Shown: piece after piece, positions 1-64,000 of the stretch
How positions within the stretch are numbered: the stretch's first letter is position 1
How the letters are laid out: the number at the start of each line of letters is the position of its first letter
Origin: Planctomycetota bacterium
GTDB lineage: Bacteria; Planctomycetota; Phycisphaerae; Phycisphaerales; Phycisphaeraceae
Assembly (NCBI GenBank): GCA_016350165.1
Contig: CP066225.1
Coordinates: 3,596,001-3,660,000, forward strand
DNA: 64,000 bases
Reading direction: 5' to 3'
The notes under the pieces: model-generated
Seen by the model: the letters and a program-made list of their open reading frames with translations, nothing else
Databases searched by the model: none
Told to the model about the DNA's origin: nothing
Position numbers and translations under genes: made by a program

Positions 1-1421
1 CCGTTCTTATTACCAGTGCGGCTACTCCCCGTCACATCAATCAACAACTCGCCATTCTCATCCGCCACAACATCCGTGTACTCAGCATAATCATCAACAT
101 TATCATCCGCGTTGTACCAAGCCTTTTCGCCATTGATCGTAAACTCAGTTTCAAAATCCTTCGTCCATGAATGACCTTGCTTCGAGCCAGTCAGCAGCAA
201 CCGGTAATGTGCACCAGCTTCCAAACCAGTCAACTTCAACGTCGCTGTCTTATTCCCATCGACGTACCACGTATCAGCCATCTTGTCTTCAGTAAACACA
301 ACCGACCCATCCTCGCCGCGGTAATCCCAATAACTGAACGGATTCACAATCTCCAAACCAATCTCTGTCAGATCACCCGTTGTATTGCGTGTCACATTCA
401 GAACGCGCCTAGCTGTCTTAACGTCATCAGGTGCCGCATCGTTCCAATGGTCATCCGCAGCTTCCAATTTCCCAGACATCAATACTTCCGCATAGTCTTT
501 CCCATTCTCAGACCACGAATGTGAACGAGGCCCGAAATCAATTCGAATCTTCTCGCCACTCATTAGCTCACGCGCCACATTATCACGTGCATCCAGATTC
601 TGATTAAACAACCATTCCCAAACCGTATCTTTACCCAAATCTCTTCCATGCCCGCCAACATAATCATCCGAGAACTTATCGTTATACATCTGGCTCCAGT
701 TCGAGTGACCAATATTATTGATCAGCGTATACCGGCTCGGCGAACCATTCGCTCTTAGATCAGAATACATCTTGCTGATCTGTGCATGATTAAACGTACC
801 ATCATCTTCACCATGGAAGATCCACAGCGGCACACCTTGCGCACCAAGCTCAGGTATAAAATCTTTATTCTGACTACCAAGCGCAATCCCACCTGCAATT
901 AGATGCGGATTCTCATGGCTCTGTATCAGCGTTCCAATCCCGCCCGCACTCAAACCCGTCACATAAACACGCTTCGGATCAACATGTGGCAACGTCGTCA
1001 GTAAATGCTCAACAAACCCAGTATCCAACACACCATTACGCGAGTTGTGATTCGGCGCCACAACATACGAGTTAAACTCACTCGTAAGCGACACATCAAC
1101 AATCGGCGTCATACTGCCATTAATCTGAGCCCGATTGATCTGACTGCTCGATAGCTCCGATCGTCGCTCCCCCGATCCATGCATAAAGATAATCAAAGGC
1201 TTCTTCTCACTCGCACTCGCCTCACTCGCATCAAACACACGATAAGGCATCGTCGAGAACTGACCTTCCCAACTCATATTCAATGCTTCACTCGTCGTCA
1301 CTCCCCAACTCATTCCACTCACCACAACGCCGCATACCCCAAACATCATCCCTTTAACCATCTTCAAACCACGCCCTGTCAGGCAACCATGCAAATAGCC
1401 GTCCCGATTCCCTTTTGACAT
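1..1421 (-). CDS. Secreted alpha/beta-hydrolase (esterase/PHB-depolymerase-like), 3' end outside window
   Basis: An open frame on the minus strand starts at ATG 1421 and runs off the left edge without a stop, so at least 473 residues are present. GGAG lies about 11 nt upstream. A hydrophobic stretch at about residues 21-45 looks like a signal peptide or anchor. The hydrolase core follows: an FMHGSGE oxyanion-loop motif near 79-85, the nucleophile elbow GLSAGG with Ser158, an acidic HGEDDG at 203-208, and IGHSNW with His239, in the order expected for a Ser-Asp-His triad. From about 300 onward there is a beta-rich accessory region of unknown type. It resembles extracellular esterases of the PHB-depolymerase/feruloyl-esterase group; the substrate cannot be read. 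A C-terminal sorting tail could lie beyond the edge. Confidence 0.85.
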   Translation of the reverse strand, partial: MSKGNRDGYLHGCLTGRGLKMVKGMMFGVCGVVVSGMSWGVTTSEALNMSWEGQFSTMPYRVFDASEASASEKKPLIIFMHGSGERRSELSSSQINRAQINGSMTPIVDVSLTSEFNSYVVAPNHNSRNGVLDTGFVEHLLTTLPHVDPKRVYVTGLSAGGIGTLIQSHENPHLIAGGIALGSQNKDFIPELGAQGVPLWIFHGEDDGTFNHAQISKMYSDLRANGSPSRYTLINNIGHSNWSQMYNDKFSDDYVGGHGRDLGKDTVWEWLFNQNLDARDNVARELMSGEKIRIDFGPRSHSWSENGKDYAEVLMSGKLEAADDHWNDAAPDDVKTARRVLNVTRNTTGDLTEIGLEIVNPFSYWDYRGEDGSVVFTEDKMADTWYVDGNKTATLKLTGLEAGAHYRLLLTGSKQGHSWTKDFETEFTINGEKAWYNADDNVDDYAEYTDVVADENGELLIDVTGSSRTGNKN

Positions 1422-1782
1422 CGCTCTTTCTCCATTTCATTTGTAATGAGTAATAGCAAAATAAAAACACGAAAAACACAACGTCAAAAGTACCAGCCGC
1501 AAAATACCCATTCAATTCTATTTTCCCACCTCAACCCCACATTTATTTGCAACTAGGCAATTAGAATCGCTTCACTCCTATTTATCTTTACTACTTCTAA
1601 TCAACACCAATCCACCTCATACGCTCAATGTTAGCGCATAAAAAAAGCGAGCTGAGGAGGGCAGCTCGCGGAGGAGAAATTCACAATGAAACTATCTTCT
1701 GTTCTTTCACAACATCACACACTTAATCTTCGTTGCTTTCATTCAGTATTACGCTCCGCCGCATAAACAGTTCGAACCTTTT
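1422..1782. other. Intergenic spacer with a terminator/anti-SD hairpin
   Basis: No convincing gene. It holds the minus-strand hairpin at 1640-1669. A 26-codon plus-strand frame (ATG 1686 to TAA 1766) has GGAGG at 1670-1674, but the encoded peptide has no recognisable character and overlaps the transcribed flank of that hairpin, so I do not call it a gene. Confidence 0.5.
1640..1669 (-). terminator. Intrinsic terminator with a CCCTCCT loop
   Basis: Read on the minus strand: an 8-bp perfect stem (1669-1662 with 1654-1647), a 7-nt loop CCCTCCT, then seven T (1646-1640). It lies 113 nt past the stop of the alpha/beta hydrolase at 1783. The 5' flank carries TCTCCTCC. The whole element has a relative at 4069-4100 (see findings). 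Confidence 0.85.
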
Positions 1783-2544
1783 TCATTTTTTTTCATTTTT
1801 CCAAACCCGTGGCAAAATATCCATCAAGCAAGGCCAGTAATCCGTATGACCAACACCATGCAATCGCTTATTAAACACACGCGTCTTCCCACTCCGTTTA
1901 ATCACCTCCATTTGCTTGCGGCCAACACGATCTCTCAAATCAGGCGTCAAAGGCAACACCCAATCACTCTTCGAATACCCGTTGTATATGTTCCCCTCCA
2001 TATTCTCCACGCAAGCATCCCACTCACCTTCCACATCCGCAGCCCCACCCAAAAACACACAATCATTAATCCTGTAATCAACCCACTCGCGCTGCGTCAA
2101 CGCATGATAAATCACACGCGCTCCAAGCGAATGCCCAATCAAATTGATCCGCCTTGCTCTAGCCCCCGGCACCCGCGAAATATGATCAATAAACTTCCGG
2201 CCTTGCCGCTTCGTCTTATATTCCTTGTATTTAAACTGTGCCACCTCAAACGCCGCAATCGCCGCCAACTCCGCAGCTACCGCGACAGGATTCAGCCGCC
2301 GCAACTTCGTCATCTTACGTGTCAATCGATAAAACAGCACCGCCCGAGTCGGCGTCCACGTTCCACTCTTCCAGTAATACAAGTAATTCGTCTCCCCCGG
2401 CATTGCATCCAGAATGCAATCCTTAATCACCTCAAAGTGTTCCTTCGAGTCCACCGCCTTATACCCATGAATAAACACATTGATGTCATCAGCCCCATCA
2501 CCCGATTCGCTCAACTTCGTTAACTGTGCTCGACTTCGCATCAT
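1783..2544 (-). CDS. Alpha/beta-hydrolase with GHSLG motif
   Basis: A 253-residue probable serine hydrolase. NVFIHG near residue 22-27 is the oxyanion-loop strand. IGHSLGA holds the likely nucleophile Ser139, followed by an acidic SKSDW segment and HGVGHTDYW near the C terminus, which would supply Asp and His. The helix-rich insert between about 75 and 115 and the overall form recall lipase-like families related to DUF726/DUF900, but I cannot assign one. There is no signal peptide, so it is probably cytoplasmic. The start is ambiguous: GGAGG at 2546-2550 is 1 nt from ATG 2544 and 4 nt from the next ATG (2541), so the second is likelier. It is transcribed alone and ends at the hairpin 1640-1669. 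Confidence 0.85.
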   Translation of the reverse strand: MMRSRAQLTKLSESGDGADDINVFIHGYKAVDSKEHFEVIKDCILDAMPGETNYLYYWKSGTWTPTRAVLFYRLTRKMTKLRRLNPVAVAAELAAIAAFEVAQFKYKEYKTKRQGRKFIDHISRVPGARARRINLIGHSLGARVIYHALTQREWVDYRINDCVFLGGAADVEGEWDACVENMEGNIYNGYSKSDWVLPLTPDLRDRVGRKQMEVIKRSGKTRVFNKRLHGVGHTDYWPCLMDILPRVWKNEKK

Positions 2545-2586
2545 ACCTCCGAAACTTTATCTCTCATTATTATCCACTCTCCAACG

Positions 2587-2614
2587 AAAAAAGGCCACCC
2601 TCTCAGATGACCTT
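2587..2614 (-). terminator. Intrinsic terminator of the HAF/PEP-CTERM gene
   Basis: On the minus strand a 7-bp stem (AAGGTCA/TGGCCTT, one T-G pair) encloses a 10-nt loop and is followed by a T run. It lies 28 nt beyond the stop at 2642. Confidence 0.75.
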
Positions 2615-2641
2615 CTTTAACTTCATTGTAATTCAACCAAC

Positions 2642-3730
2642 TTACGCGCTACGTCGTTTCAAACCAACCAATCCCATCATCCCCATCACCAGCATCCCAA
2701 CCCCCGGCTCCGGTATGCTCGCAACCCAACCAACATATTCATCATTAAATTGACCTGACCCTATAAACGTCATGCCATCTGCGCTAATACCACTCACAGA
2801 ATCCAAATTCCAAGTATTAGTATCCCACATCAAACCTTGCTCATTCAGATACTCATTCAGCAAATGCACCTCACCCTCAGCATCCCATACCACCGCACTT
2901 TGAGCATACATCGGACCAGTGCTACTTCCAACTGCGATCGATCCATCACCACTTACCGCCCAAACGTTACAATATTTACTATCCTCGAAAGAAGATAATA
3001 CTTCTGCTCCGCCATCCTCGGTCCAGCGATAAGCTTTCGATTTACCGTCCGATGTATCAAAGCTGCCGATGATTGTTGAGCCGTCATCCGATATCCCAGT
3101 TGCCTGACTGTAAGCAGCATCCAAACCACCAAAATCAAGTGCCACAGCCCCCGTTTCTTCAGTCCATCTAAATGCCGCTTCATTATGTGAAGGCGATAAA
3201 ATATTGTCTGCAAAACCAATGATTGTTTTTCCATCAGCCGACACGTCACGTGCTCGACCTGATACATCAACTCCCTCTTGATTCTTCAACGGCGTCATCA
3301 CATTACCAGTCGTCCAGTATCCCGCAGTGTAATAACCCTCATGGCCAACTTTAATACTGCCGTCATATGAAACGCCCTGAACCTCATAACCCATTTCTTT
3401 TGTGAAACTGCCATCTTGTCCCAGTGCGTACCCCCAATAATCACTATTACCAACAAGTGTTTGGCCATCGCCCGAAACTGCATTCGCAAGATAAAGCCCC
3501 TCAGGTTCACTCGTCATTGATTGAATACCAACCACGCCACCTTCAGCCGTCCAAAATGCAGCATCATCACCATTCCAATTACTACCCACAACAACTCGCC
3601 CATCCGCAGAAACATCTTCAGGTACCACACTACCTGTCTTCTGAATGCTCGCCGTCGCTAATCCACTACAAGCAACCACAGCCAATACAGATGTAGCGAT
3701 ACCAATTCGATTGTTTAAATGTCGTACCAT
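2642..3730 (-). CDS. Secreted HAF-repeat protein with PEP-CTERM sorting tail
   Basis: 362 residues. A signal peptide covers about 1-27. The body is built of at least seven short repeats of the form S-x-DG-x3-VG/IG followed by an aromatic A-W/R-W-T strand (SADGRVVVG, SGDGQTLVG, SADGKTIIG, SDDGSTIIG, SGDGSIAVG, SADGMTFIG), typical of the HAF/extracellular-repeat family and probably a beta-propeller. The C terminus has the tripartite PEP-CTERM pattern: IPEPG, a hydrophobic helix, then KRRSA. That tail is expected to be cut by an exosortase, leading to surface or matrix delivery. GGAGG lies 4 nt before ATG 3730. The ligand is unknown. No exosortase gene is in the window. Confidence 0.9.
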   Translation of the reverse strand: MVRHLNNRIGIATSVLAVVACSGLATASIQKTGSVVPEDVSADGRVVVGSNWNGDDAAFWTAEGGVVGIQSMTSEPEGLYLANAVSGDGQTLVGNSDYWGYALGQDGSFTKEMGYEVQGVSYDGSIKVGHEGYYTAGYWTTGNVMTPLKNQEGVDVSGRARDVSADGKTIIGFADNILSPSHNEAAFRWTEETGAVALDFGGLDAAYSQATGISDDGSTIIGSFDTSDGKSKAYRWTEDGGAEVLSSFEDSKYCNVWAVSGDGSIAVGSSTGPMYAQSAVVWDAEGEVHLLNEYLNEQGLMWDTNTWNLDSVSGISADGMTFIGSGQFNDEYVGWVASIPEPGVGMLVMGMMGLVGLKRRSA

Positions 3731-4322
3731 TTTGCCTCCGATACTATTGATTCAATTTTGTCTAAATTAACGTGTAAGCCGTTAATACTTCTTATTATGT
3801 TGTGACGTAAAATATCTGCAAGAGTTTTAAAAGCAATTTATTTTTTTTGATTTGTCGTCTTATTGAACTTACCAATCTCGCATAAACTTCAAGCATCAGT
3901 ATTTAACCAAGGTTAGCATGTAGGTAGCCTTTTCATAAACTTCAATCAGCATCTTATGATGATACCTCTCACGTATTAAGCATATTAAAAGCATGAAAAA
4001 CTATGCTCAATGCAATCGCCTAACTTACCTCACTTAACCGTAGTAATTTGCTCCTGATTACTGCGCATAAAAAAAGCGGGCCAAGGAGGAGGAGGCCCGC
4101 TGAGGAGAGATTTACATTGAAAAGGAGGTTCGGTTTTGGTTTTTAGGTTTTAGCGCAGTTTGCGTGATCATCTCCCGTTTGAACAAGTTTATGTTTCGGC
4201 AGCAGAACAATGTCATGGCCTGCTTTTACGAAACGACCTACTTCCGGGGGTGGTCAACGAGGAAACGATTTCGCAAAACGCATTAAGGAACTCTTTTCCA
4301 AGCTTTCATTAACTAGTACGCA
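3731..4322. other. Intergenic spacer: upstream of the HAF gene and the 3' region of the HtrA gene
   Basis: 592 nt without a credible gene. The left part should hold the promoter of the HAF/PEP-CTERM gene, which I cannot pin down. The right part is the 3' region of the protease gene and ends in the hairpin 4069-4100. On the minus strand the 70 nt before that hairpin carry further C/T-rich tracts (AACCTCC, TCTCTCCTC). Confidence 0.6.
4069..4100 (-). terminator. Intrinsic terminator with a TCCTCCTCCTT loop, candidate 3'-UTR sRNA
   Basis: On the minus strand a 7-bp GC-only stem (4100-4094 with 4082-4076) encloses the 11-nt loop TCCTCCTCCTT and is followed by seven T. It lies 223 nt beyond the HtrA stop, a long 3' UTR. 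Flank and T-tract sequence match the element at 1640-1669 although the stem bases differ, so pairing is kept while the sequence changes. Confidence 0.85.
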
Positions 4323-5939
4323 TTACTCTGATGAAAGTTCGAGGAAAACATATCTTTGAATATATTCTTCACCATTTTTATCCCAAACAGCCACTGACAA
4401 GCGGATGCCTTCCGTCGGATTATGCTTCGCGATCTCATCTGTCAGTTCGCTTACATTTGTCACCTTTTTACCCATCACATGAGTGATCACCGATGGACGC
4501 TGACTGCTCAAACCTTCGGTCATTGCTTCTGAACCACGACGTACCGACTTCACCAATACGCCTTCTTGGAATCCAAGGCTATAACGATCCGCCAAATCCT
4601 TCGTAAATGTTTGGACACCCGTAATGCCAAACTTCTTCAGAATCTCACTACCCTGTGATTCCACATCAGTTTCTGGCTTCTCACTTTGGTCCGGGTTCAT
4701 CGCCAGTGCATCCGCAGGCATCTCACTAAGCGTCACCTCCGTACGCTGCATCCCTTTACCTTGACGGTAATATTCAACGTCTATTGATGTGTTAGGCGCG
4801 AACGAAGCAACGATATTTCTCAATTGCTCAATGTCTGTAATCGGCACGTCATTGATCTTCGTAATGATATCACCACGCTGTAAACCCGCCTCAGCCGCAG
4901 GACCATCAGGTACAACATCATTCACCAGTACGCCGCCTTCGCCGTCATAACCAAACGATCTCGCCATACTCGGCGTCATATCTTCCGCTGGCAAAATAAT
5001 CCCAAGGAAACCGCGTGATACCGAACCACTCTCAATGATCTGCGAAACAATACCTTCAACAGTCTTCACTGGAATCGCAAAGCCAAGACCGTTAAAACCA
5101 CCAGTCCTTGATGCGATCGCTGTATTCATCCCGACAACCTGACCGTATATATTTGTCAGTGGACCACCCGAGTTACCCGGGTTAATTGCCGCATCAGTTT
5201 GAATAAAGTTTTCGTAACCACCAAAACCAATGATGCCTAAATTCTTTCTGCCAGTCGCAGACACAATTCCTTGTGTCATTGAAAACTCAAATCGGAACGG
5301 CGAACCAAATGCAAATACAATTTCACCTTGTTTAACAGGCATATCCGCTAATACTGCCGGATGCAATCCCGTTGCATCAATCTTCAAGACCGCAATATCT
5401 GTCTTTGGATCGGTACCAACAACCTCAGCATCGTATCGTGAACCATCACGCATACGAACGCGGATCTTCTCAGCATCTGCAACAACATGGTTGTTCGTAA
5501 TGATGTGACCTTGGTCATCAAACACCCAACCCGAACCATTGCCAACAACCTGCTGCGGGTTGTACTTGTCATAGTTCTCAGTTTCAGGAGCGCCTTCTTC
5601 CTGACCATAATCATCAGGAATACCAAAACGTCTACGTAGCTCATCCGGGAACATATCTAACGGGCTTTGGCCCATACCACGTTGTCGCGCACGTTGCGTT
5701 CCCAAAATCTCAATATGCACAACCGATGGCTCTACAACCTCAGACACCTGCGTAAAAGCATCTGACAAACTCTTCAGCATGTCAGACTGTGCAAGATTAT
5801 TCTGAATCGTCTGTATCCGTGCTTCTGTCTCCGCATAAGCGAGCGACCGCACAATCCCAGGCCCCGCGACCATCGTCAACAAAACTGCAATCAATAAAAC
5901 AACCGATGGACCGTACCAGCGTATACGTGGCATTGACAT
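4323..5939 (-). CDS. HtrA/DegP-type periplasmic serine protease, two PDZ domains
   Basis: 538 residues. An N-terminal membrane segment (about 10-30) acts as signal or anchor, followed by a short helical stretch and the trypsin-like domain (about 65-300). The triad is visible: His151 in TNNHVV, Asp181 in TDIAVL, Ser257 in NPGNSGGP. PDZ1 covers about 305-395 and PDZ2 about 430-530. This is the standard architecture of HtrA proteases, which degrade or refold damaged envelope proteins. An acidic, proline-containing insert (about 100-130) precedes the core. AGGAG is 2 nt from ATG 5939 and 8 nt from the in-frame ATG 5933, so the latter may be the real start. The C-terminal PDZ is the more divergent of the two. 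Confidence 0.95.
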   Translation of the reverse strand: MSMPRIRWYGPSVVLLIAVLLTMVAGPGIVRSLAYAETEARIQTIQNNLAQSDMLKSLSDAFTQVSEVVEPSVVHIEILGTQRARQRGMGQSPLDMFPDELRRRFGIPDDYGQEEGAPETENYDKYNPQQVVGNGSGWVFDDQGHIITNNHVVADAEKIRVRMRDGSRYDAEVVGTDPKTDIAVLKIDATGLHPAVLADMPVKQGEIVFAFGSPFRFEFSMTQGIVSATGRKNLGIIGFGGYENFIQTDAAINPGNSGGPLTNIYGQVVGMNTAIASRTGGFNGLGFAIPVKTVEGIVSQIIESGSVSRGFLGIILPAEDMTPSMARSFGYDGEGGVLVNDVVPDGPAAEAGLQRGDIITKINDVPITDIEQLRNIVASFAPNTSIDVEYYRQGKGMQRTEVTLSEMPADALAMNPDQSEKPETDVESQGSEILKKFGITGVQTFTKDLADRYSLGFQEGVLVKSVRRGSEAMTEGLSSQRPSVITHVMGKKVTNVSELTDEIAKHNPTEGIRLSVAVWDKNGEEYIQRYVFLELSSE

Positions 5940-6361
5940 TACTCCTGTTTGTTTCCTGTCCCAATCACTTGTTCTTCACACACAGTATGCCGCAGCACAC
6001 CACTCATTAACGGGCAGGCATTCCCGTCACTCAGATCATACGCATTAGGCATCACTTCGGTTCGCTTACCCATGCCACATAATCTGATTTCCGACCCTCA
6101 CCCCAAACACTTACGTGCCTGTTAAAAATCATTCGCTACTCGCTTCAGAATCACCCACACAATAAAAAATGCATCATGTTCATGTAACTCACGCGCAGCA
6201 AACAAAGCCGGCTAAGCCAGCCAGATCTGATAATAACTCACCATCAGTCTTCTTGGGTAACGTGCAGATTCGAGTCTTTATTTCAAGTATCAATCCGACT
6301 CGATATCGACCTCATCTAAAACAAAGTCAACAACGCTTCAACTCAATACCCGCAAACCCGA
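5940..6361. other. Intergenic spacer between panB and the HtrA gene
   Basis: 422 nt, C-rich on the plus strand. I see no gene, no clear terminator for panB and no promoter I would defend. The frame at 6169-6627 is a shadow of panB. Confidence 0.4.
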
Positions 6362-7210
6362 TTACTCATCCAGCATCGTATACGGCCCGCCGTCTTTCAA
6401 ATATCGGCCAGATTCCACTAATTCCACCCATTTTCCCGCAGCATCGCGAATCTTCTCACCCATATCATAAATCGGCTTCGCAAACGGCGGTTGCCAGTCT
6501 GATAACCCAAATATGTCATGGAACACAACAACATGTCCATGTGCCGCAGGACCCGCGCCGCAACCAATTACAGGCACTGGGCGACCAGAACCGGGTTGGG
6601 TTGCTGCTTCAACGATGCGCTCGGTGACTTCGTCGGGAACTGCTTCGACGAGTAGTGCAACAGCGCCGTGCGCGATCATTGTTTCCGCGGTTTCAATGAG
6701 TATGTCTGCGACTCGTTTTGTGCGGCCGGACGACAGGAACCCGCCCATTGCACGTACTGTTTGCGGGCGTGAGCCGATGTGTGCAACGACGGGAATGCCA
6801 GCGTGAGCCATGCGATGCACGAGTGGTGCGTGTGTGATATCGACTTCAAGTTTGACGAGGTCGGCGTTGCCGTGAGAAAGGAAACGACAGGCATTTTTCA
6901 TGGCGAGGTCATCGCCAGCTTGGTATGACCCGAACGGCATGTCGCCCATTATCAAGGCGTTAGGTGCACCGCGGCGGACAGCTGCAGTGAGTTGAATCAT
7001 GAACTCACAGGGGACTGGGAGCGTTGAGTCGTGGCCGAGGATCATCTGAGCGGCGGTGTCGCCAACGAGGAAGACGCGGCATCCGCCGTCGTATAGATGA
7101 CGTGCGGTGGTTGCGTCGTAGCAGGTGATCATGGGGAATTTGTGTGCATCACGCGCCCAATGGCGGATGTCGCGGAGTGTGTAACGCTTGTCTGCGGGGA
7201 GTTCAATCAT
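6362..7210 (-). CDS. panB: 3-methyl-2-oxobutanoate hydroxymethyltransferase (ketopantoate hydroxymethyltransferase)
   Basis: 282 residues, the usual family length. It transfers a hydroxymethyl group from methylene-tetrahydrofolate to 2-oxoisovalerate, the first committed step to pantothenate and coenzyme A. Family motifs run in order: MITCYDATTA, FLVGDTAAQMILGHDSTLPV, MGDMPFGSY, HIGSRPQTVRAMGG, LLVEAVP and VPVIGCGAGPAAHG. Metal-binding acids correspond to Asp51 and Asp90, and the catalytic Glu to Glu189. The usual VGDS is VGDT here. No Shine-Dalgarno precedes ATG 7210; the minus strand there is CCTCCTC. No panC or panD is adjacent. Base skew reverses inside the gene near 6.58 kb (see findings). 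Confidence 0.95.
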   Translation of the reverse strand: MIELPADKRYTLRDIRHWARDAHKFPMITCYDATTARHLYDGGCRVFLVGDTAAQMILGHDSTLPVPCEFMIQLTAAVRRGAPNALIMGDMPFGSYQAGDDLAMKNACRFLSHGNADLVKLEVDITHAPLVHRMAHAGIPVVAHIGSRPQTVRAMGGFLSSGRTKRVADILIETAETMIAHGAVALLVEAVPDEVTERIVEAATQPGSGRPVPVIGCGAGPAAHGHVVVFHDIFGLSDWQPPFAKPIYDMGEKIRDAAGKWVELVESGRYLKDGGPYTMLDE

Positions 7211-8741
7211 GAGGAGGATTGTAGAGTCAGGAAAGAGATGTGGCTAATTATTCTGGGTAATGATCCCGATTCCGAGATACGATTTTCGTATACGGGGGCG
7301 GCTGGGTGAGCAAATTCTGGTTGTGTGGTGGGGTAGGGGACGGGGAGTACGGCGCAGAATGTGTGAAATTACGAAATCGTGACGCGCGCATAAAAGTGAT
7401 GCAGTAGGTCGCATATCTGTGTAAATGTATATGGGGTAGTTGTTTATAGTGAAAATCGAAAGTGGCCGAAAATGGCGTGTTTTGGGGTGGTTTTAGTAAG
7501 AAATGGGTTAGAAATGGCATGGAATTGGCTGAAATGGTCTAAAAACACAAGGTTTCCACAACGAAATTTGCGCACGAATGCGCGCGTACGAATTGTTTTG
7601 TGCGCACGAAACCGAAAATGAGCGAGATTGTGACACAGTTTCAGCTGCGAAGCTGAGTGGGGTGGCGAGATAGGTTGGAGGTTTTGAAGGGGCGAGGGGA
7701 GAGTGAGAGGGTAGTGCGAAAGTTGTGTGAAGGGGTAGTGCGAAGGTGGGATGAAGGAGGCGTTGATGTGGAGTTGTGATGGTGTTGAAATGAAATTGAT
7801 GTGATGTTGAAGAGTTGGTGAGATGACTGTGATGCGGCTTGAGGTGATGGGGCTGGGGAGAGAGTAGGGTGAGGTAATGCATCGATTAGGATGATGAGTT
7901 CAGCGGCATAGTCATGGTGTGAGTGGTTTGCAGGGATGGTTTTAGGTTGATTGAGTGTGTTTGGTTTGCGGGCTGGCGATATTGGGATTGTTTAGTGGGA
8001 AGTGATTGTAGACCGAGTGGTGGTGATGTGAAATACAGTTGTAAAGAAGGGAGCTGTCTGATGGTCTAATAGATGGTTAGTATGGTGGGTGAATTTTGAT
8101 TGTCAGACAAAATGAGTTTTGAGATGATGTGGTGATGAGCAATTCAAAATAGATGATTAAAGGGCAGATTGCGCGGTTGTTGATTGGGTTGTGTTTGTGT
8201 TGTTTGTTGGTGATGGATTTATTGCTCAAGAGGTTGGTGAGATTACGGCAAATATGCAGCATGAGGATGTGCGCACTCTGTTGGGGGATGACGTGTTTTG
8301 TTTTATATTGCTTGTGACGAGGATTGGGAAGGGAATGCGTGGCAGGGTGAATGTGAGATGATTCGTTGATGATATAGGTGTGTTGCTTTGTTCGTTTTGC
8401 TATATGGCTATGCATGCATGGGTAGGTGCGTGTGTTGGTGATGAACACGATTGTGTTGGTATGGTTGTGGGTCTGATTGATTGGTGGATAATTTGATACA
8501 AAGTGATGATAGATACGTCATTTCGGAAGGTGCTGATTGCTTAAATTGTGCTTAAATTGTAGGGTTTTTGAAAGTTAATGTACTATGGTGAAGAGATTTT
8601 GGTATAAGAGAATTCATCATATATTCGCGAATGTAAGTTGAGTCAGTGATGCAGGCAGATGCTTGGTATTGCTGCTTGTTTGTTGTTGTGTGTGAAGTGT
8701 TGTATTGGTTGTTGCAGCGAGATAACCATGAAGAGGTCCAT
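7211..8741. other. Long gene-free stretch with phased A-tracts and GCGC palindromes
   Basis: About 1.5 kb between two divergent genes. All long frames here have odd composition (His/Thr/Ser/Pro-rich on the minus strand) and no ribosome site. The plus strand is strongly G+T rich. 7451-7545 carries A/T tracts about every 10 nt, followed at 7569-7610 by three GCGCACGAA-like units, the last within TTTTGTGCGCACGAA. Part of this vocabulary recurs at 30.07-30.40 kb. The promoter of the gene at 8742 should lie near the right end. Confidence 0.6.
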
Positions 8742-10115
8742 ATGAAATCAGGTTTAATTCAGTTGGGTTGTGCGCTTACTTTGATGGCAGTTGGTGCGAC
8801 GACAAGTTATGCGCAGATGACATTAAAAGATTTTGAGCAGGACATGGAGACGGTAGGTTCTGCACGCGATCATTGGGGGACGGTTGATATTCGCGGTTTT
8901 GAGCTTGATGGGCCTGTGACTGAAAAAGATATTGCATTGTTCCGTGGGCAGTATGAAGAATTTAAAGATTCGCGTCCAACGATTAATAAAAAGAATCGGT
9001 TAGGTGTTGCGAAAGAAGGCACACGTTTGGTGATTGCTTTTGCAGAGATGTATAAACTGACGGGTGATCCGTTTTATATTGACCGCATGGTTGAATATGT
9101 CGATTCGATTTTGATGCATCGTAATGATGTTCGTAAGAAATATTTAGCGACGACGGGTTCGTATGAAGCGTTTTGGCCTAATTTTCAAGGGGCGGATAAG
9201 GAAAGCGATCCGAAGGATATTCGCGTAAGAATCAATGCGTTTAGCAGTGGTGTTGTTGTTGGGCGAATTTCATATGCAGCGAAATTGATTCTGGAAACAG
9301 AGTCGTTGCATGATGAAAAGGTTAAGGGTGGTGATCCGTTTGGTTTTGGTGAGACGTATTTGGATCGCGCGAACTATTACCTGGATCAGGTGTCATATGT
9401 GCTGGACAGTTTTTATATGAAGCATTGGTATGATGCGAAAAGTGGTCGGTTGGTTTATCCGAAAAATAAAGCGTTGATTCCTGAAAAGGTTCATAAGCGA
9501 GCGGGTGTTGCACCGGCTTGGAATCGGTATTTTATGATGACGATGGGTTTTGCGCGTGCGGCTGAAGCGCTTGAACGGAGGGGAAATGCGGATGATGCTG
9601 AGCGTATTAAGTTGTATGACAATGTTGTGCAGGTAAGTGTTGATGAATTTTTTGGAACGATGAAACGTAAGAAGTTGGCGAATGGTAAGAAGGTTTATTG
9701 GTGGCCTTATGATTACTATTACAAGCCAGTGAGTCATCGTGCAGAGGAAACGGGGCATGGTGGGTTGGACATGAACTGCTTGTATCCGATTTATGTGACG
9801 GGGCGATATGGGATAACGAAGGAGCAGATGGAGCCGTTTGTGAATGTTGTGCGTGATGTTCTTTATGATAAGAAGTCAGGCAAATTTTATAGCAGTGTTG
9901 AAGGGGCGGCTGGTGAGAAAGCGAAAGCTAAGAAGTCGATCCTTGGGTCTGGTTACATGCGTTTATCTGTGATTGATCCTTCGCTTACAGAGTTTATTTT
10001 GGATGGTTGGAAGAAGGATAAGAGGATTACGACTAAGGGATTGAAGACGGGGATGTATGCAGAGTTGTTACAATGGAAGAACCATTTGTATGAGTCGGGT
10101 CAGAACGCTAATTGA
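8742..10115 (+). CDS. Secreted protein, probable (alpha/alpha) toroid fold, function unknown
   Basis: I start it at ATG 8742 because AGAGG lies 5 nt upstream and the next residues form a clean signal peptide ending ...TSYAQ; a frame extends further upstream but lacks these features. The mature protein (about 430 residues) is helix-rich, with repeated aromatic Tyr/Trp helices and a conserved-looking AEETGHGGLDMNCLYPIY segment. Such spacing is common in (alpha/alpha)6 barrels of polysaccharide lyases and unsaturated-uronyl hydrolases, so a role on extracellular polysaccharide is plausible. I cannot identify catalytic residues. It is a single-gene unit with a terminator at 10145-10171. Confidence 0.85.
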   Translation: MKSGLIQLGCALTLMAVGATTSYAQMTLKDFEQDMETVGSARDHWGTVDIRGFELDGPVTEKDIALFRGQYEEFKDSRPTINKKNRLGVAKEGTRLVIAFAEMYKLTGDPFYIDRMVEYVDSILMHRNDVRKKYLATTGSYEAFWPNFQGADKESDPKDIRVRINAFSSGVVVGRISYAAKLILETESLHDEKVKGGDPFGFGETYLDRANYYLDQVSYVLDSFYMKHWYDAKSGRLVYPKNKALIPEKVHKRAGVAPAWNRYFMMTMGFARAAEALERRGNADDAERIKLYDNVVQVSVDEFFGTMKRKKLANGKKVYWWPYDYYYKPVSHRAEETGHGGLDMNCLYPIYVTGRYGITKEQMEPFVNVVRDVLYDKKSGKFYSSVEGAAGEKAKAKKSILGSGYMRLSVIDPSLTEFILDGWKKDKRITTKGLKTGMYAELLQWKNHLYESGQNAN

Positions 10116-10144
10116 TTTGTGACAGTTTACGTGAAAATGAAAAG

Positions 10145-10171
10145 CAACCTCAGGAGACTGGGGTTGTTTTT
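10145..10171 (+). terminator. Intrinsic terminator of the toroid-like gene
   Basis: A 7-bp stem (CAACCTC with GGGGTTG, one U-G pair), an 8-nt loop AGGAGACT and five T. It lies 30 nt after the stop. Confidence 0.8.
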
Positions 10172-10175
10172 GTAT

Positions 10176-10209
10176 GAAAAGATAGAAGGCATGTAAATGC
10201 CTTCTATCT
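10176..10209 (-). terminator. Intrinsic terminator of the sorting-tail protein gene
   Basis: A perfect 13-bp stem (AGATAGAAGGCAT and its complement) with a 4-nt loop. On the minus strand it is followed by TTTTC. It sits back to back with the plus-strand terminator of the converging neighbour. Confidence 0.8.
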
Positions 10210-10236
10210 GCAGGTTAGAACGTATAGAGGTTTAAG

Positions 10237-10998
10237 TTATGTATCGCGTTTACGGCGTAAGGTGAGCATTGTGAGAGAGAGGAGGCCTGCGGTTGCAGCG
10301 ACCGGGGTTGGTGCTGCGATGACACCTGCTTCGATGAGTTGATCGCGTGTTTGTGTGCCAACGTCAGTGAGTCCATAGAGACCGCCAACGGCTAGGCCTT
10401 GGAAGCGTCCGTAGTCGTGTTCGACGAGGCCGTTTACGTTTGAAGATTGCAATTCATCGAGAGAAGAGATTTCGTCGAAAGCGACGAATGCTTCCTGGTA
10501 ATCAATGGGTGAATCTGCAAACAAGAAGTCGATGATATCTTGATCTGCAGCAGCGGTGAAGTTACTTGGTGAGGCTTCTTCAGGTGTGAAGCCGATGATT
10601 GCGTAGGTGATGCCTTGCTCGGTTTCGATTGGTGCATCGAGTTCATAGAAATCGAAGGCGTTGCCTGCTGTACCTCCTATGAATGAGGCAAGAACTTCAC
10701 CTGTGTCGAAGTTGTAGAGTGTGAGTGTTTCATCGGGACTTGAGCTGAATGAGTGTTTGGCGAGTTCTGTAATGAAAATGTCGGGTTGAGAGACGGTGAA
10801 GGTGTAGCCGCCGGTGATGTCGGCACCAGTTGAACCGTCGCCTATTTCAGCGAAGCCTGGGGAGAGGCCAAAGTCGCGTGCATCGAATTGTGCGTATTGA
10901 AAGCGTGATTCTGCGAATGCAGTTGATGCAAATGAGAATGCAGCGATCGCGGCAGTTGAAGTTATTAATCGGGAGGGTTTGAAGAACGATAGAGTCAT
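10237..10998 (-). CDS. Secreted protein with PEP-CTERM-like C-terminal sorting tail
   Basis: 253 residues. The signal peptide covers about 1-29 (ends ...STAFAES). The body is acidic and beta-rich with a pattern of envelope or adhesin domains: GGYTFTVSQPDIFITELAKH near 64-83 and ETEQGITYAIIGF near 125-137. This resembles the DUF4082-type sandwich only loosely. The last 25 residues read APTPVAATAGLL..., then RRKRDT. That is a proline motif, a hydrophobic helix and a basic end, as in exosortase substrates, with APTP in place of PEP. No catalytic residues are seen. It is single-gene and ends at the 13-bp hairpin. Confidence 0.85.
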   Translation of the reverse strand: MTLSFFKPSRLITSTAAIAAFSFASTAFAESRFQYAQFDARDFGLSPGFAEIGDGSTGADITGGYTFTVSQPDIFITELAKHSFSSSPDETLTLYNFDTGEVLASFIGGTAGNAFDFYELDAPIETEQGITYAIIGFTPEEASPSNFTAAADQDIIDFLFADSPIDYQEAFVAFDEISSLDELQSSNVNGLVEHDYGRFQGLAVGGLYGLTDVGTQTRDQLIEAGVIAAPTPVAATAGLLSLTMLTLRRKRDT

Positions 10999-11459
10999 AA
11001 CGTACTCCTGTTGATATCAAACAGCTTGATAACAAGCAGGTGAACAGCGATAACAAATGACACAAATATCATGGGTATCTTCTGAGCTGGGAAGTTCGGA
11101 AGATCGATGAAGATTTAGGATGTGTAATTTGGTGCTGATGGAGCCTGTTGTTTGTGGATGCTGAATGATATCCATTCCTGTGTGATTTCCTTGCATGCTT
11201 AACTGGTGCAGTTGAACATGCAGACGTGATGAATGTTTGGACTGTTGAGTATGGATGGCAAATTAAGGAGAGGATATTTTTATGGGTGACGTGAAGGTAA
11301 GTCGCAAGATAGGTATGAGCGTGAATAAATTAGGCGGTTGAAGTTGGTTTTTAGAATGTAAGAAGGGTTTTAGAAAAAAGAGGGGGTTATGCTGAGATGT
11401 GGTTTATGAAACTAGTATTGCTTCTAGTTTCAAAGTCAGTTGTGACAGTGTGGGTGTGG
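10999..11459. other. Intergenic spacer with a possible micro-ORF and an inverted repeat
   Basis: 461 nt. It includes the promoter side of the sorting-tail gene. A 19-codon frame (11282-11341) has AAGGAGAGG exactly 8 nt before its ATG, a better ribosome site than many real genes here. A GAAACTAG/CTAGTTTC inverted repeat with 8-nt spacer lies at 11408-11431, just downstream of the exporter genes, without a T run. Nothing else recognised. Confidence 0.4.
11282..11341 (+). CDS. Possible 19-residue micro-ORF with a strong ribosome site
   Basis: ATG to TGA, preceded by AAGGAGAGG with an 8-nt spacer. The peptide is basic (Lys/Arg at five positions) with no transmembrane segment. Support is only the ribosome site. 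There is no downstream plus-strand gene it could lead, so it may be chance. Confidence 0.2.
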   Translation: MGDVKVSRKIGMSVNKLGG

Positions 11460-13334
11460 TTATGAGGTTGCGTGGATGAATTGTTTGTAGAGGTGGGCGT
11501 AGGTGCCTTGCTGGTGGAGGAGTTCGGTGTGTGTACCGGTTTCGATGATGCGGCCTTGCTCGAGGACGAGGATGTTGTCGGCGCGGCGGATGGTTGAAAG
11601 GCGGTGTGCGACGACGAATGATGTTCGTCCTTCAAGGAGGATTTCGAGAGCGTGCTGGACGCGTGACTCGGTGATACCGTCGACGGAAGAGGTGGCTTCG
11701 TCGAGGATGAGGATGCGTGGGTTGGCGAGCATGGCGCGGGCGAAGCAGACGAGTTGGCGTTGGCCTAAAGACAGGTTAGAGCCTGATTCGCCGACTTGGG
11801 TGTGGAGGCCGTCCTGGAGTTGTTCGAGGATATCGAGGCAATCGAGTTTTTCAGCGGCGGCAATGACGTCCTGATCGGTTGCGGTGGGATTACCCATGCG
11901 GATATTGTCGAGGACGGTGCCTGTGAAGAGGTAGTTTTGTTGCAGGACGATGCCGAGTTGTGAGACGAGTGAATCGGTGGTGATATCTTCGACGGCTTGG
12001 TCGTCGATGGTGATGGTGCCTGAGGTTGGGAGGTAGAATTTTGAGATGAGTTTGATGATGGTGGACTTGCCTGAGCCTGTTGCGCCGACGAGGGCGATGG
12101 TTTGGCCTTGGGTTGCGGAGAAGGTGATGTCGTGGAGGACGGGGTTGTTGGGTTCGTATTCAAAGTTGACGTTTTGGAAGTCAACGTTGCCTTCTATCTG
12201 CTGAATAGGATGGGCGGATGGAGATTGCAGGGGTTGAGCTGTGAGATCAAGTAGTGCGAAGACGCGTTCGGCACCAGCCATGGCGGTGAGTGAGAAGTGG
12301 TACATGCGGCCGATGACGGCGATGGGGTAGAAGAACATGCCTGACATGAAGAAGAAGATGACGAGTGAGCCAAAACGGTCGGCTTGGTCGATGGGCGATT
12401 CGTAGGTGAGGTTGAGGACTTGGTAGCCGCCTAGTACGAGGAGGATGGAGAGGAAGAATTGTGAGTTGAGTTCAAGTAGTGGGAGGAAAATGCCTGAGAG
12501 TTCAGCGGTGCGCTGGTTGTATTGTGAGTGATCTTCAACGAGGTCTTTGAAGCGGCGTGCGTTTTCATCGTGACGTACGAAGCCTTGAGTGACGCGGATG
12601 CCGTTGACGGACTCGGCGAGGGTTGAGGTGATGCGTGAGAATGATTCCTGCACTTCACGGAAAGCGGTTGAGAGCTTGCGACGGAAGTATGAGGTGATGA
12701 AGGCGATGATGGGAGCCATGACGAGGAGGACAGCGAAGAGGAGTGCGTCATAGTAGAGCATGACGGCGGCGGCGATGAGCATGTGGCCGGCTTGGACGAG
12801 TGAGACGAAGAGGACATCCTGCACGCCCATACGGACGTTTTCGGTGTCGGATGTGATGCGTGAGATGATGCGGCCGAGTTTGGTGTGGTCGTAGAAGCGC
12901 ATGGGCATGCTTTGCAGGTGGGCAAAGATGCGTGAACGTAGGTCGTGGACAACGTACTCGCCGAGGTTCATGGCGAATCGCATACGGAAGTGGAATGTGA
13001 TGGCGGTGACGAGGCTGAGTATGAGGAGGATAGCGGTGTAGATGACTGTGAGTTTGAAGTCTTTTTGTTCGATGGGGCCTTTGATGATGTAGCCGATAAG
13101 CCAACCGAGAGCAGGCATCTGGAGTGCACGGAAGGCGACCATGAGGAGGAGCCAATTGCGCGTTTTTGCATATGGTTTGGTGAATTCAAACAGGCGTTTG
13201 ATAAGGGTGAGGGATAGCGGCCGCTCTTTGATGTTGTCGAGCTTTTGGAGTGCTTGCAGGTCGTCGAGTCCGATTTGGAGTCCGGACTTGTCGGCTGGCT
13301 TAGCTTGAGGTTTTGTTTGTGTGGTTGTTGGCAT
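11460..13334 (-). CDS. ABC exporter half-transporter, catalytic (canonical Walker B) subunit
   Basis: 624 residues: a six-helix membrane domain (about 45-345) fused to an ATPase domain (about 385-620), the type IV exporter design of MsbA/LmrA-like pumps. Walker A GATGSGKS is at 427-434, Walker B ILILDE at 541-546 with catalytic Glu546, and the H-loop is VVAHRLS. The signature is LSLGQ (521-525), one substitution from LSGGQ. The companion subunit, 53 nt upstream, has the complementary pattern, so the two should form a heterodimer with one working and one weak ATP site. No Shine-Dalgarno precedes ATG 13334. The substrate is unknown; lipid or drug export is common for the family. Confidence 0.95.
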   Translation of the reverse strand: MPTTTQTKPQAKPADKSGLQIGLDDLQALQKLDNIKERPLSLTLIKRLFEFTKPYAKTRNWLLLMVAFRALQMPALGWLIGYIIKGPIEQKDFKLTVIYTAILLILSLVTAITFHFRMRFAMNLGEYVVHDLRSRIFAHLQSMPMRFYDHTKLGRIISRITSDTENVRMGVQDVLFVSLVQAGHMLIAAAVMLYYDALLFAVLLVMAPIIAFITSYFRRKLSTAFREVQESFSRITSTLAESVNGIRVTQGFVRHDENARRFKDLVEDHSQYNQRTAELSGIFLPLLELNSQFFLSILLVLGGYQVLNLTYESPIDQADRFGSLVIFFFMSGMFFYPIAVIGRMYHFSLTAMAGAERVFALLDLTAQPLQSPSAHPIQQIEGNVDFQNVNFEYEPNNPVLHDITFSATQGQTIALVGATGSGKSTIIKLISKFYLPTSGTITIDDQAVEDITTDSLVSQLGIVLQQNYLFTGTVLDNIRMGNPTATDQDVIAAAEKLDCLDILEQLQDGLHTQVGESGSNLSLGQRQLVCFARAMLANPRILILDEATSSVDGITESRVQHALEILLEGRTSFVVAHRLSTIRRADNILVLEQGRIIETGTHTELLHQQGTYAHLYKQFIHATS

Positions 13335-13387
13335 TGTTGTTCATTCGTTGTGGTTTTGCGAGTGAGTTGGTGTGAGATGTGTGGTTA

Positions 13388-15325
13388 TCAGGTTGTTAGC
13401 CCGAGGATTTGTCGGGAGTGTGGGTCGGCGATTTGGAGGTCTGCGGCGGTGCGGTAATGGCCGCCGTGTTCCATTAATTCTGTGTGTGTGCCTTGCTCGA
13501 CGATCTCGCCGTTGTCGAGGACGATGATGTGGTCAGCGCGGCGGAGGGTTGAGAGACGGTGAGCAATGACGAATGTTGTTCGTCCTTGCATTGCAGCGTC
13601 CATAGCTGAGAGAATTTCGTGTTCGGTTTCGGGGTCGATAGCGGCTGTGGGGTCGTCTAATAGAAGGATAGGTGGCTGGAGGAGTAGGGCGCGTGCGATG
13701 GCGAGGCGCTGTTTTTGTCCACCTGAGAGGTTGTTGCCACCTTCTTTGAGTGGTGTGTCGTAGCCGTTTTCGAGGTTGGTGATGAAGTCGTGTGCTTGTG
13801 CGATTTTTGCTGCTTCTTCGATCTGTTCGCGTGTTGCTTCGGGATGGCCGAAGGCGATGTTCTCGGCGATGGAGTGTGAGAATAAGAACGATTCCTGGAA
13901 GACGATGCCGATGTTGCGGCGGAGATCGAAGAGATCGTAGTTGCGGAGATCTGTATCGTCGATGAGGACGGTGCCTTGGGTTGGATCGTAGAAACGAGGG
14001 ATGAGTGAGAGGAGTGTGGATTTGCCTGAGCCTGTGGCGCCGAGGACAGCGATGCACTGGCCGGGCTCGGCAGTGAAGTTGATGCGATTGAGGACTGGTG
14101 GTGCATCGGGGTCAGTGGTGTAGCTGAAGGTTGTGTTCTTGAAGGTGATTTTACCTTTAGCTCGTTCGAGTGAGGTTGAGGCGTCGGGCGACTCGATTTC
14201 GATGGGTGTATCTTGGATTTCGAAGACGCGTTGAGCGGAGGTGAGGGCGCGTTGCATGCCGTTGGCTATCTGTGAGATAGAGTGGATTTTTTCTGAGAAT
14301 TGGTGGAGTAGGCCTGCGAAGATGAGAAGGTGTCCGATGGTGAAGGTTGGGTTGTGGATGAAGATGTAGGAGCCGTAGATGAGGAGGACGGCGATGTTGA
14401 GTGTTGGGAGGAATGAGATGATGGGTATGAATGTAGAGACGTTTTTGAAGATGAAGTTTTTATGGTTAGCGACATCATCATTTGCTTTTGAGAAGGTTTT
14501 GGTTTGTTGAGGTTGGAGGCCGAAGCCTTTGACGACGTGAACGCCTTGCACGTTTTCGGAGAGAACGCGTACCGCAGAGTCGAACAGACGTCTATTCTCA
14601 CGATAGGCGGGGCGGACGATGCGAGAGAAGACGACGACGAGCAGATAGATGATGGGCGTTGAAGCGAGACATGCGAAGGTGAGCCCGATGTGGAGCTGGA
14701 GCATGAATGCGATATAGGCAATGAGTGAGAGGATGATGACGATGAATTCGAGGAGGACGCCATCAACGAAGGTGCGGAGGCCTTGAACGTCGGAGGTGAC
14801 GCGGTTGATGATGGAGCCTGATTCGTTTGCATCGAAGAAGCGGAATGAGAGGCGTTGCAGCTTGTCGTATACAGCTGCACGAAGATCAACGACCATCGTC
14901 TGAACGAGAAGCGATTTCCATACGGTTACAAAACGCTCAAGCATGAAACGGAAGAGTGCGAGGGTGAGGATGATGCCTGCAAGGGTCGCGACGGTTTGAA
15001 GGGCGGACCATGTTGTTGGAGGTGTGATGCTGAAGGGGTAGTTGGGGGCTTTGGCTTCGGGGTTGAATCCTTTGTGGATGATGTCGATGCCAAGACCCGT
15101 AAGGCCGAGGGTTGAGATGATGACAGCTAGGAGGATGAGCTGCACCGTGAGAAGACGGATGGCGTGGAACTTGTAATGCCAAGCGAGCTTGACCATACGA
15201 CGGATGAGTTCCGAAGTTGTGTAGTCGATGTCGAGTTGTTGCGTGTTCTGGATCTCAGATTGATCAGGCGCAGGATTAGTGTTGGGTTTTGGAGGAGTTT
15301 TGGTTTGACTCGTAGCGGTGGTCAA
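13388..15325 (-). CDS. ABC exporter half-transporter, degenerate-site subunit
   Basis: 645 residues: an N-terminal Pro/Gln-rich cytoplasmic tail (1-40), a six-helix domain (about 55-355) and an ATPase domain (about 395-640). Walker A GATGSGKS is at 429-436, the signature is a perfect LSGGQ (533-537), and Walker B reads ILLLDD, so the catalytic Glu is replaced by Asp558. In heterodimeric exporters such as TM287/288 and BmrCD this marks the non-hydrolysing site. It is first of the two-gene unit and begins at TTG 15325, with AAGGA 7 nt upstream inside a perfect 12-bp palindrome (15326-15337). Confidence 0.95.
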   Translation of the reverse strand: MTTATSQTKTPPKPNTNPAPDQSEIQNTQQLDIDYTTSELIRRMVKLAWHYKFHAIRLLTVQLILLAVIISTLGLTGLGIDIIHKGFNPEAKAPNYPFSITPPTTWSALQTVATLAGIILTLALFRFMLERFVTVWKSLLVQTMVVDLRAAVYDKLQRLSFRFFDANESGSIINRVTSDVQGLRTFVDGVLLEFIVIILSLIAYIAFMLQLHIGLTFACLASTPIIYLLVVVFSRIVRPAYRENRRLFDSAVRVLSENVQGVHVVKGFGLQPQQTKTFSKANDDVANHKNFIFKNVSTFIPIISFLPTLNIAVLLIYGSYIFIHNPTFTIGHLLIFAGLLHQFSEKIHSISQIANGMQRALTSAQRVFEIQDTPIEIESPDASTSLERAKGKITFKNTTFSYTTDPDAPPVLNRINFTAEPGQCIAVLGATGSGKSTLLSLIPRFYDPTQGTVLIDDTDLRNYDLFDLRRNIGIVFQESFLFSHSIAENIAFGHPEATREQIEEAAKIAQAHDFITNLENGYDTPLKEGGNNLSGGQKQRLAIARALLLQPPILLLDDPTAAIDPETEHEILSAMDAAMQGRTTFVIAHRLSTLRRADHIIVLDNGEIVEQGTHTELMEHGGHYRTAADLQIADPHSRQILGLTT

Positions 15326-15337
15326 AAGGATATCCTT
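15326..15337. promoter_or_regulatory. Perfect 12-bp palindrome overlapping the ribosome site of the ABC exporter
   Basis: AAGGATATCCTT directly adjoins the TTG start at 15325 and includes the AAGGA ribosome site. It has no loop, so it would act as a DNA site rather than a hairpin, if it acts at all. Confidence 0.3.
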
Positions 15338-15537
15338 GCCCGAATAGGGCTGGCGGTACGACAGCGGTTTTTGAGGTTTTCACAGACTGCGACACACGCA
15401 AGTTGCTGCACTCGAATCTACCAAGGTTGGAGAAAGATACAAGTAGGGTCGAGCGGTTTTGGTGTGAATCGGTCAAGAAAGTGATGAAGTATTAGAAAAT
15501 GGGGGCAGAAATGAGAATGTAAGAAAATGTAAAGGGA

Positions 15538-16032
15538 TCAGTAATCTTTTATGTAGCGGACGAAGATGTCGGTGTCGTTTTCGGTTAGCCATTGGTTGAG
15601 TTGTGAGTTTTTGAGACGCCACTCGAAGATATCGTGAGCGTCTTTTGGTGGGTAGGGAGACATTTCCATCAGCTGGCGTTGCTGTCTTGAAAGGATTATA
15701 AATGAGGGATAGATATTGCTGATACCTCCCGGACGGTCATGGGATTCTTTGTCGATGTGGATGGTGCTTAGTGGCAGTGACATGGGCAGTTCTATGTTTG
15801 CGATGCCATGCTTATTGGTTTGAGCGGATTCGATATCGTAATGCAAAGGATGAAAGGGGTTCGCAAAACAGTGGCAGTTGATTTCAGCTAATACGATGAT
15901 TTTTACGTTCGGGATTGGTTTCTGTGTTTTGTGATCACGTACTTGAATGGCATACCTTGCTTGGGGGGTATTACATGCGGTCAGTGTGAGAGTGATGAGA
16001 AGTAGTGCAATGTATGTGGGCTTATGTGACAT
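15538..16032 (-). CDS. Small lipoprotein, function unknown
   Basis: 164 residues. A hydrophobic leader ends in the lipobox LTAC (Cys20), so the mature protein should be lipid-anchored. The following YAIQVRDHKTQKPIPNVKI and the GIANIEL segment look like one small beta-sandwich of the carboxypeptidase-regulatory/transthyretin type. The C-terminal half is more helical. It lies 78 nt downstream of the nuclease-like membrane gene and may be co-transcribed with it. Confidence 0.75.
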   Translation of the reverse strand: MSHKPTYIALLLITLTLTACNTPQARYAIQVRDHKTQKPIPNVKIIVLAEINCHCFANPFHPLHYDIESAQTNKHGIANIELPMSLPLSTIHIDKESHDRPGGISNIYPSFIILSRQQRQLMEMSPYPPKDAHDIFEWRLKNSQLNQWLTENDTDIFVRYIKDY

Positions 16033-16110
16033 GGTTTTGCCTCGGTTACTGATGTGTTAGCTTTGAGTGATGACGATTGAGTTGAGGCAAAGATTTGATA
16101 GATGTGAAGT

Positions 16111-17313
16111 TTATTGTTCAAGATCGGGCAGGGGGATGATTTCGACGTAGAGTGGGAGATGATCGGAACCGACGTTGGGGCCGAGGGTGCGTGTGGTTGC
16201 TTGAAGCTTGGGTGAAATGAGACAATGATCAATGGGGAGGCGAAGGAAGTAAGGAAGCTGGGCGGGCCAAGTCGGAGCGTAGCCGTAGCCTTGCTGTGAG
16301 TAGACGAGAACAGGTTCGGTCTCGACAGGGTTCATGATCTCACGCATTGTGTACGAAAAAGGCGTTGCGTTGAGGTCGCCTATGATGATCGGTGGGTTGG
16401 ATTGTTGTGATGCCCAGTAATACGCAGCACGAAGTTGCTTATCACGTATGTCGCTCATCCAGCCGGTGTAAGTGGAAGGCGCGGTTGGGATCAGTGGCGG
16501 GTGTGCGTGAACTGAAAGTATGGCATAGGCTTGCTCGCCTACACTAACATGTGCTTCGATTGCAGGGATATTGAGATTGGCTAAATCGATGATCGTTGCA
16601 TTTTCAAGTATGAATGGGTTCTCAGGGTTTTTGTTGATGAACAGAGCGACGCCGAAGGGGTCAGGGCGAGGTCGAGGCGTGTGAAGCTCATAAGGCTCCA
16701 TGGTATTGTTCAAGCCTTCAATCCAGCGATAATTCACTTCTTGCAAGAACACGAGATCAGCACCTGAAGATAAGATGTAATCTGCGACTGCTGCGATGTT
16801 GGGATTCTGATTGTTGACATTAAGATGTAGCAGTTTAAGTGGTGTGGGTACTGTGGCATTGTTGCTGATTTGCTCAGCAGGTGTGGGTTCTGGCATCTCA
16901 TCATCAATCGGTGCTTCAGGTGGCGGAGGTATTGGGGATGGTGGTGGTAAATACAAAGGCGCTATGTATGCGAGGTTAATCATCAAGCATACAAGAATCA
17001 AAGTTGACCAGAACCACTTCTGACGGATAGCACCGATGATCAATGCGAATAGTAAGTATTCTGCAAAAATGAATCGGAAGTTAGCGAAGACATCGAAGAG
17101 CCAATAGTGTGCGCCTGCAAGAGAGAGGATTGTGAGGAGCATTACGATCAGTGCAAAGAAAAGGATGATGCCTGTCAAAGTGGCGATGAGCTTGCGAATA
17201 GCTGAAGGCGGACGTGATGATGGTGGCGTTGTCAGATGAGAAGCTTGTGGCTCGTTTGAGCCTGGAGGGGGATCGTTGGGTGGATCAGGTTGGTTTGGCT
17301 GTGAAGATGACAT
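16111..17313 (-). CDS. Membrane-anchored endonuclease/exonuclease/phosphatase-family protein
   Basis: About 400 residues. A cytoplasmic Pro-rich head is followed by three closely packed hydrophobic segments (about 52-135 in the longest form), a Pro/Glu linker, and an EEP domain. EEP motifs seen: LLHLNVNNQNPN, FLQEVNYRW (metal-binding Glu), SVHAHPP, IIGDLNATPFS (catalytic Asp-x-Asn) and the terminal GSDHLPLYVEI (catalytic His). The catalytic part would face outside. Substrates range from DNA to phospholipids and sphingolipids and cannot be read here. The start is uncertain: TTG 17340 extends the frame by 9 residues, ATG 17313 is more conventional, and neither has a ribosome site. Confidence 0.9.
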   Translation of the reverse strand: MSSSQPNQPDPPNDPPPGSNEPQASHLTTPPSSRPPSAIRKLIATLTGIILFFALIVMLLTILSLAGAHYWLFDVFANFRFIFAEYLLFALIIGAIRQKWFWSTLILVCLMINLAYIAPLYLPPPSPIPPPPEAPIDDEMPEPTPAEQISNNATVPTPLKLLHLNVNNQNPNIAAVADYILSSGADLVFLQEVNYRWIEGLNNTMEPYELHTPRPRPDPFGVALFINKNPENPFILENATIIDLANLNIPAIEAHVSVGEQAYAILSVHAHPPLIPTAPSTYTGWMSDIRDKQLRAAYYWASQQSNPPIIIGDLNATPFSYTMREIMNPVETEPVLVYSQQGYGYAPTWPAQLPYFLRLPIDHCLISPKLQATTRTLGPNVGSDHLPLYVEIIPLPDLEQ

Positions 17314-17499
17314 AGGCGACCAGTCGGTGTATTTTGTCAAAAACGTTGCAGCAACGACAAGATGAGTTTAGTGCAGTATCGGCTAAAAGTGGCTTTGATT
17401 TTGAGTTTTCAGCCCCATCAAGCTATGGTCAAGTGTCGGGTGGGAATGTCCGGTATGGATGAGAATGAGCTATTAATATGCTTTATGAAGGGATTTGTG

Positions 17500-18051
17500 A
17501 TGGCAGGCAAGAAAATTTGTGTGTTCTGCTCGGCTAGTGATCGGGTTGATGATATCTATAAAAATGCCGCTCGTGAGCTGGGAAATCTAATTGGTGAGGG
17601 TGGCCACACTTTGGTTTGGGGTGGAGGCAAGGTCGGTTTGATGGGTGAAGTGGCACGTGCAGCTCAAGTTTCAGGTGCTGAGCTTTACGGTGTCATCCCT
17701 GAGTCCATGCAGGATGTTGAAATTGCGTACACCGATGCAGATGAATTGGTCGTCACGCAAACGATGCGCGAACGCAAAGGCCTAATGGATGCTAAATCCG
17801 ACGTATTCATCGTACTCCCAGGTGGCATTGGTACGCTTGAGGAACTCACCGAGATCATGGTCCTTCGTTATCTGAAGTATCACGATCGTCCTTTGGTCCT
17901 GGTGAATATCAATGGCTTTTATAAGCCATTTGTGAAGCTCATGGAACATTATGTCCAGGAAAAATTCGCAAAAGAAAAGCATCTAACTTTATATGAAGTC
18001 GTTGATTCCGTTGAGGATGCAATGCAGGCTATACATAAGCCAGTCTCCTGA
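17500..18051 (+). CDS. LOG-family (TIGR00730) nucleoside 5'-monophosphate phosphoribohydrolase
   Basis: I start it at ATG 17500 (AAGG 8 nt upstream; this gives the family N terminus KKICVFCSAS). At 183 residues it matches family length; the open frame continues 46 codons further upstream without family likeness. Key motifs are WGGGKVGLMG and PGGIGTLEELTEIM, the PGGxGTxxE signature of LOG/YvdD-type enzymes. These cleave cytokinin riboside monophosphates or AMP to base plus ribose 5-phosphate. It is cytoplasmic. GC skew reverses about a third to half of the way through the gene. A hairpin lies 20 nt past the stop. Confidence 0.92.
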   Translation: MAGKKICVFCSASDRVDDIYKNAARELGNLIGEGGHTLVWGGGKVGLMGEVARAAQVSGAELYGVIPESMQDVEIAYTDADELVVTQTMRERKGLMDAKSDVFIVLPGGIGTLEELTEIMVLRYLKYHDRPLVLVNINGFYKPFVKLMEHYVQEKFAKEKHLTLYEVVDSVEDAMQAIHKPVS

Positions 18052-18071
18052 AATAAAGGATCAATACTTAG

Positions 18072-18101
18072 CCTAAACCCGATAAAAAGATTGGGTTTAG
18101 G
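18072..18101. repeat. 9-bp inverted repeat after the LOG gene
   Basis: CCTAAACCC and its exact complement GGGTTTAGG with a 12-nt loop. No T run follows on either strand, so it is an RNA-stabilising or weak terminator hairpin rather than a classical terminator. Confidence 0.5.
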
Positions 18102-18161
18102 TGGTGTACTTCAGGGTATTTAAGTTCATTACGCAACATTGCCTCATGCATACGATTCTGC

Positions 18162-18851
18162 ATGGTGCGTGAAAAAACAATATTAGCATTTGATCTTTAT
18201 GGCACGCTGATCGATACCTCATCAGTCAGTGATGCATTGCGCAAGTTAGGCCTTTTTGAAACAGAAGAAGAAATTGCAGAATTTACCAGACGTTGGCGTG
18301 AAAAGCAGTTGTCCTACGCTTATCGCCGAGGTCTTATGAAGAATTATGTTGATTTCGATGTATGTACTAATCAAGCATTAGAATGTGTAGGGCTTGAAAT
18401 GGATATCACCATCAACGACTACATTAGGACCAAGCTTGCTCGTGCTTACAATGAACTTTCATTACACCATGACGTTCAATCAGCTCTAACGAAATTTAAT
18501 CTGCCGAACTTCGGACTCTACGTCTTTACTAACGGCAAACGCTCTAAAGCTGAATACATACTGAAATACAACAAAATTCAGCATGTCTTTCATGGCATCG
18601 TTAGCTGTGAGGACATTAAAACCTATAAACCAAGCCCTGATGCTTACGAATACTTGTGCGAGCAAACCAAAGCAAAACCAAATAATGTTTGGCTAATCTC
18701 ATCAAACTCATTTGATGTTATTGGTGCAATCAATTACGGCTTAAAAGCGGCTTTCATACAACGCAGCACAAAATCCATACTCGATCCATGGAAAATACAT
18801 CCAACCACAACGGTCAACGATATCAGCCAACTCGCAGATGCGCTGATATAA
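18162..18851 (+). CDS. HAD-superfamily hydrolase, haloacid-dehalogenase-like
   Basis: 229 residues. Motif I FDLYGTL carries nucleophile Asp11; the Tyr in DxYGT is typical of L-2-haloacid dehalogenases. Motif II is VFTNGKR, motif III falls at the TYKPSPDAYEY Lys, and motif IV is represented by SSNSFDVIGAINYG. A helical cap lies between about 15 and 95. The usual phosphatase motif IV acids (DD or GDxxxD) are replaced by the SSNxxD form of the dehalogenase branch, which supports that assignment over phosphatase. No ribosome site precedes ATG 18162. Its stop is 2 nt from the stop of the converging gene. Confidence 0.88.
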   Translation: MVREKTILAFDLYGTLIDTSSVSDALRKLGLFETEEEIAEFTRRWREKQLSYAYRRGLMKNYVDFDVCTNQALECVGLEMDITINDYIRTKLARAYNELSLHHDVQSALTKFNLPNFGLYVFTNGKRSKAEYILKYNKIQHVFHGIVSCEDIKTYKPSPDAYEYLCEQTKAKPNNVWLISSNSFDVIGAINYGLKAAFIQRSTKSILDPWKIHPTTTVNDISQLADALI

Positions 18852-18853
18852 AT

Positions 18854-20986
18854 CTATTCTTTGTTCTTCATCTTCTCTAAACGCGCTTTCGCTAACTGCC
18901 CAATTTCTTCTTCAGGGTATGATTCCGCAAGTACAGCAAGATGAGCTTCATTATCCTTGGACCAGCTGTAAAAATTATTCCCACCCGAACTGAGGAAATT
19001 ATTTAGATTGGCCTTCATGAAAAAATCATGAATATGTTCAAAATCATTTTCAGAGATTCTGGGATGTCGCCCGTTGAAGGTTTCCTGGATATTGCGTATG
19101 CGATACCAATCCTTCGCTCCAAGTTCACCACGCTTAATCGACATAAGCCAATCGAAATAAGCTTTCTGATACGCAAAGGAATCTGATTTGTTTACCAATG
19201 TTCTCCATGCAACCATATGCGTATACGAAATCTTGTTGCCCCATATTTCATGAGCTTTTTGATAGTACTTTACTTGCAGATCTTCATGATTTTCATTGTA
19301 ATTTCGATCACCTTGATGCAGGTAACCTAGACGAAAGTAGACCTCAGCCTTAAATGGTGTGTCAGGATTTAATTCCAGATATTTGTTGAATAAACGAATC
19401 GCTTCGTCATGCTTCTCTTCATCGTTATACGCATCAAACGCCAAGCGAAGCATCGGATCAACTTCATACATTCCTTCTGGTGTGAGATCTTCCAATACGT
19501 TGGGTATATCTGCACGCGTCTCTGGAATCACATACTCAGGCAAATCAGCAGGTGGATGGAACTGCCTGAATCGTTTCCATGGCCGCTTCGGTCGATCATC
19601 TGGCGTCTTTAAAAACTCCAAATAACGTCTCGCATATTCCGCAGCAGGTGTATTGGGCACCTCATCAACAATACGCTGCAAATTCTTCTCAGGCTCCGAT
19701 GTTGAACCAATCGATGACACCATGTTGACCATGCTTGTGCTTACAAGACCTGGAAAGTTACGGATAAATGCGTTGTATTTACGATCTGAAGGCCCTGAAG
19801 TACCTTTGGGTTTCATCCACTTTTCACGTATTGATTCCTTGGTGAATGAAATTAGCCACTTATAAATTTCCAGTTTTTTCTCAAACCGTTCATCATAACT
19901 AAGTGAATGCCCAATCTGATGATTTCTAGCACGTAGCATTACCATATTAATGCGTTCAGGTTCTTCTTTAATCGCTAATTTAAGATACCTTTCAGCTATT
20001 TCATCATTAGATTCTTCACCTTTTTCGGTTTGAATATTTGTCGTATATAAAATACCTAATTGTGTATAGACATACGCGCGCTGAGCAGTATCCGTTTCAC
20101 GTTCCAGGTATTTCAAATAATATTTTTCTGCTAATTGACGATTAGCCAAAACTCTATTCCCACCGGTCGACTCAGCATCGTGAAGCATAGCTTTATGCAA
20201 ATCCGGATCACCCTTGTAATTGACGAGATGATCACGATATGGATTGCGGTAGATTCTGTACTCATTTAATTTCTCTTGCGCATGTGCAAGCTGAGAAATC
20301 GCAATCGAAATTTCAGACCACGTCTTTTCACTCTGCCAATCTAATCCATTCTTTAACTGTTCAATCGCGACATTGGCTTCAACATCAAGCAACGCTTGGA
20401 CAACTTCAAACGCGCGATCATAAGGCACATACTCATTCACTTTACTATGCACAATATAAAAGTTGCGTCCCTTTGCATTCTTTAAATCAAACAGCTTCGC
20501 GTCAAAATCACTCTCAACAACCACTGTACCTGTAAACACAGTTTCCTTTTGAGTCGCAAGATTGTATCCACTGATTCCTTCATCACCGATTGCAACAACA
20601 AAGACAAGGTCGGGATTGATATTCAATCTTTTGTCCGCATCTTTAGCTGCTGCTTCGATTAATTGGCTTCGCATTTTCACTTCATCAGTTTTGATGTGAA
20701 TTGCGTAGTATTTAAACGGGATATTATAATCAAATCGCTTAAATAGATGACGGATCAGCGAATACTCTTTCTCACTCGTTTCCCGATCAGAAACAAAGCA
20801 CAGCAATCCATAAGGCTTATCACGTTCTTTATCAACACGTGCCTGCGCAATCGTATACATCGCATCTGGTACACCAGATATAGCATAGTCAGTGCTCTCA
20901 ATGATCACCGGCTGTTCAGCATGCGCATACATGCTGTTAAGTAAAAACAATTCAATCAAGAGTAAACAATATGCAAACTTATTCAT
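18854..20986 (-). CDS. Exported TPR-containing protein, function unknown
   Basis: 710 residues. A signal peptide (about 1-23, ending AHAEQ) is followed by an alpha/beta segment (about 55-190) with alternating strands (YGLLCFVSDRE, KYYAIHIK, DLVFVVAIGDEG) that could be a Rossmann- or thioredoxin-like fold without CxxC. The rest is helical. ANRQLAEKYYLKYLERE to GILYTT near 290-325 and AIRLFNKYLELNPDT to YRFRLGYLHQGD-like text near 530-565 are TPR-type helix pairs. It probably serves as a periplasmic scaffold. A run of smaller exported proteins follows on the same strand. Confidence 0.8.
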   Translation of the reverse strand: MNKFAYCLLLIELFLLNSMYAHAEQPVIIESTDYAISGVPDAMYTIAQARVDKERDKPYGLLCFVSDRETSEKEYSLIRHLFKRFDYNIPFKYYAIHIKTDEVKMRSQLIEAAAKDADKRLNINPDLVFVVAIGDEGISGYNLATQKETVFTGTVVVESDFDAKLFDLKNAKGRNFYIVHSKVNEYVPYDRAFEVVQALLDVEANVAIEQLKNGLDWQSEKTWSEISIAISQLAHAQEKLNEYRIYRNPYRDHLVNYKGDPDLHKAMLHDAESTGGNRVLANRQLAEKYYLKYLERETDTAQRAYVYTQLGILYTTNIQTEKGEESNDEIAERYLKLAIKEEPERINMVMLRARNHQIGHSLSYDERFEKKLEIYKWLISFTKESIREKWMKPKGTSGPSDRKYNAFIRNFPGLVSTSMVNMVSSIGSTSEPEKNLQRIVDEVPNTPAAEYARRYLEFLKTPDDRPKRPWKRFRQFHPPADLPEYVIPETRADIPNVLEDLTPEGMYEVDPMLRLAFDAYNDEEKHDEAIRLFNKYLELNPDTPFKAEVYFRLGYLHQGDRNYNENHEDLQVKYYQKAHEIWGNKISYTHMVAWRTLVNKSDSFAYQKAYFDWLMSIKRGELGAKDWYRIRNIQETFNGRHPRISENDFEHIHDFFMKANLNNFLSSGGNNFYSWSKDNEAHLAVLAESYPEEEIGQLAKARLEKMKNKE

Positions 20987-21053
20987 TGGAATGCGAATCC
21001 ATTAGATGAACGTAATGATTTATGTGATGATGGAAGTAAGTACGTAGATCGAT

Positions 21054-21521
21054 TTACTCAAACAACTCATTCTCAACTTGTTTCTTAGGGCCAATATAAA
21101 TGTAATCCGTAAATTCCTCAGTCGTGCTACTCGCATCAATAATAAAAGGCACAGCAAACGAGCCGCTACTTGTCACTGATTGATCCGAAGATTGATTACA
21201 TGCAATCAGCGGTGTTGGATAATCCGACTCAATTACAAACGTGCGATTACCCAATCTCAATGTTGCAAACGTATCTTCAACTGCTTCTGTGAACACTACT
21301 GGCCTCACCGTGCTCTTATTGAACTTAAATGTGTGTGGCAAAGTATACGACTTGCTGGATAGCGTATCAGTCAATGTGATCTTGTACCCCGTTACCTTTA
21401 TGTCAGGTGCATCAACAATCACTTTACTGACAGTGTTGTAACTGCTGCTGTTGATAATGCAGCCAGACAGTAACAGTGGGCATATCAATAAAGCAGCTAC
21501 GGCTAGAAGATGTGATTTCAT
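21054..21521 (-). CDS. Small lipoprotein, function unknown
   Basis: 155 residues with a clear lipoprotein signal: MKSHLLAVAALLICPLLLSGC, lipobox LSGC. The mature part is beta-rich (alternating Thr/Val/Lys strands) with a probable single sandwich fold. No family recognised. It lies between two other exported-protein genes on the same strand but with spacers of 67 and 77 nt, so co-transcription is possible. Confidence 0.75.
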   Translation of the reverse strand: MKSHLLAVAALLICPLLLSGCIINSSSYNTVSKVIVDAPDIKVTGYKITLTDTLSSKSYTLPHTFKFNKSTVRPVVFTEAVEDTFATLRLGNRTFVIESDYPTPLIACNQSSDQSVTSSGSFAVPFIIDASSTTEEFTDYIYIGPKKQVENELFE

Positions 21522-21598
21522 CAGTAATTACTCCGGAAGAATACGTTTCATTGAATCAGAATTGTTTAGATTTTAACATATTCAGCAGGTATTGTAGA

Positions 21599-22267
21599 TT
21601 ATTTTTCAGGCGCTAAGCTTTCACCATTCGTGATAAACTGGGTAGATTCAACAAGCTTATCTTTGTATTTCTCAAAAAAATATTCATACATATATTCATT
21701 CAGCTTCTCAATCGCTTCAGGAAAATAATTGGAACAATACACATACTTACGCACGTGATTCGATTCGAATATTACTACCCGCTGTTCACCGTCGAGTATA
21801 TTTTTATTGTAATTCGTAGCCGCTAACGGCGCTAAATCTATTTGTTTCAGTTTATGTCGAATAGATGCTAACTCATCTTGTGACAAATCTAATCGATAAC
21901 TTTTATACAGCCACTCATTGTTAGCCTCTTTATCTCCCCGCAACTCCCTCGCAAATGGTTGCCCAATTATCAGACAACTCCCATCATGCTTTATTTGCAC
22001 TGACCAGAACCCACCCTCAAAATAGCTACCGACATAAAACCCAAGTGAAAACGGAAACTGATCGTTCTCAATTGCTTGTCTGATCTCTGCAATCCTTTGC
22101 TTCGTTGGCTTATCTTCTTCAACGATACCAGAATTTTTACGCGCATTATTTGCACGCGATACCGTCATTTGCTCATCATTGCATCCGAAGATCAGCAGGC
22201 ATCCCAATGCCAGCCAGAAAAATACGAACAATTTTCTGCAACAGTTCATCTGCATCAACCATCTCAT
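21599..22267 (-). CDS. Lipoprotein, function unknown
   Basis: 222 residues. The hydrophobic leader ends IFGC, a lipobox. If translation began at the internal MNCCRK the leader would still be complete. The mature part is mixed alpha/beta with a central strand pair (FYVGSYFEGGFWSVQIKHDG) resembling a small copper-amine-oxidase-like or lipocalin-type sheet. No family can be named. No ribosome site is evident. Confidence 0.72.
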   Translation of the reverse strand: MRWLMQMNCCRKLFVFFWLALGCLLIFGCNDEQMTVSRANNARKNSGIVEEDKPTKQRIAEIRQAIENDQFPFSLGFYVGSYFEGGFWSVQIKHDGSCLIIGQPFARELRGDKEANNEWLYKSYRLDLSQDELASIRHKLKQIDLAPLAATNYNKNILDGEQRVVIFESNHVRKYVYCSNYFPEAIEKLNEYMYEYFFEKYKDKLVESTQFITNGESLAPEK

Positions 22268-22451
22268 GCGAGTTTATAACAATCATAAAGACGCTCTACT
22301 TTATAGACGCATGTGACTTAGAGATGTTTTGATATAAATTAAGTATTTTTATTCTGATTCGCATTTCAACCGCAATCTAAAGCATTCGATCGATCATAAC
22401 CATCGCTGCAACTCCACTTCCCAGTAGCAGTATCACCCCACTCTCAAACCA

Positions 22452-22622
22452 TCACGGATCATCCCGCCTCATTTGCAGCACCGCCAGCATTGCAGCGACG
22501 ACACCAAAGAAAACCATCCCCGCCCATGCATCCGGACTGAGAATAAGACTCGACAATAAACTCATAAATAAGCATACCCACCCCACAACCAGCAGCATTT
22601 CAATTCGCCCTTGTTTAGCCAT
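22452..22622 (-). CDS. Small two-helix membrane protein
   Basis: Starting at ATG 22622 (GGAA about 9 nt upstream) gives 56 residues: a basic head KQGR, one hydrophobic segment (LLVVGWVCLFMSLLSSLIL), a short acidic turn SPDAW, a second segment (GMVFFGVVAAMLAVL) and a basic end RRDD. This helical hairpin follows the positive-inside rule, with both ends cytoplasmic. The open frame continues to 22679 but without hydrophobic or family features. No homolog recognised. Confidence 0.55.
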   Translation of the reverse strand: MAKQGRIEMLLVVGWVCLFMSLLSSLILSPDAWAGMVFFGVVAAMLAVLQMRRDDP

Positions 22623-22968
22623 ATTCAAATTCCGGAAATGCACACATTTAATTCCATCCACGCTTTCGCATTTCACCACTTCCCCACCTCATCGTCAACG
22701 AAAATCAGCATCAACTCAGGTTTGATTTACCCCTCACTCATGCAAAGAATCACACATAACAGGGAGTGCTACGAGGAGATTGGTAAGTGGAGAAAGCAGT
22801 GAAAGTCAGCTAGCAAACTGTGTTTTTGATTGGCTCATAACTGAGCTTGTTTGACCGAGATGTGGGGTAGTGGTAGGTTGGCTGTTCTGATGGGGTATGC
22901 GAGCGTGCATGCTCCTGTTTTCTTTACTGCACCAATTTCTCCACGAATCGGAAGAAAGACGGTAAATT

Positions 22969-24144
22969 ATGACTACGACAGAACTTAAACAGCGTTTGCT
23001 GACCCCTGGCCCAACCGCAGTCCCTGCAGAAGTACTTGCAGAACTCGCTAAGCCAATTATCCACCACCGCACCAAAGAGTTTCAGGCAATCTTCGGCGAA
23101 CTTTCTGAATTATTACAGAAAGTCTTCAAAACCGATGGCCCTGTCCTCTCAATCGCTGGTTCTGGTACAACCGCTTTCGAAGCTGCCCAGCTCTGCCTCG
23201 TAAAACCAAACAGCAAGGTCATCACCTGTGCTGGCGGTAAATTCGGCGAGCGTTGGCAGGACGTATATGACGTCTACGGCAAGTTCCTAAACGTCGAGCA
23301 AATCAAGATCAACTTCGATTGGGGCAAAGGCGCACCAGTCGACGAAATCAAAAAAGCATTGGCCGAAAACCCAGACGCTTCTGTCGTCACCATCTGCCAC
23401 AGCGATACTTCAACTGCAACCGCAAGTGACGTTCAGGCAATCGCAGCACTCACTCAAAAGACCGATGCACTGCTCATCGTCGACGGCATCACCTCTGTCG
23501 GTGCTTTCGAATGTGAAATGGATGCATGGGGCATTGACGCGCTAGTAACTGGTTCACAAAAAGCGATGATGCTTCCTCCAGGCCTCGGCTACGTCGGTCT
23601 CGGCAAGCGTGCACTCGCACGTCTTGATGCGATCGAGCATGACATCCCAGCATACAACCTCGACCTGCGTAAGTGGGTTGCAAGCCACGCAAAGAATGAC
23701 GTGCCGTTCACGCCACCTGTCGCGCTCATTCGTGGCCAAAAAGTTGCATGTGAACTCATCCTCAAAGACGGCCTCGAAGCAAAGATTGCTGAAACTAAGA
23801 AGCTCGCAAAAGCTTCACGTGAAGCATTCGTCGCAATGGGTCTCGAACTCATCAGTGAAACCCCTTCAGATTCTGTTACAGGCGTTTACTACCCAGAAGG
23901 CGTTGAAGACAGCAAGTTCCGTGCAGCCCTCCGTGACAAGCACGGCATCCACATCGCTGGTGGCCAGAGCGGTCGCGGTGCCAAGTGGAAAGGCAAAATC
24001 TTCCGTATCTCTCACATGGGTTACGTCGATTTCGCTGATACACTCGCATGCTTTGCAGCAATGGAAGTCGAACTCGCGGCACAAGGCTTCGCCATCGAAC
24101 AAGGCGTTGGCGTCAAAGCTTTCGAAGCAGCATATAACGCATAA
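22969..24144 (+). CDS. Class V aminotransferase (alanine/serine-glyoxylate aminotransferase family)
   Basis: 391 residues, a PLP-dependent fold type I enzyme. LTPGPTAVP near the N terminus is the classic start of this family. Others are HHRTKEF, GSGTTAFEAA (cofactor phosphate site), VDGITSVGAFECEMDAWGID (Asp for the pyridine N) and GSQKAMMLPPG with PLP-binding Lys198. The family moves amino groups between alanine or serine and glyoxylate, or serves in phosphonate or serine metabolism; the exact donor is not readable. Candidate ribosome site GGAAGAAAGACGG upstream. A terminator follows directly. Confidence 0.92.
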   Translation: MTTTELKQRLLTPGPTAVPAEVLAELAKPIIHHRTKEFQAIFGELSELLQKVFKTDGPVLSIAGSGTTAFEAAQLCLVKPNSKVITCAGGKFGERWQDVYDVYGKFLNVEQIKINFDWGKGAPVDEIKKALAENPDASVVTICHSDTSTATASDVQAIAALTQKTDALLIVDGITSVGAFECEMDAWGIDALVTGSQKAMMLPPGLGYVGLGKRALARLDAIEHDIPAYNLDLRKWVASHAKNDVPFTPPVALIRGQKVACELILKDGLEAKIAETKKLAKASREAFVAMGLELISETPSDSVTGVYYPEGVEDSKFRAALRDKHGIHIAGGQSGRGAKWKGKIFRISHMGYVDFADTLACFAAMEVELAAQGFAIEQGVGVKAFEAAYNA

Positions 24145-24517
24145 ACAAACTCAAAATTTAAACATCAAACCTCGGCTCACACGAGTCGAGGTTTTTTTAT
24201 TCATGAATCTAATACGCCCTATATCCTTATTCTCAAAAATAAAACCTTCTATTATCGGCCACTAAACATCACTGCTCCGATAACTGATTTGCTGCCTATA
24301 TGTTTCAAACCTAAACAGGTGCTATTTCGTCATCTTGCGGCCACTTGGAACAATACCTTAATGTTGTTTCACCTATAGAACGATATTCATACCAAATTAT
24401 TTGGGCACTTCCTCTAAGCGGATCGTTTCGTTTATTGCGTCGTAGCACACATGATTCTGTGTTGTCTCACTGTGTTGTGACGGGTGCAAGACAAACAGGA
24501 TGGATAGGTAGGATGAT
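24145..24517. other. Intergenic spacer upstream of the autotransporter
   Basis: 373 nt: the terminator of the aminotransferase, then an AT-rich stretch that must contain the autotransporter promoter. It contains TTGTTTCACCTATAGAACG at 24364-24382, a relative of the repeat motif found at 30.5, 40.4 and 60.3 kb. No gene seen. Confidence 0.5.
24168..24198 (+). terminator. Intrinsic terminator of the aminotransferase gene
   Basis: A 9-bp stem (CCTCGGCTC with GAGTCGAGG, one G-U pair), loop ACAC and seven T, 25 nt past the stop. Confidence 0.9.
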
Positions 24518-27500
24518 ATGTCTCCAGTGAGATTTTCAAAACTGTCGCTATTAGCGGCTTTTTGTTCTATGACATTTGGTTCTCAATTAAACGCAGGGTG
24601 GAACGATAACGGCGGCGGCAACTGGGATTACACAACAGCATTCGGCACATTTTATGTTGACATCACAACTGGTGGCCCACTCAATATCACCGTTGACTCA
24701 AATGTTAATGGCAGCGGACCAAACGGCGAATACTCAATGTCTCTCGGCGGGCCTTCTTATTGGCTACAAACAGATCAATTAGCCGCAATTGATTACGATG
24801 GCAAAAAGCGCTTAACTGTTAGCGCAGATAATTTTGCTGCCATTAACCTCAGTAACTCCGGCCAAAACTCAATCGACTTAGATGCAAACAGCATCATTAA
24901 CGTTATTTCACAAAGCACTTCAAACGCAACAAGCACGTCAGCGATAAGCTCAAATGATTCCGCAAGCATTCTCGACATCGGAACCCTTGCAGGACAAATC
25001 TATGTCACTAGTGATAACACAACTGCAACCTATACCAACCTCAACGGTATTGAATCTAGTTTCTCAGTTGTAGCAGATGAAATCGCAAGCACTGCTGTGA
25101 TCAGTGTCGATGGTCCAGGCCAACTCAATTACGGTATTTACTCAAACCTCGGCGACATTACCATCGGCCCCGGTGGCAACGGTAACATGGCAGGTCAGAT
25201 CATCATCAACGGCAAACGTGACGGTGAATCAGACAACGATCATCAAACAAGAATTGCAAATACCGCGAACGCCACTGGCATCCACACATTTCAACATGTA
25301 ACCATTCATGGTTGGATAACAGGTAGCATCGATGTTTATACCGGCGAAAGTAGCGGAACATCTTCAGCCTACGGCATCTACGCAAATGAAACAGTCAGCA
25401 TCGGCGCTATCGGTTCGACAGGCACAATCAATGTTGTCGGGCAGGGAGATTATGTCAGCGGTATTCGCGCTAGAAAAGGTATATCCATATTCAACGAGTT
25501 CGCAGGCCAAATCAATGTTCAAGGTCAAGGCGATTATGCAAGAGGCATTTACGCTGGCAACGAAGATATACTGATTGGTTCCTATGACACAACTGGTTTG
25601 ATCGATGTCACAGGTAACGGTCAATATGTTGCAGGTATCGATGGAGATGACGTAACAATCACGGGTGCTTTAGCCGGCGATATCACGGTCGAAAATCTAT
25701 CATCAACAGGCTACAGTACCGATGGCATTGATGCAGGTGGTAATCTAACCATCGGCTCTATCGCTAGCACCAGCCGCATTGATATAACCAACCCCTATAT
25801 CATCACAAACGGTCTTTCAGCATTAGGCAACGTCAACATCAACGGCGTCATGGATGGCGAAATCCTGGTCAACGCGAAACGTGTCGGCGAATCCGATGAA
25901 GATCATGCAACACGCATCGCATCAGCACGCAATGTTAACGGCATCTATGCTCAGTTTGATGTCAATATTCAAGACAGTCTCAACGGCCACATCGAAGTGC
26001 ACGCAGGCCATGACTCAGATAGCTCAAGTGTCGCCGGGATTAAAGCCGGAAGTAATGTCACGCTCCATTCAATCAGCAATACCGGACAAATCATCTCTCG
26101 AGGTGATGGCTACTCAATCTATGGCATCTATGCAGAAGACGGCATAACAATTACCAACGATATGGCAGGCCTCATTGATGCCAAAGGTAAATTGGAAGCA
26201 GCCGCTCTTTACGCTCATGGGGCAGATGGTATCACACTAAGCAATGTCACAGGCACAATCTCCGCGACTGTCTCTGAAACAGGTTGGGCTGCACATGCAA
26301 TCAGAAGTGTAGATCCAACAGCCGACGACTCAATCACGCTTTCAACCGGTGCAAATATCATCGGTATCATCGACCTCGGCGGAGAAACAACACAAGACGT
26401 TTTAACACTGCGAGGCAATGGTACACTCACTCATGAAATCGCAGGAGTAGATCGACTTGTTGTGCAGCAAGACCCTGGCACCGCTTCCGCTAAAGATGAA
26501 ATTTGGCATTACAACGTGCCCGGATTTAGCCCAGTGAATGAGAACTATGACGATATAGATGTGCAGTACGGCATGCTCGGCGTCGGTATGTACATGCAAA
26601 CTGATACCCTCAACGTCGAAGCCGATGGCGGACTCTACTTCACACTGCTCGAAGATGGAACCAACTTCAATATCATAACAAACGACGCGACCTTCAAAGA
26701 AGGTGCAACCATCCAAGCCGTACTGGATGGACCGATCACAGGCAAAAAAGTTTACACCGTTGTCCAATCAACCAACGGCATCACGATCGATGCTTCAGGC
26801 GACCCCGCTGATCTGCTCTTCATCCCCGATACGGCTCTCATTGATTATGATGCATCCCTCTCAATCGATGGCAACGATCTCGTAATCACCGCAACCGCTT
26901 TCGAAGAACTGCAAACCTACGCGAACAAATCTTCTCAGAAAGCTGCAAAATCACTACAAAGTGCCTTTGATCGTGATGCAACAGGTGATGCAGGTGATGT
27001 CCTCGCTGCATTCCAAAACATGAACGAACAGCAACTCGAAAAAGAACTTGAAAAGATCAATCCAGAACAATCAGTCGCTTCAGCAAACGCAGCAGCTGAC
27101 ACAACTTCTTCGTTCGCGCGAAAACTTACAGTTCGCACGCAATCCCTTGGCTCATCATCTTCTCTTGCTTCAGCAAACAACGAAAACGCATACCCACTTC
27201 TTTTCTCAGGCCCATCGATGCGTGATGAAGACGGTTATGAATTCTGGGCAACCGCTTTTGGCTCAATCTCAGAGCAAGACGATCAAGACAGCATTGTTGG
27301 ATACACCGCACGTTCTGCTGGCTCGCTCGTGGGCCTCGATAGGATGAGTGAAAATGTTCTCATCGGTGCAGCTTTCGGCTTCGCGCACGCTGATATCGAT
27401 TCAAATCAATCACGCGGCTCAACCGATCTTGATGCAATAACCACAGGCATATATTTCGCATACGCGCCATCTAATCTTAAGTTAGAAGGTGGTTCAATTT

Positions 27501-28051
27501 ACACAATGGGACTCTCTGATTACAAACGTGAAACCGCACTCGGCCGCACCGCCGAGGCTGATGATGTCATGTCACACACATTCACAAACTACATCGGTGC
27601 TTCAATCGATTACGTCTCAACAGATAGCAAACTCAAACTCATCCCCAACGCTCAACTCGCATACACATACTTCATGCAAGAGTCATACGCTGAATCAAAA
27701 GCAGGCGCACTCAATCTCGAAGTTGATTCCTTTAACAACGATATCCTCACTGCAACGCTCGGCCTCAAAACCGAATACGCATACAGCGATCAACTCAAAA
27801 TTAACTCACTTTTCGCATTCAAACGCGATCTCGTCAACGACGCAGCAGTCGTCGAATCATCTTTCCAAACCGTAGGCTCAACACCATTCAAAACCTCGGG
27901 TATCGAAACAGATAAAAATGCTTTCGAACTCGGTCTCGGTGCCGACTATCAGGTCAGTGATCGCATGAAAGCATCCATCGATTACACATACGAGCATCGA
28001 GAAAGCTTAAAAACTCAAAACATAACTGTAGGTCTCAATATTTTGTTTTAA
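24518..28051 (+). CDS. Autotransporter (type Va secretion) with beta-helical passenger
   Basis: 1177 residues. Signal peptide about 1-26 (...GSQLNAGWN). A passenger of about 850 residues is Asn/Gly/Thr/Ile-rich with short strand repeats, the composition of a right-handed beta-helix adhesin. A Ser/Ala/Glu-rich helical linker (about 790-870) leads to the C-terminal barrel (about 900-1177), which begins EFWATAFG and ends with the outer-membrane signature LNILF, aromatic last residue. The passenger contains a duplicated block: GKRDGESDNDHQTRIA and AKRVGESDEDHATRIA about 220 residues apart, each followed by matching text. It is expected to insert through BAM. Start supported by AGGA 6-9 nt upstream. 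It is a single-gene unit with a terminator at 28074-28108. Confidence 0.92.
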   Translation: MSPVRFSKLSLLAAFCSMTFGSQLNAGWNDNGGGNWDYTTAFGTFYVDITTGGPLNITVDSNVNGSGPNGEYSMSLGGPSYWLQTDQLAAIDYDGKKRLTVSADNFAAINLSNSGQNSIDLDANSIINVISQSTSNATSTSAISSNDSASILDIGTLAGQIYVTSDNTTATYTNLNGIESSFSVVADEIASTAVISVDGPGQLNYGIYSNLGDITIGPGGNGNMAGQIIINGKRDGESDNDHQTRIANTANATGIHTFQHVTIHGWITGSIDVYTGESSGTSSAYGIYANETVSIGAIGSTGTINVVGQGDYVSGIRARKGISIFNEFAGQINVQGQGDYARGIYAGNEDILIGSYDTTGLIDVTGNGQYVAGIDGDDVTITGALAGDITVENLSSTGYSTDGIDAGGNLTIGSIASTSRIDITNPYIITNGLSALGNVNINGVMDGEILVNAKRVGESDEDHATRIASARNVNGIYAQFDVNIQDSLNGHIEVHAGHDSDSSSVAGIKAGSNVTLHSISNTGQIISRGDGYSIYGIYAEDGITITNDMAGLIDAKGKLEAAALYAHGADGITLSNVTGTISATVSETGWAAHAIRSVDPTADDSITLSTGANIIGIIDLGGETTQDVLTLRGNGTLTHEIAGVDRLVVQQDPGTASAKDEIWHYNVPGFSPVNENYDDIDVQYGMLGVGMYMQTDTLNVEADGGLYFTLLEDGTNFNIITNDATFKEGATIQAVLDGPITGKKVYTVVQSTNGITIDASGDPADLLFIPDTALIDYDASLSIDGNDLVITATAFEELQTYANKSSQKAAKSLQSAFDRDATGDAGDVLAAFQNMNEQQLEKELEKINPEQSVASANAAADTTSSFARKLTVRTQSLGSSSSLASANNENAYPLLFSGPSMRDEDGYEFWATAFGSISEQDDQDSIVGYTARSAGSLVGLDRMSENVLIGAAFGFAHADIDSNQSRGSTDLDAITTGIYFAYAPSNLKLEGGSIYTMGLSDYKRETALGRTAEADDVMSHTFTNYIGASIDYVSTDSKLKLIPNAQLAYTYFMQESYAESKAGALNLEVDSFNNDILTATLGLKTEYAYSDQLKINSLFAFKRDLVNDAAVVESSFQTVGSTPFKTSGIETDKNAFELGLGADYQVSDRMKASIDYTYEHRESLKTQNITVGLNILF

Positions 28052-28073
28052 AACAAAGATTTTGACCTTATGC

Positions 28074-28108
28074 AAGAAGACGCAGCATCTCGCCGCGTCT
28101 TCTTTTTT
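28074..28108 (+). terminator. Intrinsic terminator of the autotransporter gene
   Basis: An 8-bp stem (GAAGACGC/GCGTCTTC), an 11-nt loop and six T, 25 nt past the stop. It lies only 10 nt from the stop of the converging AraC gene and may work in both directions. Confidence 0.88.
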
Positions 28109-28117
28109 ATATACACT

Positions 28118-28993
28118 TCATTTCGTGTAACGAAGGTGTTGTTGATGCTGTAAGCGGTAACTCATCGGCGGCATCATCTTCAACCTCAAAAAGATTCGAT
28201 TAAAGTTCGACAGATTATTAAAACCGGATTCAAGCGCAATCACCGTAATTGGCTTATCCGTTTCTCGTAATAACTGCGACGCATGATTGATCCGTATATC
28301 ATGCAGAATATGTGTAAACCGTCTGCCCAATGATCGTTGCATCAACCGTGCAAAGCTCGGCGGTGTCATTCCCAACTGCTCCGCAACTTCCGCTTGCGTA
28401 ATCTGCTCCGCAAAATTCTCAGTTAAATACGTCAGTGTGTGATTAATACGTGCATCGACCGATTTTCTTGTGTACTGCTTCGACGTAGACAACGGTTTAA
28501 TCATAATCCTCGAATCACTTCCAAGTTGATGTAAAATTGAAAGCAACTTCAATACCCGCGCATGATTATCTTCATCAGGCAGCGTCTTAAATTTCTCAAT
28601 CACATCATCAATCCCCTCACCACTAAACAACAACCCCGATTGCGCCCGCTTCAATAGTTTTTCAATATGCATCGACTCCGGCCAAGGTGTCACATGACTC
28701 GCTAAAAAATGCGCAACCACCGCCTCATGTTTTTTCTCATGTTCGCCTTCACTTGGTTCAGAACGTACTGAAAGATATGCATGAGGTAAAAACGGACTGA
28801 ACAGTGCCAGATGATTCTTCGCAAACGGATGAATCATATCAGCCACAAACAGCGACCCGTCTGCTTCTGTAATTAGTGTCAATTCAAATTCCGCATGATG
28901 ATGCCAGTGAAACGGAAAACACGCAGCCACCCGCCGCTGCACATTGATACTAATCCGCTCACTCGTCTGAATATGTTCATAGTTCGGCGTCAT
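28118..28993 (-). CDS. AraC-family transcriptional regulator with cupin-like sensor
   Basis: 291 residues. The N-terminal half (about 15-110) has cupin-like spacing: FHWHHHAEFELTLITEADGSLFVADMIHPFAKNHLALFSPFLPHAYL, with His residues that could bind metal or ligand. The C-terminal 95 residues hold two helix-turn-helix units, QAEVAEQLGMTPPSFARLMQRSLG and the canonical second unit ITVIALESGFNNLSNFNRIFLRLKMMPPMSYR. It is divergent from the PhyH dioxygenase gene with a 143-nt shared spacer, the usual arrangement for an AraC activator of its neighbour. Confidence 0.92.
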   Translation of the reverse strand: MTPNYEHIQTSERISINVQRRVAACFPFHWHHHAEFELTLITEADGSLFVADMIHPFAKNHLALFSPFLPHAYLSVRSEPSEGEHEKKHEAVVAHFLASHVTPWPESMHIEKLLKRAQSGLLFSGEGIDDVIEKFKTLPDEDNHARVLKLLSILHQLGSDSRIMIKPLSTSKQYTRKSVDARINHTLTYLTENFAEQITQAEVAEQLGMTPPSFARLMQRSLGRRFTHILHDIRINHASQLLRETDKPITVIALESGFNNLSNFNRIFLRLKMMPPMSYRLQHQQHLRYTK

Positions 28994-29136
28994 ACGTAAT
29001 TACAAGTTATATGGGATAAACCTATCAATTGGGATAATAAAGTATTGAAAATGGTCAATTTTGACGTGGTTTCACATGACCTGATTACAGACAATTTTGG
29101 TTTGGTGTTGAATATGTCGAGCACAAGGAGATACAG
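28994..29136. promoter_or_regulatory. Divergent promoter region of the AraC and PhyH genes
   Basis: 143 nt between two start codons in opposite directions. AT-rich, with short direct repeats (ATTGGGATAA and TGGGATAA near 29012-29040). It also marks a sharp C-rich to G-rich skew change. Individual promoter boxes are not certain. Confidence 0.55.
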
Positions 29137-29958
29137 ATGGGATCGACAGTGAATGTAAGTGATTTGTTGAATCAGAGTTACGATTTAACGGATGAGATGA
29201 TCACGCAGTTTCGTCGTGATGGGTTTATCAAGCTGAAGAATGTATTGGATGAGGCGACGTTTGCGTATTATGGCGAAGCGGTAACGCGACAAGTCCTTGC
29301 AAATAATAAACTTGAGGGTATCGCGATGGAAGATCGCGATACGTATAGCAAAGCATTTATCCAGGTTGGGAATCTGTGGGAGAAATGTGATGTGGTGAAA
29401 GAGTTCACATTTTCAAAGCGGCTGGCAAAAATTGCGACGGAATTGATGGAAGTTGAAAGCGTGAGGTTGTGGCACGATCAGGGATTGTATAAGGAGCCGA
29501 GTGGTGGGTTTACGCCGTGGCATGTGGATCAGCAGTACTGGCCGATGTTAACGGATCGGAGTGTGACGGCGTGGATTCCGTTGCAGGCGACGCCGTTGGA
29601 GATGGGGCCGCTGGAGTTTGGTGCGGGTAGTCAGCGGATGAACATTGCGCGCGAGTTGGAGATTTCGGATACGTCTGAAGGTGTGATTGATAAGGCTATG
29701 GAGCGATATCACATACCGAAGATTATGGAGGGGTATGAGTTAGGAGAAGTAAGTTTTCATTTGGGATGGACGTTGCACAGGGCAGGGGGGAATGTGACGA
29801 ATAAGGTTCGTCAGGTGCATACGGTGATTTATATGGATGGGGAGCAGCGGATGATTGAGCCGCGGACGAAATATCATCAGGCAGATGCGGCGGCGTGGAC
29901 GCCGAGTACGGGGATTGGTGAAGTGATGGCGGATGAGAAGAATCCGGTGTTGTATTGA
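29137..29958 (+). CDS. Phytanoyl-CoA dioxygenase (PhyH) family protein
   Basis: 273 residues, a non-heme Fe(II)/2-oxoglutarate oxygenase. The iron triad is visible: His129 and Asp131 in PWHVDQQYW and distal His214 in WTLHRAGGN. The 2-oxoglutarate side is likely the nearby Arg/Trp pattern (RSVTAWIPLQ). The family hydroxylates small molecules, lipids or phosphonates; the substrate here is unknown, but control by the divergent AraC suggests a catabolic role. AAGGAG lies 6 nt before ATG 29137. It is monocistronic. Confidence 0.92.
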   Translation: MGSTVNVSDLLNQSYDLTDEMITQFRRDGFIKLKNVLDEATFAYYGEAVTRQVLANNKLEGIAMEDRDTYSKAFIQVGNLWEKCDVVKEFTFSKRLAKIATELMEVESVRLWHDQGLYKEPSGGFTPWHVDQQYWPMLTDRSVTAWIPLQATPLEMGPLEFGAGSQRMNIARELEISDTSEGVIDKAMERYHIPKIMEGYELGEVSFHLGWTLHRAGGNVTNKVRQVHTVIYMDGEQRMIEPRTKYHQADAAAWTPSTGIGEVMADEKNPVLY

Positions 29959-30021
29959 TGTTGGTGTTTGGGGTCGGTGTTGAATGGGCATGTTGATGAT
30001 TTTGTAAAGTTTTTGTTCCAT

Positions 30022-30050
30022 AGCCGCGACTTGTGAGAGTCGCGGCTTTT
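30022..30050 (+). terminator. Intrinsic terminator of the PhyH gene
   Basis: A perfect 10-bp stem (AGCCGCGACT/AGTCGCGGCT), a 6-nt loop and a short T run, 63 nt after the stop. Confidence 0.85.
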
Positions 30051-30217
30051 GTTTTGGTTGTATGTCGTTTCGATTTTGTGCGCGCGTTTTGTTTGAAAGT
30101 TGGTTTTTGAGATGGTCATAAAAAGAGATTTTGAAAATGTATCTATGCGCGTATTAGTCGAATGGGTGAGCGGTCCTGTCAAGTTTTGAAAAAAACAAAG
30201 GAGTTATGAATGGGGAG

Positions 30218-30233
30218 GCGCGCTTTTGCGCGC
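30218..30233. repeat. GCGCGC-TTTT-GCGCGC hairpin
   Basis: A perfect 6-bp self-complementary arm pair around TTTT, followed by ACGAATG. Similar GCGC-ACGAA text occurs three times at 7569-7610. Confidence 0.6.
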
Positions 30234-30532
30234 ACGAATGTGAAAGTTGATTGATTTTCGGTGATTTTCCCTGATGGATCATGTTCGAAAATACTGCGGA
30301 AACGGTCAGAAATAGTGTGAAATAGGCTGGAAATTGCGAGAAAAGGTAATTAAATGAGATGTTTTAGAGGGGTGTGTGCGTGTTTGTGCGCACGTTTTGT
30401 TCGCGGGTGAGTTTGGTATGTGATTTGCACTGTGGTGTATGTAAGTTGCTGGTGTCTATTATGGGCCTGCCGGTTATTGAGGGGTTGAGCAAAGTATTGG
30501 GAAAGGATGGGATTAGAAGGGGAGAATCGTCG

Positions 30533-30752
30533 TTGTTTCACACAAGCGTGTCGTAGGCTGGCGAGGTGTGCGATGGGAGATTGTTTCACTTAAACGTATC
30601 GTCGATTTGTTCCTGTAAATGTCATGAGTTGTTGTTTCACTTAAGCGTGTCGATTGTTGGTGTGGTGTGTGTTTTGGAAGATTGTTCACTCATACGAATC
30701 GTCGATTTGTACTGGTGAATAGCATGAGTCGTTGTTTCACTTTAACGTGTCG
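30533..30752. repeat. Tandem repeat, five copies of a ~21-nt core at ~50-nt spacing
   Basis: Core TTGTTTCACTTWARCGTR then TCG, beginning at 30533, 30581, 30632, 30682 and 30732 (steps 48, 51, 50, 50). Copies 2-3 and 4-5 also share flanks (TCGATTTGT.CTG, ATTGTTGGTGTGG), so there is a ~100-nt higher-order unit. A solo copy is at 40418-40438. The array ends 18 nt before the stop of the minus-strand LamG gene. Confidence 0.75.
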
Positions 30753-30769
30753 ATTGTTGGTGTGGAGGG

Positions 30770-32932
30770 TTATTTTGTGAATGTGAAGACGCGATGGCTG
30801 TCGAAGAGGTCGATTGTGGTGATGAGTTTGCCGTCTTCTTTGCGGAGGATGGAAGTGAAGTAGGCGGTGCTTGTTCCATCACGTGTGTTGCCGTGATGGA
30901 TGGCTGAGGGTGTTGACCAGGTTTTGAAGTCGTCAGTTGTGTAGGTGAATTTGAGTTGACCGCGTCGTTTGTCGGGGAACTGGAAGGAGAAATCGGCGGG
31001 CCAATCGTGTGAGTTATATGCTTCATCGGTGAGGAAGGCGACGACGGCGGGGCCGGCGTTGTTGCCGAGTCTTGTGACGTGCGGGTTGTATGCGTTGTAT
31101 GGTCGGCCGAGGGCGTCTGAATTTTTGGGTTGGTAGACGATGAATCGTTTATCGACGTTCCAGTTGTTGTTCCAATCGTTATTGGTTTTGCCGCCGTTGT
31201 AACCGATGATGCCACGGACGACGTTGTTGTGCGCGATTTGGTTTTTGTGTGTTGTGTCGTTGATGCGTCTTTTGAATGTGTATTCGTTGATGCTTTCAAA
31301 GACGAGAAGTAGTGTGTCGTTGCCTTGGTTGAGAGGGTCTTTGCGGAGAGTTGTGACGGTGGGCATGCCATCACGTGAGAGTTGTCCGATGGGTGCACGA
31401 ACGGCGATGGTGCGGTTTGAGGATGTGGAGAAATTTTTGCCTTGGATGTTGAGTGTTTTCATTACAATGTACTGATCGTTTGAAGAGAGGTCATCGACTT
31501 CGTGATCGTAGTAGATTTGAAGTGTGTTGTTGGAGAGTTGATGAAAAAATGGTGCGCCGACGAATTTGTTTTTGTTGCCTGCATCGATGTTTGTTTTAAA
31601 TCTGTGATAAGTTGGTTTTGTGTCGAGATTATCTACGCGGATGAGGTTTAGTGTGAAGTAGGATAGGTTGTTGTGTGTGTGCGGGTTGTTGTCTGGGTCG
31701 GTGAATTGGTGGATTGCGTGTGCGACAAGGAGGCAAGGTTTTGTTTCGTTGGGAAGTGTTCCTGCCCATAGTGCGACGTCGTGGAACTTAGAATCAGTTG
31801 GTAGGAAGTCGATGGTGAGGAAAGTTGCCCAAGTTTCAGCATCATTGCTTTGTAGTAATTGCAATCTGGTATTGATGTGTGCGGGGTTGGCTGGGCCGAT
31901 TTCTTTTGCGCCGTAATATTTGTTACCCAGTTTTACGATGGAGCGTTGGGGAGTGATGGCTTGGTTATGTTGTGGAGAGGCGAGGCGTGGGTTGATCCAA
32001 GATGTGTTGGTGAAGGCGGTGTCTTTGGATTGGAGCCATTGTGATTGAGGTAGGACTGTGTTTGAGATTCTGACTTCATCGATGAGTCCTAATGCGTAGT
32101 CGGCGTGTTTGCCTTTGGAGAGGCCTCGCCCGATGGACCAACCGCCTGAGTGCCAGCGTTTGTTGCTAGTTTTTGAGCCGACGAAGATGTTTGAATTTTT
32201 GCTGCTATAGGTTTTTGATGCGATGGAGATGTATTTGGCTTGATCGTTTGGAGTGTTGGGATTGGTGTTGTCGTTGAATAGAAAAAGTTCGAGTTTGCTG
32301 CCGTTGCTTGTGGCGACGAGGTGGTACCAGTTTGAGGACGTGACGAAGTTTGCTTTGGTTTGTGCGACGTGTGTGTTGCCGAGTTGGTCGATGAAAAGGA
32401 CTTTGAATCGATTGTCTTTTGTCACTTGTAGATTGAAAGAAGAGCGTTGATTGGTGGGGCTGATTTGTGCATCGCGCGAAATGATTGTTCGGGAGGTGTT
32501 GTTGAGTACAGGTTTGTAGCTTGCTTCTATGGTGAATTTTGAGAAGTCAGCGGTTTCGATGTTTGTGCTGGTGGGTTTTGATGCAGATGATTTTGTGAAG
32601 AGTTTAGGTGTGTTGCCTTGGTTTTTGATTGCGGTGTTGTTGAGTTGAGAGGATTGTGGAACTTTTGATTTGTATGTGTTAGCGACGTATTTGAATTGCG
32701 AATTGGTGTTGTTCCATGTGGAGAGATGGTTTCCGTTGCCTGATTCGTCATAGACGACAGGGGTGTAGTTGTAGGCTTTAGATGGTTGCTTGAGGATGCT
32801 GCCGGGGTTGCCGTCTTCGAAACGCCAGTATGCGACGACGTTGTCAGGGGTGTAGTTTTCGGAGAAGCAATTGATTGTAATGAATAGAAGGCATGTCAAG
32901 AAAGTGAATGCGTGGATCAAATGAAATTTCAT
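30770..32932 (-). CDS. Secreted LamG/concanavalin-like protein with BNR/propeller-like region
   Basis: About 720 residues. I favour ATG 32932 because GAGG lies 6 nt upstream, inside the first codons of the longer frame that begins at 32944. After a signal peptide (...ITINCFSENY) a concanavalin-like LamG domain covers about 30-320. It opens VVAYWRFEDGN and includes DESGNGNHL, FTIEASYKP and a terminal GLIDEVRISNTVLP strand, all LamG hallmarks. The C-terminal half (about 330-720) has repeated WATFLTIDF, VTRLGNNAGPAVVAFL and FKTWSTP elements typical of sialidase/BNR-like propellers. Binding or hydrolysis of extracellular glycans is likely; no catalytic residues can be named. Confidence 0.85.
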   Translation of the reverse strand: MKFHLIHAFTFLTCLLFITINCFSENYTPDNVVAYWRFEDGNPGSILKQPSKAYNYTPVVYDESGNGNHLSTWNNTNSQFKYVANTYKSKVPQSSQLNNTAIKNQGNTPKLFTKSSASKPTSTNIETADFSKFTIEASYKPVLNNTSRTIISRDAQISPTNQRSSFNLQVTKDNRFKVLFIDQLGNTHVAQTKANFVTSSNWYHLVATSNGSKLELFLFNDNTNPNTPNDQAKYISIASKTYSSKNSNIFVGSKTSNKRWHSGGWSIGRGLSKGKHADYALGLIDEVRISNTVLPQSQWLQSKDTAFTNTSWINPRLASPQHNQAITPQRSIVKLGNKYYGAKEIGPANPAHINTRLQLLQSNDAETWATFLTIDFLPTDSKFHDVALWAGTLPNETKPCLLVAHAIHQFTDPDNNPHTHNNLSYFTLNLIRVDNLDTKPTYHRFKTNIDAGNKNKFVGAPFFHQLSNNTLQIYYDHEVDDLSSNDQYIVMKTLNIQGKNFSTSSNRTIAVRAPIGQLSRDGMPTVTTLRKDPLNQGNDTLLLVFESINEYTFKRRINDTTHKNQIAHNNVVRGIIGYNGGKTNNDWNNNWNVDKRFIVYQPKNSDALGRPYNAYNPHVTRLGNNAGPAVVAFLTDEAYNSHDWPADFSFQFPDKRRGQLKFTYTTDDFKTWSTPSAIHHGNTRDGTSTAYFTSILRKEDGKLITTIDLFDSHRVFTFTK

Positions 32933-32944
32933 GTTCATCCTCAT

Positions 32945-33250
32945 ATTTAAGTGGATACATCAAGTGCCAAAATGTTATTGGTGATGCTAATGAGCGTTAA
33001 GGTTAGACGAAACTTGACTACTAATAAAGTGGTTCGAATCGCTTTGAACATAAAATGTAATTGATGTTGGGTTTGGGTTATTAAAGGTGGGGTATGGGTC
33101 ATGATTGATGTGAGCAGCTGGCGTGAAATGAAAAAGCCTCGATCCTTTTTATTTTGCATCCGGAGAGGGATTAAGACGGTCAGGATCGAGGCTGTATAGA
33201 AGAGAATTGTTTTGGTTATGTTTTAGTTTTGGGATTGATTACGTTTTTGT
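32945..33250. other. Intergenic spacer with terminator and upstream region of the LamG gene
   Basis: About 300 nt; the right half is the 3' hairpin of the giant BlaR1-like gene. GGTTCGAATC at about 33031-33040 resembles a tRNA T-loop but no acceptor or anticodon arms surround it. Confidence 0.5.
33131..33193 (-). terminator. Terminator of the giant BlaR1-like gene, long loop
   Basis: A perfect 12-bp stem (AGCCTCGATCCT and complement, 33182-33193 with 33135-33146), a 35-nt loop, then five T on the minus strand. It lies 58 nt beyond the stop. The loop contains CCCTCTCC on the transcribed strand, another anti-Shine-Dalgarno-like tract. Confidence 0.85.
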
Positions 33251-36200
33251 TTATTGAGAATTGTGCATGTCGCTTACTTTGTCACAAAGGGATTCAAGTG
33301 TTACTAAGAAAGTTTGGTGGTAGAGCGAGCTTGCAGAGTATCTTTCATCTTTGGAAAGATGCTGATGGCATTGAATGAGGGAGAGGTATGGTTCTTGAGC
33401 GTAAGTGAGTGAGATGCCTTGGGTTGGATCGTTTGAGTATGGGATGTTGTTTAACCATTGATTGAACTGCTTTTGGAAACGTTCAAGGTGAGGCAGGACA
33501 GTTGTATAATCGATAATTTTGCTGTCGTAATCGTAGAACTGATTTGATAGTGCTCGTGCTGCGCCATTGATTGCATTGATTTGGCTGTATGCTAGTTTCA
33601 GGTCTGGTTTTGCGTTAGGGGTTGGTGTGAAAGTTGAGGGGAATTTGGACTGATTGGCGAGGACTCTAAGGTTTTGGATGAGTTTTTCATTTGATGTACT
33701 GCTTGTGAGGCTGAGGAGTAGGTTGAGTTCTGGTGTGGGGTTGCCTTGCTCGATGGTGTCGTCTTTGAGTTGCTCGTGTAGTGATGTGAGGATTGGGGTG
33801 ATGTTGGTTGTGTATGATTCGATGAGTGTTTGGGCGGGCGTGTTTTGAGAGAGCTGCGTGATCATATCAATGTGTTTTTGATAGGTTTGGATTGTGATTT
33901 GATTGCAAGTATCAGCTTGGTCAACGCTGTCGGTGAGTTGCGCGATTGCGTTTAGGGTGTTGTAGATTGTTTCGTAGTTTTTGTTTAGCTGATCTTGTGA
34001 AAGTTGCTTTGGCGTGCTGGTAGATGAGGCTGTGTAGGTTGTTGGTTTATCTTTGTAGAGGGTTATGTCGTTGAGTTTGAGTGAAACTTTGTTGGTGATT
34101 GCGTTTGCGTATTGGAAGACGATAGGTTTTGCGTCTTTTGATTTACTGTCATGAAGGATGAGGAGGTCTTTGCTACCTGCGGTCCATGTGCCTGACCAGA
34201 CGGTTTCGGTTGAGACGATGTCTGAAGGTGTTGGGTTGGTGAAGATGGCTTGGATGAGCCATGTGTTGTCTGGGTTGATTTGAACGTTTAGGTAGCCTGC
34301 GTTTGGAGGTGTTTGTTGCGGTTCCCTTTGAGCTTCGGTGTACCAATTGCCTATAAAATGAGAGTTATCGTAGTTGGATGATTGTAGCGTTGGTAGTGTT
34401 GGAGGTTGATCTTCGAGTCGTTTGAAGGTTAGTCCGTGTTCGGACATGAAGAGAACGCCGGGGTTGTATGAGACGTATTGTGAGCCTTGGGCGGAGGTGA
34501 TTTTAAAAGTGTTGAGGTTGTAACGATCCCATGTGTATGAATCGAAGAGTTGAATATCTTGCTTGGTTTCTGCGTTGTAGAAGTAGCATTTAGCGGTTCG
34601 ATCTTTGTTGATGATTGTGTGCAAGCCGAGCTTGTTGATGTTTGATAGTTCAGGTGCGAGTGAGAAGATCGTGTTTTTGTACTGTAGAGGTAGTTCGAGT
34701 GCGTACCAGTGGCCGATCATGTCTTCGGATTTGTGAGCTTGGCGGATGATGTCGTTGGAAGGGTGTTCGAAGCGATAGAGTTGAACGCCGTGTGTGTATA
34801 GGATGAGTGAGTTGTATGGTTTTTGGATTGAGCCGATTTCATCGCCGCTGGTGTCAGTGATTGTGATGTAGCTGCCGTCGTCATCTTGCCAGGTGAATTG
34901 AGAGGCGAGCCAAATGTCTTGTTTTTCGAAGGAATTGCAGTAGTAGAGGGCGCCGGTGTTGTCGGGGTTGAGTTTGCAGTGTAAACCGAAAAAATCTTTG
35001 TTTAGAAGGAAGCTGTTTTTGATTTTGAGGTTTGTGCTGAGTTGTTCAGGGAGTTGAAGAGCGTACCAATCGCCGAGGTATGGTTGTATGGAAGTGAGTT
35101 GAGGTTTTTCACGGTTGAATTGGAATTCGGCTGAGTTGTCTAAGAAGAGCGTGCCGTTGATGATGCGAATTATGCCTTCGACGTTGTCTGGTGTAGTGAT
35201 TTTGTAAACGTTTGGTGAAACGGTTTCCCATGTGCCGTATTGGTAGAGGACGTCTTTGTGTTTTCCTTGTGGGTCATGGAAATGAAGGTTTGCGTTTTTG
35301 TCATTGTCGAACGTGAAACGGAGCATAAATGGATCGGGGACTGATAACAGTTCGTTGTCGAAGGTGAAGTTGTTGAGTTTTGAGAATTGTTTTTGCGTGT
35401 AGATTTGTGAGTGCCAATGGCCGAGGATTGGGGATTGGTCTTTTTTTGCAGTGGTTTTGCTATCGGGTTTGTTGCGTGTGAGGGCAGGGAGATTTGTTGT
35501 GTCGTCGAATTTGATCGATTCCCTTGTGAATGAGGTAATCTGAGGGTTTTTGCAGATCAGGTTCTTGCCGAATTTGTTTTTGATGACGATGGAACCATCG
35601 CTGGCGTATTTCCACGTACCGTCGATGAATGGGATGGTGTATTGGTTGTTGTTTACGATGAGGTTGCCAGCGATTGTGTTGTTTTCATTGATGGTTACTT
35701 GAGCGATGACGTGTTTGGGTTTTGAGTAGTTAGAGATCGAGTCGACGCCATAAAGATGGATGTTACTAAATGTGATCCGGTCGGTGATTTGGCTGTACCA
35801 GTTACCATAGATAGGTGGGTTTTTGTCGGCAGAGCCAATGTTGACTAAGTCGTTTGGTTGGAGTTTTATTCCGATTCTCTTCACGAGGAGATCGTAGAAG
35901 TTGTAGTTGGTTATGGTTTTGATGTTGCCTTGCCCATCATTTCTGGTGAGGTAAGCGACATATTCCTTGTATAGTTCTTCGAGCGTTTGATCTTTGGATG
36001 ATTTGAGTGTGGGGATGCCACCGGCGGATGCAATAAGTTCACGAAGTAGAAGGTCATCTGCGGCTACGTATGCACCGGGTCTGACGATATCGCCCATGAT
36101 GTAGATGTATGCTTTGTCAGTTTCTTCTGATGATGAAGTGTATTTTTTTTGATTGATGTGATCAGTTGTTATTGTTGTTGCGTTGGTATTGTATTCATAT

Positions 36201-39200
36201 GGGCCTGAGGGGAAGCCTCGGTTGAGAATTGGTAATTGGACGGTGTCGTTGAATTGCAAGAGGTTATTGTTGTTAAGAATGATGCGAGGGTCGCTACAGA
36301 TTGGGCTGTCAGCGAGTGCGTTGCTGATGATGATCTGGTCTTTGGAAGCGTTGTATTCCCAGAAGCCATCGATGAAGACGAGTACGAGTTGGTCGTCGTC
36401 GAGATGTACTTTGCCAAGGACGCGGTTCTGGTTGAAATATAGGTGAAGAATTGCTTTTTCAACAGATGGTGGGTTGGGTAGTTCGCTAAGGTAGGCTTTG
36501 ATTATGTTTTTAATGTTTGGTTCACTGAGGGTTGTGTACCACTTACCTTGTATGAGGCCGAGGTTGATGTTTTGAGTTGGTTGTTTGCGGTAGATATCAA
36601 GCGAGCCGTTGAGGTTGATACGAGCGTGTTGTTTATCGTTTGAGAGTTGTATTGGGTTACGACGACCTGAGAACGTTGTAGCTATGGTGTTGTAGTCGTC
36701 TGCATCCCATGCTGCCATTTTGAATTTGATCAGATCAGTTTGTGCTTTGTAATCATATAATGTGCCGTATATACCGGTGTTCTTTTGGAACTTATAGTGG
36801 TATGCGAGTGTGTCGCAGTGCTTGATTGCGCTGTATTGCTCTTTTGAGAGGAAATGTTTGATGTGCGAGCGTGGGATAGCGAGGGAGTACCAATCGCCTA
36901 GGATTTCGTTTTTAAGGTTTTGTGTATGTGCTTTAGTTCGGCTAAGAAACTTTAAGTTCGTGTGATTGAAGCTGAGTGTTTGCTTGTCTGTAGAGAGTGA
37001 TGAGATTTTGGATTTTTTATTCAGGGTCGTTTGTAGTTTATTATTTTTGTAGTTCCATGTGCCACGCCATTTGAGTAAGCAGTCAGTTGCATCGCGTTGA
37101 TCGTAAGCGAATACAAAGATTTGATTGTCGACAGTGAGTTGTACGTGGAAAGTGAATGTTGTGCAGCCTTTGTTTTCTAGAATCTCAAGATCATCATCGG
37201 TGAAGATGTGGTTGAATTCTTCGATAGCATAAATTGGAGAGTACCAGTTACCGAGGAATTGATAGTCAGCGTTGGAATGTTTGGATTGGGGCTTGGTTCG
37301 TGTGAATGGCTGGTAATCTACAATGTCACGAAGTTTTATGGTTTTGTTGTTTGCAAAAAGTGAGTATGGGATAGTAGATGGTTTATCTCGATCATAGTAA
37401 GCCTGAACGACATTATTGTTCTTGTCAGATGTTAGGTTGCTATGTGTATTGAAGATTGAAATAATCTCGGATGCGTCGATATCATAAAGAAAAGCTTGGG
37501 ATTGGCCGTTTGCAAATATCATGAAAGAGGCAGCGATGTTCTCCCGACCACGTAAGTAGCTATGTTGTTTTTGAAGCTGCTTGATCGTGTATGTGTCGAG
37601 TTGTGCATACCATTGTCCTACTAAAGAATCAGAGATTCGGTTACGTCTTTGTGAAGTTCTCGATCCTGATTTTTCTTGACCCATACGCGTATCTGAATTT
37701 CTCCCCGTACCCATTCCCCTCATGTCCATATCGGAGGTGTTCTCACTTGAGTCTGCGTATGATGATGAAATTACATATTCGGCAGATTTTAATGATGGGT
37801 TATTTGATTTGTTTTGTTGCTGGAGATGTTCGAGACCGTCTGAGATATTGTCGTAATTGTTGGCGTGGAACCAGCCGTGATTGCCATCATATGTTTTATG
37901 CATGACATTGGCTTTGGCTTTGGTGAGTGTACTGAGTGCTTTGCTTGAGAAGTTGTATGGTACGACCCGGTCAGATTTGCTGTGGTAGATAAAGAAGTTT
38001 TTGTTTTTGGCGAAGCGGAGTTGCTGAGGTCTTGGCTTGAAGACACTCATGGCGACGAATGAGCCTGTGACAGGTGAGTCTTTTTGTAATGCGAGGTCGT
38101 AAGCTGCTGGGCCGCCGGAAGACCATGCGAGTGTAAAGATTTTAGTTTCGTCTATTTTGTGGTTAGACTTGACGTCTTTGATGATGTCGTTGATGAGTGT
38201 TTCGGTTGTGAACTTCATACCACGGAATTTGTGGTATTTGTTTGGCCAAGTGACGTTGTCCGTCTGCATCTTGGACCATTGTGGTGCGATGGGTTGAACG
38301 GCAATAAAGTTGGGGTTGGCTTCAAGGGCTGCGAATTTGTAGAGACGTCTGCAGAAAAAGTGGAAATCTTCGGAGCCGTCGCCGCCTGGGATGATGATGA
38401 GGAGCGGACGTGGTTGTGATTCGGTTTCCTCGGAAGTGGATTGGCTATCCATGAGGATATAAGTTTTCTTTTTGTCTTTGTCGAGGGTGATGCGTGTTGC
38501 GGAAATGTCGGCAACGTCGGTGACGTTAGCGGGTGTGGGAACAGGTACTTCGGTGCGAAGGGATGTTGAGTCATTTTGTGAGGAGGATTGGGCTAACTTG
38601 CGATTAGAGTTTTTGCGTGCAGGGGCTGCTGTGAGCATGGCTGTGGGGATAGTGAGTGAAAGGAGGAGGAGGGTGATGAGAAGGGTTTTGGGTTTGGTGA
38701 GTGTGGTACGTATACGGTTGGTGTCGAGGATTGCGAGGATACGTTTTTCGAAGGTGTTTTTGTTGGCCATTTGAATGCCCCCGCCCCCGCCCCCGGAAGT
38801 TAAGATTGAGAGGGCGGAGGGTGTTGTTGAATTGGTAGCAATATCGAGAATTAATTGTGCGTAGTCAGATGGTTTGATGGTTTCTGTTGGGTTGGATGTT
38901 TGGGTGAGGACGAGGTCGTCACATGCGCGTTCACGCTCGATGTTCATACGGTGTGCGGCGAACCAGACGAGTGGGTTGAAGTAGTAAAGGCAGCATGCGA
39001 AGTAGGCGAGAAGTTGTGTTAGGCAGTCATAGCGTTTGATGTGTGCGAGTTCGTGAAGAAGGACAGAACGTGTGCGTGAGGTTGGCCATTGGTTTGCGGA
39101 TGATGGGAGGAGGATGTTGGCGGAACGTGAGGGGAGGTAGCCAAAGGTCATGGGCATGGTGGCTTTGGCGGATTGATAGAGGTTGATTTCTGGTGTGATG

Positions 39201-39772
39201 CTGAGAGAGGAGCATTGCTGATCAAGTAGATTGAGTAGGTTTTCATCGGTGGTGAGATTGGCGTGTTTTTTAATGTGGCGCAAACGAAGGAAAGCGAGAG
39301 GGATGAAGGTGATCAGGAGTATGGGTGGCGCGAAAATGAGGTACGTGTAGTCGAATGATGGTTTGGTTGTTGATGGGGAAAATAGTGGTGTTTGATTGAG
39401 TGTTTGTTCAGGTTGTGGTGTTGGAGTATTGGATGAGGGGGAGAGGATTGGATTAGATGTTGGTGTCGGTAATTCGAAAGATGAGGAGGTGTTGGTTGTC
39501 GTTACAGATAGTGGGGGTGAGGTTGTTGTGGTCGGAGGTTGGGTTGTGATGTGAGTCGGGATGATTGTGTTTGTGGGTAAGAGGGGAAGTGAAGGGAGGA
39601 ATGATGAGGCGAAAGGGAGGATGAGTAGGGCGATGGTCGTGAGGAACCATGCGAAGTGGCGAGCCGCGGCTGGGGACTTGCGCATTAATAGGGGGATGAG
39701 GGTGGATGCGATGGCGGTGATGATGAGGGATTTGAATGCAATATCGATGATGAATGCGATTAAGGGTGTCAT
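33251..39772 (-). CDS. Giant BlaR1-like protein: M56 protease + esterase-like domain + nine W-Y repeats + SLBB domain
   Basis: 2173 residues in one uninterrupted frame, against about 600 for ordinary BlaR1. Residues 1-385: M56 membrane metalloprotease with helices near 3-30, 40-60, 143-163 and 362-382, zinc motif HELAH at 240-244 and a further acidic ligand near 281 (ERACDD). 405-645: alpha/beta-hydrolase-like domain with AWSSGG (Ser551), Asp601 in SKSDRVVPY and His632 in GNHGWF. 711-1910: nine units starting G-x-W-Y/H at W721, 843, 961, 1078, 1325, 1453, 1569, 1689 and 1810. 1218-1316: SLBB-like, IYIMGDIVRPGAYV to LQPNDLVNIG. 1915-2173: helical tail. GGGAG lies 7 nt before ATG 39772. It follows blaI by 92 nt. 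Confidence 0.9.
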   Translation of the reverse strand: MTPLIAFIIDIAFKSLIITAIASTLIPLLMRKSPAAARHFAWFLTTIALLILPFASSFLPSLPLLPTNTIIPTHITTQPPTTTTSPPLSVTTTNTSSSFELPTPTSNPILSPSSNTPTPQPEQTLNQTPLFSPSTTKPSFDYTYLIFAPPILLITFIPLAFLRLRHIKKHANLTTDENLLNLLDQQCSSLSITPEINLYQSAKATMPMTFGYLPSRSANILLPSSANQWPTSRTRSVLLHELAHIKRYDCLTQLLAYFACCLYYFNPLVWFAAHRMNIERERACDDLVLTQTSNPTETIKPSDYAQLILDIATNSTTPSALSILTSGGGGGGIQMANKNTFEKRILAILDTNRIRTTLTKPKTLLITLLLLSLTIPTAMLTAAPARKNSNRKLAQSSSQNDSTSLRTEVPVPTPANVTDVADISATRITLDKDKKKTYILMDSQSTSEETESQPRPLLIIIPGGDGSEDFHFFCRRLYKFAALEANPNFIAVQPIAPQWSKMQTDNVTWPNKYHKFRGMKFTTETLINDIIKDVKSNHKIDETKIFTLAWSSGGPAAYDLALQKDSPVTGSFVAMSVFKPRPQQLRFAKNKNFFIYHSKSDRVVPYNFSSKALSTLTKAKANVMHKTYDGNHGWFHANNYDNISDGLEHLQQQNKSNNPSLKSAEYVISSSYADSSENTSDMDMRGMGTGRNSDTRMGQEKSGSRTSQRRNRISDSLVGQWYAQLDTYTIKQLQKQHSYLRGRENIAASFMIFANGQSQAFLYDIDASEIISIFNTHSNLTSDKNNNVVQAYYDRDKPSTIPYSLFANNKTIKLRDIVDYQPFTRTKPQSKHSNADYQFLGNWYSPIYAIEEFNHIFTDDDLEILENKGCTTFTFHVQLTVDNQIFVFAYDQRDATDCLLKWRGTWNYKNNKLQTTLNKKSKISSLSTDKQTLSFNHTNLKFLSRTKAHTQNLKNEILGDWYSLAIPRSHIKHFLSKEQYSAIKHCDTLAYHYKFQKNTGIYGTLYDYKAQTDLIKFKMAAWDADDYNTIATTFSGRRNPIQLSNDKQHARINLNGSLDIYRKQPTQNINLGLIQGKWYTTLSEPNIKNIIKAYLSELPNPPSVEKAILHLYFNQNRVLGKVHLDDDQLVLVFIDGFWEYNASKDQIIISNALADSPICSDPRIILNNNNLLQFNDTVQLPILNRGFPSGPYEYNTNATTITTDHINQKKYTSSSEETDKAYIYIMGDIVRPGAYVAADDLLLRELIASAGGIPTLKSSKDQTLEELYKEYVAYLTRNDGQGNIKTITNYNFYDLLVKRIGIKLQPNDLVNIGSADKNPPIYGNWYSQITDRITFSNIHLYGVDSISNYSKPKHVIAQVTINENNTIAGNLIVNNNQYTIPFIDGTWKYASDGSIVIKNKFGKNLICKNPQITSFTRESIKFDDTTNLPALTRNKPDSKTTAKKDQSPILGHWHSQIYTQKQFSKLNNFTFDNELLSVPDPFMLRFTFDNDKNANLHFHDPQGKHKDVLYQYGTWETVSPNVYKITTPDNVEGIIRIINGTLFLDNSAEFQFNREKPQLTSIQPYLGDWYALQLPEQLSTNLKIKNSFLLNKDFFGLHCKLNPDNTGALYYCNSFEKQDIWLASQFTWQDDDGSYITITDTSGDEIGSIQKPYNSLILYTHGVQLYRFEHPSNDIIRQAHKSEDMIGHWYALELPLQYKNTIFSLAPELSNINKLGLHTIINKDRTAKCYFYNAETKQDIQLFDSYTWDRYNLNTFKITSAQGSQYVSYNPGVLFMSEHGLTFKRLEDQPPTLPTLQSSNYDNSHFIGNWYTEAQREPQQTPPNAGYLNVQINPDNTWLIQAIFTNPTPSDIVSTETVWSGTWTAGSKDLLILHDSKSKDAKPIVFQYANAITNKVSLKLNDITLYKDKPTTYTASSTSTPKQLSQDQLNKNYETIYNTLNAIAQLTDSVDQADTCNQITIQTYQKHIDMITQLSQNTPAQTLIESYTTNITPILTSLHEQLKDDTIEQGNPTPELNLLLSLTSSTSNEKLIQNLRVLANQSKFPSTFTPTPNAKPDLKLAYSQINAINGAARALSNQFYDYDSKIIDYTTVLPHLERFQKQFNQWLNNIPYSNDPTQGISLTYAQEPYLSLIQCHQHLSKDERYSASSLYHQTFLVTLESLCDKVSDMHNSQ
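34040..37620 (-). repeat. Protein-level repeat array, nine ~120-residue W-Y units interrupted by an SLBB domain
   Basis: Each unit starts L/I-G-x-W-Y, carries a central G-T-W or F/Y-T-W strand, and ends in a hydrophobic strand plus Arg/Lys (LSRTK, YRKQP, LNRGF, LTRNK, FNREKP, YRFEH, FKRLED, YKDKP). Spacing between the leading Trp is 122, 118, 117, 247, 128, 116, 120 and 121 residues; the long gap holds the SLBB domain. DNA identity between units is low, so the duplication is old. Confidence 0.8.
38778..38797. repeat. GGGGGC hexanucleotide repeat (three units) in the BlaR1-like gene
   Basis: On the coding strand three GGGGGC units encode six consecutive Gly (residues 327-332) just after the M56 catalytic core. 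Being a hexamer it would change length in frame. Three G5 runs could also fold as a partial quadruplex. Confidence 0.7.
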
Positions 39773-39814
39773 GTTGTCACTCCCGGTTGATCTTGAATGA
39801 TCGGAAAGATGCGT

Positions 39815-39829
39815 CTAACAGAAGGTTAG
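39815..39829. repeat. Intercistronic mini-hairpin, copy 1
   Basis: CTAACAGAAGGTTAG: a 5-bp stem between blaI and the BlaR1-like gene. A near-identical copy lies between the two efflux genes at 44385-44399. Confidence 0.5.
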
Positions 39830-39864
39830 GTTGTGGTGTAATGGGCTATTGATTGTGGTTGGTG

Positions 39865-40266
39865 TCAGTTGCCTTTTTTACGGGCTTTATTGATGAGTTT
39901 GTTGAGTTGTTTGAGTTCGCTGTCGGAGAGTTTATTTGTGTTGTCGGTGAGGTGTGCGGTGAGTGCTTGTTCAAGTGAGCCTGAGTAGAAGGTCGAGAGA
40001 ACGTTGCGGAGAGCAGAGAGTCCTGCGGAGGACTTTGAGTTTTTGGGTGTGTAGAGAAATTCACGTCCCTTTTTTGTGCGAGAGATGTGTCCTTTCTCTT
40101 CGAGGATTTTGAGGAATGTGCGAACGGCGGTGTGTGAGGGGGGATCTGGAAGACGTGATTGGATGTCATTAACGGTTGCGGATTCGAGTGAGTAGAGAAT
40201 GTCCATGATTTGGCGTTCGCGGCGTGAGAAGCCGGGGGTGTTTTGTGATGATTTGGCGGGGGGCAT
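39865..40266 (-). CDS. blaI: BlaI/MecI-family transcriptional repressor
   Basis: 133 residues. A winged-helix DNA-binding half: SRRERQIMDILYSLESATVNDIQSRLPD, then HTAVRTFLKILEEKGHISRTKKGREFLYTP, closely matching BlaI/MecI. The C-terminal helices (about 85-133) form the dimer part. Members repress their own operon and are removed when a BlaR1-type partner senses its signal. The partner here is the giant M56 protein directly downstream. GGAG lies 6 nt before ATG 40266. The Lys-rich N terminus extends about 12 residues beyond the common start. Two palindromes sit upstream. Confidence 0.93.
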   Translation of the reverse strand: MPPAKSSQNTPGFSRRERQIMDILYSLESATVNDIQSRLPDPPSHTAVRTFLKILEEKGHISRTKKGREFLYTPKNSKSSAGLSALRNVLSTFYSGSLEQALTAHLTDNTNKLSDSELKQLNKLINKARKKGN

Positions 40267-40312
40267 GTTTTGCTCCGAATGCTGGGGTTTTGGATTGCAA
40301 AATAATGAACCA

Positions 40313-40324
40313 CTAAAAAATTAG
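40313..40324. promoter_or_regulatory. Putative BlaI operator, proximal copy
   Basis: CTAAAAAATTAG, a perfect CTAA-N4-TTAG dyad centred 52 bp upstream of the blaI start. Both copies share the longer ACTAAAAAATTAGCG. Confidence 0.7.
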
Positions 40325-40355
40325 CGGATGCGAGGGATGGTGTCAAGTGTTAAAA

Positions 40356-40367
40356 CTAAAAAATTAG
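40356..40367. promoter_or_regulatory. Putative BlaI operator, distal copy
   Basis: A second CTAAAAAATTAG, 43 bp (about four helical turns) from the first, placing two dimers on the same face of the DNA. The blaI promoter probably lies around or between the two. Confidence 0.7.
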
Positions 40368-40417
40368 CGAGTTCGAGAAAATGAGGAAATAATGAATGGT
40401 GTATGTGAGTAGATGAA

Positions 40418-40438
40418 TTGTTTCACTTTAGCGTATCG
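40418..40438. repeat. Solo copy of the 30.5-kb repeat core
   Basis: TTGTTTCACTTTAGCGTA then TCG, 30 nt downstream of a minus-strand stop codon, as the last copy of the tandem array is. Confidence 0.6.
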
Positions 40439-40468
40439 TCTACTGATATAGAGGGTGAGTTTATTATG

Positions 40469-40819
40469 TTATTCAATGGAATTGTTGATTGGTGGTTTAC
40501 TGTGGGTGTGTTTTGGGGTGTGCTTAGGTGGAAAGATTAGATAGAGGAGCGTGTAGAAAATTGGGTGAAGGATAGCTATGTTGAGGAGAAAGTAGAAGAT
40601 GTGGAGTTCGCAGATCCAGGCATAGCCGTGGCCGATGTAGAAGAATGTGAATGGGAAACCGAAGTGAAAAACGGCGTCCTGAACACCCCAAGTGGTGAGC
40701 CAAAGGCATGAGGCTGCGTTGAGGAGTAGGACTGTAATGAATGCAATGATGGTGTTGCGGGGTGATATTTGAGTGTTGAATTTCATGGTTTCGCTAAGCA
40801 TTGGTTCGCGTTGTATCAC
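40469..40819 (-). CDS. Small membrane protein, function unknown
   Basis: Up to 116 residues with three hydrophobic segments (NTIIAFITVLLLNAASCLWL, FGFPFTFFYIGHGYAWI, IFYFLLNIAILHPIFYTLLYLIF) and a His/Pro/Lys-rich C-terminal tail. The longest frame starts at GTG 40819; ATGs at 40801 and 40786 are alternatives, none with a ribosome site. Its neighbour upstream has a similar size and layout, so the two may be distant paralogs. No family named. Confidence 0.65.
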   Translation of the reverse strand: MIQREPMLSETMKFNTQISPRNTIIAFITVLLLNAASCLWLTTWGVQDAVFHFGFPFTFFYIGHGYAWICELHIFYFLLNIAILHPIFYTLLYLIFPPKHTPKHTHSKPPINNSIE

Positions 40820-40870
40820 AGTAGCGTGCTGTTGATTGATTGCTGGTAGTTTTAGATTTTGAAAGTCTAA

Positions 40871-41227
40871 TCATGAATTAGTTGTTTTGAGGGGTTGTGA
40901 TTTTGAGTTTTTGAATTTGTGGTATATGAAACTGATGAATTTGCCTAAGAGATAGTATTGGATGCCGCCGCAGATTAGAAAGGTGGTTGCGGGGAATGTG
41001 ATGAATTTGATTATTGTGCTGGTGTTTGAGGTGGTGATGAGGTTTGCATCGAGTAGCATGAAAATGAATGAAGAGGGGAGGTCGATGATAAGGATTATGT
41101 TCCAAAGCAAGAAGATTTCGTTGGGTGCTTGGGGAGATGGGTCGTAGTTTTTGAAAATGATGGCTGCGAATGTCAGGACGATGATGGTATGAATGATGAG
41201 TAGTCGGAGGGATAGTTTGATGTCCAT
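40871..41227 (-). CDS. Small membrane protein, function unknown
   Basis: 118 residues with three to four hydrophobic segments (LRLLIIHTIIVLTFAAIIF, LWNIILIIDLPSSFIFMLL, IIKFITFPATTFLICGGIQYYLLG) and a basic C-terminal tail KFKNSKSQPLK. It lies 51 nt from the next small membrane gene on the same strand, so a two-gene unit is likely. No function readable. Confidence 0.65.
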   Translation of the reverse strand: MDIKLSLRLLIIHTIIVLTFAAIIFKNYDPSPQAPNEIFLLWNIILIIDLPSSFIFMLLDANLITTSNTSTIIKFITFPATTFLICGGIQYYLLGKFISFIYHKFKNSKSQPLKTTNS

Positions 41228-41294
41228 AGTTTATGTCCAGAGGTTGAGCAATTGGTTTGATTGTAATTGATGTATCAGAATGGGGGAAGTGGGT

Positions 41295-44200
41295 TTAATC
41301 TGAGGAAGGATGAATGCGGAAGAAGATTGCGTAGAGGAGAGGAACGACGATTAGGGTGAGGACGGTGGCGAAGGCGAGGCCGGCCATGATGGTGACGGAC
41401 ATTGCGGCGAAGAATGCGTCGGCGAGAAGTGGAATCATGCCGAGGATTGTGGTGATGGCTGCGAGAGAGACAGGGCGAACGCGGCTAACGGATGAATGAA
41501 GGATGGCGAGGTAGGGTTGCTTGCCTTCGGATATTTCGAGATTGATTTGGTCGATGAGTACTATTGCGTTTTTAATGAGCATGCCTGAGAGGGCAAGGAA
41601 GCCGAGGAGGGCCATGAAATTGAAGGGTTGTTGCGTTGAGACGAGGCCGATGGCGACGCCGATGATTGCGAGTGGGACGGTGAGGAAAATGATGATGGGT
41701 GTGCGGATTGCGTTGAAGATACAGATGATGGTGAGGAACATTGCGACGATGACCATGGGGATAGAAGCGAAGAGTTTTTCTTGTGCTTCGGATGAATCTT
41801 CGTATTCGCCGCCCCATTCGAGTGTGTATCCGGGTGGGAGTTTTATGTCTTCGATCTGTGGTTTGAGTTGGTTGAAGAGGACGGAGGCATTGCCGACGGC
41901 TGCATCACATTTAGCGGTGATTGTTAAACGTCGATCGCGACGACGAATGATCGAATCTTCCCATTCGGTCTCAAAGCTTGTTACAAGTTGTTGAAGCGGG
42001 ATGGTTGTGCCTGCAGCGGCTGAATAGACTTGTGTGTTTGCGAGCTGTTGTGCATCGGACCCTTCTTCGGTTGGTCGACGTGAGATGATGGGTAGGAGTT
42101 TGTTGCTTTCGCGATATGTGCCGACGTTGAGGCCGCCGAATTGTGTCTGGATTGCTTGTGAAATTTCTTGTTGGGTTAAGCCTGCGGCGATGGTGCGTTG
42201 TTCTGAGATGATGGGTCGAATGGTTTTGACTGGTGCTCGCCAATCATCGAGTATATTTGTTGCGTTTTGGTTCTTGTAGAAGATCAATTGCGCTTCATCG
42301 GAGAGTTGTCGTAATACGATTGGGTCTGGGCCTGAAAAACGAGCTTGTATTTTGGCAGAACCGCCGGGGCCAAGAACGAATCGATTGGTGATAATGATTG
42401 CATCGGGGTAGTTGTCTTCGATGTATTTTTTAACGATGGGCATCGTTGGTGTGATATCGTCGTATGTTTTGACATCAACGAGGAGTTGGCCGTAGGAAGT
42501 GTTTGGGTCTTCGGGAGCGTAAGTGAGGAGGAAACGAAGGCCGCCTTGTCCGAGGAATGTTGTTGTGCCGGTGACATTAGGAAGAGTTTTGATGTGCGAG
42601 GCGATTTGTTTGAGGTCGCGTTCAGTGGTGTCGATGTGTGTACCCTGTGGTAGCCAATAGTCGACGATGAATTGCGAACGCGTGGAATCGGGGAAGAATG
42701 ATTGTGGGATGAATTGCATTCCCCAGACGGAAAGTGTGAGTGTACCGACGAGGATGAGACATGCGGTGGCGCGATTGTGGAGTACAAAATTGAGAAAACG
42801 TTTGTAAGTGTTGAGGATGATGTTGTCGTACGGGTCTTTGCCTTCGGGCATGGGTTTGATTTGGAGAAAGTAGTAGCAGACGAGCGGTGTTGTGGTGATT
42901 GCGAAGATCCATGAGAGGAGGAGTGAAAAGAGGATGACCCAGAAGAGTGATCCTGCGAATTCGCCAGTGGAGTCGTTGGAGAGGCCGATGCCTGCGAAGG
43001 CGAGGATGGCGACGATGGTCGCGCCGAGGAGTGGGAATGAGGTTTGGCCTACGACTTGTTTTAAAGCGTCGAGACGTGATGAGCCTTTTTGTTGATTGAT
43101 GATGCAGCCTTCGACAATGACGATTGCGTTATCGACGAGCATACCCAATGCGATGATTAGAGCGCCGAGTGATATGCGTTGAAGTGCAATGTCGTACCAG
43201 CGCATGAGAAGGAACGTGCCGAGGACGATGAGGACGAGGATGAAGCCGATGATTAGACCGGAGCGTAAACCCATTGCAAGTAGGAGAACGCCTACGACGA
43301 TGGCGACTGCTTCAACGAGGTTGATGATGAAGCTGTTGACAGCTTCGCGAACGGATTCAGCTTGTATGGAGATGGCACCGATTTCCATGCCGAGGGGGCG
43401 GAAGGGTTCGAGTTCGGCGAGTCGTTGTTTGACTGCATCGCCCATGACGACGACGTTGCCGCCGGAGACGGTGGAGATGCCGAGTCCGATGGCGCGTTGG
43501 CCGTTGAAGAAGAGTTTGTTTGAGGGAGGTTCTTCGTAGCCGCGCATGATGTCGGCGACGTCACGAAGTCGGATGATTGCGGTAGTTTTGTTTGCTTCGT
43601 TTGAGGATGAGGAAGATTGGCCTTCGTTAATGAAAAGGTTGCCGATGGCTTCGACGGTTTGGAAGCCGCCGGTTGGGTGGATGCGGATATATTCAGAGCC
43701 TACTTCGACTTTGCCTGCGGGTTCGAGGAGATTTTGTTTTTCGAGGAGGTTGTAGATGGAGGATAGTGGAATGCCGAGTTGTGTGAGTTTTGCGTTTGAA
43801 ATTTCGATGTAGACGACTTCTTGCTGAACGCCGTAGAGAGAGACTTTTGCAACGTCCTGAACGAGGAGCAGTTCGCGACGCAGGAAGTCAACGTATTCTT
43901 TGAGCTCGGCGTATGTATAGTCGGGTCCAGTAATGGCGTAATAGATGCCATAGACATCGCCGAAGTCGTCGTAAACAAGTGTGGTTACGTTGGGTGGGAG
44001 GTTGCCTCGCGCGTCACCGACTTTGCGGCGGAGTTCATCCCAGACTTGTGGAAGTGTATCTTTGTCGTACGTGTCTTTGATTTCGACGTTGATTTGAGCG
44101 AAGCCAAATTCGGAGCGTGAGCGTATGTGTTTGATTTGACCTAACTGTTGAATAGCTGTTTCGAGCGGGTCAGTGACTTCTTCTTGAACTTCGCGTGGTG

Positions 44201-44363
44201 AAGCGCCTGGGTATTGTGCATATACAACAGCTTCTTTGATGGTGAATTCTGGGTCTTCGAGACGGCTGAGGTTTTGGTATGCAAGGACACCTGCGATTGC
44301 GATGACGATGGTGATGGCAATCGTTATGACTTTATATTTGATGGAAGCTTCAGCGATGTTCAT
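41295..44363 (-). CDS. RND-family efflux transporter permease
   Basis: 1022 residues, the usual RND length. Two homologous halves each have a membrane helix, a large periplasmic loop and a helix bundle. Recognisable pieces are LEDPEFTIKEAVVYAQYPGASPREVQEEVTDPLE (N-terminal porter start), FPDSTRSQFIVDYWLPQGT in the second half and LPPGYTLEWGGEYEDSSEAQ. Helix 4 carries GMLVDNAIVIVEG: Asp411 of the proton relay is kept, while the second Asp of AcrB is Asn412, as in many VDNAIV-type relatives. It pumps substrates by proton exchange together with the adaptor encoded just upstream. No outer-membrane channel gene is in the window. No clear ribosome site. Confidence 0.95.
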   Translation of the reverse strand: MNIAEASIKYKVITIAITIVIAIAGVLAYQNLSRLEDPEFTIKEAVVYAQYPGASPREVQEEVTDPLETAIQQLGQIKHIRSRSEFGFAQINVEIKDTYDKDTLPQVWDELRRKVGDARGNLPPNVTTLVYDDFGDVYGIYYAITGPDYTYAELKEYVDFLRRELLLVQDVAKVSLYGVQQEVVYIEISNAKLTQLGIPLSSIYNLLEKQNLLEPAGKVEVGSEYIRIHPTGGFQTVEAIGNLFINEGQSSSSSNEANKTTAIIRLRDVADIMRGYEEPPSNKLFFNGQRAIGLGISTVSGGNVVVMGDAVKQRLAELEPFRPLGMEIGAISIQAESVREAVNSFIINLVEAVAIVVGVLLLAMGLRSGLIIGFILVLIVLGTFLLMRWYDIALQRISLGALIIALGMLVDNAIVIVEGCIINQQKGSSRLDALKQVVGQTSFPLLGATIVAILAFAGIGLSNDSTGEFAGSLFWVILFSLLLSWIFAITTTPLVCYYFLQIKPMPEGKDPYDNIILNTYKRFLNFVLHNRATACLILVGTLTLSVWGMQFIPQSFFPDSTRSQFIVDYWLPQGTHIDTTERDLKQIASHIKTLPNVTGTTTFLGQGGLRFLLTYAPEDPNTSYGQLLVDVKTYDDITPTMPIVKKYIEDNYPDAIIITNRFVLGPGGSAKIQARFSGPDPIVLRQLSDEAQLIFYKNQNATNILDDWRAPVKTIRPIISEQRTIAAGLTQQEISQAIQTQFGGLNVGTYRESNKLLPIISRRPTEEGSDAQQLANTQVYSAAAGTTIPLQQLVTSFETEWEDSIIRRRDRRLTITAKCDAAVGNASVLFNQLKPQIEDIKLPPGYTLEWGGEYEDSSEAQEKLFASIPMVIVAMFLTIICIFNAIRTPIIIFLTVPLAIIGVAIGLVSTQQPFNFMALLGFLALSGMLIKNAIVLIDQINLEISEGKQPYLAILHSSVSRVRPVSLAAITTILGMIPLLADAFFAAMSVTIMAGLAFATVLTLIVVPLLYAIFFRIHPSSD

Positions 44364-44384
44364 GTTTATTGGTGAAGAATATGT

Positions 44385-44399
44385 CTAATAGAAGGTTAG
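44385..44399. repeat. Intercistronic mini-hairpin, copy 2
   Basis: CTAATAGAAGGTTAG between the adaptor and permease genes. It differs from copy 1 (39815) at one base of the 15, and that base pair becomes a wobble, so the stem survives. Confidence 0.5.
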
Positions 44400-44402
44400 A
44401 AG

Positions 44403-45581
44403 TTATGTGCCGAATTCATTGGAATCGAATTGACGAACGGTTTGGCCGGGGTGTAGTTGTGATGCGCCAGTGGTGACGATTGTGTCGCCGGTGTTGAGGC
44501 CTTCGGTGACGATAGCGTTTTCGGCGGAAAGGTTGCTGATCGAGACGGGTTGCTGGGAAACTGCTTTTGTTTCAGGGTTAACTAACCAGACGAAAGATTG
44601 ATCGCCTTGCTTGAAGATTGCAGAAATCGGTACAGCGAAGCCTAACTCGGGTTTCATTTTGGATGAATCAGGTGGAGCGATGTGGACGGTTGTGGACATG
44701 CCAGGAAGGAGGAGAAAATCTTTAGGGTTAGGCATGACGAATGTGACTTCGTAGGTTTGTGTAATAGGGTTGGCTTCGGATTGATATTCCTTCATGGTGA
44801 GTGGGAATTGCTGATCGGGGATGAAGTCGAAGGTCGCGTACATGGTTTCGGGTTTTTCGTCTTTGTTGCCACGCGCGACGACGGTTTCGGGGATGTCGAC
44901 GATGATCTCGGCTTGCGTGATGTTCTGTAGTGAGATGATGGTTTCTTTGGCTTGTATGTTTTGGAAATTGTCGACGAATTTACGTGCGACGACGCCTGCG
45001 AATGGGGCAGTGAGGGTTGTGTCATCGAGTGCTTTTTGTTCGATGTGTACGGTGGCGCGTGCAGATTGCAGTTGAGCATTTGCGTTGATGAGTTCGACTT
45101 GTGTGGCGGCTTTTCGTTGAACGAGTTGTGCGATTTGTTTTTGTTTGATGTCGGCGGCTTGTAGATTGGCTTCTGCTTTTGCGAGGTTGTTTTCGAAGTC
45201 GCGTGGATCAAGTTGTGCGATGAGTTGACCTTTCTCCAGTTCATCACCTTGCATGGCGGGGAGGTCGATGATTTGACCTGTGACTTGGAATGCGAGGTCG
45301 ACGGATTGTCCGGCTTTAACACGGCCAGGGAAGGTGAGAAGATTTGCTTGTGTGGGTTGGCCGAGGGTGAGGAGTTTTGCTGGGCGAGTGGCTTGGATGC
45401 GCGGTTCTGCTTTGGGTTTTGGGTTGTAGAAGAGTAGTGCGAGGATGGCGATAGCAACGAAGACGATGCCAATGAGTGGGCCTATGCCTAGCTTGAGAAT
45501 GCGCACAAGTATTGGAGATTTGGGTTTGAGAGGATCGGGTTTGTTATCGGGAGGTGGGGACTGTTGTGGTTGATCGTTCAT
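44403..45581 (-). CDS. RND efflux periplasmic adaptor (HlyD/AcrA family)
   Basis: 392 residues. A Pro-rich cytoplasmic head and one transmembrane anchor (about 33-52) precede a lipoyl/barrel-sandwich half (AGQSVDLAFQVTGQIIDLP, KGQLIAQLDPRDFENNLAKAE), a coiled-coil hairpin (about 130-185), the second lipoyl half (LTAPFAGVVARKFVDNFQNIQA) and a beta-barrel plus membrane-proximal domain. It bridges the permease and an outer-membrane channel. It is first gene of a two-gene operon, 39 nt from the permease. GGAAG lies 7 nt before ATG 45581 and abuts the inverted repeat at 45592-45622. Confidence 0.93.
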   Translation of the reverse strand: MNDQPQQSPPPDNKPDPLKPKSPILVRILKLGIGPLIGIVFVAIAILALLFYNPKPKAEPRIQATRPAKLLTLGQPTQANLLTFPGRVKAGQSVDLAFQVTGQIIDLPAMQGDELEKGQLIAQLDPRDFENNLAKAEANLQAADIKQKQIAQLVQRKAATQVELINANAQLQSARATVHIEQKALDDTTLTAPFAGVVARKFVDNFQNIQAKETIISLQNITQAEIIVDIPETVVARGNKDEKPETMYATFDFIPDQQFPLTMKEYQSEANPITQTYEVTFVMPNPKDFLLLPGMSTTVHIAPPDSSKMKPELGFAVPISAIFKQGDQSFVWLVNPETKAVSQQPVSISNLSAENAIVTEGLNTGDTIVTTGASQLHPGQTVRQFDSNEFGT

Positions 45582-45591
45582 GAGATAGCTT

Positions 45592-45622
45592 CCATAGCAT
45601 CACTGTTGTTGTGATGTTATGG
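45592..45622. promoter_or_regulatory. 12-bp inverted repeat next to the ribosome site of the efflux operon
   Basis: CCATAGCATCAC and GTGATGTTATGG with a 7-nt spacer, 11 of 12 Watson-Crick pairs plus one G-T. It begins 11 nt upstream of the adaptor start, where GGAAG is. It could be a repressor operator (TetR or MarR type) or an RNA stem that controls ribosome access. Confidence 0.55.
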
Positions 45623-45695
45623 ATATAGATCGTGCAAGAACGATAGATGAGGGGAAGAAAAGGGGTAGGGGATTATGGTGTGGTAAGTAGGGGGA

Positions 45696-46145
45696 TTAGT
45701 CCTCAGGGATGCCGATGTCTTCGTTCCAGAGGTCTGGATGGTTGGTGATGAAGTCAGACATCATCTGGATACACTTGGGATCGTTGAGGTTGATGAGTTT
45801 GACGCCGTGCTGACGGAAGAGGTCTTCTGCTCCGAGGAAATTTTGGTTTTCGCCGATAACGACGCGTGGGATTTTGTAGAGGAGGGAGGTGCCAGTGCAC
45901 ATGATGCAGGGGGAGAGGGTGGAGGCGAGGGTGAGGGTGTGCCAATCACGACGGCGGCCTGCGGTTTTGATGCAAACAGTTTCAGCGTGGGCGGTTGGGT
46001 CGCCTGACTGAACACGCATGTTGTGACCACGTGCGACGATTTTTCCGTGTTTGTCAGCGAGGACGGAGCCGATGGGAAGGCCGCCTTCTGAGAGTCCGAG
46101 TTGCGCTTCTTTGATGGCTTCGTTGAGGAGTTCCTGATCAGTCAT
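45696..46145 (-). CDS. Cytosine deaminase, yeast Fcy1-like
   Basis: 149 residues, close to the length of Fcy1. It hydrolyses cytosine to uracil for pyrimidine salvage. The zinc site is His53-Ala-Glu55 and PC80IMC83, with Glu55 as proton shuttle. Beyond the general deaminase motifs it shares Fcy1-specific text: GGLPIGSVL, GHNMR, TLSPCIMCTG, IPRVVIGENQNF and a C-terminal WNEDIG. That favours cytosine deaminase over tRNA adenosine deaminase or guanine deaminase. Monocistronic, cytoplasmic. Confidence 0.92.
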   Translation of the reverse strand: MTDQELLNEAIKEAQLGLSEGGLPIGSVLADKHGKIVARGHNMRVQSGDPTAHAETVCIKTAGRRRDWHTLTLASTLSPCIMCTGTSLLYKIPRVVIGENQNFLGAEDLFRQHGVKLINLNDPKCIQMMSDFITNHPDLWNEDIGIPED

Positions 46146-46286
46146 TTTTATGGGCTCTTTGAAAAGGGTGTGGTGTTGCGAATCCTTGTTTTGAGATCAT
46201 TTTAGGATAGTAAGAGGGTTAGATGAGGTAAAGAGTTATTGGCGTGGGAGTTGTGAGGTTTGTGAGTGGGTGGGTATGATGGTGTG

Positions 46287-47210
46287 ATGGGATTTTTGCT
46301 ATTGATGTTTATAGGGTGGCTGATTGTGGTGAGTCTCGCCACGATTGGTTTTGTGTGGAGTTTGCGTCGGCCGCGACGTAAGACATATGCGGTGGCGTTG
46401 GGGAGAGGAGATGCGGTCGATCCTGGGGATCTGGGGTTGGCAGGTGAGGCGGTGCGGTTTGATCTGGGTGATGGTGGGATGACAGATGGGTGGGTATTGG
46501 AGGGTGATGGTGAAGATGATGGAAAGGGAGGGCTGACGGTGGTGATGGTGCATGGGTATGGGGACAGTAAATATGGATTATTAGGTTGGGCGAAGAAGGT
46601 GTGTGAGTTGAAGGTGGCGAAACGTGTGGTGGTTTATGATCAAAGAGGGCAGGGGGAGAGTGAGGGGAAGACGTGCGATTTGGGTGTGAATGAGCCGGGG
46701 GATGTGTTGAAGGTTGTGAATCAGCTGGGTGTGGAAGAATGTGGAGATGTGCTGCTTTATGGTTGCTCGATGGGTGGGGGGACGGCAATAAAGGCAGGGG
46801 TTTTGATGAGCGAGAGTGAGGAAGCAGCACGGCTAGTGGGTGTGATTGTGGATGGGCCCTACAGGTTGTGGGATGAGCCTGTGCGAAATGTGATGAAATT
46901 GAAGAAGTATCCGAGGTGGCCGATGGTCGAGGTTGGGGGCTGGTTGTTGAATATGCAGCTGAAGGGCGGATTGTTTGAAATTGATCGTGTTACAGAGGCA
47001 AAACGGTTAAAATGTCCTCTTTTAGTGCTGCACGGAACGGGGGATCGCGTTTGCAGTTTTGAAAGCGGCAAGCAGATTGCGGAAGCAGCAGTGGATGGTG
47101 AGTTGATAAAGTTTGAAGGGGTCGGGCATCTGGAACTGGCGGAAGCAGATCCAGAACGCTACGCTCAGGGTTTGAAGCAATTTTTTGTTCGGATCCGTGG
47201 GACAAGTTAA
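46287..47210 (+). CDS. Alpha/beta-hydrolase with N-terminal membrane anchor
   Basis: About 307 residues from ATG 46287; a GTG 21 nt earlier is possible. Neither has a clear ribosome site. One N-terminal hydrophobic helix (LLLMFIGWLIVVSLATIGFVWSL) anchors a hydrolase: MVHGYGDSKYG oxyanion loop, VYDQRGQGES, the nucleophile motif YGCSMGG (Ser158 in the longer numbering), GTGDRVCSF and GVGHLELAE for Asp and His. The layout matches membrane-tethered serine aminopeptidase/lysophospholipase-like hydrolases. The gene ends 36 nt before deoC on the same strand; co-transcription is possible. Confidence 0.87.
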   Translation: MGFLLLMFIGWLIVVSLATIGFVWSLRRPRRKTYAVALGRGDAVDPGDLGLAGEAVRFDLGDGGMTDGWVLEGDGEDDGKGGLTVVMVHGYGDSKYGLLGWAKKVCELKVAKRVVVYDQRGQGESEGKTCDLGVNEPGDVLKVVNQLGVEECGDVLLYGCSMGGGTAIKAGVLMSESEEAARLVGVIVDGPYRLWDEPVRNVMKLKKYPRWPMVEVGGWLLNMQLKGGLFEIDRVTEAKRLKCPLLVLHGTGDRVCSFESGKQIAEAAVDGELIKFEGVGHLELAEADPERYAQGLKQFFVRIRGTS

Positions 47211-47246
47211 ACAATAAAGACTTTTATCAGTGAAAGGATGGAACAG

Positions 47247-47951
47247 ATGGATATTGCACGCATGATTGACCACACGCTTTTGAAGGCTGAAGCTCATCGT
47301 ACAGAGGTACGGAAGATAGTTGATGAAGCGATGATTCATGGTTTTGCTTCGGTTTGTGTTAATGGCAGTTTTGTGAAGTCGGTCAGCAAGACTTTGCGTG
47401 CGAGAAGTTCGTCTGTGAAGACCTGTTCAGTGGTTGGTTTTCCGCTTGGTGCGATGAGTGAAAATGTAAAGAAGATGGAAGCAACTGTAGCTGCGAAGGA
47501 TGGATCGGATGAGATCGACTTCGTGGGTAATCTGCCTGCTTTGGTTGAGGGTGATGTTGAGGTGTTGCGTGAACAGTTCGCGACGATCGTAAAGGAAGCA
47601 AGAGCGGTGAATCCTGAGATTGTTGTGAAGGTGATTATTGAGTCTGCATACCTCATGAAGGATGTGGATGATGCGGAAGCAGAGCGTCGTATTGCTGCAG
47701 CATGTCAGGCTGCGATTGAAGGCGGCGTTGATTTTGTGAAGACGTCAACTGGTTTTCATGGTGCAGGTGGTGCAACTGTTGAAGCTGTGGCTTTGATGCG
47801 TAAGCACGCTGGCCCGATTAAGGTGAAAGCGTCTGGCGGTATCCGTAATCTTGATGATGCTAAGCGTATGATAGACGCTGGTGCGGACCGTTTGGGTTGT
47901 TCTGCGGGTGTTCAGATCGTGCAAGGCCTTGAAGGTTCCGACGACTATTAA
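47247..47951 (+). CDS. deoC: Deoxyribose-phosphate aldolase
   Basis: About 234 residues, a class I aldolase splitting 2-deoxyribose 5-phosphate to glyceraldehyde 3-phosphate and acetaldehyde in deoxynucleoside catabolism. Motifs: MIDHTLLKAEA, VVGFPLGAMS, KVIIESAYL, DFVKTSTGF with Schiff-base Lys (168 counted from the upstream ATG) and VKASGGIR with Lys197. I prefer ATG 47247, since AAGG is 9 nt upstream; ATG 47238 would be only 1 nt from it. The stop codon lies inside the loop of the hairpin 47938-47959. kdsA follows without functional link. Confidence 0.95.
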   Translation: MDIARMIDHTLLKAEAHRTEVRKIVDEAMIHGFASVCVNGSFVKSVSKTLRARSSSVKTCSVVGFPLGAMSENVKKMEATVAAKDGSDEIDFVGNLPALVEGDVEVLREQFATIVKEARAVNPEIVVKVIIESAYLMKDVDDAEAERRIAAACQAAIEGGVDFVKTSTGFHGAGGATVEAVALMRKHAGPIKVKASGGIRNLDDAKRMIDAGADRLGCSAGVQIVQGLEGSDDY

Positions 47952-47962
47952 GTCGTCGGTTT
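47938..47962 (+). terminator. Hairpin overlapping the deoC stop codon
   Basis: A perfect 9-bp stem (CCGACGACT/AGTCGTCGG) with a 4-nt loop. TAA begins in the loop, and only three T follow. Either a weak terminator or an mRNA-protecting stem. Confidence 0.55.
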
Positions 47963-48025
47963 GGGGGTAAAGGGTATGGGTAGGAGTTATTTGGGGGCTA
48001 ATCGAAGAATAGAGATTTGATAAAG

Positions 48026-48850
48026 ATGAATACAATCAATGTAGGTGAAGTAAAGATTGGCGGGGAAGAGGGGTTGGCGATTATCGCTGGGCCTTGCACG
48101 TTGGAATCGTATGATTTGTGTATGACAATTGGTGAGGCGGTGAAGGCGAAATGCGAATCGCTTGGAATGAGTTATATCTTCAAAGCTAGCTTTGATAAGG
48201 CGAATCGTAGTTCAATTCATACGCCTCGCGGTCTTGGGATTGATGAGGGATTGAAGCAGCTTGAGAAGATTGGTGCAGCATTGGGTGTGCCTACGACGAC
48301 GGATGTTCATGAGTCGTATCAGGCAGAACAAGTTGGTGAAGTGGTGGATGTGCTACAGATCCCGGCGTTTTTGTGTCGGCAGACTGATTTGCTTGTAGCT
48401 GCGGCGAAGACGGGGAAGGTCGTGAATGTAAAGAAGGGGCAGTTCTTGTCGCCTGCAGAAATGAAGAATGTGGTGAACAAGCTGAGTGAGAGTGGTGCGG
48501 ATCAAGCGGGGATTATGTTGACTGAGCGTGGTACGTTTTTTGGGTACAACCGTTTGGTGAATGACTTTATGGGGTTGGGTGACATGATGGAATATGGTTG
48601 GCCTGTATGTTTTGATGTAACGCATTCGACGCAGCAACCGGGAGGTGAGGGGAATGCTTCGGGTGGTCGACCAGAAAGGGCGCCGTTGCTTGCGAAATGT
48701 GCTGTGGCAGCGGGTGTGCAGTCGCTATTTATTGAGACGCATACAGATCCTTCGCAGGCGTTGAGTGATGGTGCGACGATGTTGCCTTTGGAGCGTACGT
48801 TGACGCTGCTGGAGGAATTGGCGAGATTACACGCAGCTGTGAATGAATAA
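48026..48850 (+). CDS. kdsA: 3-deoxy-8-phosphooctulonate (KDO-8-P) synthase, metal-dependent class
   Basis: 274 residues from ATG 48026 (a TTG at 48017 is an alternative). It condenses phosphoenolpyruvate with arabinose 5-phosphate to give KDO-8-P, needed for lipopolysaccharide. Motifs: IAGPCTLES, FKASFDKANRSS, TDVHESYQ, ITQ-equivalent LCRQTDLL, NVKKGQFLSP, ERGTFFGYN, FDVTHSTQQPG and IETHTDPSQALSDG. The Cys in AGPC (Cys24) is the metal ligand of the class II enzymes such as that of Aquifex; the E. coli class has Asn there. It implies an outer membrane with KDO. Confidence 0.95.
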   Translation: MNTINVGEVKIGGEEGLAIIAGPCTLESYDLCMTIGEAVKAKCESLGMSYIFKASFDKANRSSIHTPRGLGIDEGLKQLEKIGAALGVPTTTDVHESYQAEQVGEVVDVLQIPAFLCRQTDLLVAAAKTGKVVNVKKGQFLSPAEMKNVVNKLSESGADQAGIMLTERGTFFGYNRLVNDFMGLGDMMEYGWPVCFDVTHSTQQPGGEGNASGGRPERAPLLAKCAVAAGVQSLFIETHTDPSQALSDGATMLPLERTLTLLEELARLHAAVNE

Positions 48851-49069
48851 TTGAGCAAAACCGGGGCCAAATGAAACGAAAAACGATGACTTATGAGTCA
48901 GGCTATACGTTTAGACACGTATTTTGCTGTGATATTTGTGCATAAAAAGGTATCATGGGTTCAAATGATATGTGTTGAGTAAGGGGTGTGGGATTGTTGA
49001 GTTGCCAACATCCGAGGGTCATTTATTGCAGCGAATATGGCAGGGCAAAGAAGGTAAAGGAATCATCCG

Positions 49070-51031
49070 ATGAGCATGATTGATCGTGTGGTCAAGAAGG
49101 CGCAACGGCGTATGCTTATGCAGCGCTTGTTGGATGAGATGTGGCTGTGGTTGTTGGTGATGTGTGGGGTGTTTGTTGTGTTGCTGGTGGTGCATTTTGT
49201 ATTAAGAGTCGATGTGCATTGGTGGTGGTTTGGTTTGGTTGGTGGTGTTTGTTTGTTGATTGGTTTGGTAAAAGGATGGGGGAGACGCCCGAGTAAAAAT
49301 GAGGCTGCGGCGGAGATTGACGATCGGTTGTCGCTGAATGATACGCTAAGTACAAGTCTGTATATCAAACAAACAAGTGAGCATCCGTTTTATGAGAAGA
49401 TTGAGCAGGATGCGGTTGCGATTGTGAATGACATTAAATGGCAGAAGAAATTTAGATTGAAATTGCGGTGGAACTGGTTGTGGGTGCCGGTGTGTTATGG
49501 TGCTGTATTGATGGCCGGGTTCTATCTTGCGAATAGTCGTTTCGATATGTTTGGTGTTGCAGCGAAAAAAAGAGAGGTCGCAACTGCTGAAGCGGAGAAG
49601 AAGAATATACAGCAGGATATTCAACAGATTCGTACGATGATGAAACAGGTTGAGATGCCAAAGAAAAAACGGGGAGAATCGAATCTGCAAGCACTGATGA
49701 AAGAATTGGGTGATATCAAGAGACGTGATTTTGGTTCGAGTAAACAGAGAGAAAAAGCGATATCGCAAATTGCGGAGCTTAATCAAGAGATTGATCGTGA
49801 GGCGTTTGATCGTAAGGGAAAATTAGATTGGATGAAGAAAACGTTCAGTAAGATTGATCCGGACGTTTATGGGCCTGCAGATCAATTTGCAAAGACAATG
49901 CGAAGTGGAGATTTTGCAAAAGCACAGGATGCGCTGAAGGAATTATCAGCGGATGTAGAAAGTGGGGCGATGAGTGAGAATGAGAAAATTGCACTTGAAA
50001 AGCAATTTGCCAGTATAGCTGATCAGTTGAATGAAGTTGCGCAGAAGCAAAAACAGCTAGAAAAACAAGCTCAAAAAGAGATTGATGATGAGCTAAAGAA
50101 AGCAGGGCTTGATCAAAAGCAGCGTGAAGAATTAAAAAAGCAAAATTACGATCAGGAACAAGTTAACGAGATGTTGAAGAAGGAAGGGATGTCACAGCAG
50201 AAAGCTTCACAAATGGCGAAGCAGATGCAGAAACAATCTAAACAAGCAAAACGTAAGCAGAGGCAAAGTAAAGCGGCTGATCAGTTTGCGAAGTCGATGG
50301 GAAAAATGTCACGAAGTATGCAGAAGGATAAGTCTAATCAATCAGATCAGAATCAATCCCAGCAAAATCAATCACAAGCCAGTAAAGAACAATCGCAAGA
50401 GCCATCTCAGCAAGCTAGTCAGTTTGAAAAGGGGTCATGGTCGGCTCAGCAACAGTTAAAGCAAATGCAACAGATGCAATGGGAAATGCAGAAGATGCAA
50501 CAAGCTCAGCAGAAGATGCAACAAGCGATGGAAAAGATGGCTCAGAAAAATTGCAAGCAATGTTCAGGGCAAGGTTGTTCTTTATGTAATGGAACAGGTA
50601 AGCAAGTCGAGCACAAGAATGGAGCAAGTGGTCAGGGAATACAAGTTACGGAGCGTGTGCAAGGTGGTCAGAAACTAATGAATGGTACAGGTGAAAAACA
50701 TCAAGCTACTCGCCAAGGTGGGACTAAAGCAGGGAAGGGTACTGGAGATTTTCGTGGGATTGGACGTACAACGACCGGATCACAATCACACATGAGTAAG
50801 GATATAAAAGATCGACAGGGGCGAGTGATTACTGATTGGATGGAGGATGGGGAGAATTATGCTGGAGATATGCAGGTTGAGGTCAATACAGATGTAACAC
50901 AAGCTGTAGAAAATGCGGAACGTGCGGTAACAGATGATCGAGTATCTCGGCGTCATCGTGCAACAATAAAAAGATATTTCAATAAGTTGCCGGAGGTAAC
51001 GAAAAGTACAGCACCAGCCGCGCCTGAGTAG
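49070..51031 (+). CDS. Membrane-anchored coiled-coil protein with a DnaJ-like Cys motif, first gene of the VWA operon
   Basis: 653 residues. Two closely spaced hydrophobic segments (about 24-45 and 50-68), a basic linker, another membrane segment (about 143-160), then a long Gln/Lys/Met-rich coiled coil (about 165-490). At 495-510 stands a double zinc-ribbon-type motif, C-x2-C-x-G-x-G-C-x2-C-x-G-x-G, half of the DnaJ Cys-rich domain, followed by a Gly-rich stretch and a helical tail. Its N terminus resembles DUF4175-like proteins near VWA genes. It probably scaffolds or senses in the envelope. It precedes the VWA gene by 55 nt and is likely co-transcribed. Confidence 0.85.
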   Translation: MSMIDRVVKKAQRRMLMQRLLDEMWLWLLVMCGVFVVLLVVHFVLRVDVHWWWFGLVGGVCLLIGLVKGWGRRPSKNEAAAEIDDRLSLNDTLSTSLYIKQTSEHPFYEKIEQDAVAIVNDIKWQKKFRLKLRWNWLWVPVCYGAVLMAGFYLANSRFDMFGVAAKKREVATAEAEKKNIQQDIQQIRTMMKQVEMPKKKRGESNLQALMKELGDIKRRDFGSSKQREKAISQIAELNQEIDREAFDRKGKLDWMKKTFSKIDPDVYGPADQFAKTMRSGDFAKAQDALKELSADVESGAMSENEKIALEKQFASIADQLNEVAQKQKQLEKQAQKEIDDELKKAGLDQKQREELKKQNYDQEQVNEMLKKEGMSQQKASQMAKQMQKQSKQAKRKQRQSKAADQFAKSMGKMSRSMQKDKSNQSDQNQSQQNQSQASKEQSQEPSQQASQFEKGSWSAQQQLKQMQQMQWEMQKMQQAQQKMQQAMEKMAQKNCKQCSGQGCSLCNGTGKQVEHKNGASGQGIQVTERVQGGQKLMNGTGEKHQATRQGGTKAGKGTGDFRGIGRTTTGSQSHMSKDIKDRQGRVITDWMEDGENYAGDMQVEVNTDVTQAVENAERAVTDDRVSRRHRATIKRYFNKLPEVTKSTAPAAPE

Positions 51032-51086
51032 TTTCGGAGTGGTGTCTAATTTGTTTGTTATTTTTGAAAAGATATAAGGCAGGCAT

Positions 51087-54000
51087 TTGAGTTTTTCGTT
51101 CGATCATACTGAATTTTTGTGGTTGCTGCTCATAACGGGCCCGGTTGTGTATTTGGGGTGGCGCAGCCTTAGAGCGATGGATCACTTGCGACGATGGTTA
51201 GCTATTGGATTCCGTTTGCTGTTGCTGCTGTTAATCGTGTTTATGCTGGCAGGGCTTCAAACGGTACGTCGTAATGATGTGATGACTGTTATTGCAGTGT
51301 TGGATCAATCGGAATCGGTAAGGAAATTTGCGAAGCCTCCTCAAAACTTGCGTGATTCAACTGAAAATAATAAAAACAATGGTTATTCGATTGAGCAATG
51401 GCAAGAAGATCTTGTTCGTCTTGTGACTAGAGATCGTAATTCTGATGATTTGGTCAGTGTGATTTCTTATGCTGATCGTCCGATTGTTCGGTCTTTGCCT
51501 AGTCGTGATCCTGATTTGCAATCAGCTGTTCGGATTAATTCAGAGGGTGGCACGGATACGGCTGCGGCGATACGTACTGCGATAGCACAAGCGAAATCAG
51601 ATTCTTCTGCAAAGATTCTTCTTTGTAGTGATATGAATGATGCTAATTCAGAAGATGTTTTAGCCGCTGCCAGAGACGCAGCTGTTGCTGGCATACCGAT
51701 TAGCGTCGCTCCGGTTCCATATGATGTTCGTGATGAAGTTGTTGTTAAAGCGATTCATGTACCTAAGGATGTACGTGAGGGTCAAACCGTTCGATTACGT
51801 GTAGAGCTTGAGGCGACTGATCCGACGGAAGGGGATCTTTATATTCTTTATGACGATCAATTCGTTTCAGTTCTAGATGGTAAGAGAAGTTTGTTTGTTG
51901 CTAAAGAAGATTGGGTATATAACTCAGGGCAAACAGAAACAGGTCGTCATTTTGTAGCTATCAAGGCGATTAACTTGCCTTTAAAACATAGTGGAATCAA
52001 TCAATTTCAGGCCATATTTTCATCAAATGAAGCAGATCATGTTGATCGAATTGTTGCAAATAATGTGGCTGAGTCATTTACGATCGTCAGAGGAAAAGGA
52101 AAATTACTTTTTGTTGATGGTATTGGTGGTAACTCTGGCTTAATTTTGCCTCGTTCATTAATGTCGCATGGCATGCATATGGATATTGTTCCGCCAGATA
52201 AATTTCCTGACACACTCGAAAAACTACAGAATTATGATGCGGTTATTTTTCAGAGTGTTTCAGCTGAGTACATCAATTATCAACAACAAGAAAATATTGT
52301 CTCGTATGTGCATGATTTAGGTGGCGGTTTCGTAATGATCGGAGGGCCGGATTCGTTTGGAGCAGGGGGATGGACTAACTCTAAATTAGATAAAACTATT
52401 TTGCCTGTGACTTGCCAAATACCAGCTAAAACTATCTTGCCATCCGGAGCGTTGGTTTTAGTGATTGATCATTCTGGTTCGATGGCCAATTCAGTGATAG
52501 GGTCTAGATTCAATCAACAAGTATTAGCCAATGAAGCGGCTGTTTTAGCGTTAAAGACGCTTTATCCGCAGGATTTAGTTGGTGTGGTTGCATTTAGTGG
52601 TAGTGCAGAGATGGTGTGGGATATACAGGTGAATGCCCAGCCTCATGAACTCGCTGCTCGTGTGCGATCGATTGCTCCAGCAGGTGGTACAAATATCTAT
52701 GCTGGATTGGAGCTAGCTTTTGAAAAGCTAGCTCCTTTGCGTACGCAAGATGCTGCAATTAAGCACGTGATATTACTGACTGATGGTAATTCGTCGAGTG
52801 ATAATTATGTGAAATTATTAGGCAAGATGATGAAGACAAATATTACGCTTTCAACAGTTGGTATTGGTGATGCGAAAAAAAGTCAATTGCTTCATCAGCT
52901 TGCACGTATGGGCGGAGGTAAGTATCACCCTGTGCATGATCCTAATAACCTGCCTCAGATATTTGTTAAGGAAGCGAAAACGATACGTAAGAATCTCATC
53001 AAAGAAGTTGCTTTTACACCAAGTGCGAGGGATGTTGACTCACCACTTTTAACTAGCATTAGTGAACTGCCTTTACTTCAAGGCTATGTGCTAACGGGAG
53101 AGAAACACGAAGCAAATGTTTTTAATGCTTTATTGGGACCGGAAGAAGAACCTTTACTTGCGCACATGCAAGTAGGATTGGGACGTACTGTTGCTTTTAC
53201 TTCTGATGCTCATAATAGATGGGCTGTGAATTGGCTTGGTTGGGATCAATATGAAAATTTTTGGGCACGAGTAGTTCGTTATGTTGCTAGGCCAACACAA
53301 AGTCGGGAGTACGACGTTTTTGCGCGTGTCGAAGGTGATCATATTAAGGTGAGATTAGATGCGGGCCATATTGAAGAGAATGCTTCGAAATATAGTAATC
53401 GCATGAGTTTTCAGAATGATCTTCTCGTGCAAGGTGCAGCGATATTGCCTGATGGCACAGTTGAGAAGATTGAATTAGAGCAAGTGGGGCCAGGTTTATA
53501 CGAAGCAAAAATGTCTGCAGAACAAGAGGGAAATTACGTTCTGGAATTACAGATGGTTGATGAAGAAGGAAAAGTGATGCGTGCATCAACTGGTGTAACG
53601 CGTTTGCCGGGTGAAGAGCTTCGTCGATTTAGAACAAATTTAAATTTAGCTGGTCAGGTCGCAGAGATTACAGGTGGCCATATTATCCTGCCTACAAATT
53701 ATCAGCCGGACAGCTTATTTGCTGGGGAGCGTCCAGTGACAAAAACAATGCGATCTATTTGGCGATACTTGCTCGTATTGTTATTGATCGCATTTTTCGT
53801 AGATGTTGCAAATAGACGTATTTCATGGGATACCAATGAAGTTTTTGCATGGTATCAAAAGCGTAAGGCAGAGCGTGCACGAAGACATCAAAGGGCTTCA
53901 GTTCAAACGATTTCAACATTAAGACAAACACGTGAACGTACTACAGTTGGTATGGAGGGGAATGAGGATGCACTAGCATCAGCAGCATTGACTGTTGATG

Positions 54001-54278
54001 CAATGCGGCAGAAACGAAAAGCAAATACGCTTGCATCAATAAGAAGGCAGGCAATAGATAAAAGATTAGCTACAACTAAATTCGAAGCCTCTGAAAATGC
54101 GACAACGAGCGAAAATTTCTTAAAGGAAATGGGCGCAGCTCAGGATACAGATGAGAAGCATAAAAAAGTATTTCCTCAAAATGTTCCGAAGCATGATGCT
54201 CAAGAAGAAATGACATCACGTTTACTAGATGCGAAGCGAAAAGCCAAAAAGCGTTTAGATCGTGAGCAAAATAAATAG
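51087..54278 (+). CDS. Large VWA-domain membrane protein with glutamine-amidotransferase-like region
   Basis: 1063 residues, starting at TTG 51087 (AGGCAGG upstream). Two N-terminal helices (8-25, 40-58) lead to a first VWA-like domain with MIDAS DQSES (Asp73, Ser75, Ser77). Then comes a class I amidotransferase-like fold (about 345-450: LLFVDGIGG, YDAVIFQSVSAEYI, GGGFVMIGGPDSFGAGG) and a second VWA domain with DHSGS (Asp461, Ser463, Ser465) and LLTDGNSS. A last helix at about 895-912 is followed by a ~150-residue basic cytoplasmic tail. The pattern matches planctomycete proteins next to MoxR/BatA genes. Thought to serve envelope assembly or stress. Confidence 0.9.
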   Translation: MSFSFDHTEFLWLLLITGPVVYLGWRSLRAMDHLRRWLAIGFRLLLLLLIVFMLAGLQTVRRNDVMTVIAVLDQSESVRKFAKPPQNLRDSTENNKNNGYSIEQWQEDLVRLVTRDRNSDDLVSVISYADRPIVRSLPSRDPDLQSAVRINSEGGTDTAAAIRTAIAQAKSDSSAKILLCSDMNDANSEDVLAAARDAAVAGIPISVAPVPYDVRDEVVVKAIHVPKDVREGQTVRLRVELEATDPTEGDLYILYDDQFVSVLDGKRSLFVAKEDWVYNSGQTETGRHFVAIKAINLPLKHSGINQFQAIFSSNEADHVDRIVANNVAESFTIVRGKGKLLFVDGIGGNSGLILPRSLMSHGMHMDIVPPDKFPDTLEKLQNYDAVIFQSVSAEYINYQQQENIVSYVHDLGGGFVMIGGPDSFGAGGWTNSKLDKTILPVTCQIPAKTILPSGALVLVIDHSGSMANSVIGSRFNQQVLANEAAVLALKTLYPQDLVGVVAFSGSAEMVWDIQVNAQPHELAARVRSIAPAGGTNIYAGLELAFEKLAPLRTQDAAIKHVILLTDGNSSSDNYVKLLGKMMKTNITLSTVGIGDAKKSQLLHQLARMGGGKYHPVHDPNNLPQIFVKEAKTIRKNLIKEVAFTPSARDVDSPLLTSISELPLLQGYVLTGEKHEANVFNALLGPEEEPLLAHMQVGLGRTVAFTSDAHNRWAVNWLGWDQYENFWARVVRYVARPTQSREYDVFARVEGDHIKVRLDAGHIEENASKYSNRMSFQNDLLVQGAAILPDGTVEKIELEQVGPGLYEAKMSAEQEGNYVLELQMVDEEGKVMRASTGVTRLPGEELRRFRTNLNLAGQVAEITGGHIILPTNYQPDSLFAGERPVTKTMRSIWRYLLVLLLIAFFVDVANRRISWDTNEVFAWYQKRKAERARRHQRASVQTISTLRQTRERTTVGMEGNEDALASAALTVDAMRQKRKANTLASIRRQAIDKRLATTKFEASENATTSENFLKEMGAAQDTDEKHKKVFPQNVPKHDAQEEMTSRLLDAKRKAKKRLDREQNK

Positions 54279-54316
54279 GCTATTGATGTACGCATTGCGT
54301 GCAAAGGAGATAAATA

Positions 54317-55324
54317 ATGAGTGATCAACAGCAAGTTGAAGCGTTCGTGAAGTGCTATCAGGCGGTTCGGGATCAGGTCGCAAAGATGATTGTGGGCCAT
54401 GATGAGATCGTTGATGGTGTACTTACATGTTTATTTGTAGGTGGTCATTGTTTGCTTGAAGGTGTTCCGGGTCTTGGAAAAACTCTATTGATTCGTTCGT
54501 TGTCACAGGCATTATCTCTGGATTTTGCTCGTATTCAGTTTACGCCAGATTTGATGCCTGCGGATATCACTGGAACGACGATTGTTGCTGAAGGTCAAAA
54601 TAAGGATGGAACAGTCTCACGTACATTCCAATTCCAAAAAGGTCCAATTTTTTCACAGATTGTTTTGGCAGATGAAATCAATCGCGCGACACCCAAAACA
54701 CAATCTGCGATGCTTGAGGCAATGCAGGAACATTCAGTTACAGTGGGTGGCACGACTTACCAGATGTTTAAGCCATTTTTTGTGATGGCTACACAAAACC
54801 CACTTGAGCAGGAAGGGACTTATCCACTCCCTGAAGCTCAGTTGGATCGCTTCTTTTTTAAACTTGATGTTGGGTACTCGACACGTGAAGAGTTACATGA
54901 AATTATGAATCGGACGACTCGTGCAGAAGAACCTGCTATCGAGCCTGTTTTATCTGCAGATGAAATTATGAAGTATCAAAAGCTTGTGCGTAATGTAGTT
55001 ATCGCTCCGCATGTTCAGGATTATGCGATCCGATGTGTATTAGCAACGCATCCGGAAGGTGAGTATGCATGTAGTTTAGCGAAGCAATATGTACGCGTTG
55101 GAGGATCACCACGTGCAGCTCAGGCATTAGTGTTGGGTGGTAAAGTGCGTGCATTGTTAGAAGGTCGAGTACATGTTTCGCATGAAGATATTAAGCGAGT
55201 TCTCTTGCCAGCGATGAGACATCGTATTCTTCTAAATTTTGAAGGACAGGCTGAAGGCGTTACGACAGATATTATTCTCAATGACATCATAGATAATCTG
55301 TCTATGGATGTTAGTTACGCATAA
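54317..55324 (+). CDS. MoxR-family AAA+ ATPase
   Basis: 335 residues. Walker A GVPGLGKT at 49-56, Walker B LADEINR near 120, then ATQNPLEQEGTYPLPEAQLDRF, the MoxR sensor/insert signature. The C-terminal helical lid carries ...VGGSPRAAQAL. MoxR proteins act as chaperone-like ATPases for metal insertion or complex assembly with VWA partners, and here the two flanking operon genes encode exactly that group. Ribosome site AAAGGAG 8 nt before ATG 54317. Confidence 0.95.
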   Translation: MSDQQQVEAFVKCYQAVRDQVAKMIVGHDEIVDGVLTCLFVGGHCLLEGVPGLGKTLLIRSLSQALSLDFARIQFTPDLMPADITGTTIVAEGQNKDGTVSRTFQFQKGPIFSQIVLADEINRATPKTQSAMLEAMQEHSVTVGGTTYQMFKPFFVMATQNPLEQEGTYPLPEAQLDRFFFKLDVGYSTREELHEIMNRTTRAEEPAIEPVLSADEIMKYQKLVRNVVIAPHVQDYAIRCVLATHPEGEYACSLAKQYVRVGGSPRAAQALVLGGKVRALLEGRVHVSHEDIKRVLLPAMRHRILLNFEGQAEGVTTDIILNDIIDNLSMDVSYA

Positions 55325-55338
55325 ATGATGAAAGTTAT

Positions 55339-56265
55339 ATGAGCGAAGTGCCGAAACAATCTGAATCGCAGAAACTGCTTACACCGGATTTTATGCATCG
55401 CATCGAACGTTTAGATGTGATGTCACGAAAGATTTTGCATGGTAAAATGCAGGGTGAGCGAAGCTCAAAGCGAAGAGGACAGTCCGTCGAATTTGCGGAT
55501 TATCGTAATTATGTCGTCGGAGATGATCTGAGATTTATCGACTGGAATCTGTATGCGCGACTAGACAAACTTTTCTTACGGCTATTTATGGAAGAGGAAG
55601 ATTTAGTAGTCAATGTTGTGATGGATACTACAGCATCTATGGATTTGGGGGCGCCAAATAAACTACATTACACTAAGCAGTTGACTGCAGCGGTGGCTTA
55701 CATCGCTTTACTGAAATATAACCGTGTATCGCTTTATTCATTTACAGATCAAATTGTGGAAGCTTTGCCTAATTTGCGAGGTCGTAAGTATGTACCTCGT
55801 ATGATGGACTTTATTACAAGACAATCATGTGAGCATTCGAAATCAGTTCCGGGTGATCTTATAAATGTTTGCAAGCGACTTGCGATGATAAATTATAATC
55901 CAGGTGTCATTGTGTTGATATCGGATTTTTTCGATAAAGGTGATTTGGCACAAGCGTTGAAATATCTTGGCGATCCAAAACATGATGTATATGTTATTCA
56001 GCTTTTGTCGCCACAAGAAATTGATCCAAAAAAAGCAGAGCTTTTAGGCGACCTTCGACTTGAAGATATCGAAGACGGTGATGTTGCCGAAATATCGGTT
56101 ACACCAGAGTTAATTAATCGATATAAAACCAACTTGGAAGCTTATTGTAAGCACATACGAGATCTTTGCATGAGACGTAATATTGCTTACATGATTGGCG
56201 ATTCTTCAGTTCCAATCGAAACAATGGTTATGACTTACCTGAGAAAAAAAGGACTTTTAGGTTAA
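55339..56265 (+). CDS. DUF58 protein, MoxR operon partner
   Basis: 308 residues, no membrane segment. Contains GDDLRFIDWNLYARLDKLFLRLF, the DUF58 signature, and VVMDTTASMDLG, which corresponds to a VWA-like MIDAS with its Ser residues partly replaced (D-T-T-A-S). The gene follows moxR by 14 nt, the conserved MoxR-DUF58 pair seen across bacteria. It probably binds the AAA+ protein or substrate. Confidence 0.93.
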   Translation: MSEVPKQSESQKLLTPDFMHRIERLDVMSRKILHGKMQGERSSKRRGQSVEFADYRNYVVGDDLRFIDWNLYARLDKLFLRLFMEEEDLVVNVVMDTTASMDLGAPNKLHYTKQLTAAVAYIALLKYNRVSLYSFTDQIVEALPNLRGRKYVPRMMDFITRQSCEHSKSVPGDLINVCKRLAMINYNPGVIVLISDFFDKGDLAQALKYLGDPKHDVYVIQLLSPQEIDPKKAELLGDLRLEDIEDGDVAEISVTPELINRYKTNLEAYCKHIRDLCMRRNIAYMIGDSSVPIETMVMTYLRKKGLLG

Positions 56266-56291
56266 TTAGCTTAAAAGGATGGTAGTAACGT

Positions 56292-58280
56292 ATGAGTTTT
56301 CTAACACCTGTAACAGCGATGATGGCAGCTGCAGTGGCAATTCCCACATTGATTGTGCTGTATTTTCTCAAATTGCGTCGCCGACGTTTACAGGTGTCCA
56401 GTACGTTATTATGGAAGCAATCCGTTAAGGATTTACAGGTCAATTCGCCATTCCAAAAACTCAAACGTAATCTCATGCTTTTTGTACAGTTGCTTATTCT
56501 TATCGCACTACTCATTGCTATTGCACGCCCTGTTATGCAAGCTGATGCAACAACTGGACAACGAGCAGTTATAATTATTGATCAATCGGGTTCAATGAAT
56601 GCATTAGATGGTGATGTAACAAGGTTAAAGGCAGCGAAAAATGCAGCACTGAAAATAATTGATAACTTGGAAATCAAAACCAGTAGCGGTATGCTAAATG
56701 GCGCAATGATTGTTGCATTTGCTGAGCGGCCGCAAGTGCTAACAAAGTTTACGAATAACAATGCACGATTACGACAAGCAATTGAATCTATACAGCCGAC
56801 TGACCAAAGTAGTCATCTTGATTTAGCATTATCCGTCATCGAACCTGAGGTTGTATTGCATGCTTCAGATTCAGAATCAGCGACACAAGTTTATATTTTT
56901 TCTGATGGGCATATAGCATCTCATGATACTGCAACTCTTTCATTACAAGGTGCAGATCTAAGGTATGTTCGTATAGGTGCAGTACCGAATACACAACCTG
57001 ATAATGTTGCGATTACCGCTCTATCTACAAGACGTGATCCAGATCGACCGCAGTATGCACAAGTTTTTGCCAAGATATCGAACTTTAGTAATCAAGAACA
57101 TTCGACCAGTCTAACACTGCGTATGAATGATCGTGTACATGATGTGAAACCTGTTAGGTTGATGCCGATGGGTATTGGTTCTGTTGATGAACAATCTATT
57201 CAGTTTGATTTACGTTACCCAGGCCATGCGATGCTTGAATTATCTCTTAACATTCAAGATGCACTCCCAGCAGACAATCATGCATCGATTATGTTAGCAC
57301 CAGCAAAACAATTACGAGTACTGCTCGTGTCTGAAGGCAATGCTTATTGGGAACTCGCGCTTAAAAGTATGGGAATTCGTAGCCTCGTTAAAATGACTCC
57401 TCGTAAATACGAGAACCAGAATATAGAAACACTGAAGGCTGGTAGATGGGGAAATGAACATTCAATTGACGCGACGGGGCAGGGGTTTGATGTTATTATC
57501 TTCGATAATTATGCACCCCAATCTCTACCACCAGTGAACAGTATCTTTATGGGTGCATTCCCTTCTATTGACCAATTGCAACTACAAGCCAACTTAAGTG
57601 AGGAACAAAAGGTAACAGGTTTTATTTCATGGGATTCGATGCATCCAACAATGTATTCAGTTGTACTCGATGATGTACTTATAAAAAATACCGGTTGGTT
57701 GACAGCACCTGACGATGCGGAAATTCTCGCTACTTCTGAAACAGGTCCAGTAATAGCCGAAATATCAAAGAATCAAAATCGCTACATAATTAGTACTTTT
57801 AGCTTGCTAGATAGCCGTTGGCCATTGCATATGAGCTTTCCAATATTCGTTGAAAATGCAGTTCAGTATTTAGGGCTCGGCAAACTCGCAACCGAATCAG
57901 GTTTTAGTTACAGAGCTGGAGAAGTAGCAATCGTACCTACTTCAACAAATGACGCCATCTCGTACACTGGCCCACTAAATATTGATGATATAAAGCCAAA
58001 AGCAGGTTACGCAGCAATACAGAGATTCACTAAAGCCGGTATCTATCGCACGGATAGTCCATACGTCGATAAATCCTATCAACAGTTAGCAGTTAATATG
58101 CTTAATCCACATGAAAGCAATCTACGCGTGATTGACACAATCCAAGTTGGGACATCAGTGATTCAAGGAGAATCGCGCAAAATTGCTATTACGCATGAAA
58201 TATGGCATTGGTTTATTTGGGGAGCACTCGTTTTTCTGATAATAGAGTGGATCATGTACACGCGTCGCATGCACCTTTGA
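56292..58280 (+). CDS. BatA-type VWA membrane protein
   Basis: 662 residues. The N-terminal BatA module (SFLTP..., helix about 8-26, LKLRRRRLQVSSTLLWKQS) and a second helix (61-80) are followed by a VWA domain with MIDAS DQSGS (Asp97, Ser99, Ser101). The long beta-rich C-terminal part (about 290-630) may be an amidotransferase-like and sandwich region. A final helix (about 638-655) ends RRMHL. It closes the operon; the stop is 5 nt from the end of the converging Fur-type gene. The order here (coiled coil, VWA, MoxR, DUF58, BatA) differs from the usual moxR-DUF58-batA-batB order. Confidence 0.9.
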   Translation: MSFLTPVTAMMAAAVAIPTLIVLYFLKLRRRRLQVSSTLLWKQSVKDLQVNSPFQKLKRNLMLFVQLLILIALLIAIARPVMQADATTGQRAVIIIDQSGSMNALDGDVTRLKAAKNAALKIIDNLEIKTSSGMLNGAMIVAFAERPQVLTKFTNNNARLRQAIESIQPTDQSSHLDLALSVIEPEVVLHASDSESATQVYIFSDGHIASHDTATLSLQGADLRYVRIGAVPNTQPDNVAITALSTRRDPDRPQYAQVFAKISNFSNQEHSTSLTLRMNDRVHDVKPVRLMPMGIGSVDEQSIQFDLRYPGHAMLELSLNIQDALPADNHASIMLAPAKQLRVLLVSEGNAYWELALKSMGIRSLVKMTPRKYENQNIETLKAGRWGNEHSIDATGQGFDVIIFDNYAPQSLPPVNSIFMGAFPSIDQLQLQANLSEEQKVTGFISWDSMHPTMYSVVLDDVLIKNTGWLTAPDDAEILATSETGPVIAEISKNQNRYIISTFSLLDSRWPLHMSFPIFVENAVQYLGLGKLATESGFSYRAGEVAIVPTSTNDAISYTGPLNIDDIKPKAGYAAIQRFTKAGIYRTDSPYVDKSYQQLAVNMLNPHESNLRVIDTIQVGTSVIQGESRKIAITHEIWHWFIWGALVFLIIEWIMYTRRMHL

Positions 58281-58285
58281 TAGGA

Positions 58286-58897
58286 TTAGTCTGACTCTTC
58301 TTTTTGAGGTGGATTTAATTTGGGCATCTTAGGATTAAGTGCAGCAGCAAGACCCTTCTGGTAATCAGGATCGTTTACATCTATACACTTCTGACGACGT
58401 CGTTGCTGACGCTTGCTGACTTCTTCCATCTCGCGTAAGTCTGTAATCGCATTCTGATTCTGCCCGATCAATTCGATATTAATCTGATCAACTGAATAAC
58501 CCAGCTCTTGTTCAATCTGCTGTAACAGATGTTTCGGAATTGAGTTAAGAATTTCCTTACTTAATTCCTCTGGCACGTCAGCAATCTTTCCGGTTACTCG
58601 GCAGCGAACATGCAAATGCTCATCACCACGCTCAGCATCATATCTAGCCGAACCATTCACCCCAGCGCCCGGCATCTTGTGTGCTAAGCCAACATCACAA
58701 AATGCTTCAAGTGTGTTGTACACGGTTGCCAGACTCATCGCCGGAACCTGATCGCTTAGCGATCGATATAGATCATCTGCGGTCGGATGCGTCCGCGCGT
58801 TATACAACGCTTCATACAAAGCAACACGTTGCTTCGTACAACGCAATCCATGCTGTGCGAATAGGTCACTTAGTTTGTTTTTGTTCTTACGACTCAT
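58286..58897 (-). CDS. Fur-family transcriptional regulator lacking the structural zinc Cys pairs
   Basis: 203 residues. The winged-helix half matches Fur/PerR: GLRCTKQRVALYEAL, HPTADDLYRSL, MSLATVYNTLEAF. The dimerisation half begins DEHLHVRCRVTGKIADV where Fur proteins have HxHLxCxxCGK: one Cys is kept and the second of the pair is Val/Thr, so the CxxC zinc site is broken. A ~65-residue Lys/Arg/Pro-rich tail follows. It could sense metal at the remaining His/Glu site (PerR or Zur type) or another cue. Neighbouring genes give no metal-uptake hint. Confidence 0.9.
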   Translation of the reverse strand: MSRKNKNKLSDLFAQHGLRCTKQRVALYEALYNARTHPTADDLYRSLSDQVPAMSLATVYNTLEAFCDVGLAHKMPGAGVNGSARYDAERGDEHLHVRCRVTGKIADVPEELSKEILNSIPKHLLQQIEQELGYSVDQINIELIGQNQNAITDLREMEEVSKRQQRRRQKCIDVNDPDYQKGLAAALNPKMPKLNPPQKEESD

Positions 58898-59079
58898 CTT
58901 AGAAAATTATACAACTAATTTAGAATTCCCCACACACACGTGCTGTTTCATTACACGACATGCGTGACCACATCTACAGTTTAGACAGGACTTTACGAAT
59001 AGTCCACCAAAATGATCTGCATTCTCACCTCTATCCAACATTTTTCACGCGAGCCTTATTCCCCTACACTATCCCCATC

Positions 59080-60162
59080 ATGGCATCCAACAAAAGCAGT
59101 AAAAAGGCATTAACCTACGCTGAAGCAGGTGTAGATATCGAAGCAGGCGATGCTGTCGTCGGCCGTATCAAGTCTCACATGCGTAATACCTATGGCCCAC
59201 GAGTCCTTGGCAAGCACGGCGCTTTCGCAGGCTGCTTCAGACTCGACAACAATCCGCTCTTTGAGCGTAATTACAAGGAACCTGTCCTCGTTTCCGGCAC
59301 TGATGGCGTTGGAACGAAAGTCCTTTTAGCAATTGAACTTAAATCATATGACACCATCGGCCAAGACTGTGTCGCGATGAACGTCAATGACATGATCGTT
59401 CAAGGTGCCGAGCCGCTCTTCTTCCTCGACTACGTGGGTATTAACAAAGTTGTTCCGGAACAGATGGAGCAGATCGTCAAAGGTGTTGCGGACGGTTGCA
59501 ACCTCGCTGGCTGTGCACTCCTCGGCGGTGAAACTGCTGAAATGGCAGATGTTTATAAGCCAGGCGACTTTGATCTCGCAGGTTTTTCAGTCGGTGTTGT
59601 CGAACTCTCCCAAGTCATCGACGGCTCACGCGTCCAAGAAGGCGATATTATCCTCGGTATCACCTCCTCAGGTATCCATTCCAACGGCTACACACTCGTA
59701 CGCAAGATCATAGAACACGCAAATCTAGATATCACAAAGGTTTATCCTGAACTAGACGAGTCCAAGACCCTAGGCCAAATTCTTCTTGAACCAACTCGAA
59801 TCTACTCTAAATCGGTCTGTGCAGTCCTTCAGAGCTTCGAAGTTGATCAGCCCATCTCCGGCATGGCGCATATTACCGGCGGCGGCCTCCCAGGCAACGT
59901 AAATCGTGCACTCCCTGAAGAACTCGACGCTGAAATCAAACTCGATACATGGACCATCCCGCCAATCTTCAAATTCCTTCAGAAGCATGGCAACGTCGAC
60001 ACAGATGAAATGTACCGTGTCTTTAACATGGGCATTGGTTACACCATGATCGTTCGTCCCGATTTCGCGAAAGTAATTACTGAGAAGCTTCAAAGCGAAG
60101 GCGAAACCGTTATCGATCTCGGCGAGATCATCAAAGGTTCAGGCAAAGTTCAGCTTGGCTAA
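59080..60162 (+). CDS. purM: Phosphoribosylformylglycinamidine cyclo-ligase (AIR synthase)
   Basis: 361 residues from ATG 59080, matching family length; the frame runs 40 codons further upstream with no family likeness. The enzyme closes FGAM to aminoimidazole ribotide with ATP in purine synthesis. Motifs: LTYAEAGVDIEAGDAVV, VSGTDGVGTKVLLA, GQDCVAMNVNDMIVQGAEPLFFLDY, LLGGETAEMADVY, SSGIHSNGYTLVRK and HITGGGLPGNVNRALP. No Shine-Dalgarno precedes the start. TTTTCA and TACACT, 17 nt apart, end 9 nt before ATG, so a leaderless or near-leaderless mRNA is possible. Terminator at 60187-60214. Confidence 0.95.
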   Translation: MASNKSSKKALTYAEAGVDIEAGDAVVGRIKSHMRNTYGPRVLGKHGAFAGCFRLDNNPLFERNYKEPVLVSGTDGVGTKVLLAIELKSYDTIGQDCVAMNVNDMIVQGAEPLFFLDYVGINKVVPEQMEQIVKGVADGCNLAGCALLGGETAEMADVYKPGDFDLAGFSVGVVELSQVIDGSRVQEGDIILGITSSGIHSNGYTLVRKIIEHANLDITKVYPELDESKTLGQILLEPTRIYSKSVCAVLQSFEVDQPISGMAHITGGGLPGNVNRALPEELDAEIKLDTWTIPPIFKFLQKHGNVDTDEMYRVFNMGIGYTMIVRPDFAKVITEKLQSEGETVIDLGEIIKGSGKVQLG

Positions 60163-60502
60163 TAATCAATAATCAAACAGAATCAAAACGGTCACTTTTG
60201 TGGCCGTTTTTTTTATGTATCATGTTAACTTCCACCCATTGTTCCAATAATTGTTTACTTTAAACGTGATGTGCACTGGTTAACACACGGTAAACATTTC
60301 ACCTATAAAACGTCTGATTTTCAAACAAATCGTAACCAACTATTTCATCTTCACGTCCGAAAATCATTTGCCGCTACATACGTTAAATCGGATATTTACT
60401 TCTCAGAACCGTGTTAACTTGCCTTAAACAATCCGTATCAATCCCCGATAAAAAACTGGGATATCGTTCGTCAGCTTGGCTGATGTTGCGCATGGAGAAG
60501 GA
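60163..60502. other. Intergenic spacer with repeat-core relatives
   Basis: 340 nt. After the purM terminator it is AT-rich with TTGTTTACTTTAAACGTG at 60251 and TTTCACCTATAAAACG at 60297; both recall motifs at 24.4 and 30.5 kb. The promoter of the sensor gene must be here. A frame from TTG 60476 joins the next gene but adds only nine residues. Confidence 0.5.
60187..60214 (+). terminator. Intrinsic terminator of purM
   Basis: A 9-bp stem (AACGGTCAC with GTGGCCGTT, one T-G pair), TTTT loop and eight T, 25 nt past the stop. Confidence 0.92.
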
Positions 60503-63079
60503 ATGTTAAGACTCTTTAAATTGCAAACGCTGACTGCTCGCCTGTTCGCTACGCTGATTATCATCGGCATCGTGCTTGCGACCGCGATCCATGCAATACT
60601 TCTCTACCGCAATCATCAATACCAACAACGCTTTGCTTCTACGCAAATCAATGAAGCGTTGCAAACCACACTACAGAATCTTTCACGTCAACTCCAAACC
60701 CCAACCCCAGCTGACATTCTCCTAGCTCTCAATGATGCTTTTACTCATTCAAGCATTGTTGCTGTACGCCTAACTAATCCAGACGGCAACATCACCGATA
60801 TTGGCAATTGGAATCAACTCGATCGCGAGCCAATCGATCATCTCATTACACGTCCACTGCAAACCAAGCCCAATCATAACGACGTCATTGATCAATCCAT
60901 GCTCATTAGCTTGGAAAAGAAAACAACCATCGTGCAACCATTCGATATCAGTGGCGAAACTTGGACACTCTCTTTCAGAGTTGATGCTGCAAAGATGTGG
61001 GCGAGCCAACGTGCAGGTCGAATCAGCCTTTATGCAATTCTATCTACCTGCTCACTCATTTTCACAGTTACAGTCCTCGTCTTCATTCGCCGTTGGTTTA
61101 TCCACCCACTTAAACAAATCAATAAGCTGATCAATCAGCATGCTCCTGCAGTCACATTCAACCGCTTGGCCAAGCAGAACAACAATGAAATCGGCCAACT
61201 CGCCAAGCACATTGAGGATTTGCAAACCCATCACGACTTGCAAACTAAAGAACTCCAGAATATTGCAAGCACCAGTACCGCACTTTACACCAATGCGCCA
61301 GCAGCACTAATAAGCATTGATCTTCAAGGCATCATCACACACGCAAACCAACGTGCCGATCAAATGCTTAACCCATCCAAAGATCAGCCGCTCATTGATC
61401 AAAATTCATACAACTACATTGACCCACGTGATAAACCAAAACTTCAGGAGACACTCGAACGTCTCACTTGGCAAGAATCATGTCGATGTGACATTCGCCT
61501 TCTCCTCGACAGCGGCAACGTCAAACTTGATGCCGCAATTGATGCAAGTGGCATACACGACGATTTAGGCAATCTTACTGCTGCTCGCCTTTCGATTATC
61601 GATATGAGCAGTACAACTGTGCTTCACCAAAAACTTGAGTCAAAAACCAGACTCATGAATATGGTCGTTGATCACATGTCAGACGGCATTCTCCTTGTTG
61701 ATCAATCAAATAAAATCGCTGCCGTCAATCAACGCATTTGCCAACTTTTGCATTCCTCACCCGAGCAATTGCAAGGGACAACATGTGATCACGCCTCACT
61801 ATGGGATCGTCTTGGCATCTTCGAACACGACAAATTCCTACAGCAATTAATCCGCATCGAAGCCGACGATCAACGCCCAACACAAGAGAATATCAAATCA
61901 ACGCACGGCTCATTTACCTTCCAAGGCATTCCCATTCGTGACGGCCTCGGTGAATTGCAAGGGAGACTCTGGGTTATCTCAGAATCAACCAACCAGGAAA
62001 ATGACAACCGTCTTGCAAATCAACAAAACCAACGCCTTGCCACCATCAAACATTTTGCAGATGAGATCGCAAAAGCATCTACAACCTCACAACTTCTCGA
62101 AATTACGGTCAAGCAACTTCACGACTTCTTCAACGTCGAAGCTGTTGGCATTGCAATTCGTGACAACAAACCACACAAACGCTCGCAACAACTCCTCTAT
62201 CGCAATGATAGACACTGTGAACTCGATTCAGAACGCAAACTTATTCGCGCTATCGAAACAGGCTTGATGCCCGAAATTTTTGCATCACCTGATTTCGCAT
62301 ATTGGCCAGATCTCGATATCAGTAAAGGCTTTTGGCTCAACGATCGTCACCGCTCCAGTTGGCGTCGCACTTTCACTAACTGCAACTTCACCTCCCTTGC
62401 AGTGGGCCCTCTCATCGATAACTCACAAACAACCCAAGGCTTCGTTTGGTGCGCGCAACGTGCTGGCGAACGTTTTGAACGTCATGAAATGCTCATGATC
62501 GAACTCATCACACCTCTCATCGAAGCTCGCCTCGAACTCGTGCAACTCAAAGAATCACTCAAAGCAATCAACCTCATTGATCCCGTCACCTCACTTCCTT
62601 CACAGCAGCAATTCCTTTACGCAGCAGAGCACGTCAGGCATTCAACCAACAACGCATGGTCATTACTCATGCTTGACGTCGATTATCTCGATCGTGTCAC
62701 CGATCAGATGGGCCACGATTCTTCTGATCATTTACTTCAAAGTATCTCATCCATCCTTCAAGCCATCATTCGTCGTAACTGCTTCGTAGCTCGTTACAAG
62801 CACTCTTCATTCGCAATCATCATCCCCGACAACGATCGCGAAAATATCTATAACCTTGCCGAACGTTTACGTGATCGTCTTGCTACGACCACTCACCAGT
62901 TAGCCGACGATCAATCAGTTGCCACATCTTGCAGCATCGGCATCGCCTTCTCAGACATCGACGGCCCCGAAATCGCACAAATCCTCGCCATCGTCGAAAC
63001 ACGTACTCAATCCGCTCGTACACATGGCCGCAACTGTATCGTCGATTCCAACGGCCTTCTCGATTCTGTCGCCAGTTAA
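60503..63079 (+). CDS. Membrane sensor, HAMP-PAS-PAS-GAF with degenerate GGDEF domain
   Basis: 858 residues from ATG 60503 (GGAGAAGG directly upstream). A helix (about 13-35), a periplasmic sensor (about 36-180), a second helix (about 187-205), HAMP (about 206-260), two PAS-like domains (about 262-375 and 388-500) and a GAF domain (about 520-680) lead to a C-terminal GGDEF-like domain. There LDVDYLDRVTDQMGHDSSD keeps the start of the fold, but the active-site loop is RYKHSSF in place of RYGGDEF. The GTP-binding catalytic site is therefore missing, so it is unlikely to make cyclic di-GMP; it might bind GTP or a partner. No EAL domain follows. Confidence 0.9.
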   Translation: MLRLFKLQTLTARLFATLIIIGIVLATAIHAILLYRNHQYQQRFASTQINEALQTTLQNLSRQLQTPTPADILLALNDAFTHSSIVAVRLTNPDGNITDIGNWNQLDREPIDHLITRPLQTKPNHNDVIDQSMLISLEKKTTIVQPFDISGETWTLSFRVDAAKMWASQRAGRISLYAILSTCSLIFTVTVLVFIRRWFIHPLKQINKLINQHAPAVTFNRLAKQNNNEIGQLAKHIEDLQTHHDLQTKELQNIASTSTALYTNAPAALISIDLQGIITHANQRADQMLNPSKDQPLIDQNSYNYIDPRDKPKLQETLERLTWQESCRCDIRLLLDSGNVKLDAAIDASGIHDDLGNLTAARLSIIDMSSTTVLHQKLESKTRLMNMVVDHMSDGILLVDQSNKIAAVNQRICQLLHSSPEQLQGTTCDHASLWDRLGIFEHDKFLQQLIRIEADDQRPTQENIKSTHGSFTFQGIPIRDGLGELQGRLWVISESTNQENDNRLANQQNQRLATIKHFADEIAKASTTSQLLEITVKQLHDFFNVEAVGIAIRDNKPHKRSQQLLYRNDRHCELDSERKLIRAIETGLMPEIFASPDFAYWPDLDISKGFWLNDRHRSSWRRTFTNCNFTSLAVGPLIDNSQTTQGFVWCAQRAGERFERHEMLMIELITPLIEARLELVQLKESLKAINLIDPVTSLPSQQQFLYAAEHVRHSTNNAWSLLMLDVDYLDRVTDQMGHDSSDHLLQSISSILQAIIRRNCFVARYKHSSFAIIIPDNDRENIYNLAERLRDRLATTTHQLADDQSVATSCSIGIAFSDIDGPEIAQILAIVETRTQSARTHGRNCIVDSNGLLDSVAS

Positions 63080-63542
63080 GTCCCCTCACATCATTCCGTT
63101 GCAAATGCGCAACCATTTATCCAGCGCCGTCATCCAAACATGATGGCGTTCTTGTACATCAACACCACATCTCGATCCTTACCTATCCTTTATGTTGTTT
63201 TTGCGAAACAGAGCCATAACTGCCTGTAAACTAAACACTTAAAATATAGATTTCCGGTTTCCACCTTTACGCGTGTTTCTCAAACACCACATCCTGTCGC
63301 ATCCCTCGCAAGCAGACTTACTGATTTAGTGTAATTTAGTATTCGTAAACTTATGTGTTTTATACGTTTATGGCTTTTCGAGTTTTTCTGGCATGCCTCC
63401 CACACCTCTGGCATCACCTTTGTAACTATTCACGCATCGCCCGAATGGATAAGGACGCGACGCAAGCGTGAGACGCAAATACGCCAAGGGACAAGGGATA
63501 ACAGTTGACTGGAGGTGGGGATGGATAAGGGAGTTACCTAGC
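63080..63542. other. Intergenic spacer upstream of the coiled-coil gene
   Basis: 463 nt with no gene I trust. It includes a CTGGCAT direct repeat (CTGGCATGCC at about 63389 and CTGGCATCAC at about 63410). The frame from 63468 continues into the next gene but has no ribosome site there. No clear terminator for the sensor gene is seen. Confidence 0.45.
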
Positions 63543-63872
63543 ATGGAACAGAAAAGTTTTCACTCAGAATTTCAAAACAAGCTCGCCGACCTCATGAGCG
63601 AAATCTCCACGCTGCCCAAGCGTGAACGCGATAAACTCACCGAGCTCGCAGGCAAGACCCAATCAAAGCACGACCAACTCAAAAAGACTGTTGATGGCCT
63701 CCAAGAGTCCCTCGACTATCTACGTCTCTCCATCAAATATCTCGTCTTCGATCTCGAAGCCACTCGCCGCGAGAACGCATACCTCCGCAAGATTATTGAA
63801 GAGGAACCATCCTCCGAAGCCGAAAATGACACAGGCACCGATGACTTCTCATCCAATGACTTCGGTTACTAA
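63543..63872 (+). CDS. Small coiled-coil protein, function unknown
   Basis: 109 residues from ATG 63543, chosen because GGGAG is 9 nt upstream. Nearly all helical: KLADLMSEISTLPKRERDKLTELAGKTQSKHDQLKKTVDGLQESLDYLRLSIKYLVFDLEATRRENAYLRKI has heptad spacing over about 65 residues. The C-terminal tail is acidic (EEEPSSEAENDTGTDDF). It resembles short regulatory or scaffold proteins; no family named. 128 nt to the window end hold nothing recognisable. Confidence 0.75.
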   Translation: MEQKSFHSEFQNKLADLMSEISTLPKRERDKLTELAGKTQSKHDQLKKTVDGLQESLDYLRLSIKYLVFDLEATRRENAYLRKIIEEEPSSEAENDTGTDDFSSNDFGY

Positions 63873-64000
63873 CGACAGACTTACGCGCTGCATATTCCAG
63901 AAATGCAACGAACACATAGTCTTGCCAATACCTGATTTTCTGTTTTTGGACAATTGACATCCAAAAACATCTCGCTCCTACACTCCTCCTGGAAAATCAG

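Follow-up and report, generated by a model that had tools for sequence, protein, structure and literature searches.

BlaR1 is an antibiotic sensor that lets staphylococci notice penicillin. The locus described here raises the question of what such a receptor does when its penicillin-binding part has given way to something else: in a 64,000-nucleotide stretch of planctomycete DNA (hereafter the window; part of the single-contig genome G000, 5,234,020 bases), one reading frame joins a BlaR1-type M56 protease to an esterase, nine repeated units, an SLBB domain and a C-terminal tail. One published account of BlaR1 (PMC9834060) reports that it senses by acylation of the sensor domain and cleaves BlaI directly, and describes an autocleavage loop, the conserved residue Asp210 and the motifs HEXXH and EXXXD. 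An earlier note, made from the sequence alone, had read the planctomycete frame as a sensor of this kind with a huge extracytoplasmic part.

The 2173-codon frame (Table 1) is intact and has no internal stop, and a GGGAG lies 7 bases 5' of its ATG, an arrangement shared by its homologue in a sister species of the same genus (G001; contig of 4,291,168 bases). Residues 27-316 match the M56 family (Pfam PF05569, E 1.6e-26, above the cut-off with the whole protein as query), and the HELAH motif falls within this domain, as the earlier note had it. An E-x-x-x-D motif at residues 281-285 completes the HEXXH and EXXXD pair of BlaR1/M56 receptors, and D249 is also kept. By hydropathy alone, hydrophobic segments lie at residues 1-28, 34-61, 139-167 and 361-379, with another at 254-272, from which we infer that the protease is held among membrane helices. 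The 62% identity to the sister homologue extends over residues 6-382 and rises to 80% in residues 170-385 (dN 0.16 against dS 0.85). The stretch around NTFEKRIL, which separates the protease from the last membrane segment, hardly differs between the two species and would fit the autocleavage loop of BlaR1. No family of the penicillin-binding (transpeptidase-type) sensor domain occurred among the Pfam matches of the whole protein up to an E of 1, and the NCBIfam model blaR1_generic scored 102.5 bits (cut-off 400), covering residues 149-396 only. Unlike in BlaR1 and MecR1, the C-terminal outer part consists of ~1790 residues (82% of the receptor) with an esterase, barrels and an SLBB domain, which bears out the earlier suggestion that a huge segment has replaced the usual sensor.

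Table 1. Positions of the receptor, its parts and the associated regulatory features (window coordinates unless a locus is named)
Feature	Position	Strand	Basis or remark
Whole receptor gene, 2173 aa	33251..39772	(-)	intact homologue L023:9502-13296(-), 1264 aa
M56 (BlaR1-type) protease and predicted membrane segments, residues 1-385	38618..39772	(-)	Pfam PF05569, hydropathy, 62% identity to sister
HELAH zinc motif, residues 240-244	39041..39055	(-)	motif reading
Esterase-type domain, residues 404-655; S551, D601, H632	37808..38563	(-)	alignment, PDB profile, Pfam
Predicted barrel unit 1	37259..37630	(-)	leave-one-out profile
Predicted barrel unit 2	36905..37264	(-)	leave-one-out profile
Predicted barrel unit 3	36554..36910	(-)	leave-one-out profile
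Predicted barrel unit 4	36176..36559	(-)	leave-one-out profile
SLBB domain, Wza type, residues 1205-1318	35819..36160	(-)	profiles and AlphaFold2 model
Predicted barrel unit 5	35429..35818	(-)	leave-one-out profile
Predicted barrel unit 6	35081..35434	(-)	leave-one-out profile
Predicted barrel unit 7	34721..35086	(-)	leave-one-out profile
Predicted barrel unit 8	34370..34726	(-)	leave-one-out profile and AlphaFold2 (sole unit modelled)
Predicted barrel unit 9	33995..34363	(-)	leave-one-out profile
C-terminal tail, residues about 1926-2173	33254..33997	(-)	no known family; missing from G001 protein
BlaI-family repressor, 133 aa, 75% identical to sister's	39865..40266	(-)	Pfam PF03965, 2.2e-26
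Operator 1 (predicted), CGCTAATTTTTTAGTT, upstream of -35; 43 bp from operator 2	40354..40369	(-)	palindrome search
Operator 2 (predicted), CGCTAATTTTTTAGTG, over -10	40311..40326	(-)	palindrome search
Predicted promoter TTGACA-17-TAATTT	40318..40346	(-)	read by eye; same geometry in G001
Small membrane-protein gene behind blaI-type palindrome	L172:7445-7735 (G000); L171:7527-7880 (G001)	(-)	ECF sigma gene adjoins

The domain that follows the membrane segments carries the set A549-W-S551-S-G, D601 and H632. Its match to Pfam Abhydrolase_2 stays below the cut-off within the whole protein (21.2 of 23 bits) and passes it for the domain alone (25.9 bits), and its profile finds carboxylesterase 1auo (1.3e-9) and esterase 3doh (2.1e-9) in the PDB, alpha/beta hydrolases with which it shares the Ser-Asp-His set. 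W-S-S, D and H-G-W (domain positions 147-149, 198 and 229-231, corresponding to W550-S552, D601 and H632-W634) are kept in all 16 aligned members, the receptor's domain being only 31-57% identical to the 15 other planctomycete members and 57% identical to that of the sister species. The esterase-like residues picked out by the earlier note are therefore in place, and the sequence supports an alpha/beta-hydrolase-type esterase of the carboxylesterase kind with a kept and apparently intact triad.

Searches of 298 genomes of the class and 392 of the phylum found the esterase family in 18 and 31, respectively (own genome counted), alone or joined to other parts. Five long frames that we fetched (L078-L082) gave no M56 profile match, although L080 and L081, which have CarboxypepD_reg in front, are cut off by their contig ends and may yet include one, and by eye no M56 stands beside the esterase in the readable relatives outside the two species, a set without frames L030, L036, L037, L050, L052, L055 and L071 and a 645-aa frame in G401. 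One of the long chains (L079:1760-4717 (-)) opens with a Ser/Thr kinase (4.3e-47) and ends with the receptor's esterase family; the part between them looks hydrophobic in one stretch by eye and matches HEAT weakly, below the cut-off. Another (L078:1456-5565 (+)) spans 1370 aa, has the esterase towards its end and matched no Pfam family at E <= 0.02. A 710-aa protein encoded about 12 kb away from the receptor gene (window 18854-20986 (-)) opens with a degenerate copy of the receptor's esterase (25% identity, 5e-16) in which the Ser, Asp and His positions read G, N and L; this copy is probably dead, and weak TPR matches occur further on in the protein.

Beyond the esterase, nine units opening G-x-W-[YH] begin at residues 719, 841, 959, 1076, 1323, 1451, 1567, 1687 and 1808, in steps of 122, 118, 117, 247, 128, 116, 120 and 121 residues, the long step holding the SLBB domain. 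A leave-one-out profile found every unit at E 1.1e-5 to 1.8e-14, and the best of 1000 shuffles per unit lay between 0.0028 and 0.26; because the E-values of the units are far better than those of the best shuffles, the repeats are not a product of chance, and the nine units at a step of ~120 residues that the earlier note had described hold. The G-x-W opening occurs in 9/9 units, which are 12-18% identical to unit 1. An AlphaFold2 model of unit 8, built from 13 sequences (pLDDT 88.4, pTM 0.78), comprises a strand, two helices and then seven strands, giving an eight-stranded barrel with G-x-W in its first strand, as in lipocalins and calycins.

Comparisons with known structures and families point the same way at low significance. 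With a profile of 13 units, PDB sequences gave weak matches throughout, led by the lipocalin Darcin (0.031, profile positions 2-113 of 122) and followed by a fluorescent protein (0.36) and the lipocalin Can f 6 (0.54-0.64); Pfam recognised Lipocalin_4 in 2 of the 13 units (best 0.0019) and DUF5004 in one, with other single weak matches. Foldseek returned nothing at or below 0.001 for the unit 8 model, the best being 4iab (0.012), then NlpE, a lipoprotein and fatty-acid-binding-type proteins (FABPs). In VIA, where a best Z of 7-8 is common, the model matched the lipocalin-family protein 4gzv (Z 8.8; 81 residues aligned, 2.7 A), a designed barrel (8.8) and another (8.6), and further 4i95 (8.6), 4iab (8.4), the D-aminopeptidase 1ei5 (8.2) and FABPs (7.0-7.7). 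A TIGR03067-type planctomycete repeat, considered as the identity of the units, was not among the NCBIfam matches of the receptor at E <= 1. The units are very likely calycin-like in fold, to judge from their sequences and the one model. They share the G-x-W opening, the eight strands and the helix after the first strand with lipocalin-like barrels (Bacteroides lipocalin-family 4gzv, 4i95 and 4iab; NlpE; FABPs), and differ from them in forming a tandem array within a receptor. The calycin or lipocalin-like fold mostly holds small ligands. The units were found in 2 of 101 genomes (E <= 0.001) and in 2 of 397 genomes of the class (E <= 0.01; a set overlapping the 101), each time only in the receptor gene of G000 and G001, and the next match in their own genome had an E of 0.24.

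The segment between units 4 and 5 is SLBB-like, as had been suggested earlier. Pfam alone placed it below the cut-off (17.2 of 27 bits), and a profile of the two receptor SLBB segments found nothing relevant (best 0.95). Compared profile to profile, the same two segments matched four SLBB segments of other M56 proteins and one of another SLBB protein of the same genome with a probability of 98.3, and the joint profile of the seven sequences, known SLBBs included, matched Wza-type polysaccharide exporters (best 1.2e-11, 9n9a). An AlphaFold2 model from these seven sequences (pLDDT 84.8) matched Wza structures in Foldseek (best 3.5e-5), so that fold and profile agree. Unlike in Wza-type proteins, the domain occurs here as a single copy inside a receptor, with no Poly_export match. 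The tail that ends the chain, helical in the reading of the earlier note, matched no Pfam family at 0.05 and no PDB sequence at 5. The window also encodes, downstream and on the same strand, a 724-aa protein with a Laminin_G_3 domain (30770-32944 (-)); the sister species has a convergent autotransporter-like ORF, read by eye, at that place.

In the sister species, the homologue comprises M56, SLBB, esterase and four units and lacks the tail. We read a TAG inside its profile match as the receptor gene's own stop, overrun by the match. A split or frameshifted gene in a relative, which the earlier note had named as evidence that would count against it, is thus not what the sister species shows. 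The SLBB domain, 36% identical between the two proteins, stands before the esterase in the sister species, as against between units 4 and 5 in G000, and unit 8 is 51% identical to the last sister unit. Between the species, at a dS near saturation, dN is below dS for M56, the esterase, SLBB, unit 6 and unit 8; unit 7 gave a dN of 0.68 and dS of 0.57 against one partner, and 0.54 and 0.81 against a closer one. The outer modules thus differ between sister species, with SLBB elsewhere and the barrels multiplied or lost: SLBB has no fixed place, and the sensor is modular and fast-changing. Because barrel number, SLBB position and tail all differ, a large share of it could be dispensable to the receptor's outer part.

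M56 receptors are common in this planctomycete order, and their appendages are very diverse. Among 61 genomes, M56 matches above the cut-off occurred in 28 (own genome counted). From 37 such rows outside the two species we fetched 29 M56 frames, and a BlaI gene adjoins 28 of them, the exception being one of two M56 frames in L138. These frames share the protease and the BlaI neighbour with our receptor and carry widely varying appendages: CarboxypepD_reg in 10, TPR in 4, SLBB, secretin and ABhydrolase-like_N in 3 each and AhpC-TSA in 2. The receptor's esterase family and barrels were found in 0 of the 29 at E < 0.001 and set it apart from the others. Individual chains of the order include one with Poly_export and SLBB (L132:1765-4632 (+)), one with SLBB_2, a SecDF P1 head and DUF3887 (L138:1000-5259 (-)), and three that end in AhpC/TSA-thioredoxin-like domains or bear ankyrin repeats (L133:690-6017 (+), L144:1555-6213 (+) and L135:785-5092 (-)). 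None of the matches listed in a literature search, outside which most subscription papers fell, combined M56 with SLBB, esterase or lipocalin-like parts.

In both species a BlaI gene lies directly upstream of the receptor (PF03965 at 1.9e-24 in the sister). BlaI operators come in pairs, and CGCTAAnnnnTTAGCG-like palindromes occur exactly 43 bp apart at both blaI promoters (window 40311/40354; L023 13811/13854), with operator 2 covering the -10 of TTGACA-17-TAATTT in the window and of TTGACC-17-TAATTT in G001. A consensus promoter scan passed over the window promoter, its -10 agreeing with TATAAT at 3 of 6 positions, short of the 4 that the scan requires. At up to 3 mismatches, the window holds 6 sites against 1.19 expected (0/100 shuffles reach 6) and L023 holds 3 against 0.38 (2/200 reach 3); a 43-bp pair at that level appeared in 1/60 resampled windows, which makes one window alone suggestive only. 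At up to 2 mismatches the whole genomes are not enriched, with 6 sites in G000 and 12 in G001 against 30 and 18 in the reversed control. Single sites consequently mean little, being fewer than in the control, and what speaks for the predicted operators is solely their pairing, promoter position and conservation. No site at up to 2 mismatches lies at the other fetched M56 loci of the two genomes (L024-L027). One further G001 site, at 3698155, was inspected and judged a probable chance occurrence.

A second 43-bp pair, found among 10 distinct G001 sites, precedes, together with TTGCAA-17-TAAATT, a small membrane-protein gene that adjoins an ECF sigma gene. By our own arithmetic, the odds that some two of the 10 sites lie 43 bp apart by chance are ~2e-5, the distance having been known beforehand from the blaI promoters. 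The counterpart of this gene in G000 (locus L172) has upstream of it TTGTAT-17-TAATAT and a single perfect palindrome that lacks a second one 43 bp away. Gene order at this locus differs between the species, yet the palindrome remains with the small gene, whose product is 29% identical (6e-9) between them; the adjoining sigma factor is 72% identical. On this sequence evidence the small gene is a candidate member of the regulon. The adjoining BlaI gene in two species and the conserved paired palindromes at its promoter also support the part of the earlier proposal in which the receptor reports to BlaI, and we infer that BlaI binds these palindromes. The other part, that the outer segment could bind and trim a polymer, found no support: the units look like calycin barrels, and SLBB moves in the sister species.

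Taken together, these data describe what is probably an inner-membrane receptor that works like BlaR1 and releases BlaI from paired operators. With BlaR1/MecR1-BlaI/MecI it has in common the M56 protease with HEXXH and EXXXD, predicted membrane segments, a C-terminal outer part, an adjoining BlaI gene and paired palindromes at the blaI promoter. The protease would sit amid the membrane helices, facing the cytoplasm, with the esterase, nine barrels, SLBB and tail outside the membrane. The outer part would be altered by a compound that the esterase processes or the barrels hold, most probably some small ester, a lipid or a molecule derived from the envelope; the signal would then pass inward, releasing the protease to cleave the BlaI repressor encoded next to it. 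Loss of BlaI would free the paired operators at the blaI-receptor promoter, amplifying the system's own expression, and would likewise free those at the small membrane-protein gene. By analogy with BlaR1, sensing might even proceed by acylation, the barrels presenting an ester, lactone or lipid-like signal that acylates S551 and the slowly hydrolysing acyl-enzyme switching on M56, though we hold this to be quite unlikely. Were it true, an unrelated hydrolase fold would have been put to BlaR1's use, and the esterase-Ser/Thr kinase chain would represent another class of receptor that exploits it.

Other readings of the outer part deserve weight. It might be mainly an enzyme and binding scaffold on an M56 anchor, acting on envelope or food material, with BlaI signalling slight or lost; the outer part does make up 82% of the protein, and the readable esterase relatives stand alone or are joined to other parts with no M56 by eye outside the two species. 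We see just a small chance of this, given an M56 region and a BlaI that are strongly conserved between the species (the 80% identity and dN well below dS noted above for the former, 75% for the latter), the conserved palindromes, and the presence of M56 and esterase in one chain in two species. A somewhat doubtful but more plausible thought is that the barrels are a fast-drifting repeat expansion, a spacer or stalk without a ligand of its own, and that sensing takes place in the esterase or near the membrane, which would be compatible with a BlaR1-like receptor. The four units against nine in the sister species, the displaced SLBB and the low identity among units (12-18% to unit 1) are what such an expansion would leave, whereas the invariant G-x-W opening, the dN below dS for units 6 and 8 and the 51% identity of unit 8 to its counterpart speak for barrels under constraint.

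The neighbouring genes suggest another possibility, likewise compatible with a BlaR1-like mechanism: the system may sense pump substrates and control the adjacent pump. HlyD and AcrB-type genes (window 41295-45581 (-)) lie upstream of blaI in both species, the pump being 77% identical, and the two genomes share the gene order deaminase, HlyD, RND, BlaI, receptor. Such synteny counts for little between sister species, and the palindromes come after the pump's stop codon, none having been found upstream of HlyD and the RND pump; because no site lies at HlyD, we rank regulation of the pump lower and regard it as unlikely. No beta-lactamase was found among the neighbouring genes scanned. Two small ORFs, hydrophobic by eye, occupy window 40469-41227 (-) between pump and blaI, where G001 has only about 110 bp. 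The palindromes themselves might be transcription terminators or some other conserved element, for they lie between the pump genes and blaI, and the one at 40310-40327, which includes operator 2, was listed as terminator-like in a scan that found 19 such sites against 15.1 expected in shuffles. That they come as pairs at a fixed 43 bp on a promoter-like TTGnnn-17-TAAnnn, and that this promoter-like element recurs at four places (one with a single site, at L172 in G000), two of which precede the small membrane-protein gene, makes a terminator very unlikely and favours operators from which a BlaR1-like receptor would release BlaI.

Within this order, M56-BlaI pairs seem to serve as a general chassis for receptors, fitted with outer parts of many kinds; in the present protein the sensor has been replaced by an apparently intact enzyme and a series of barrels that probably hold ligands. 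Together with the second target gene, the predicted operator offers a direct read-out for the signal, which would help to show what planctomycete M56-BlaI pairs listen to.
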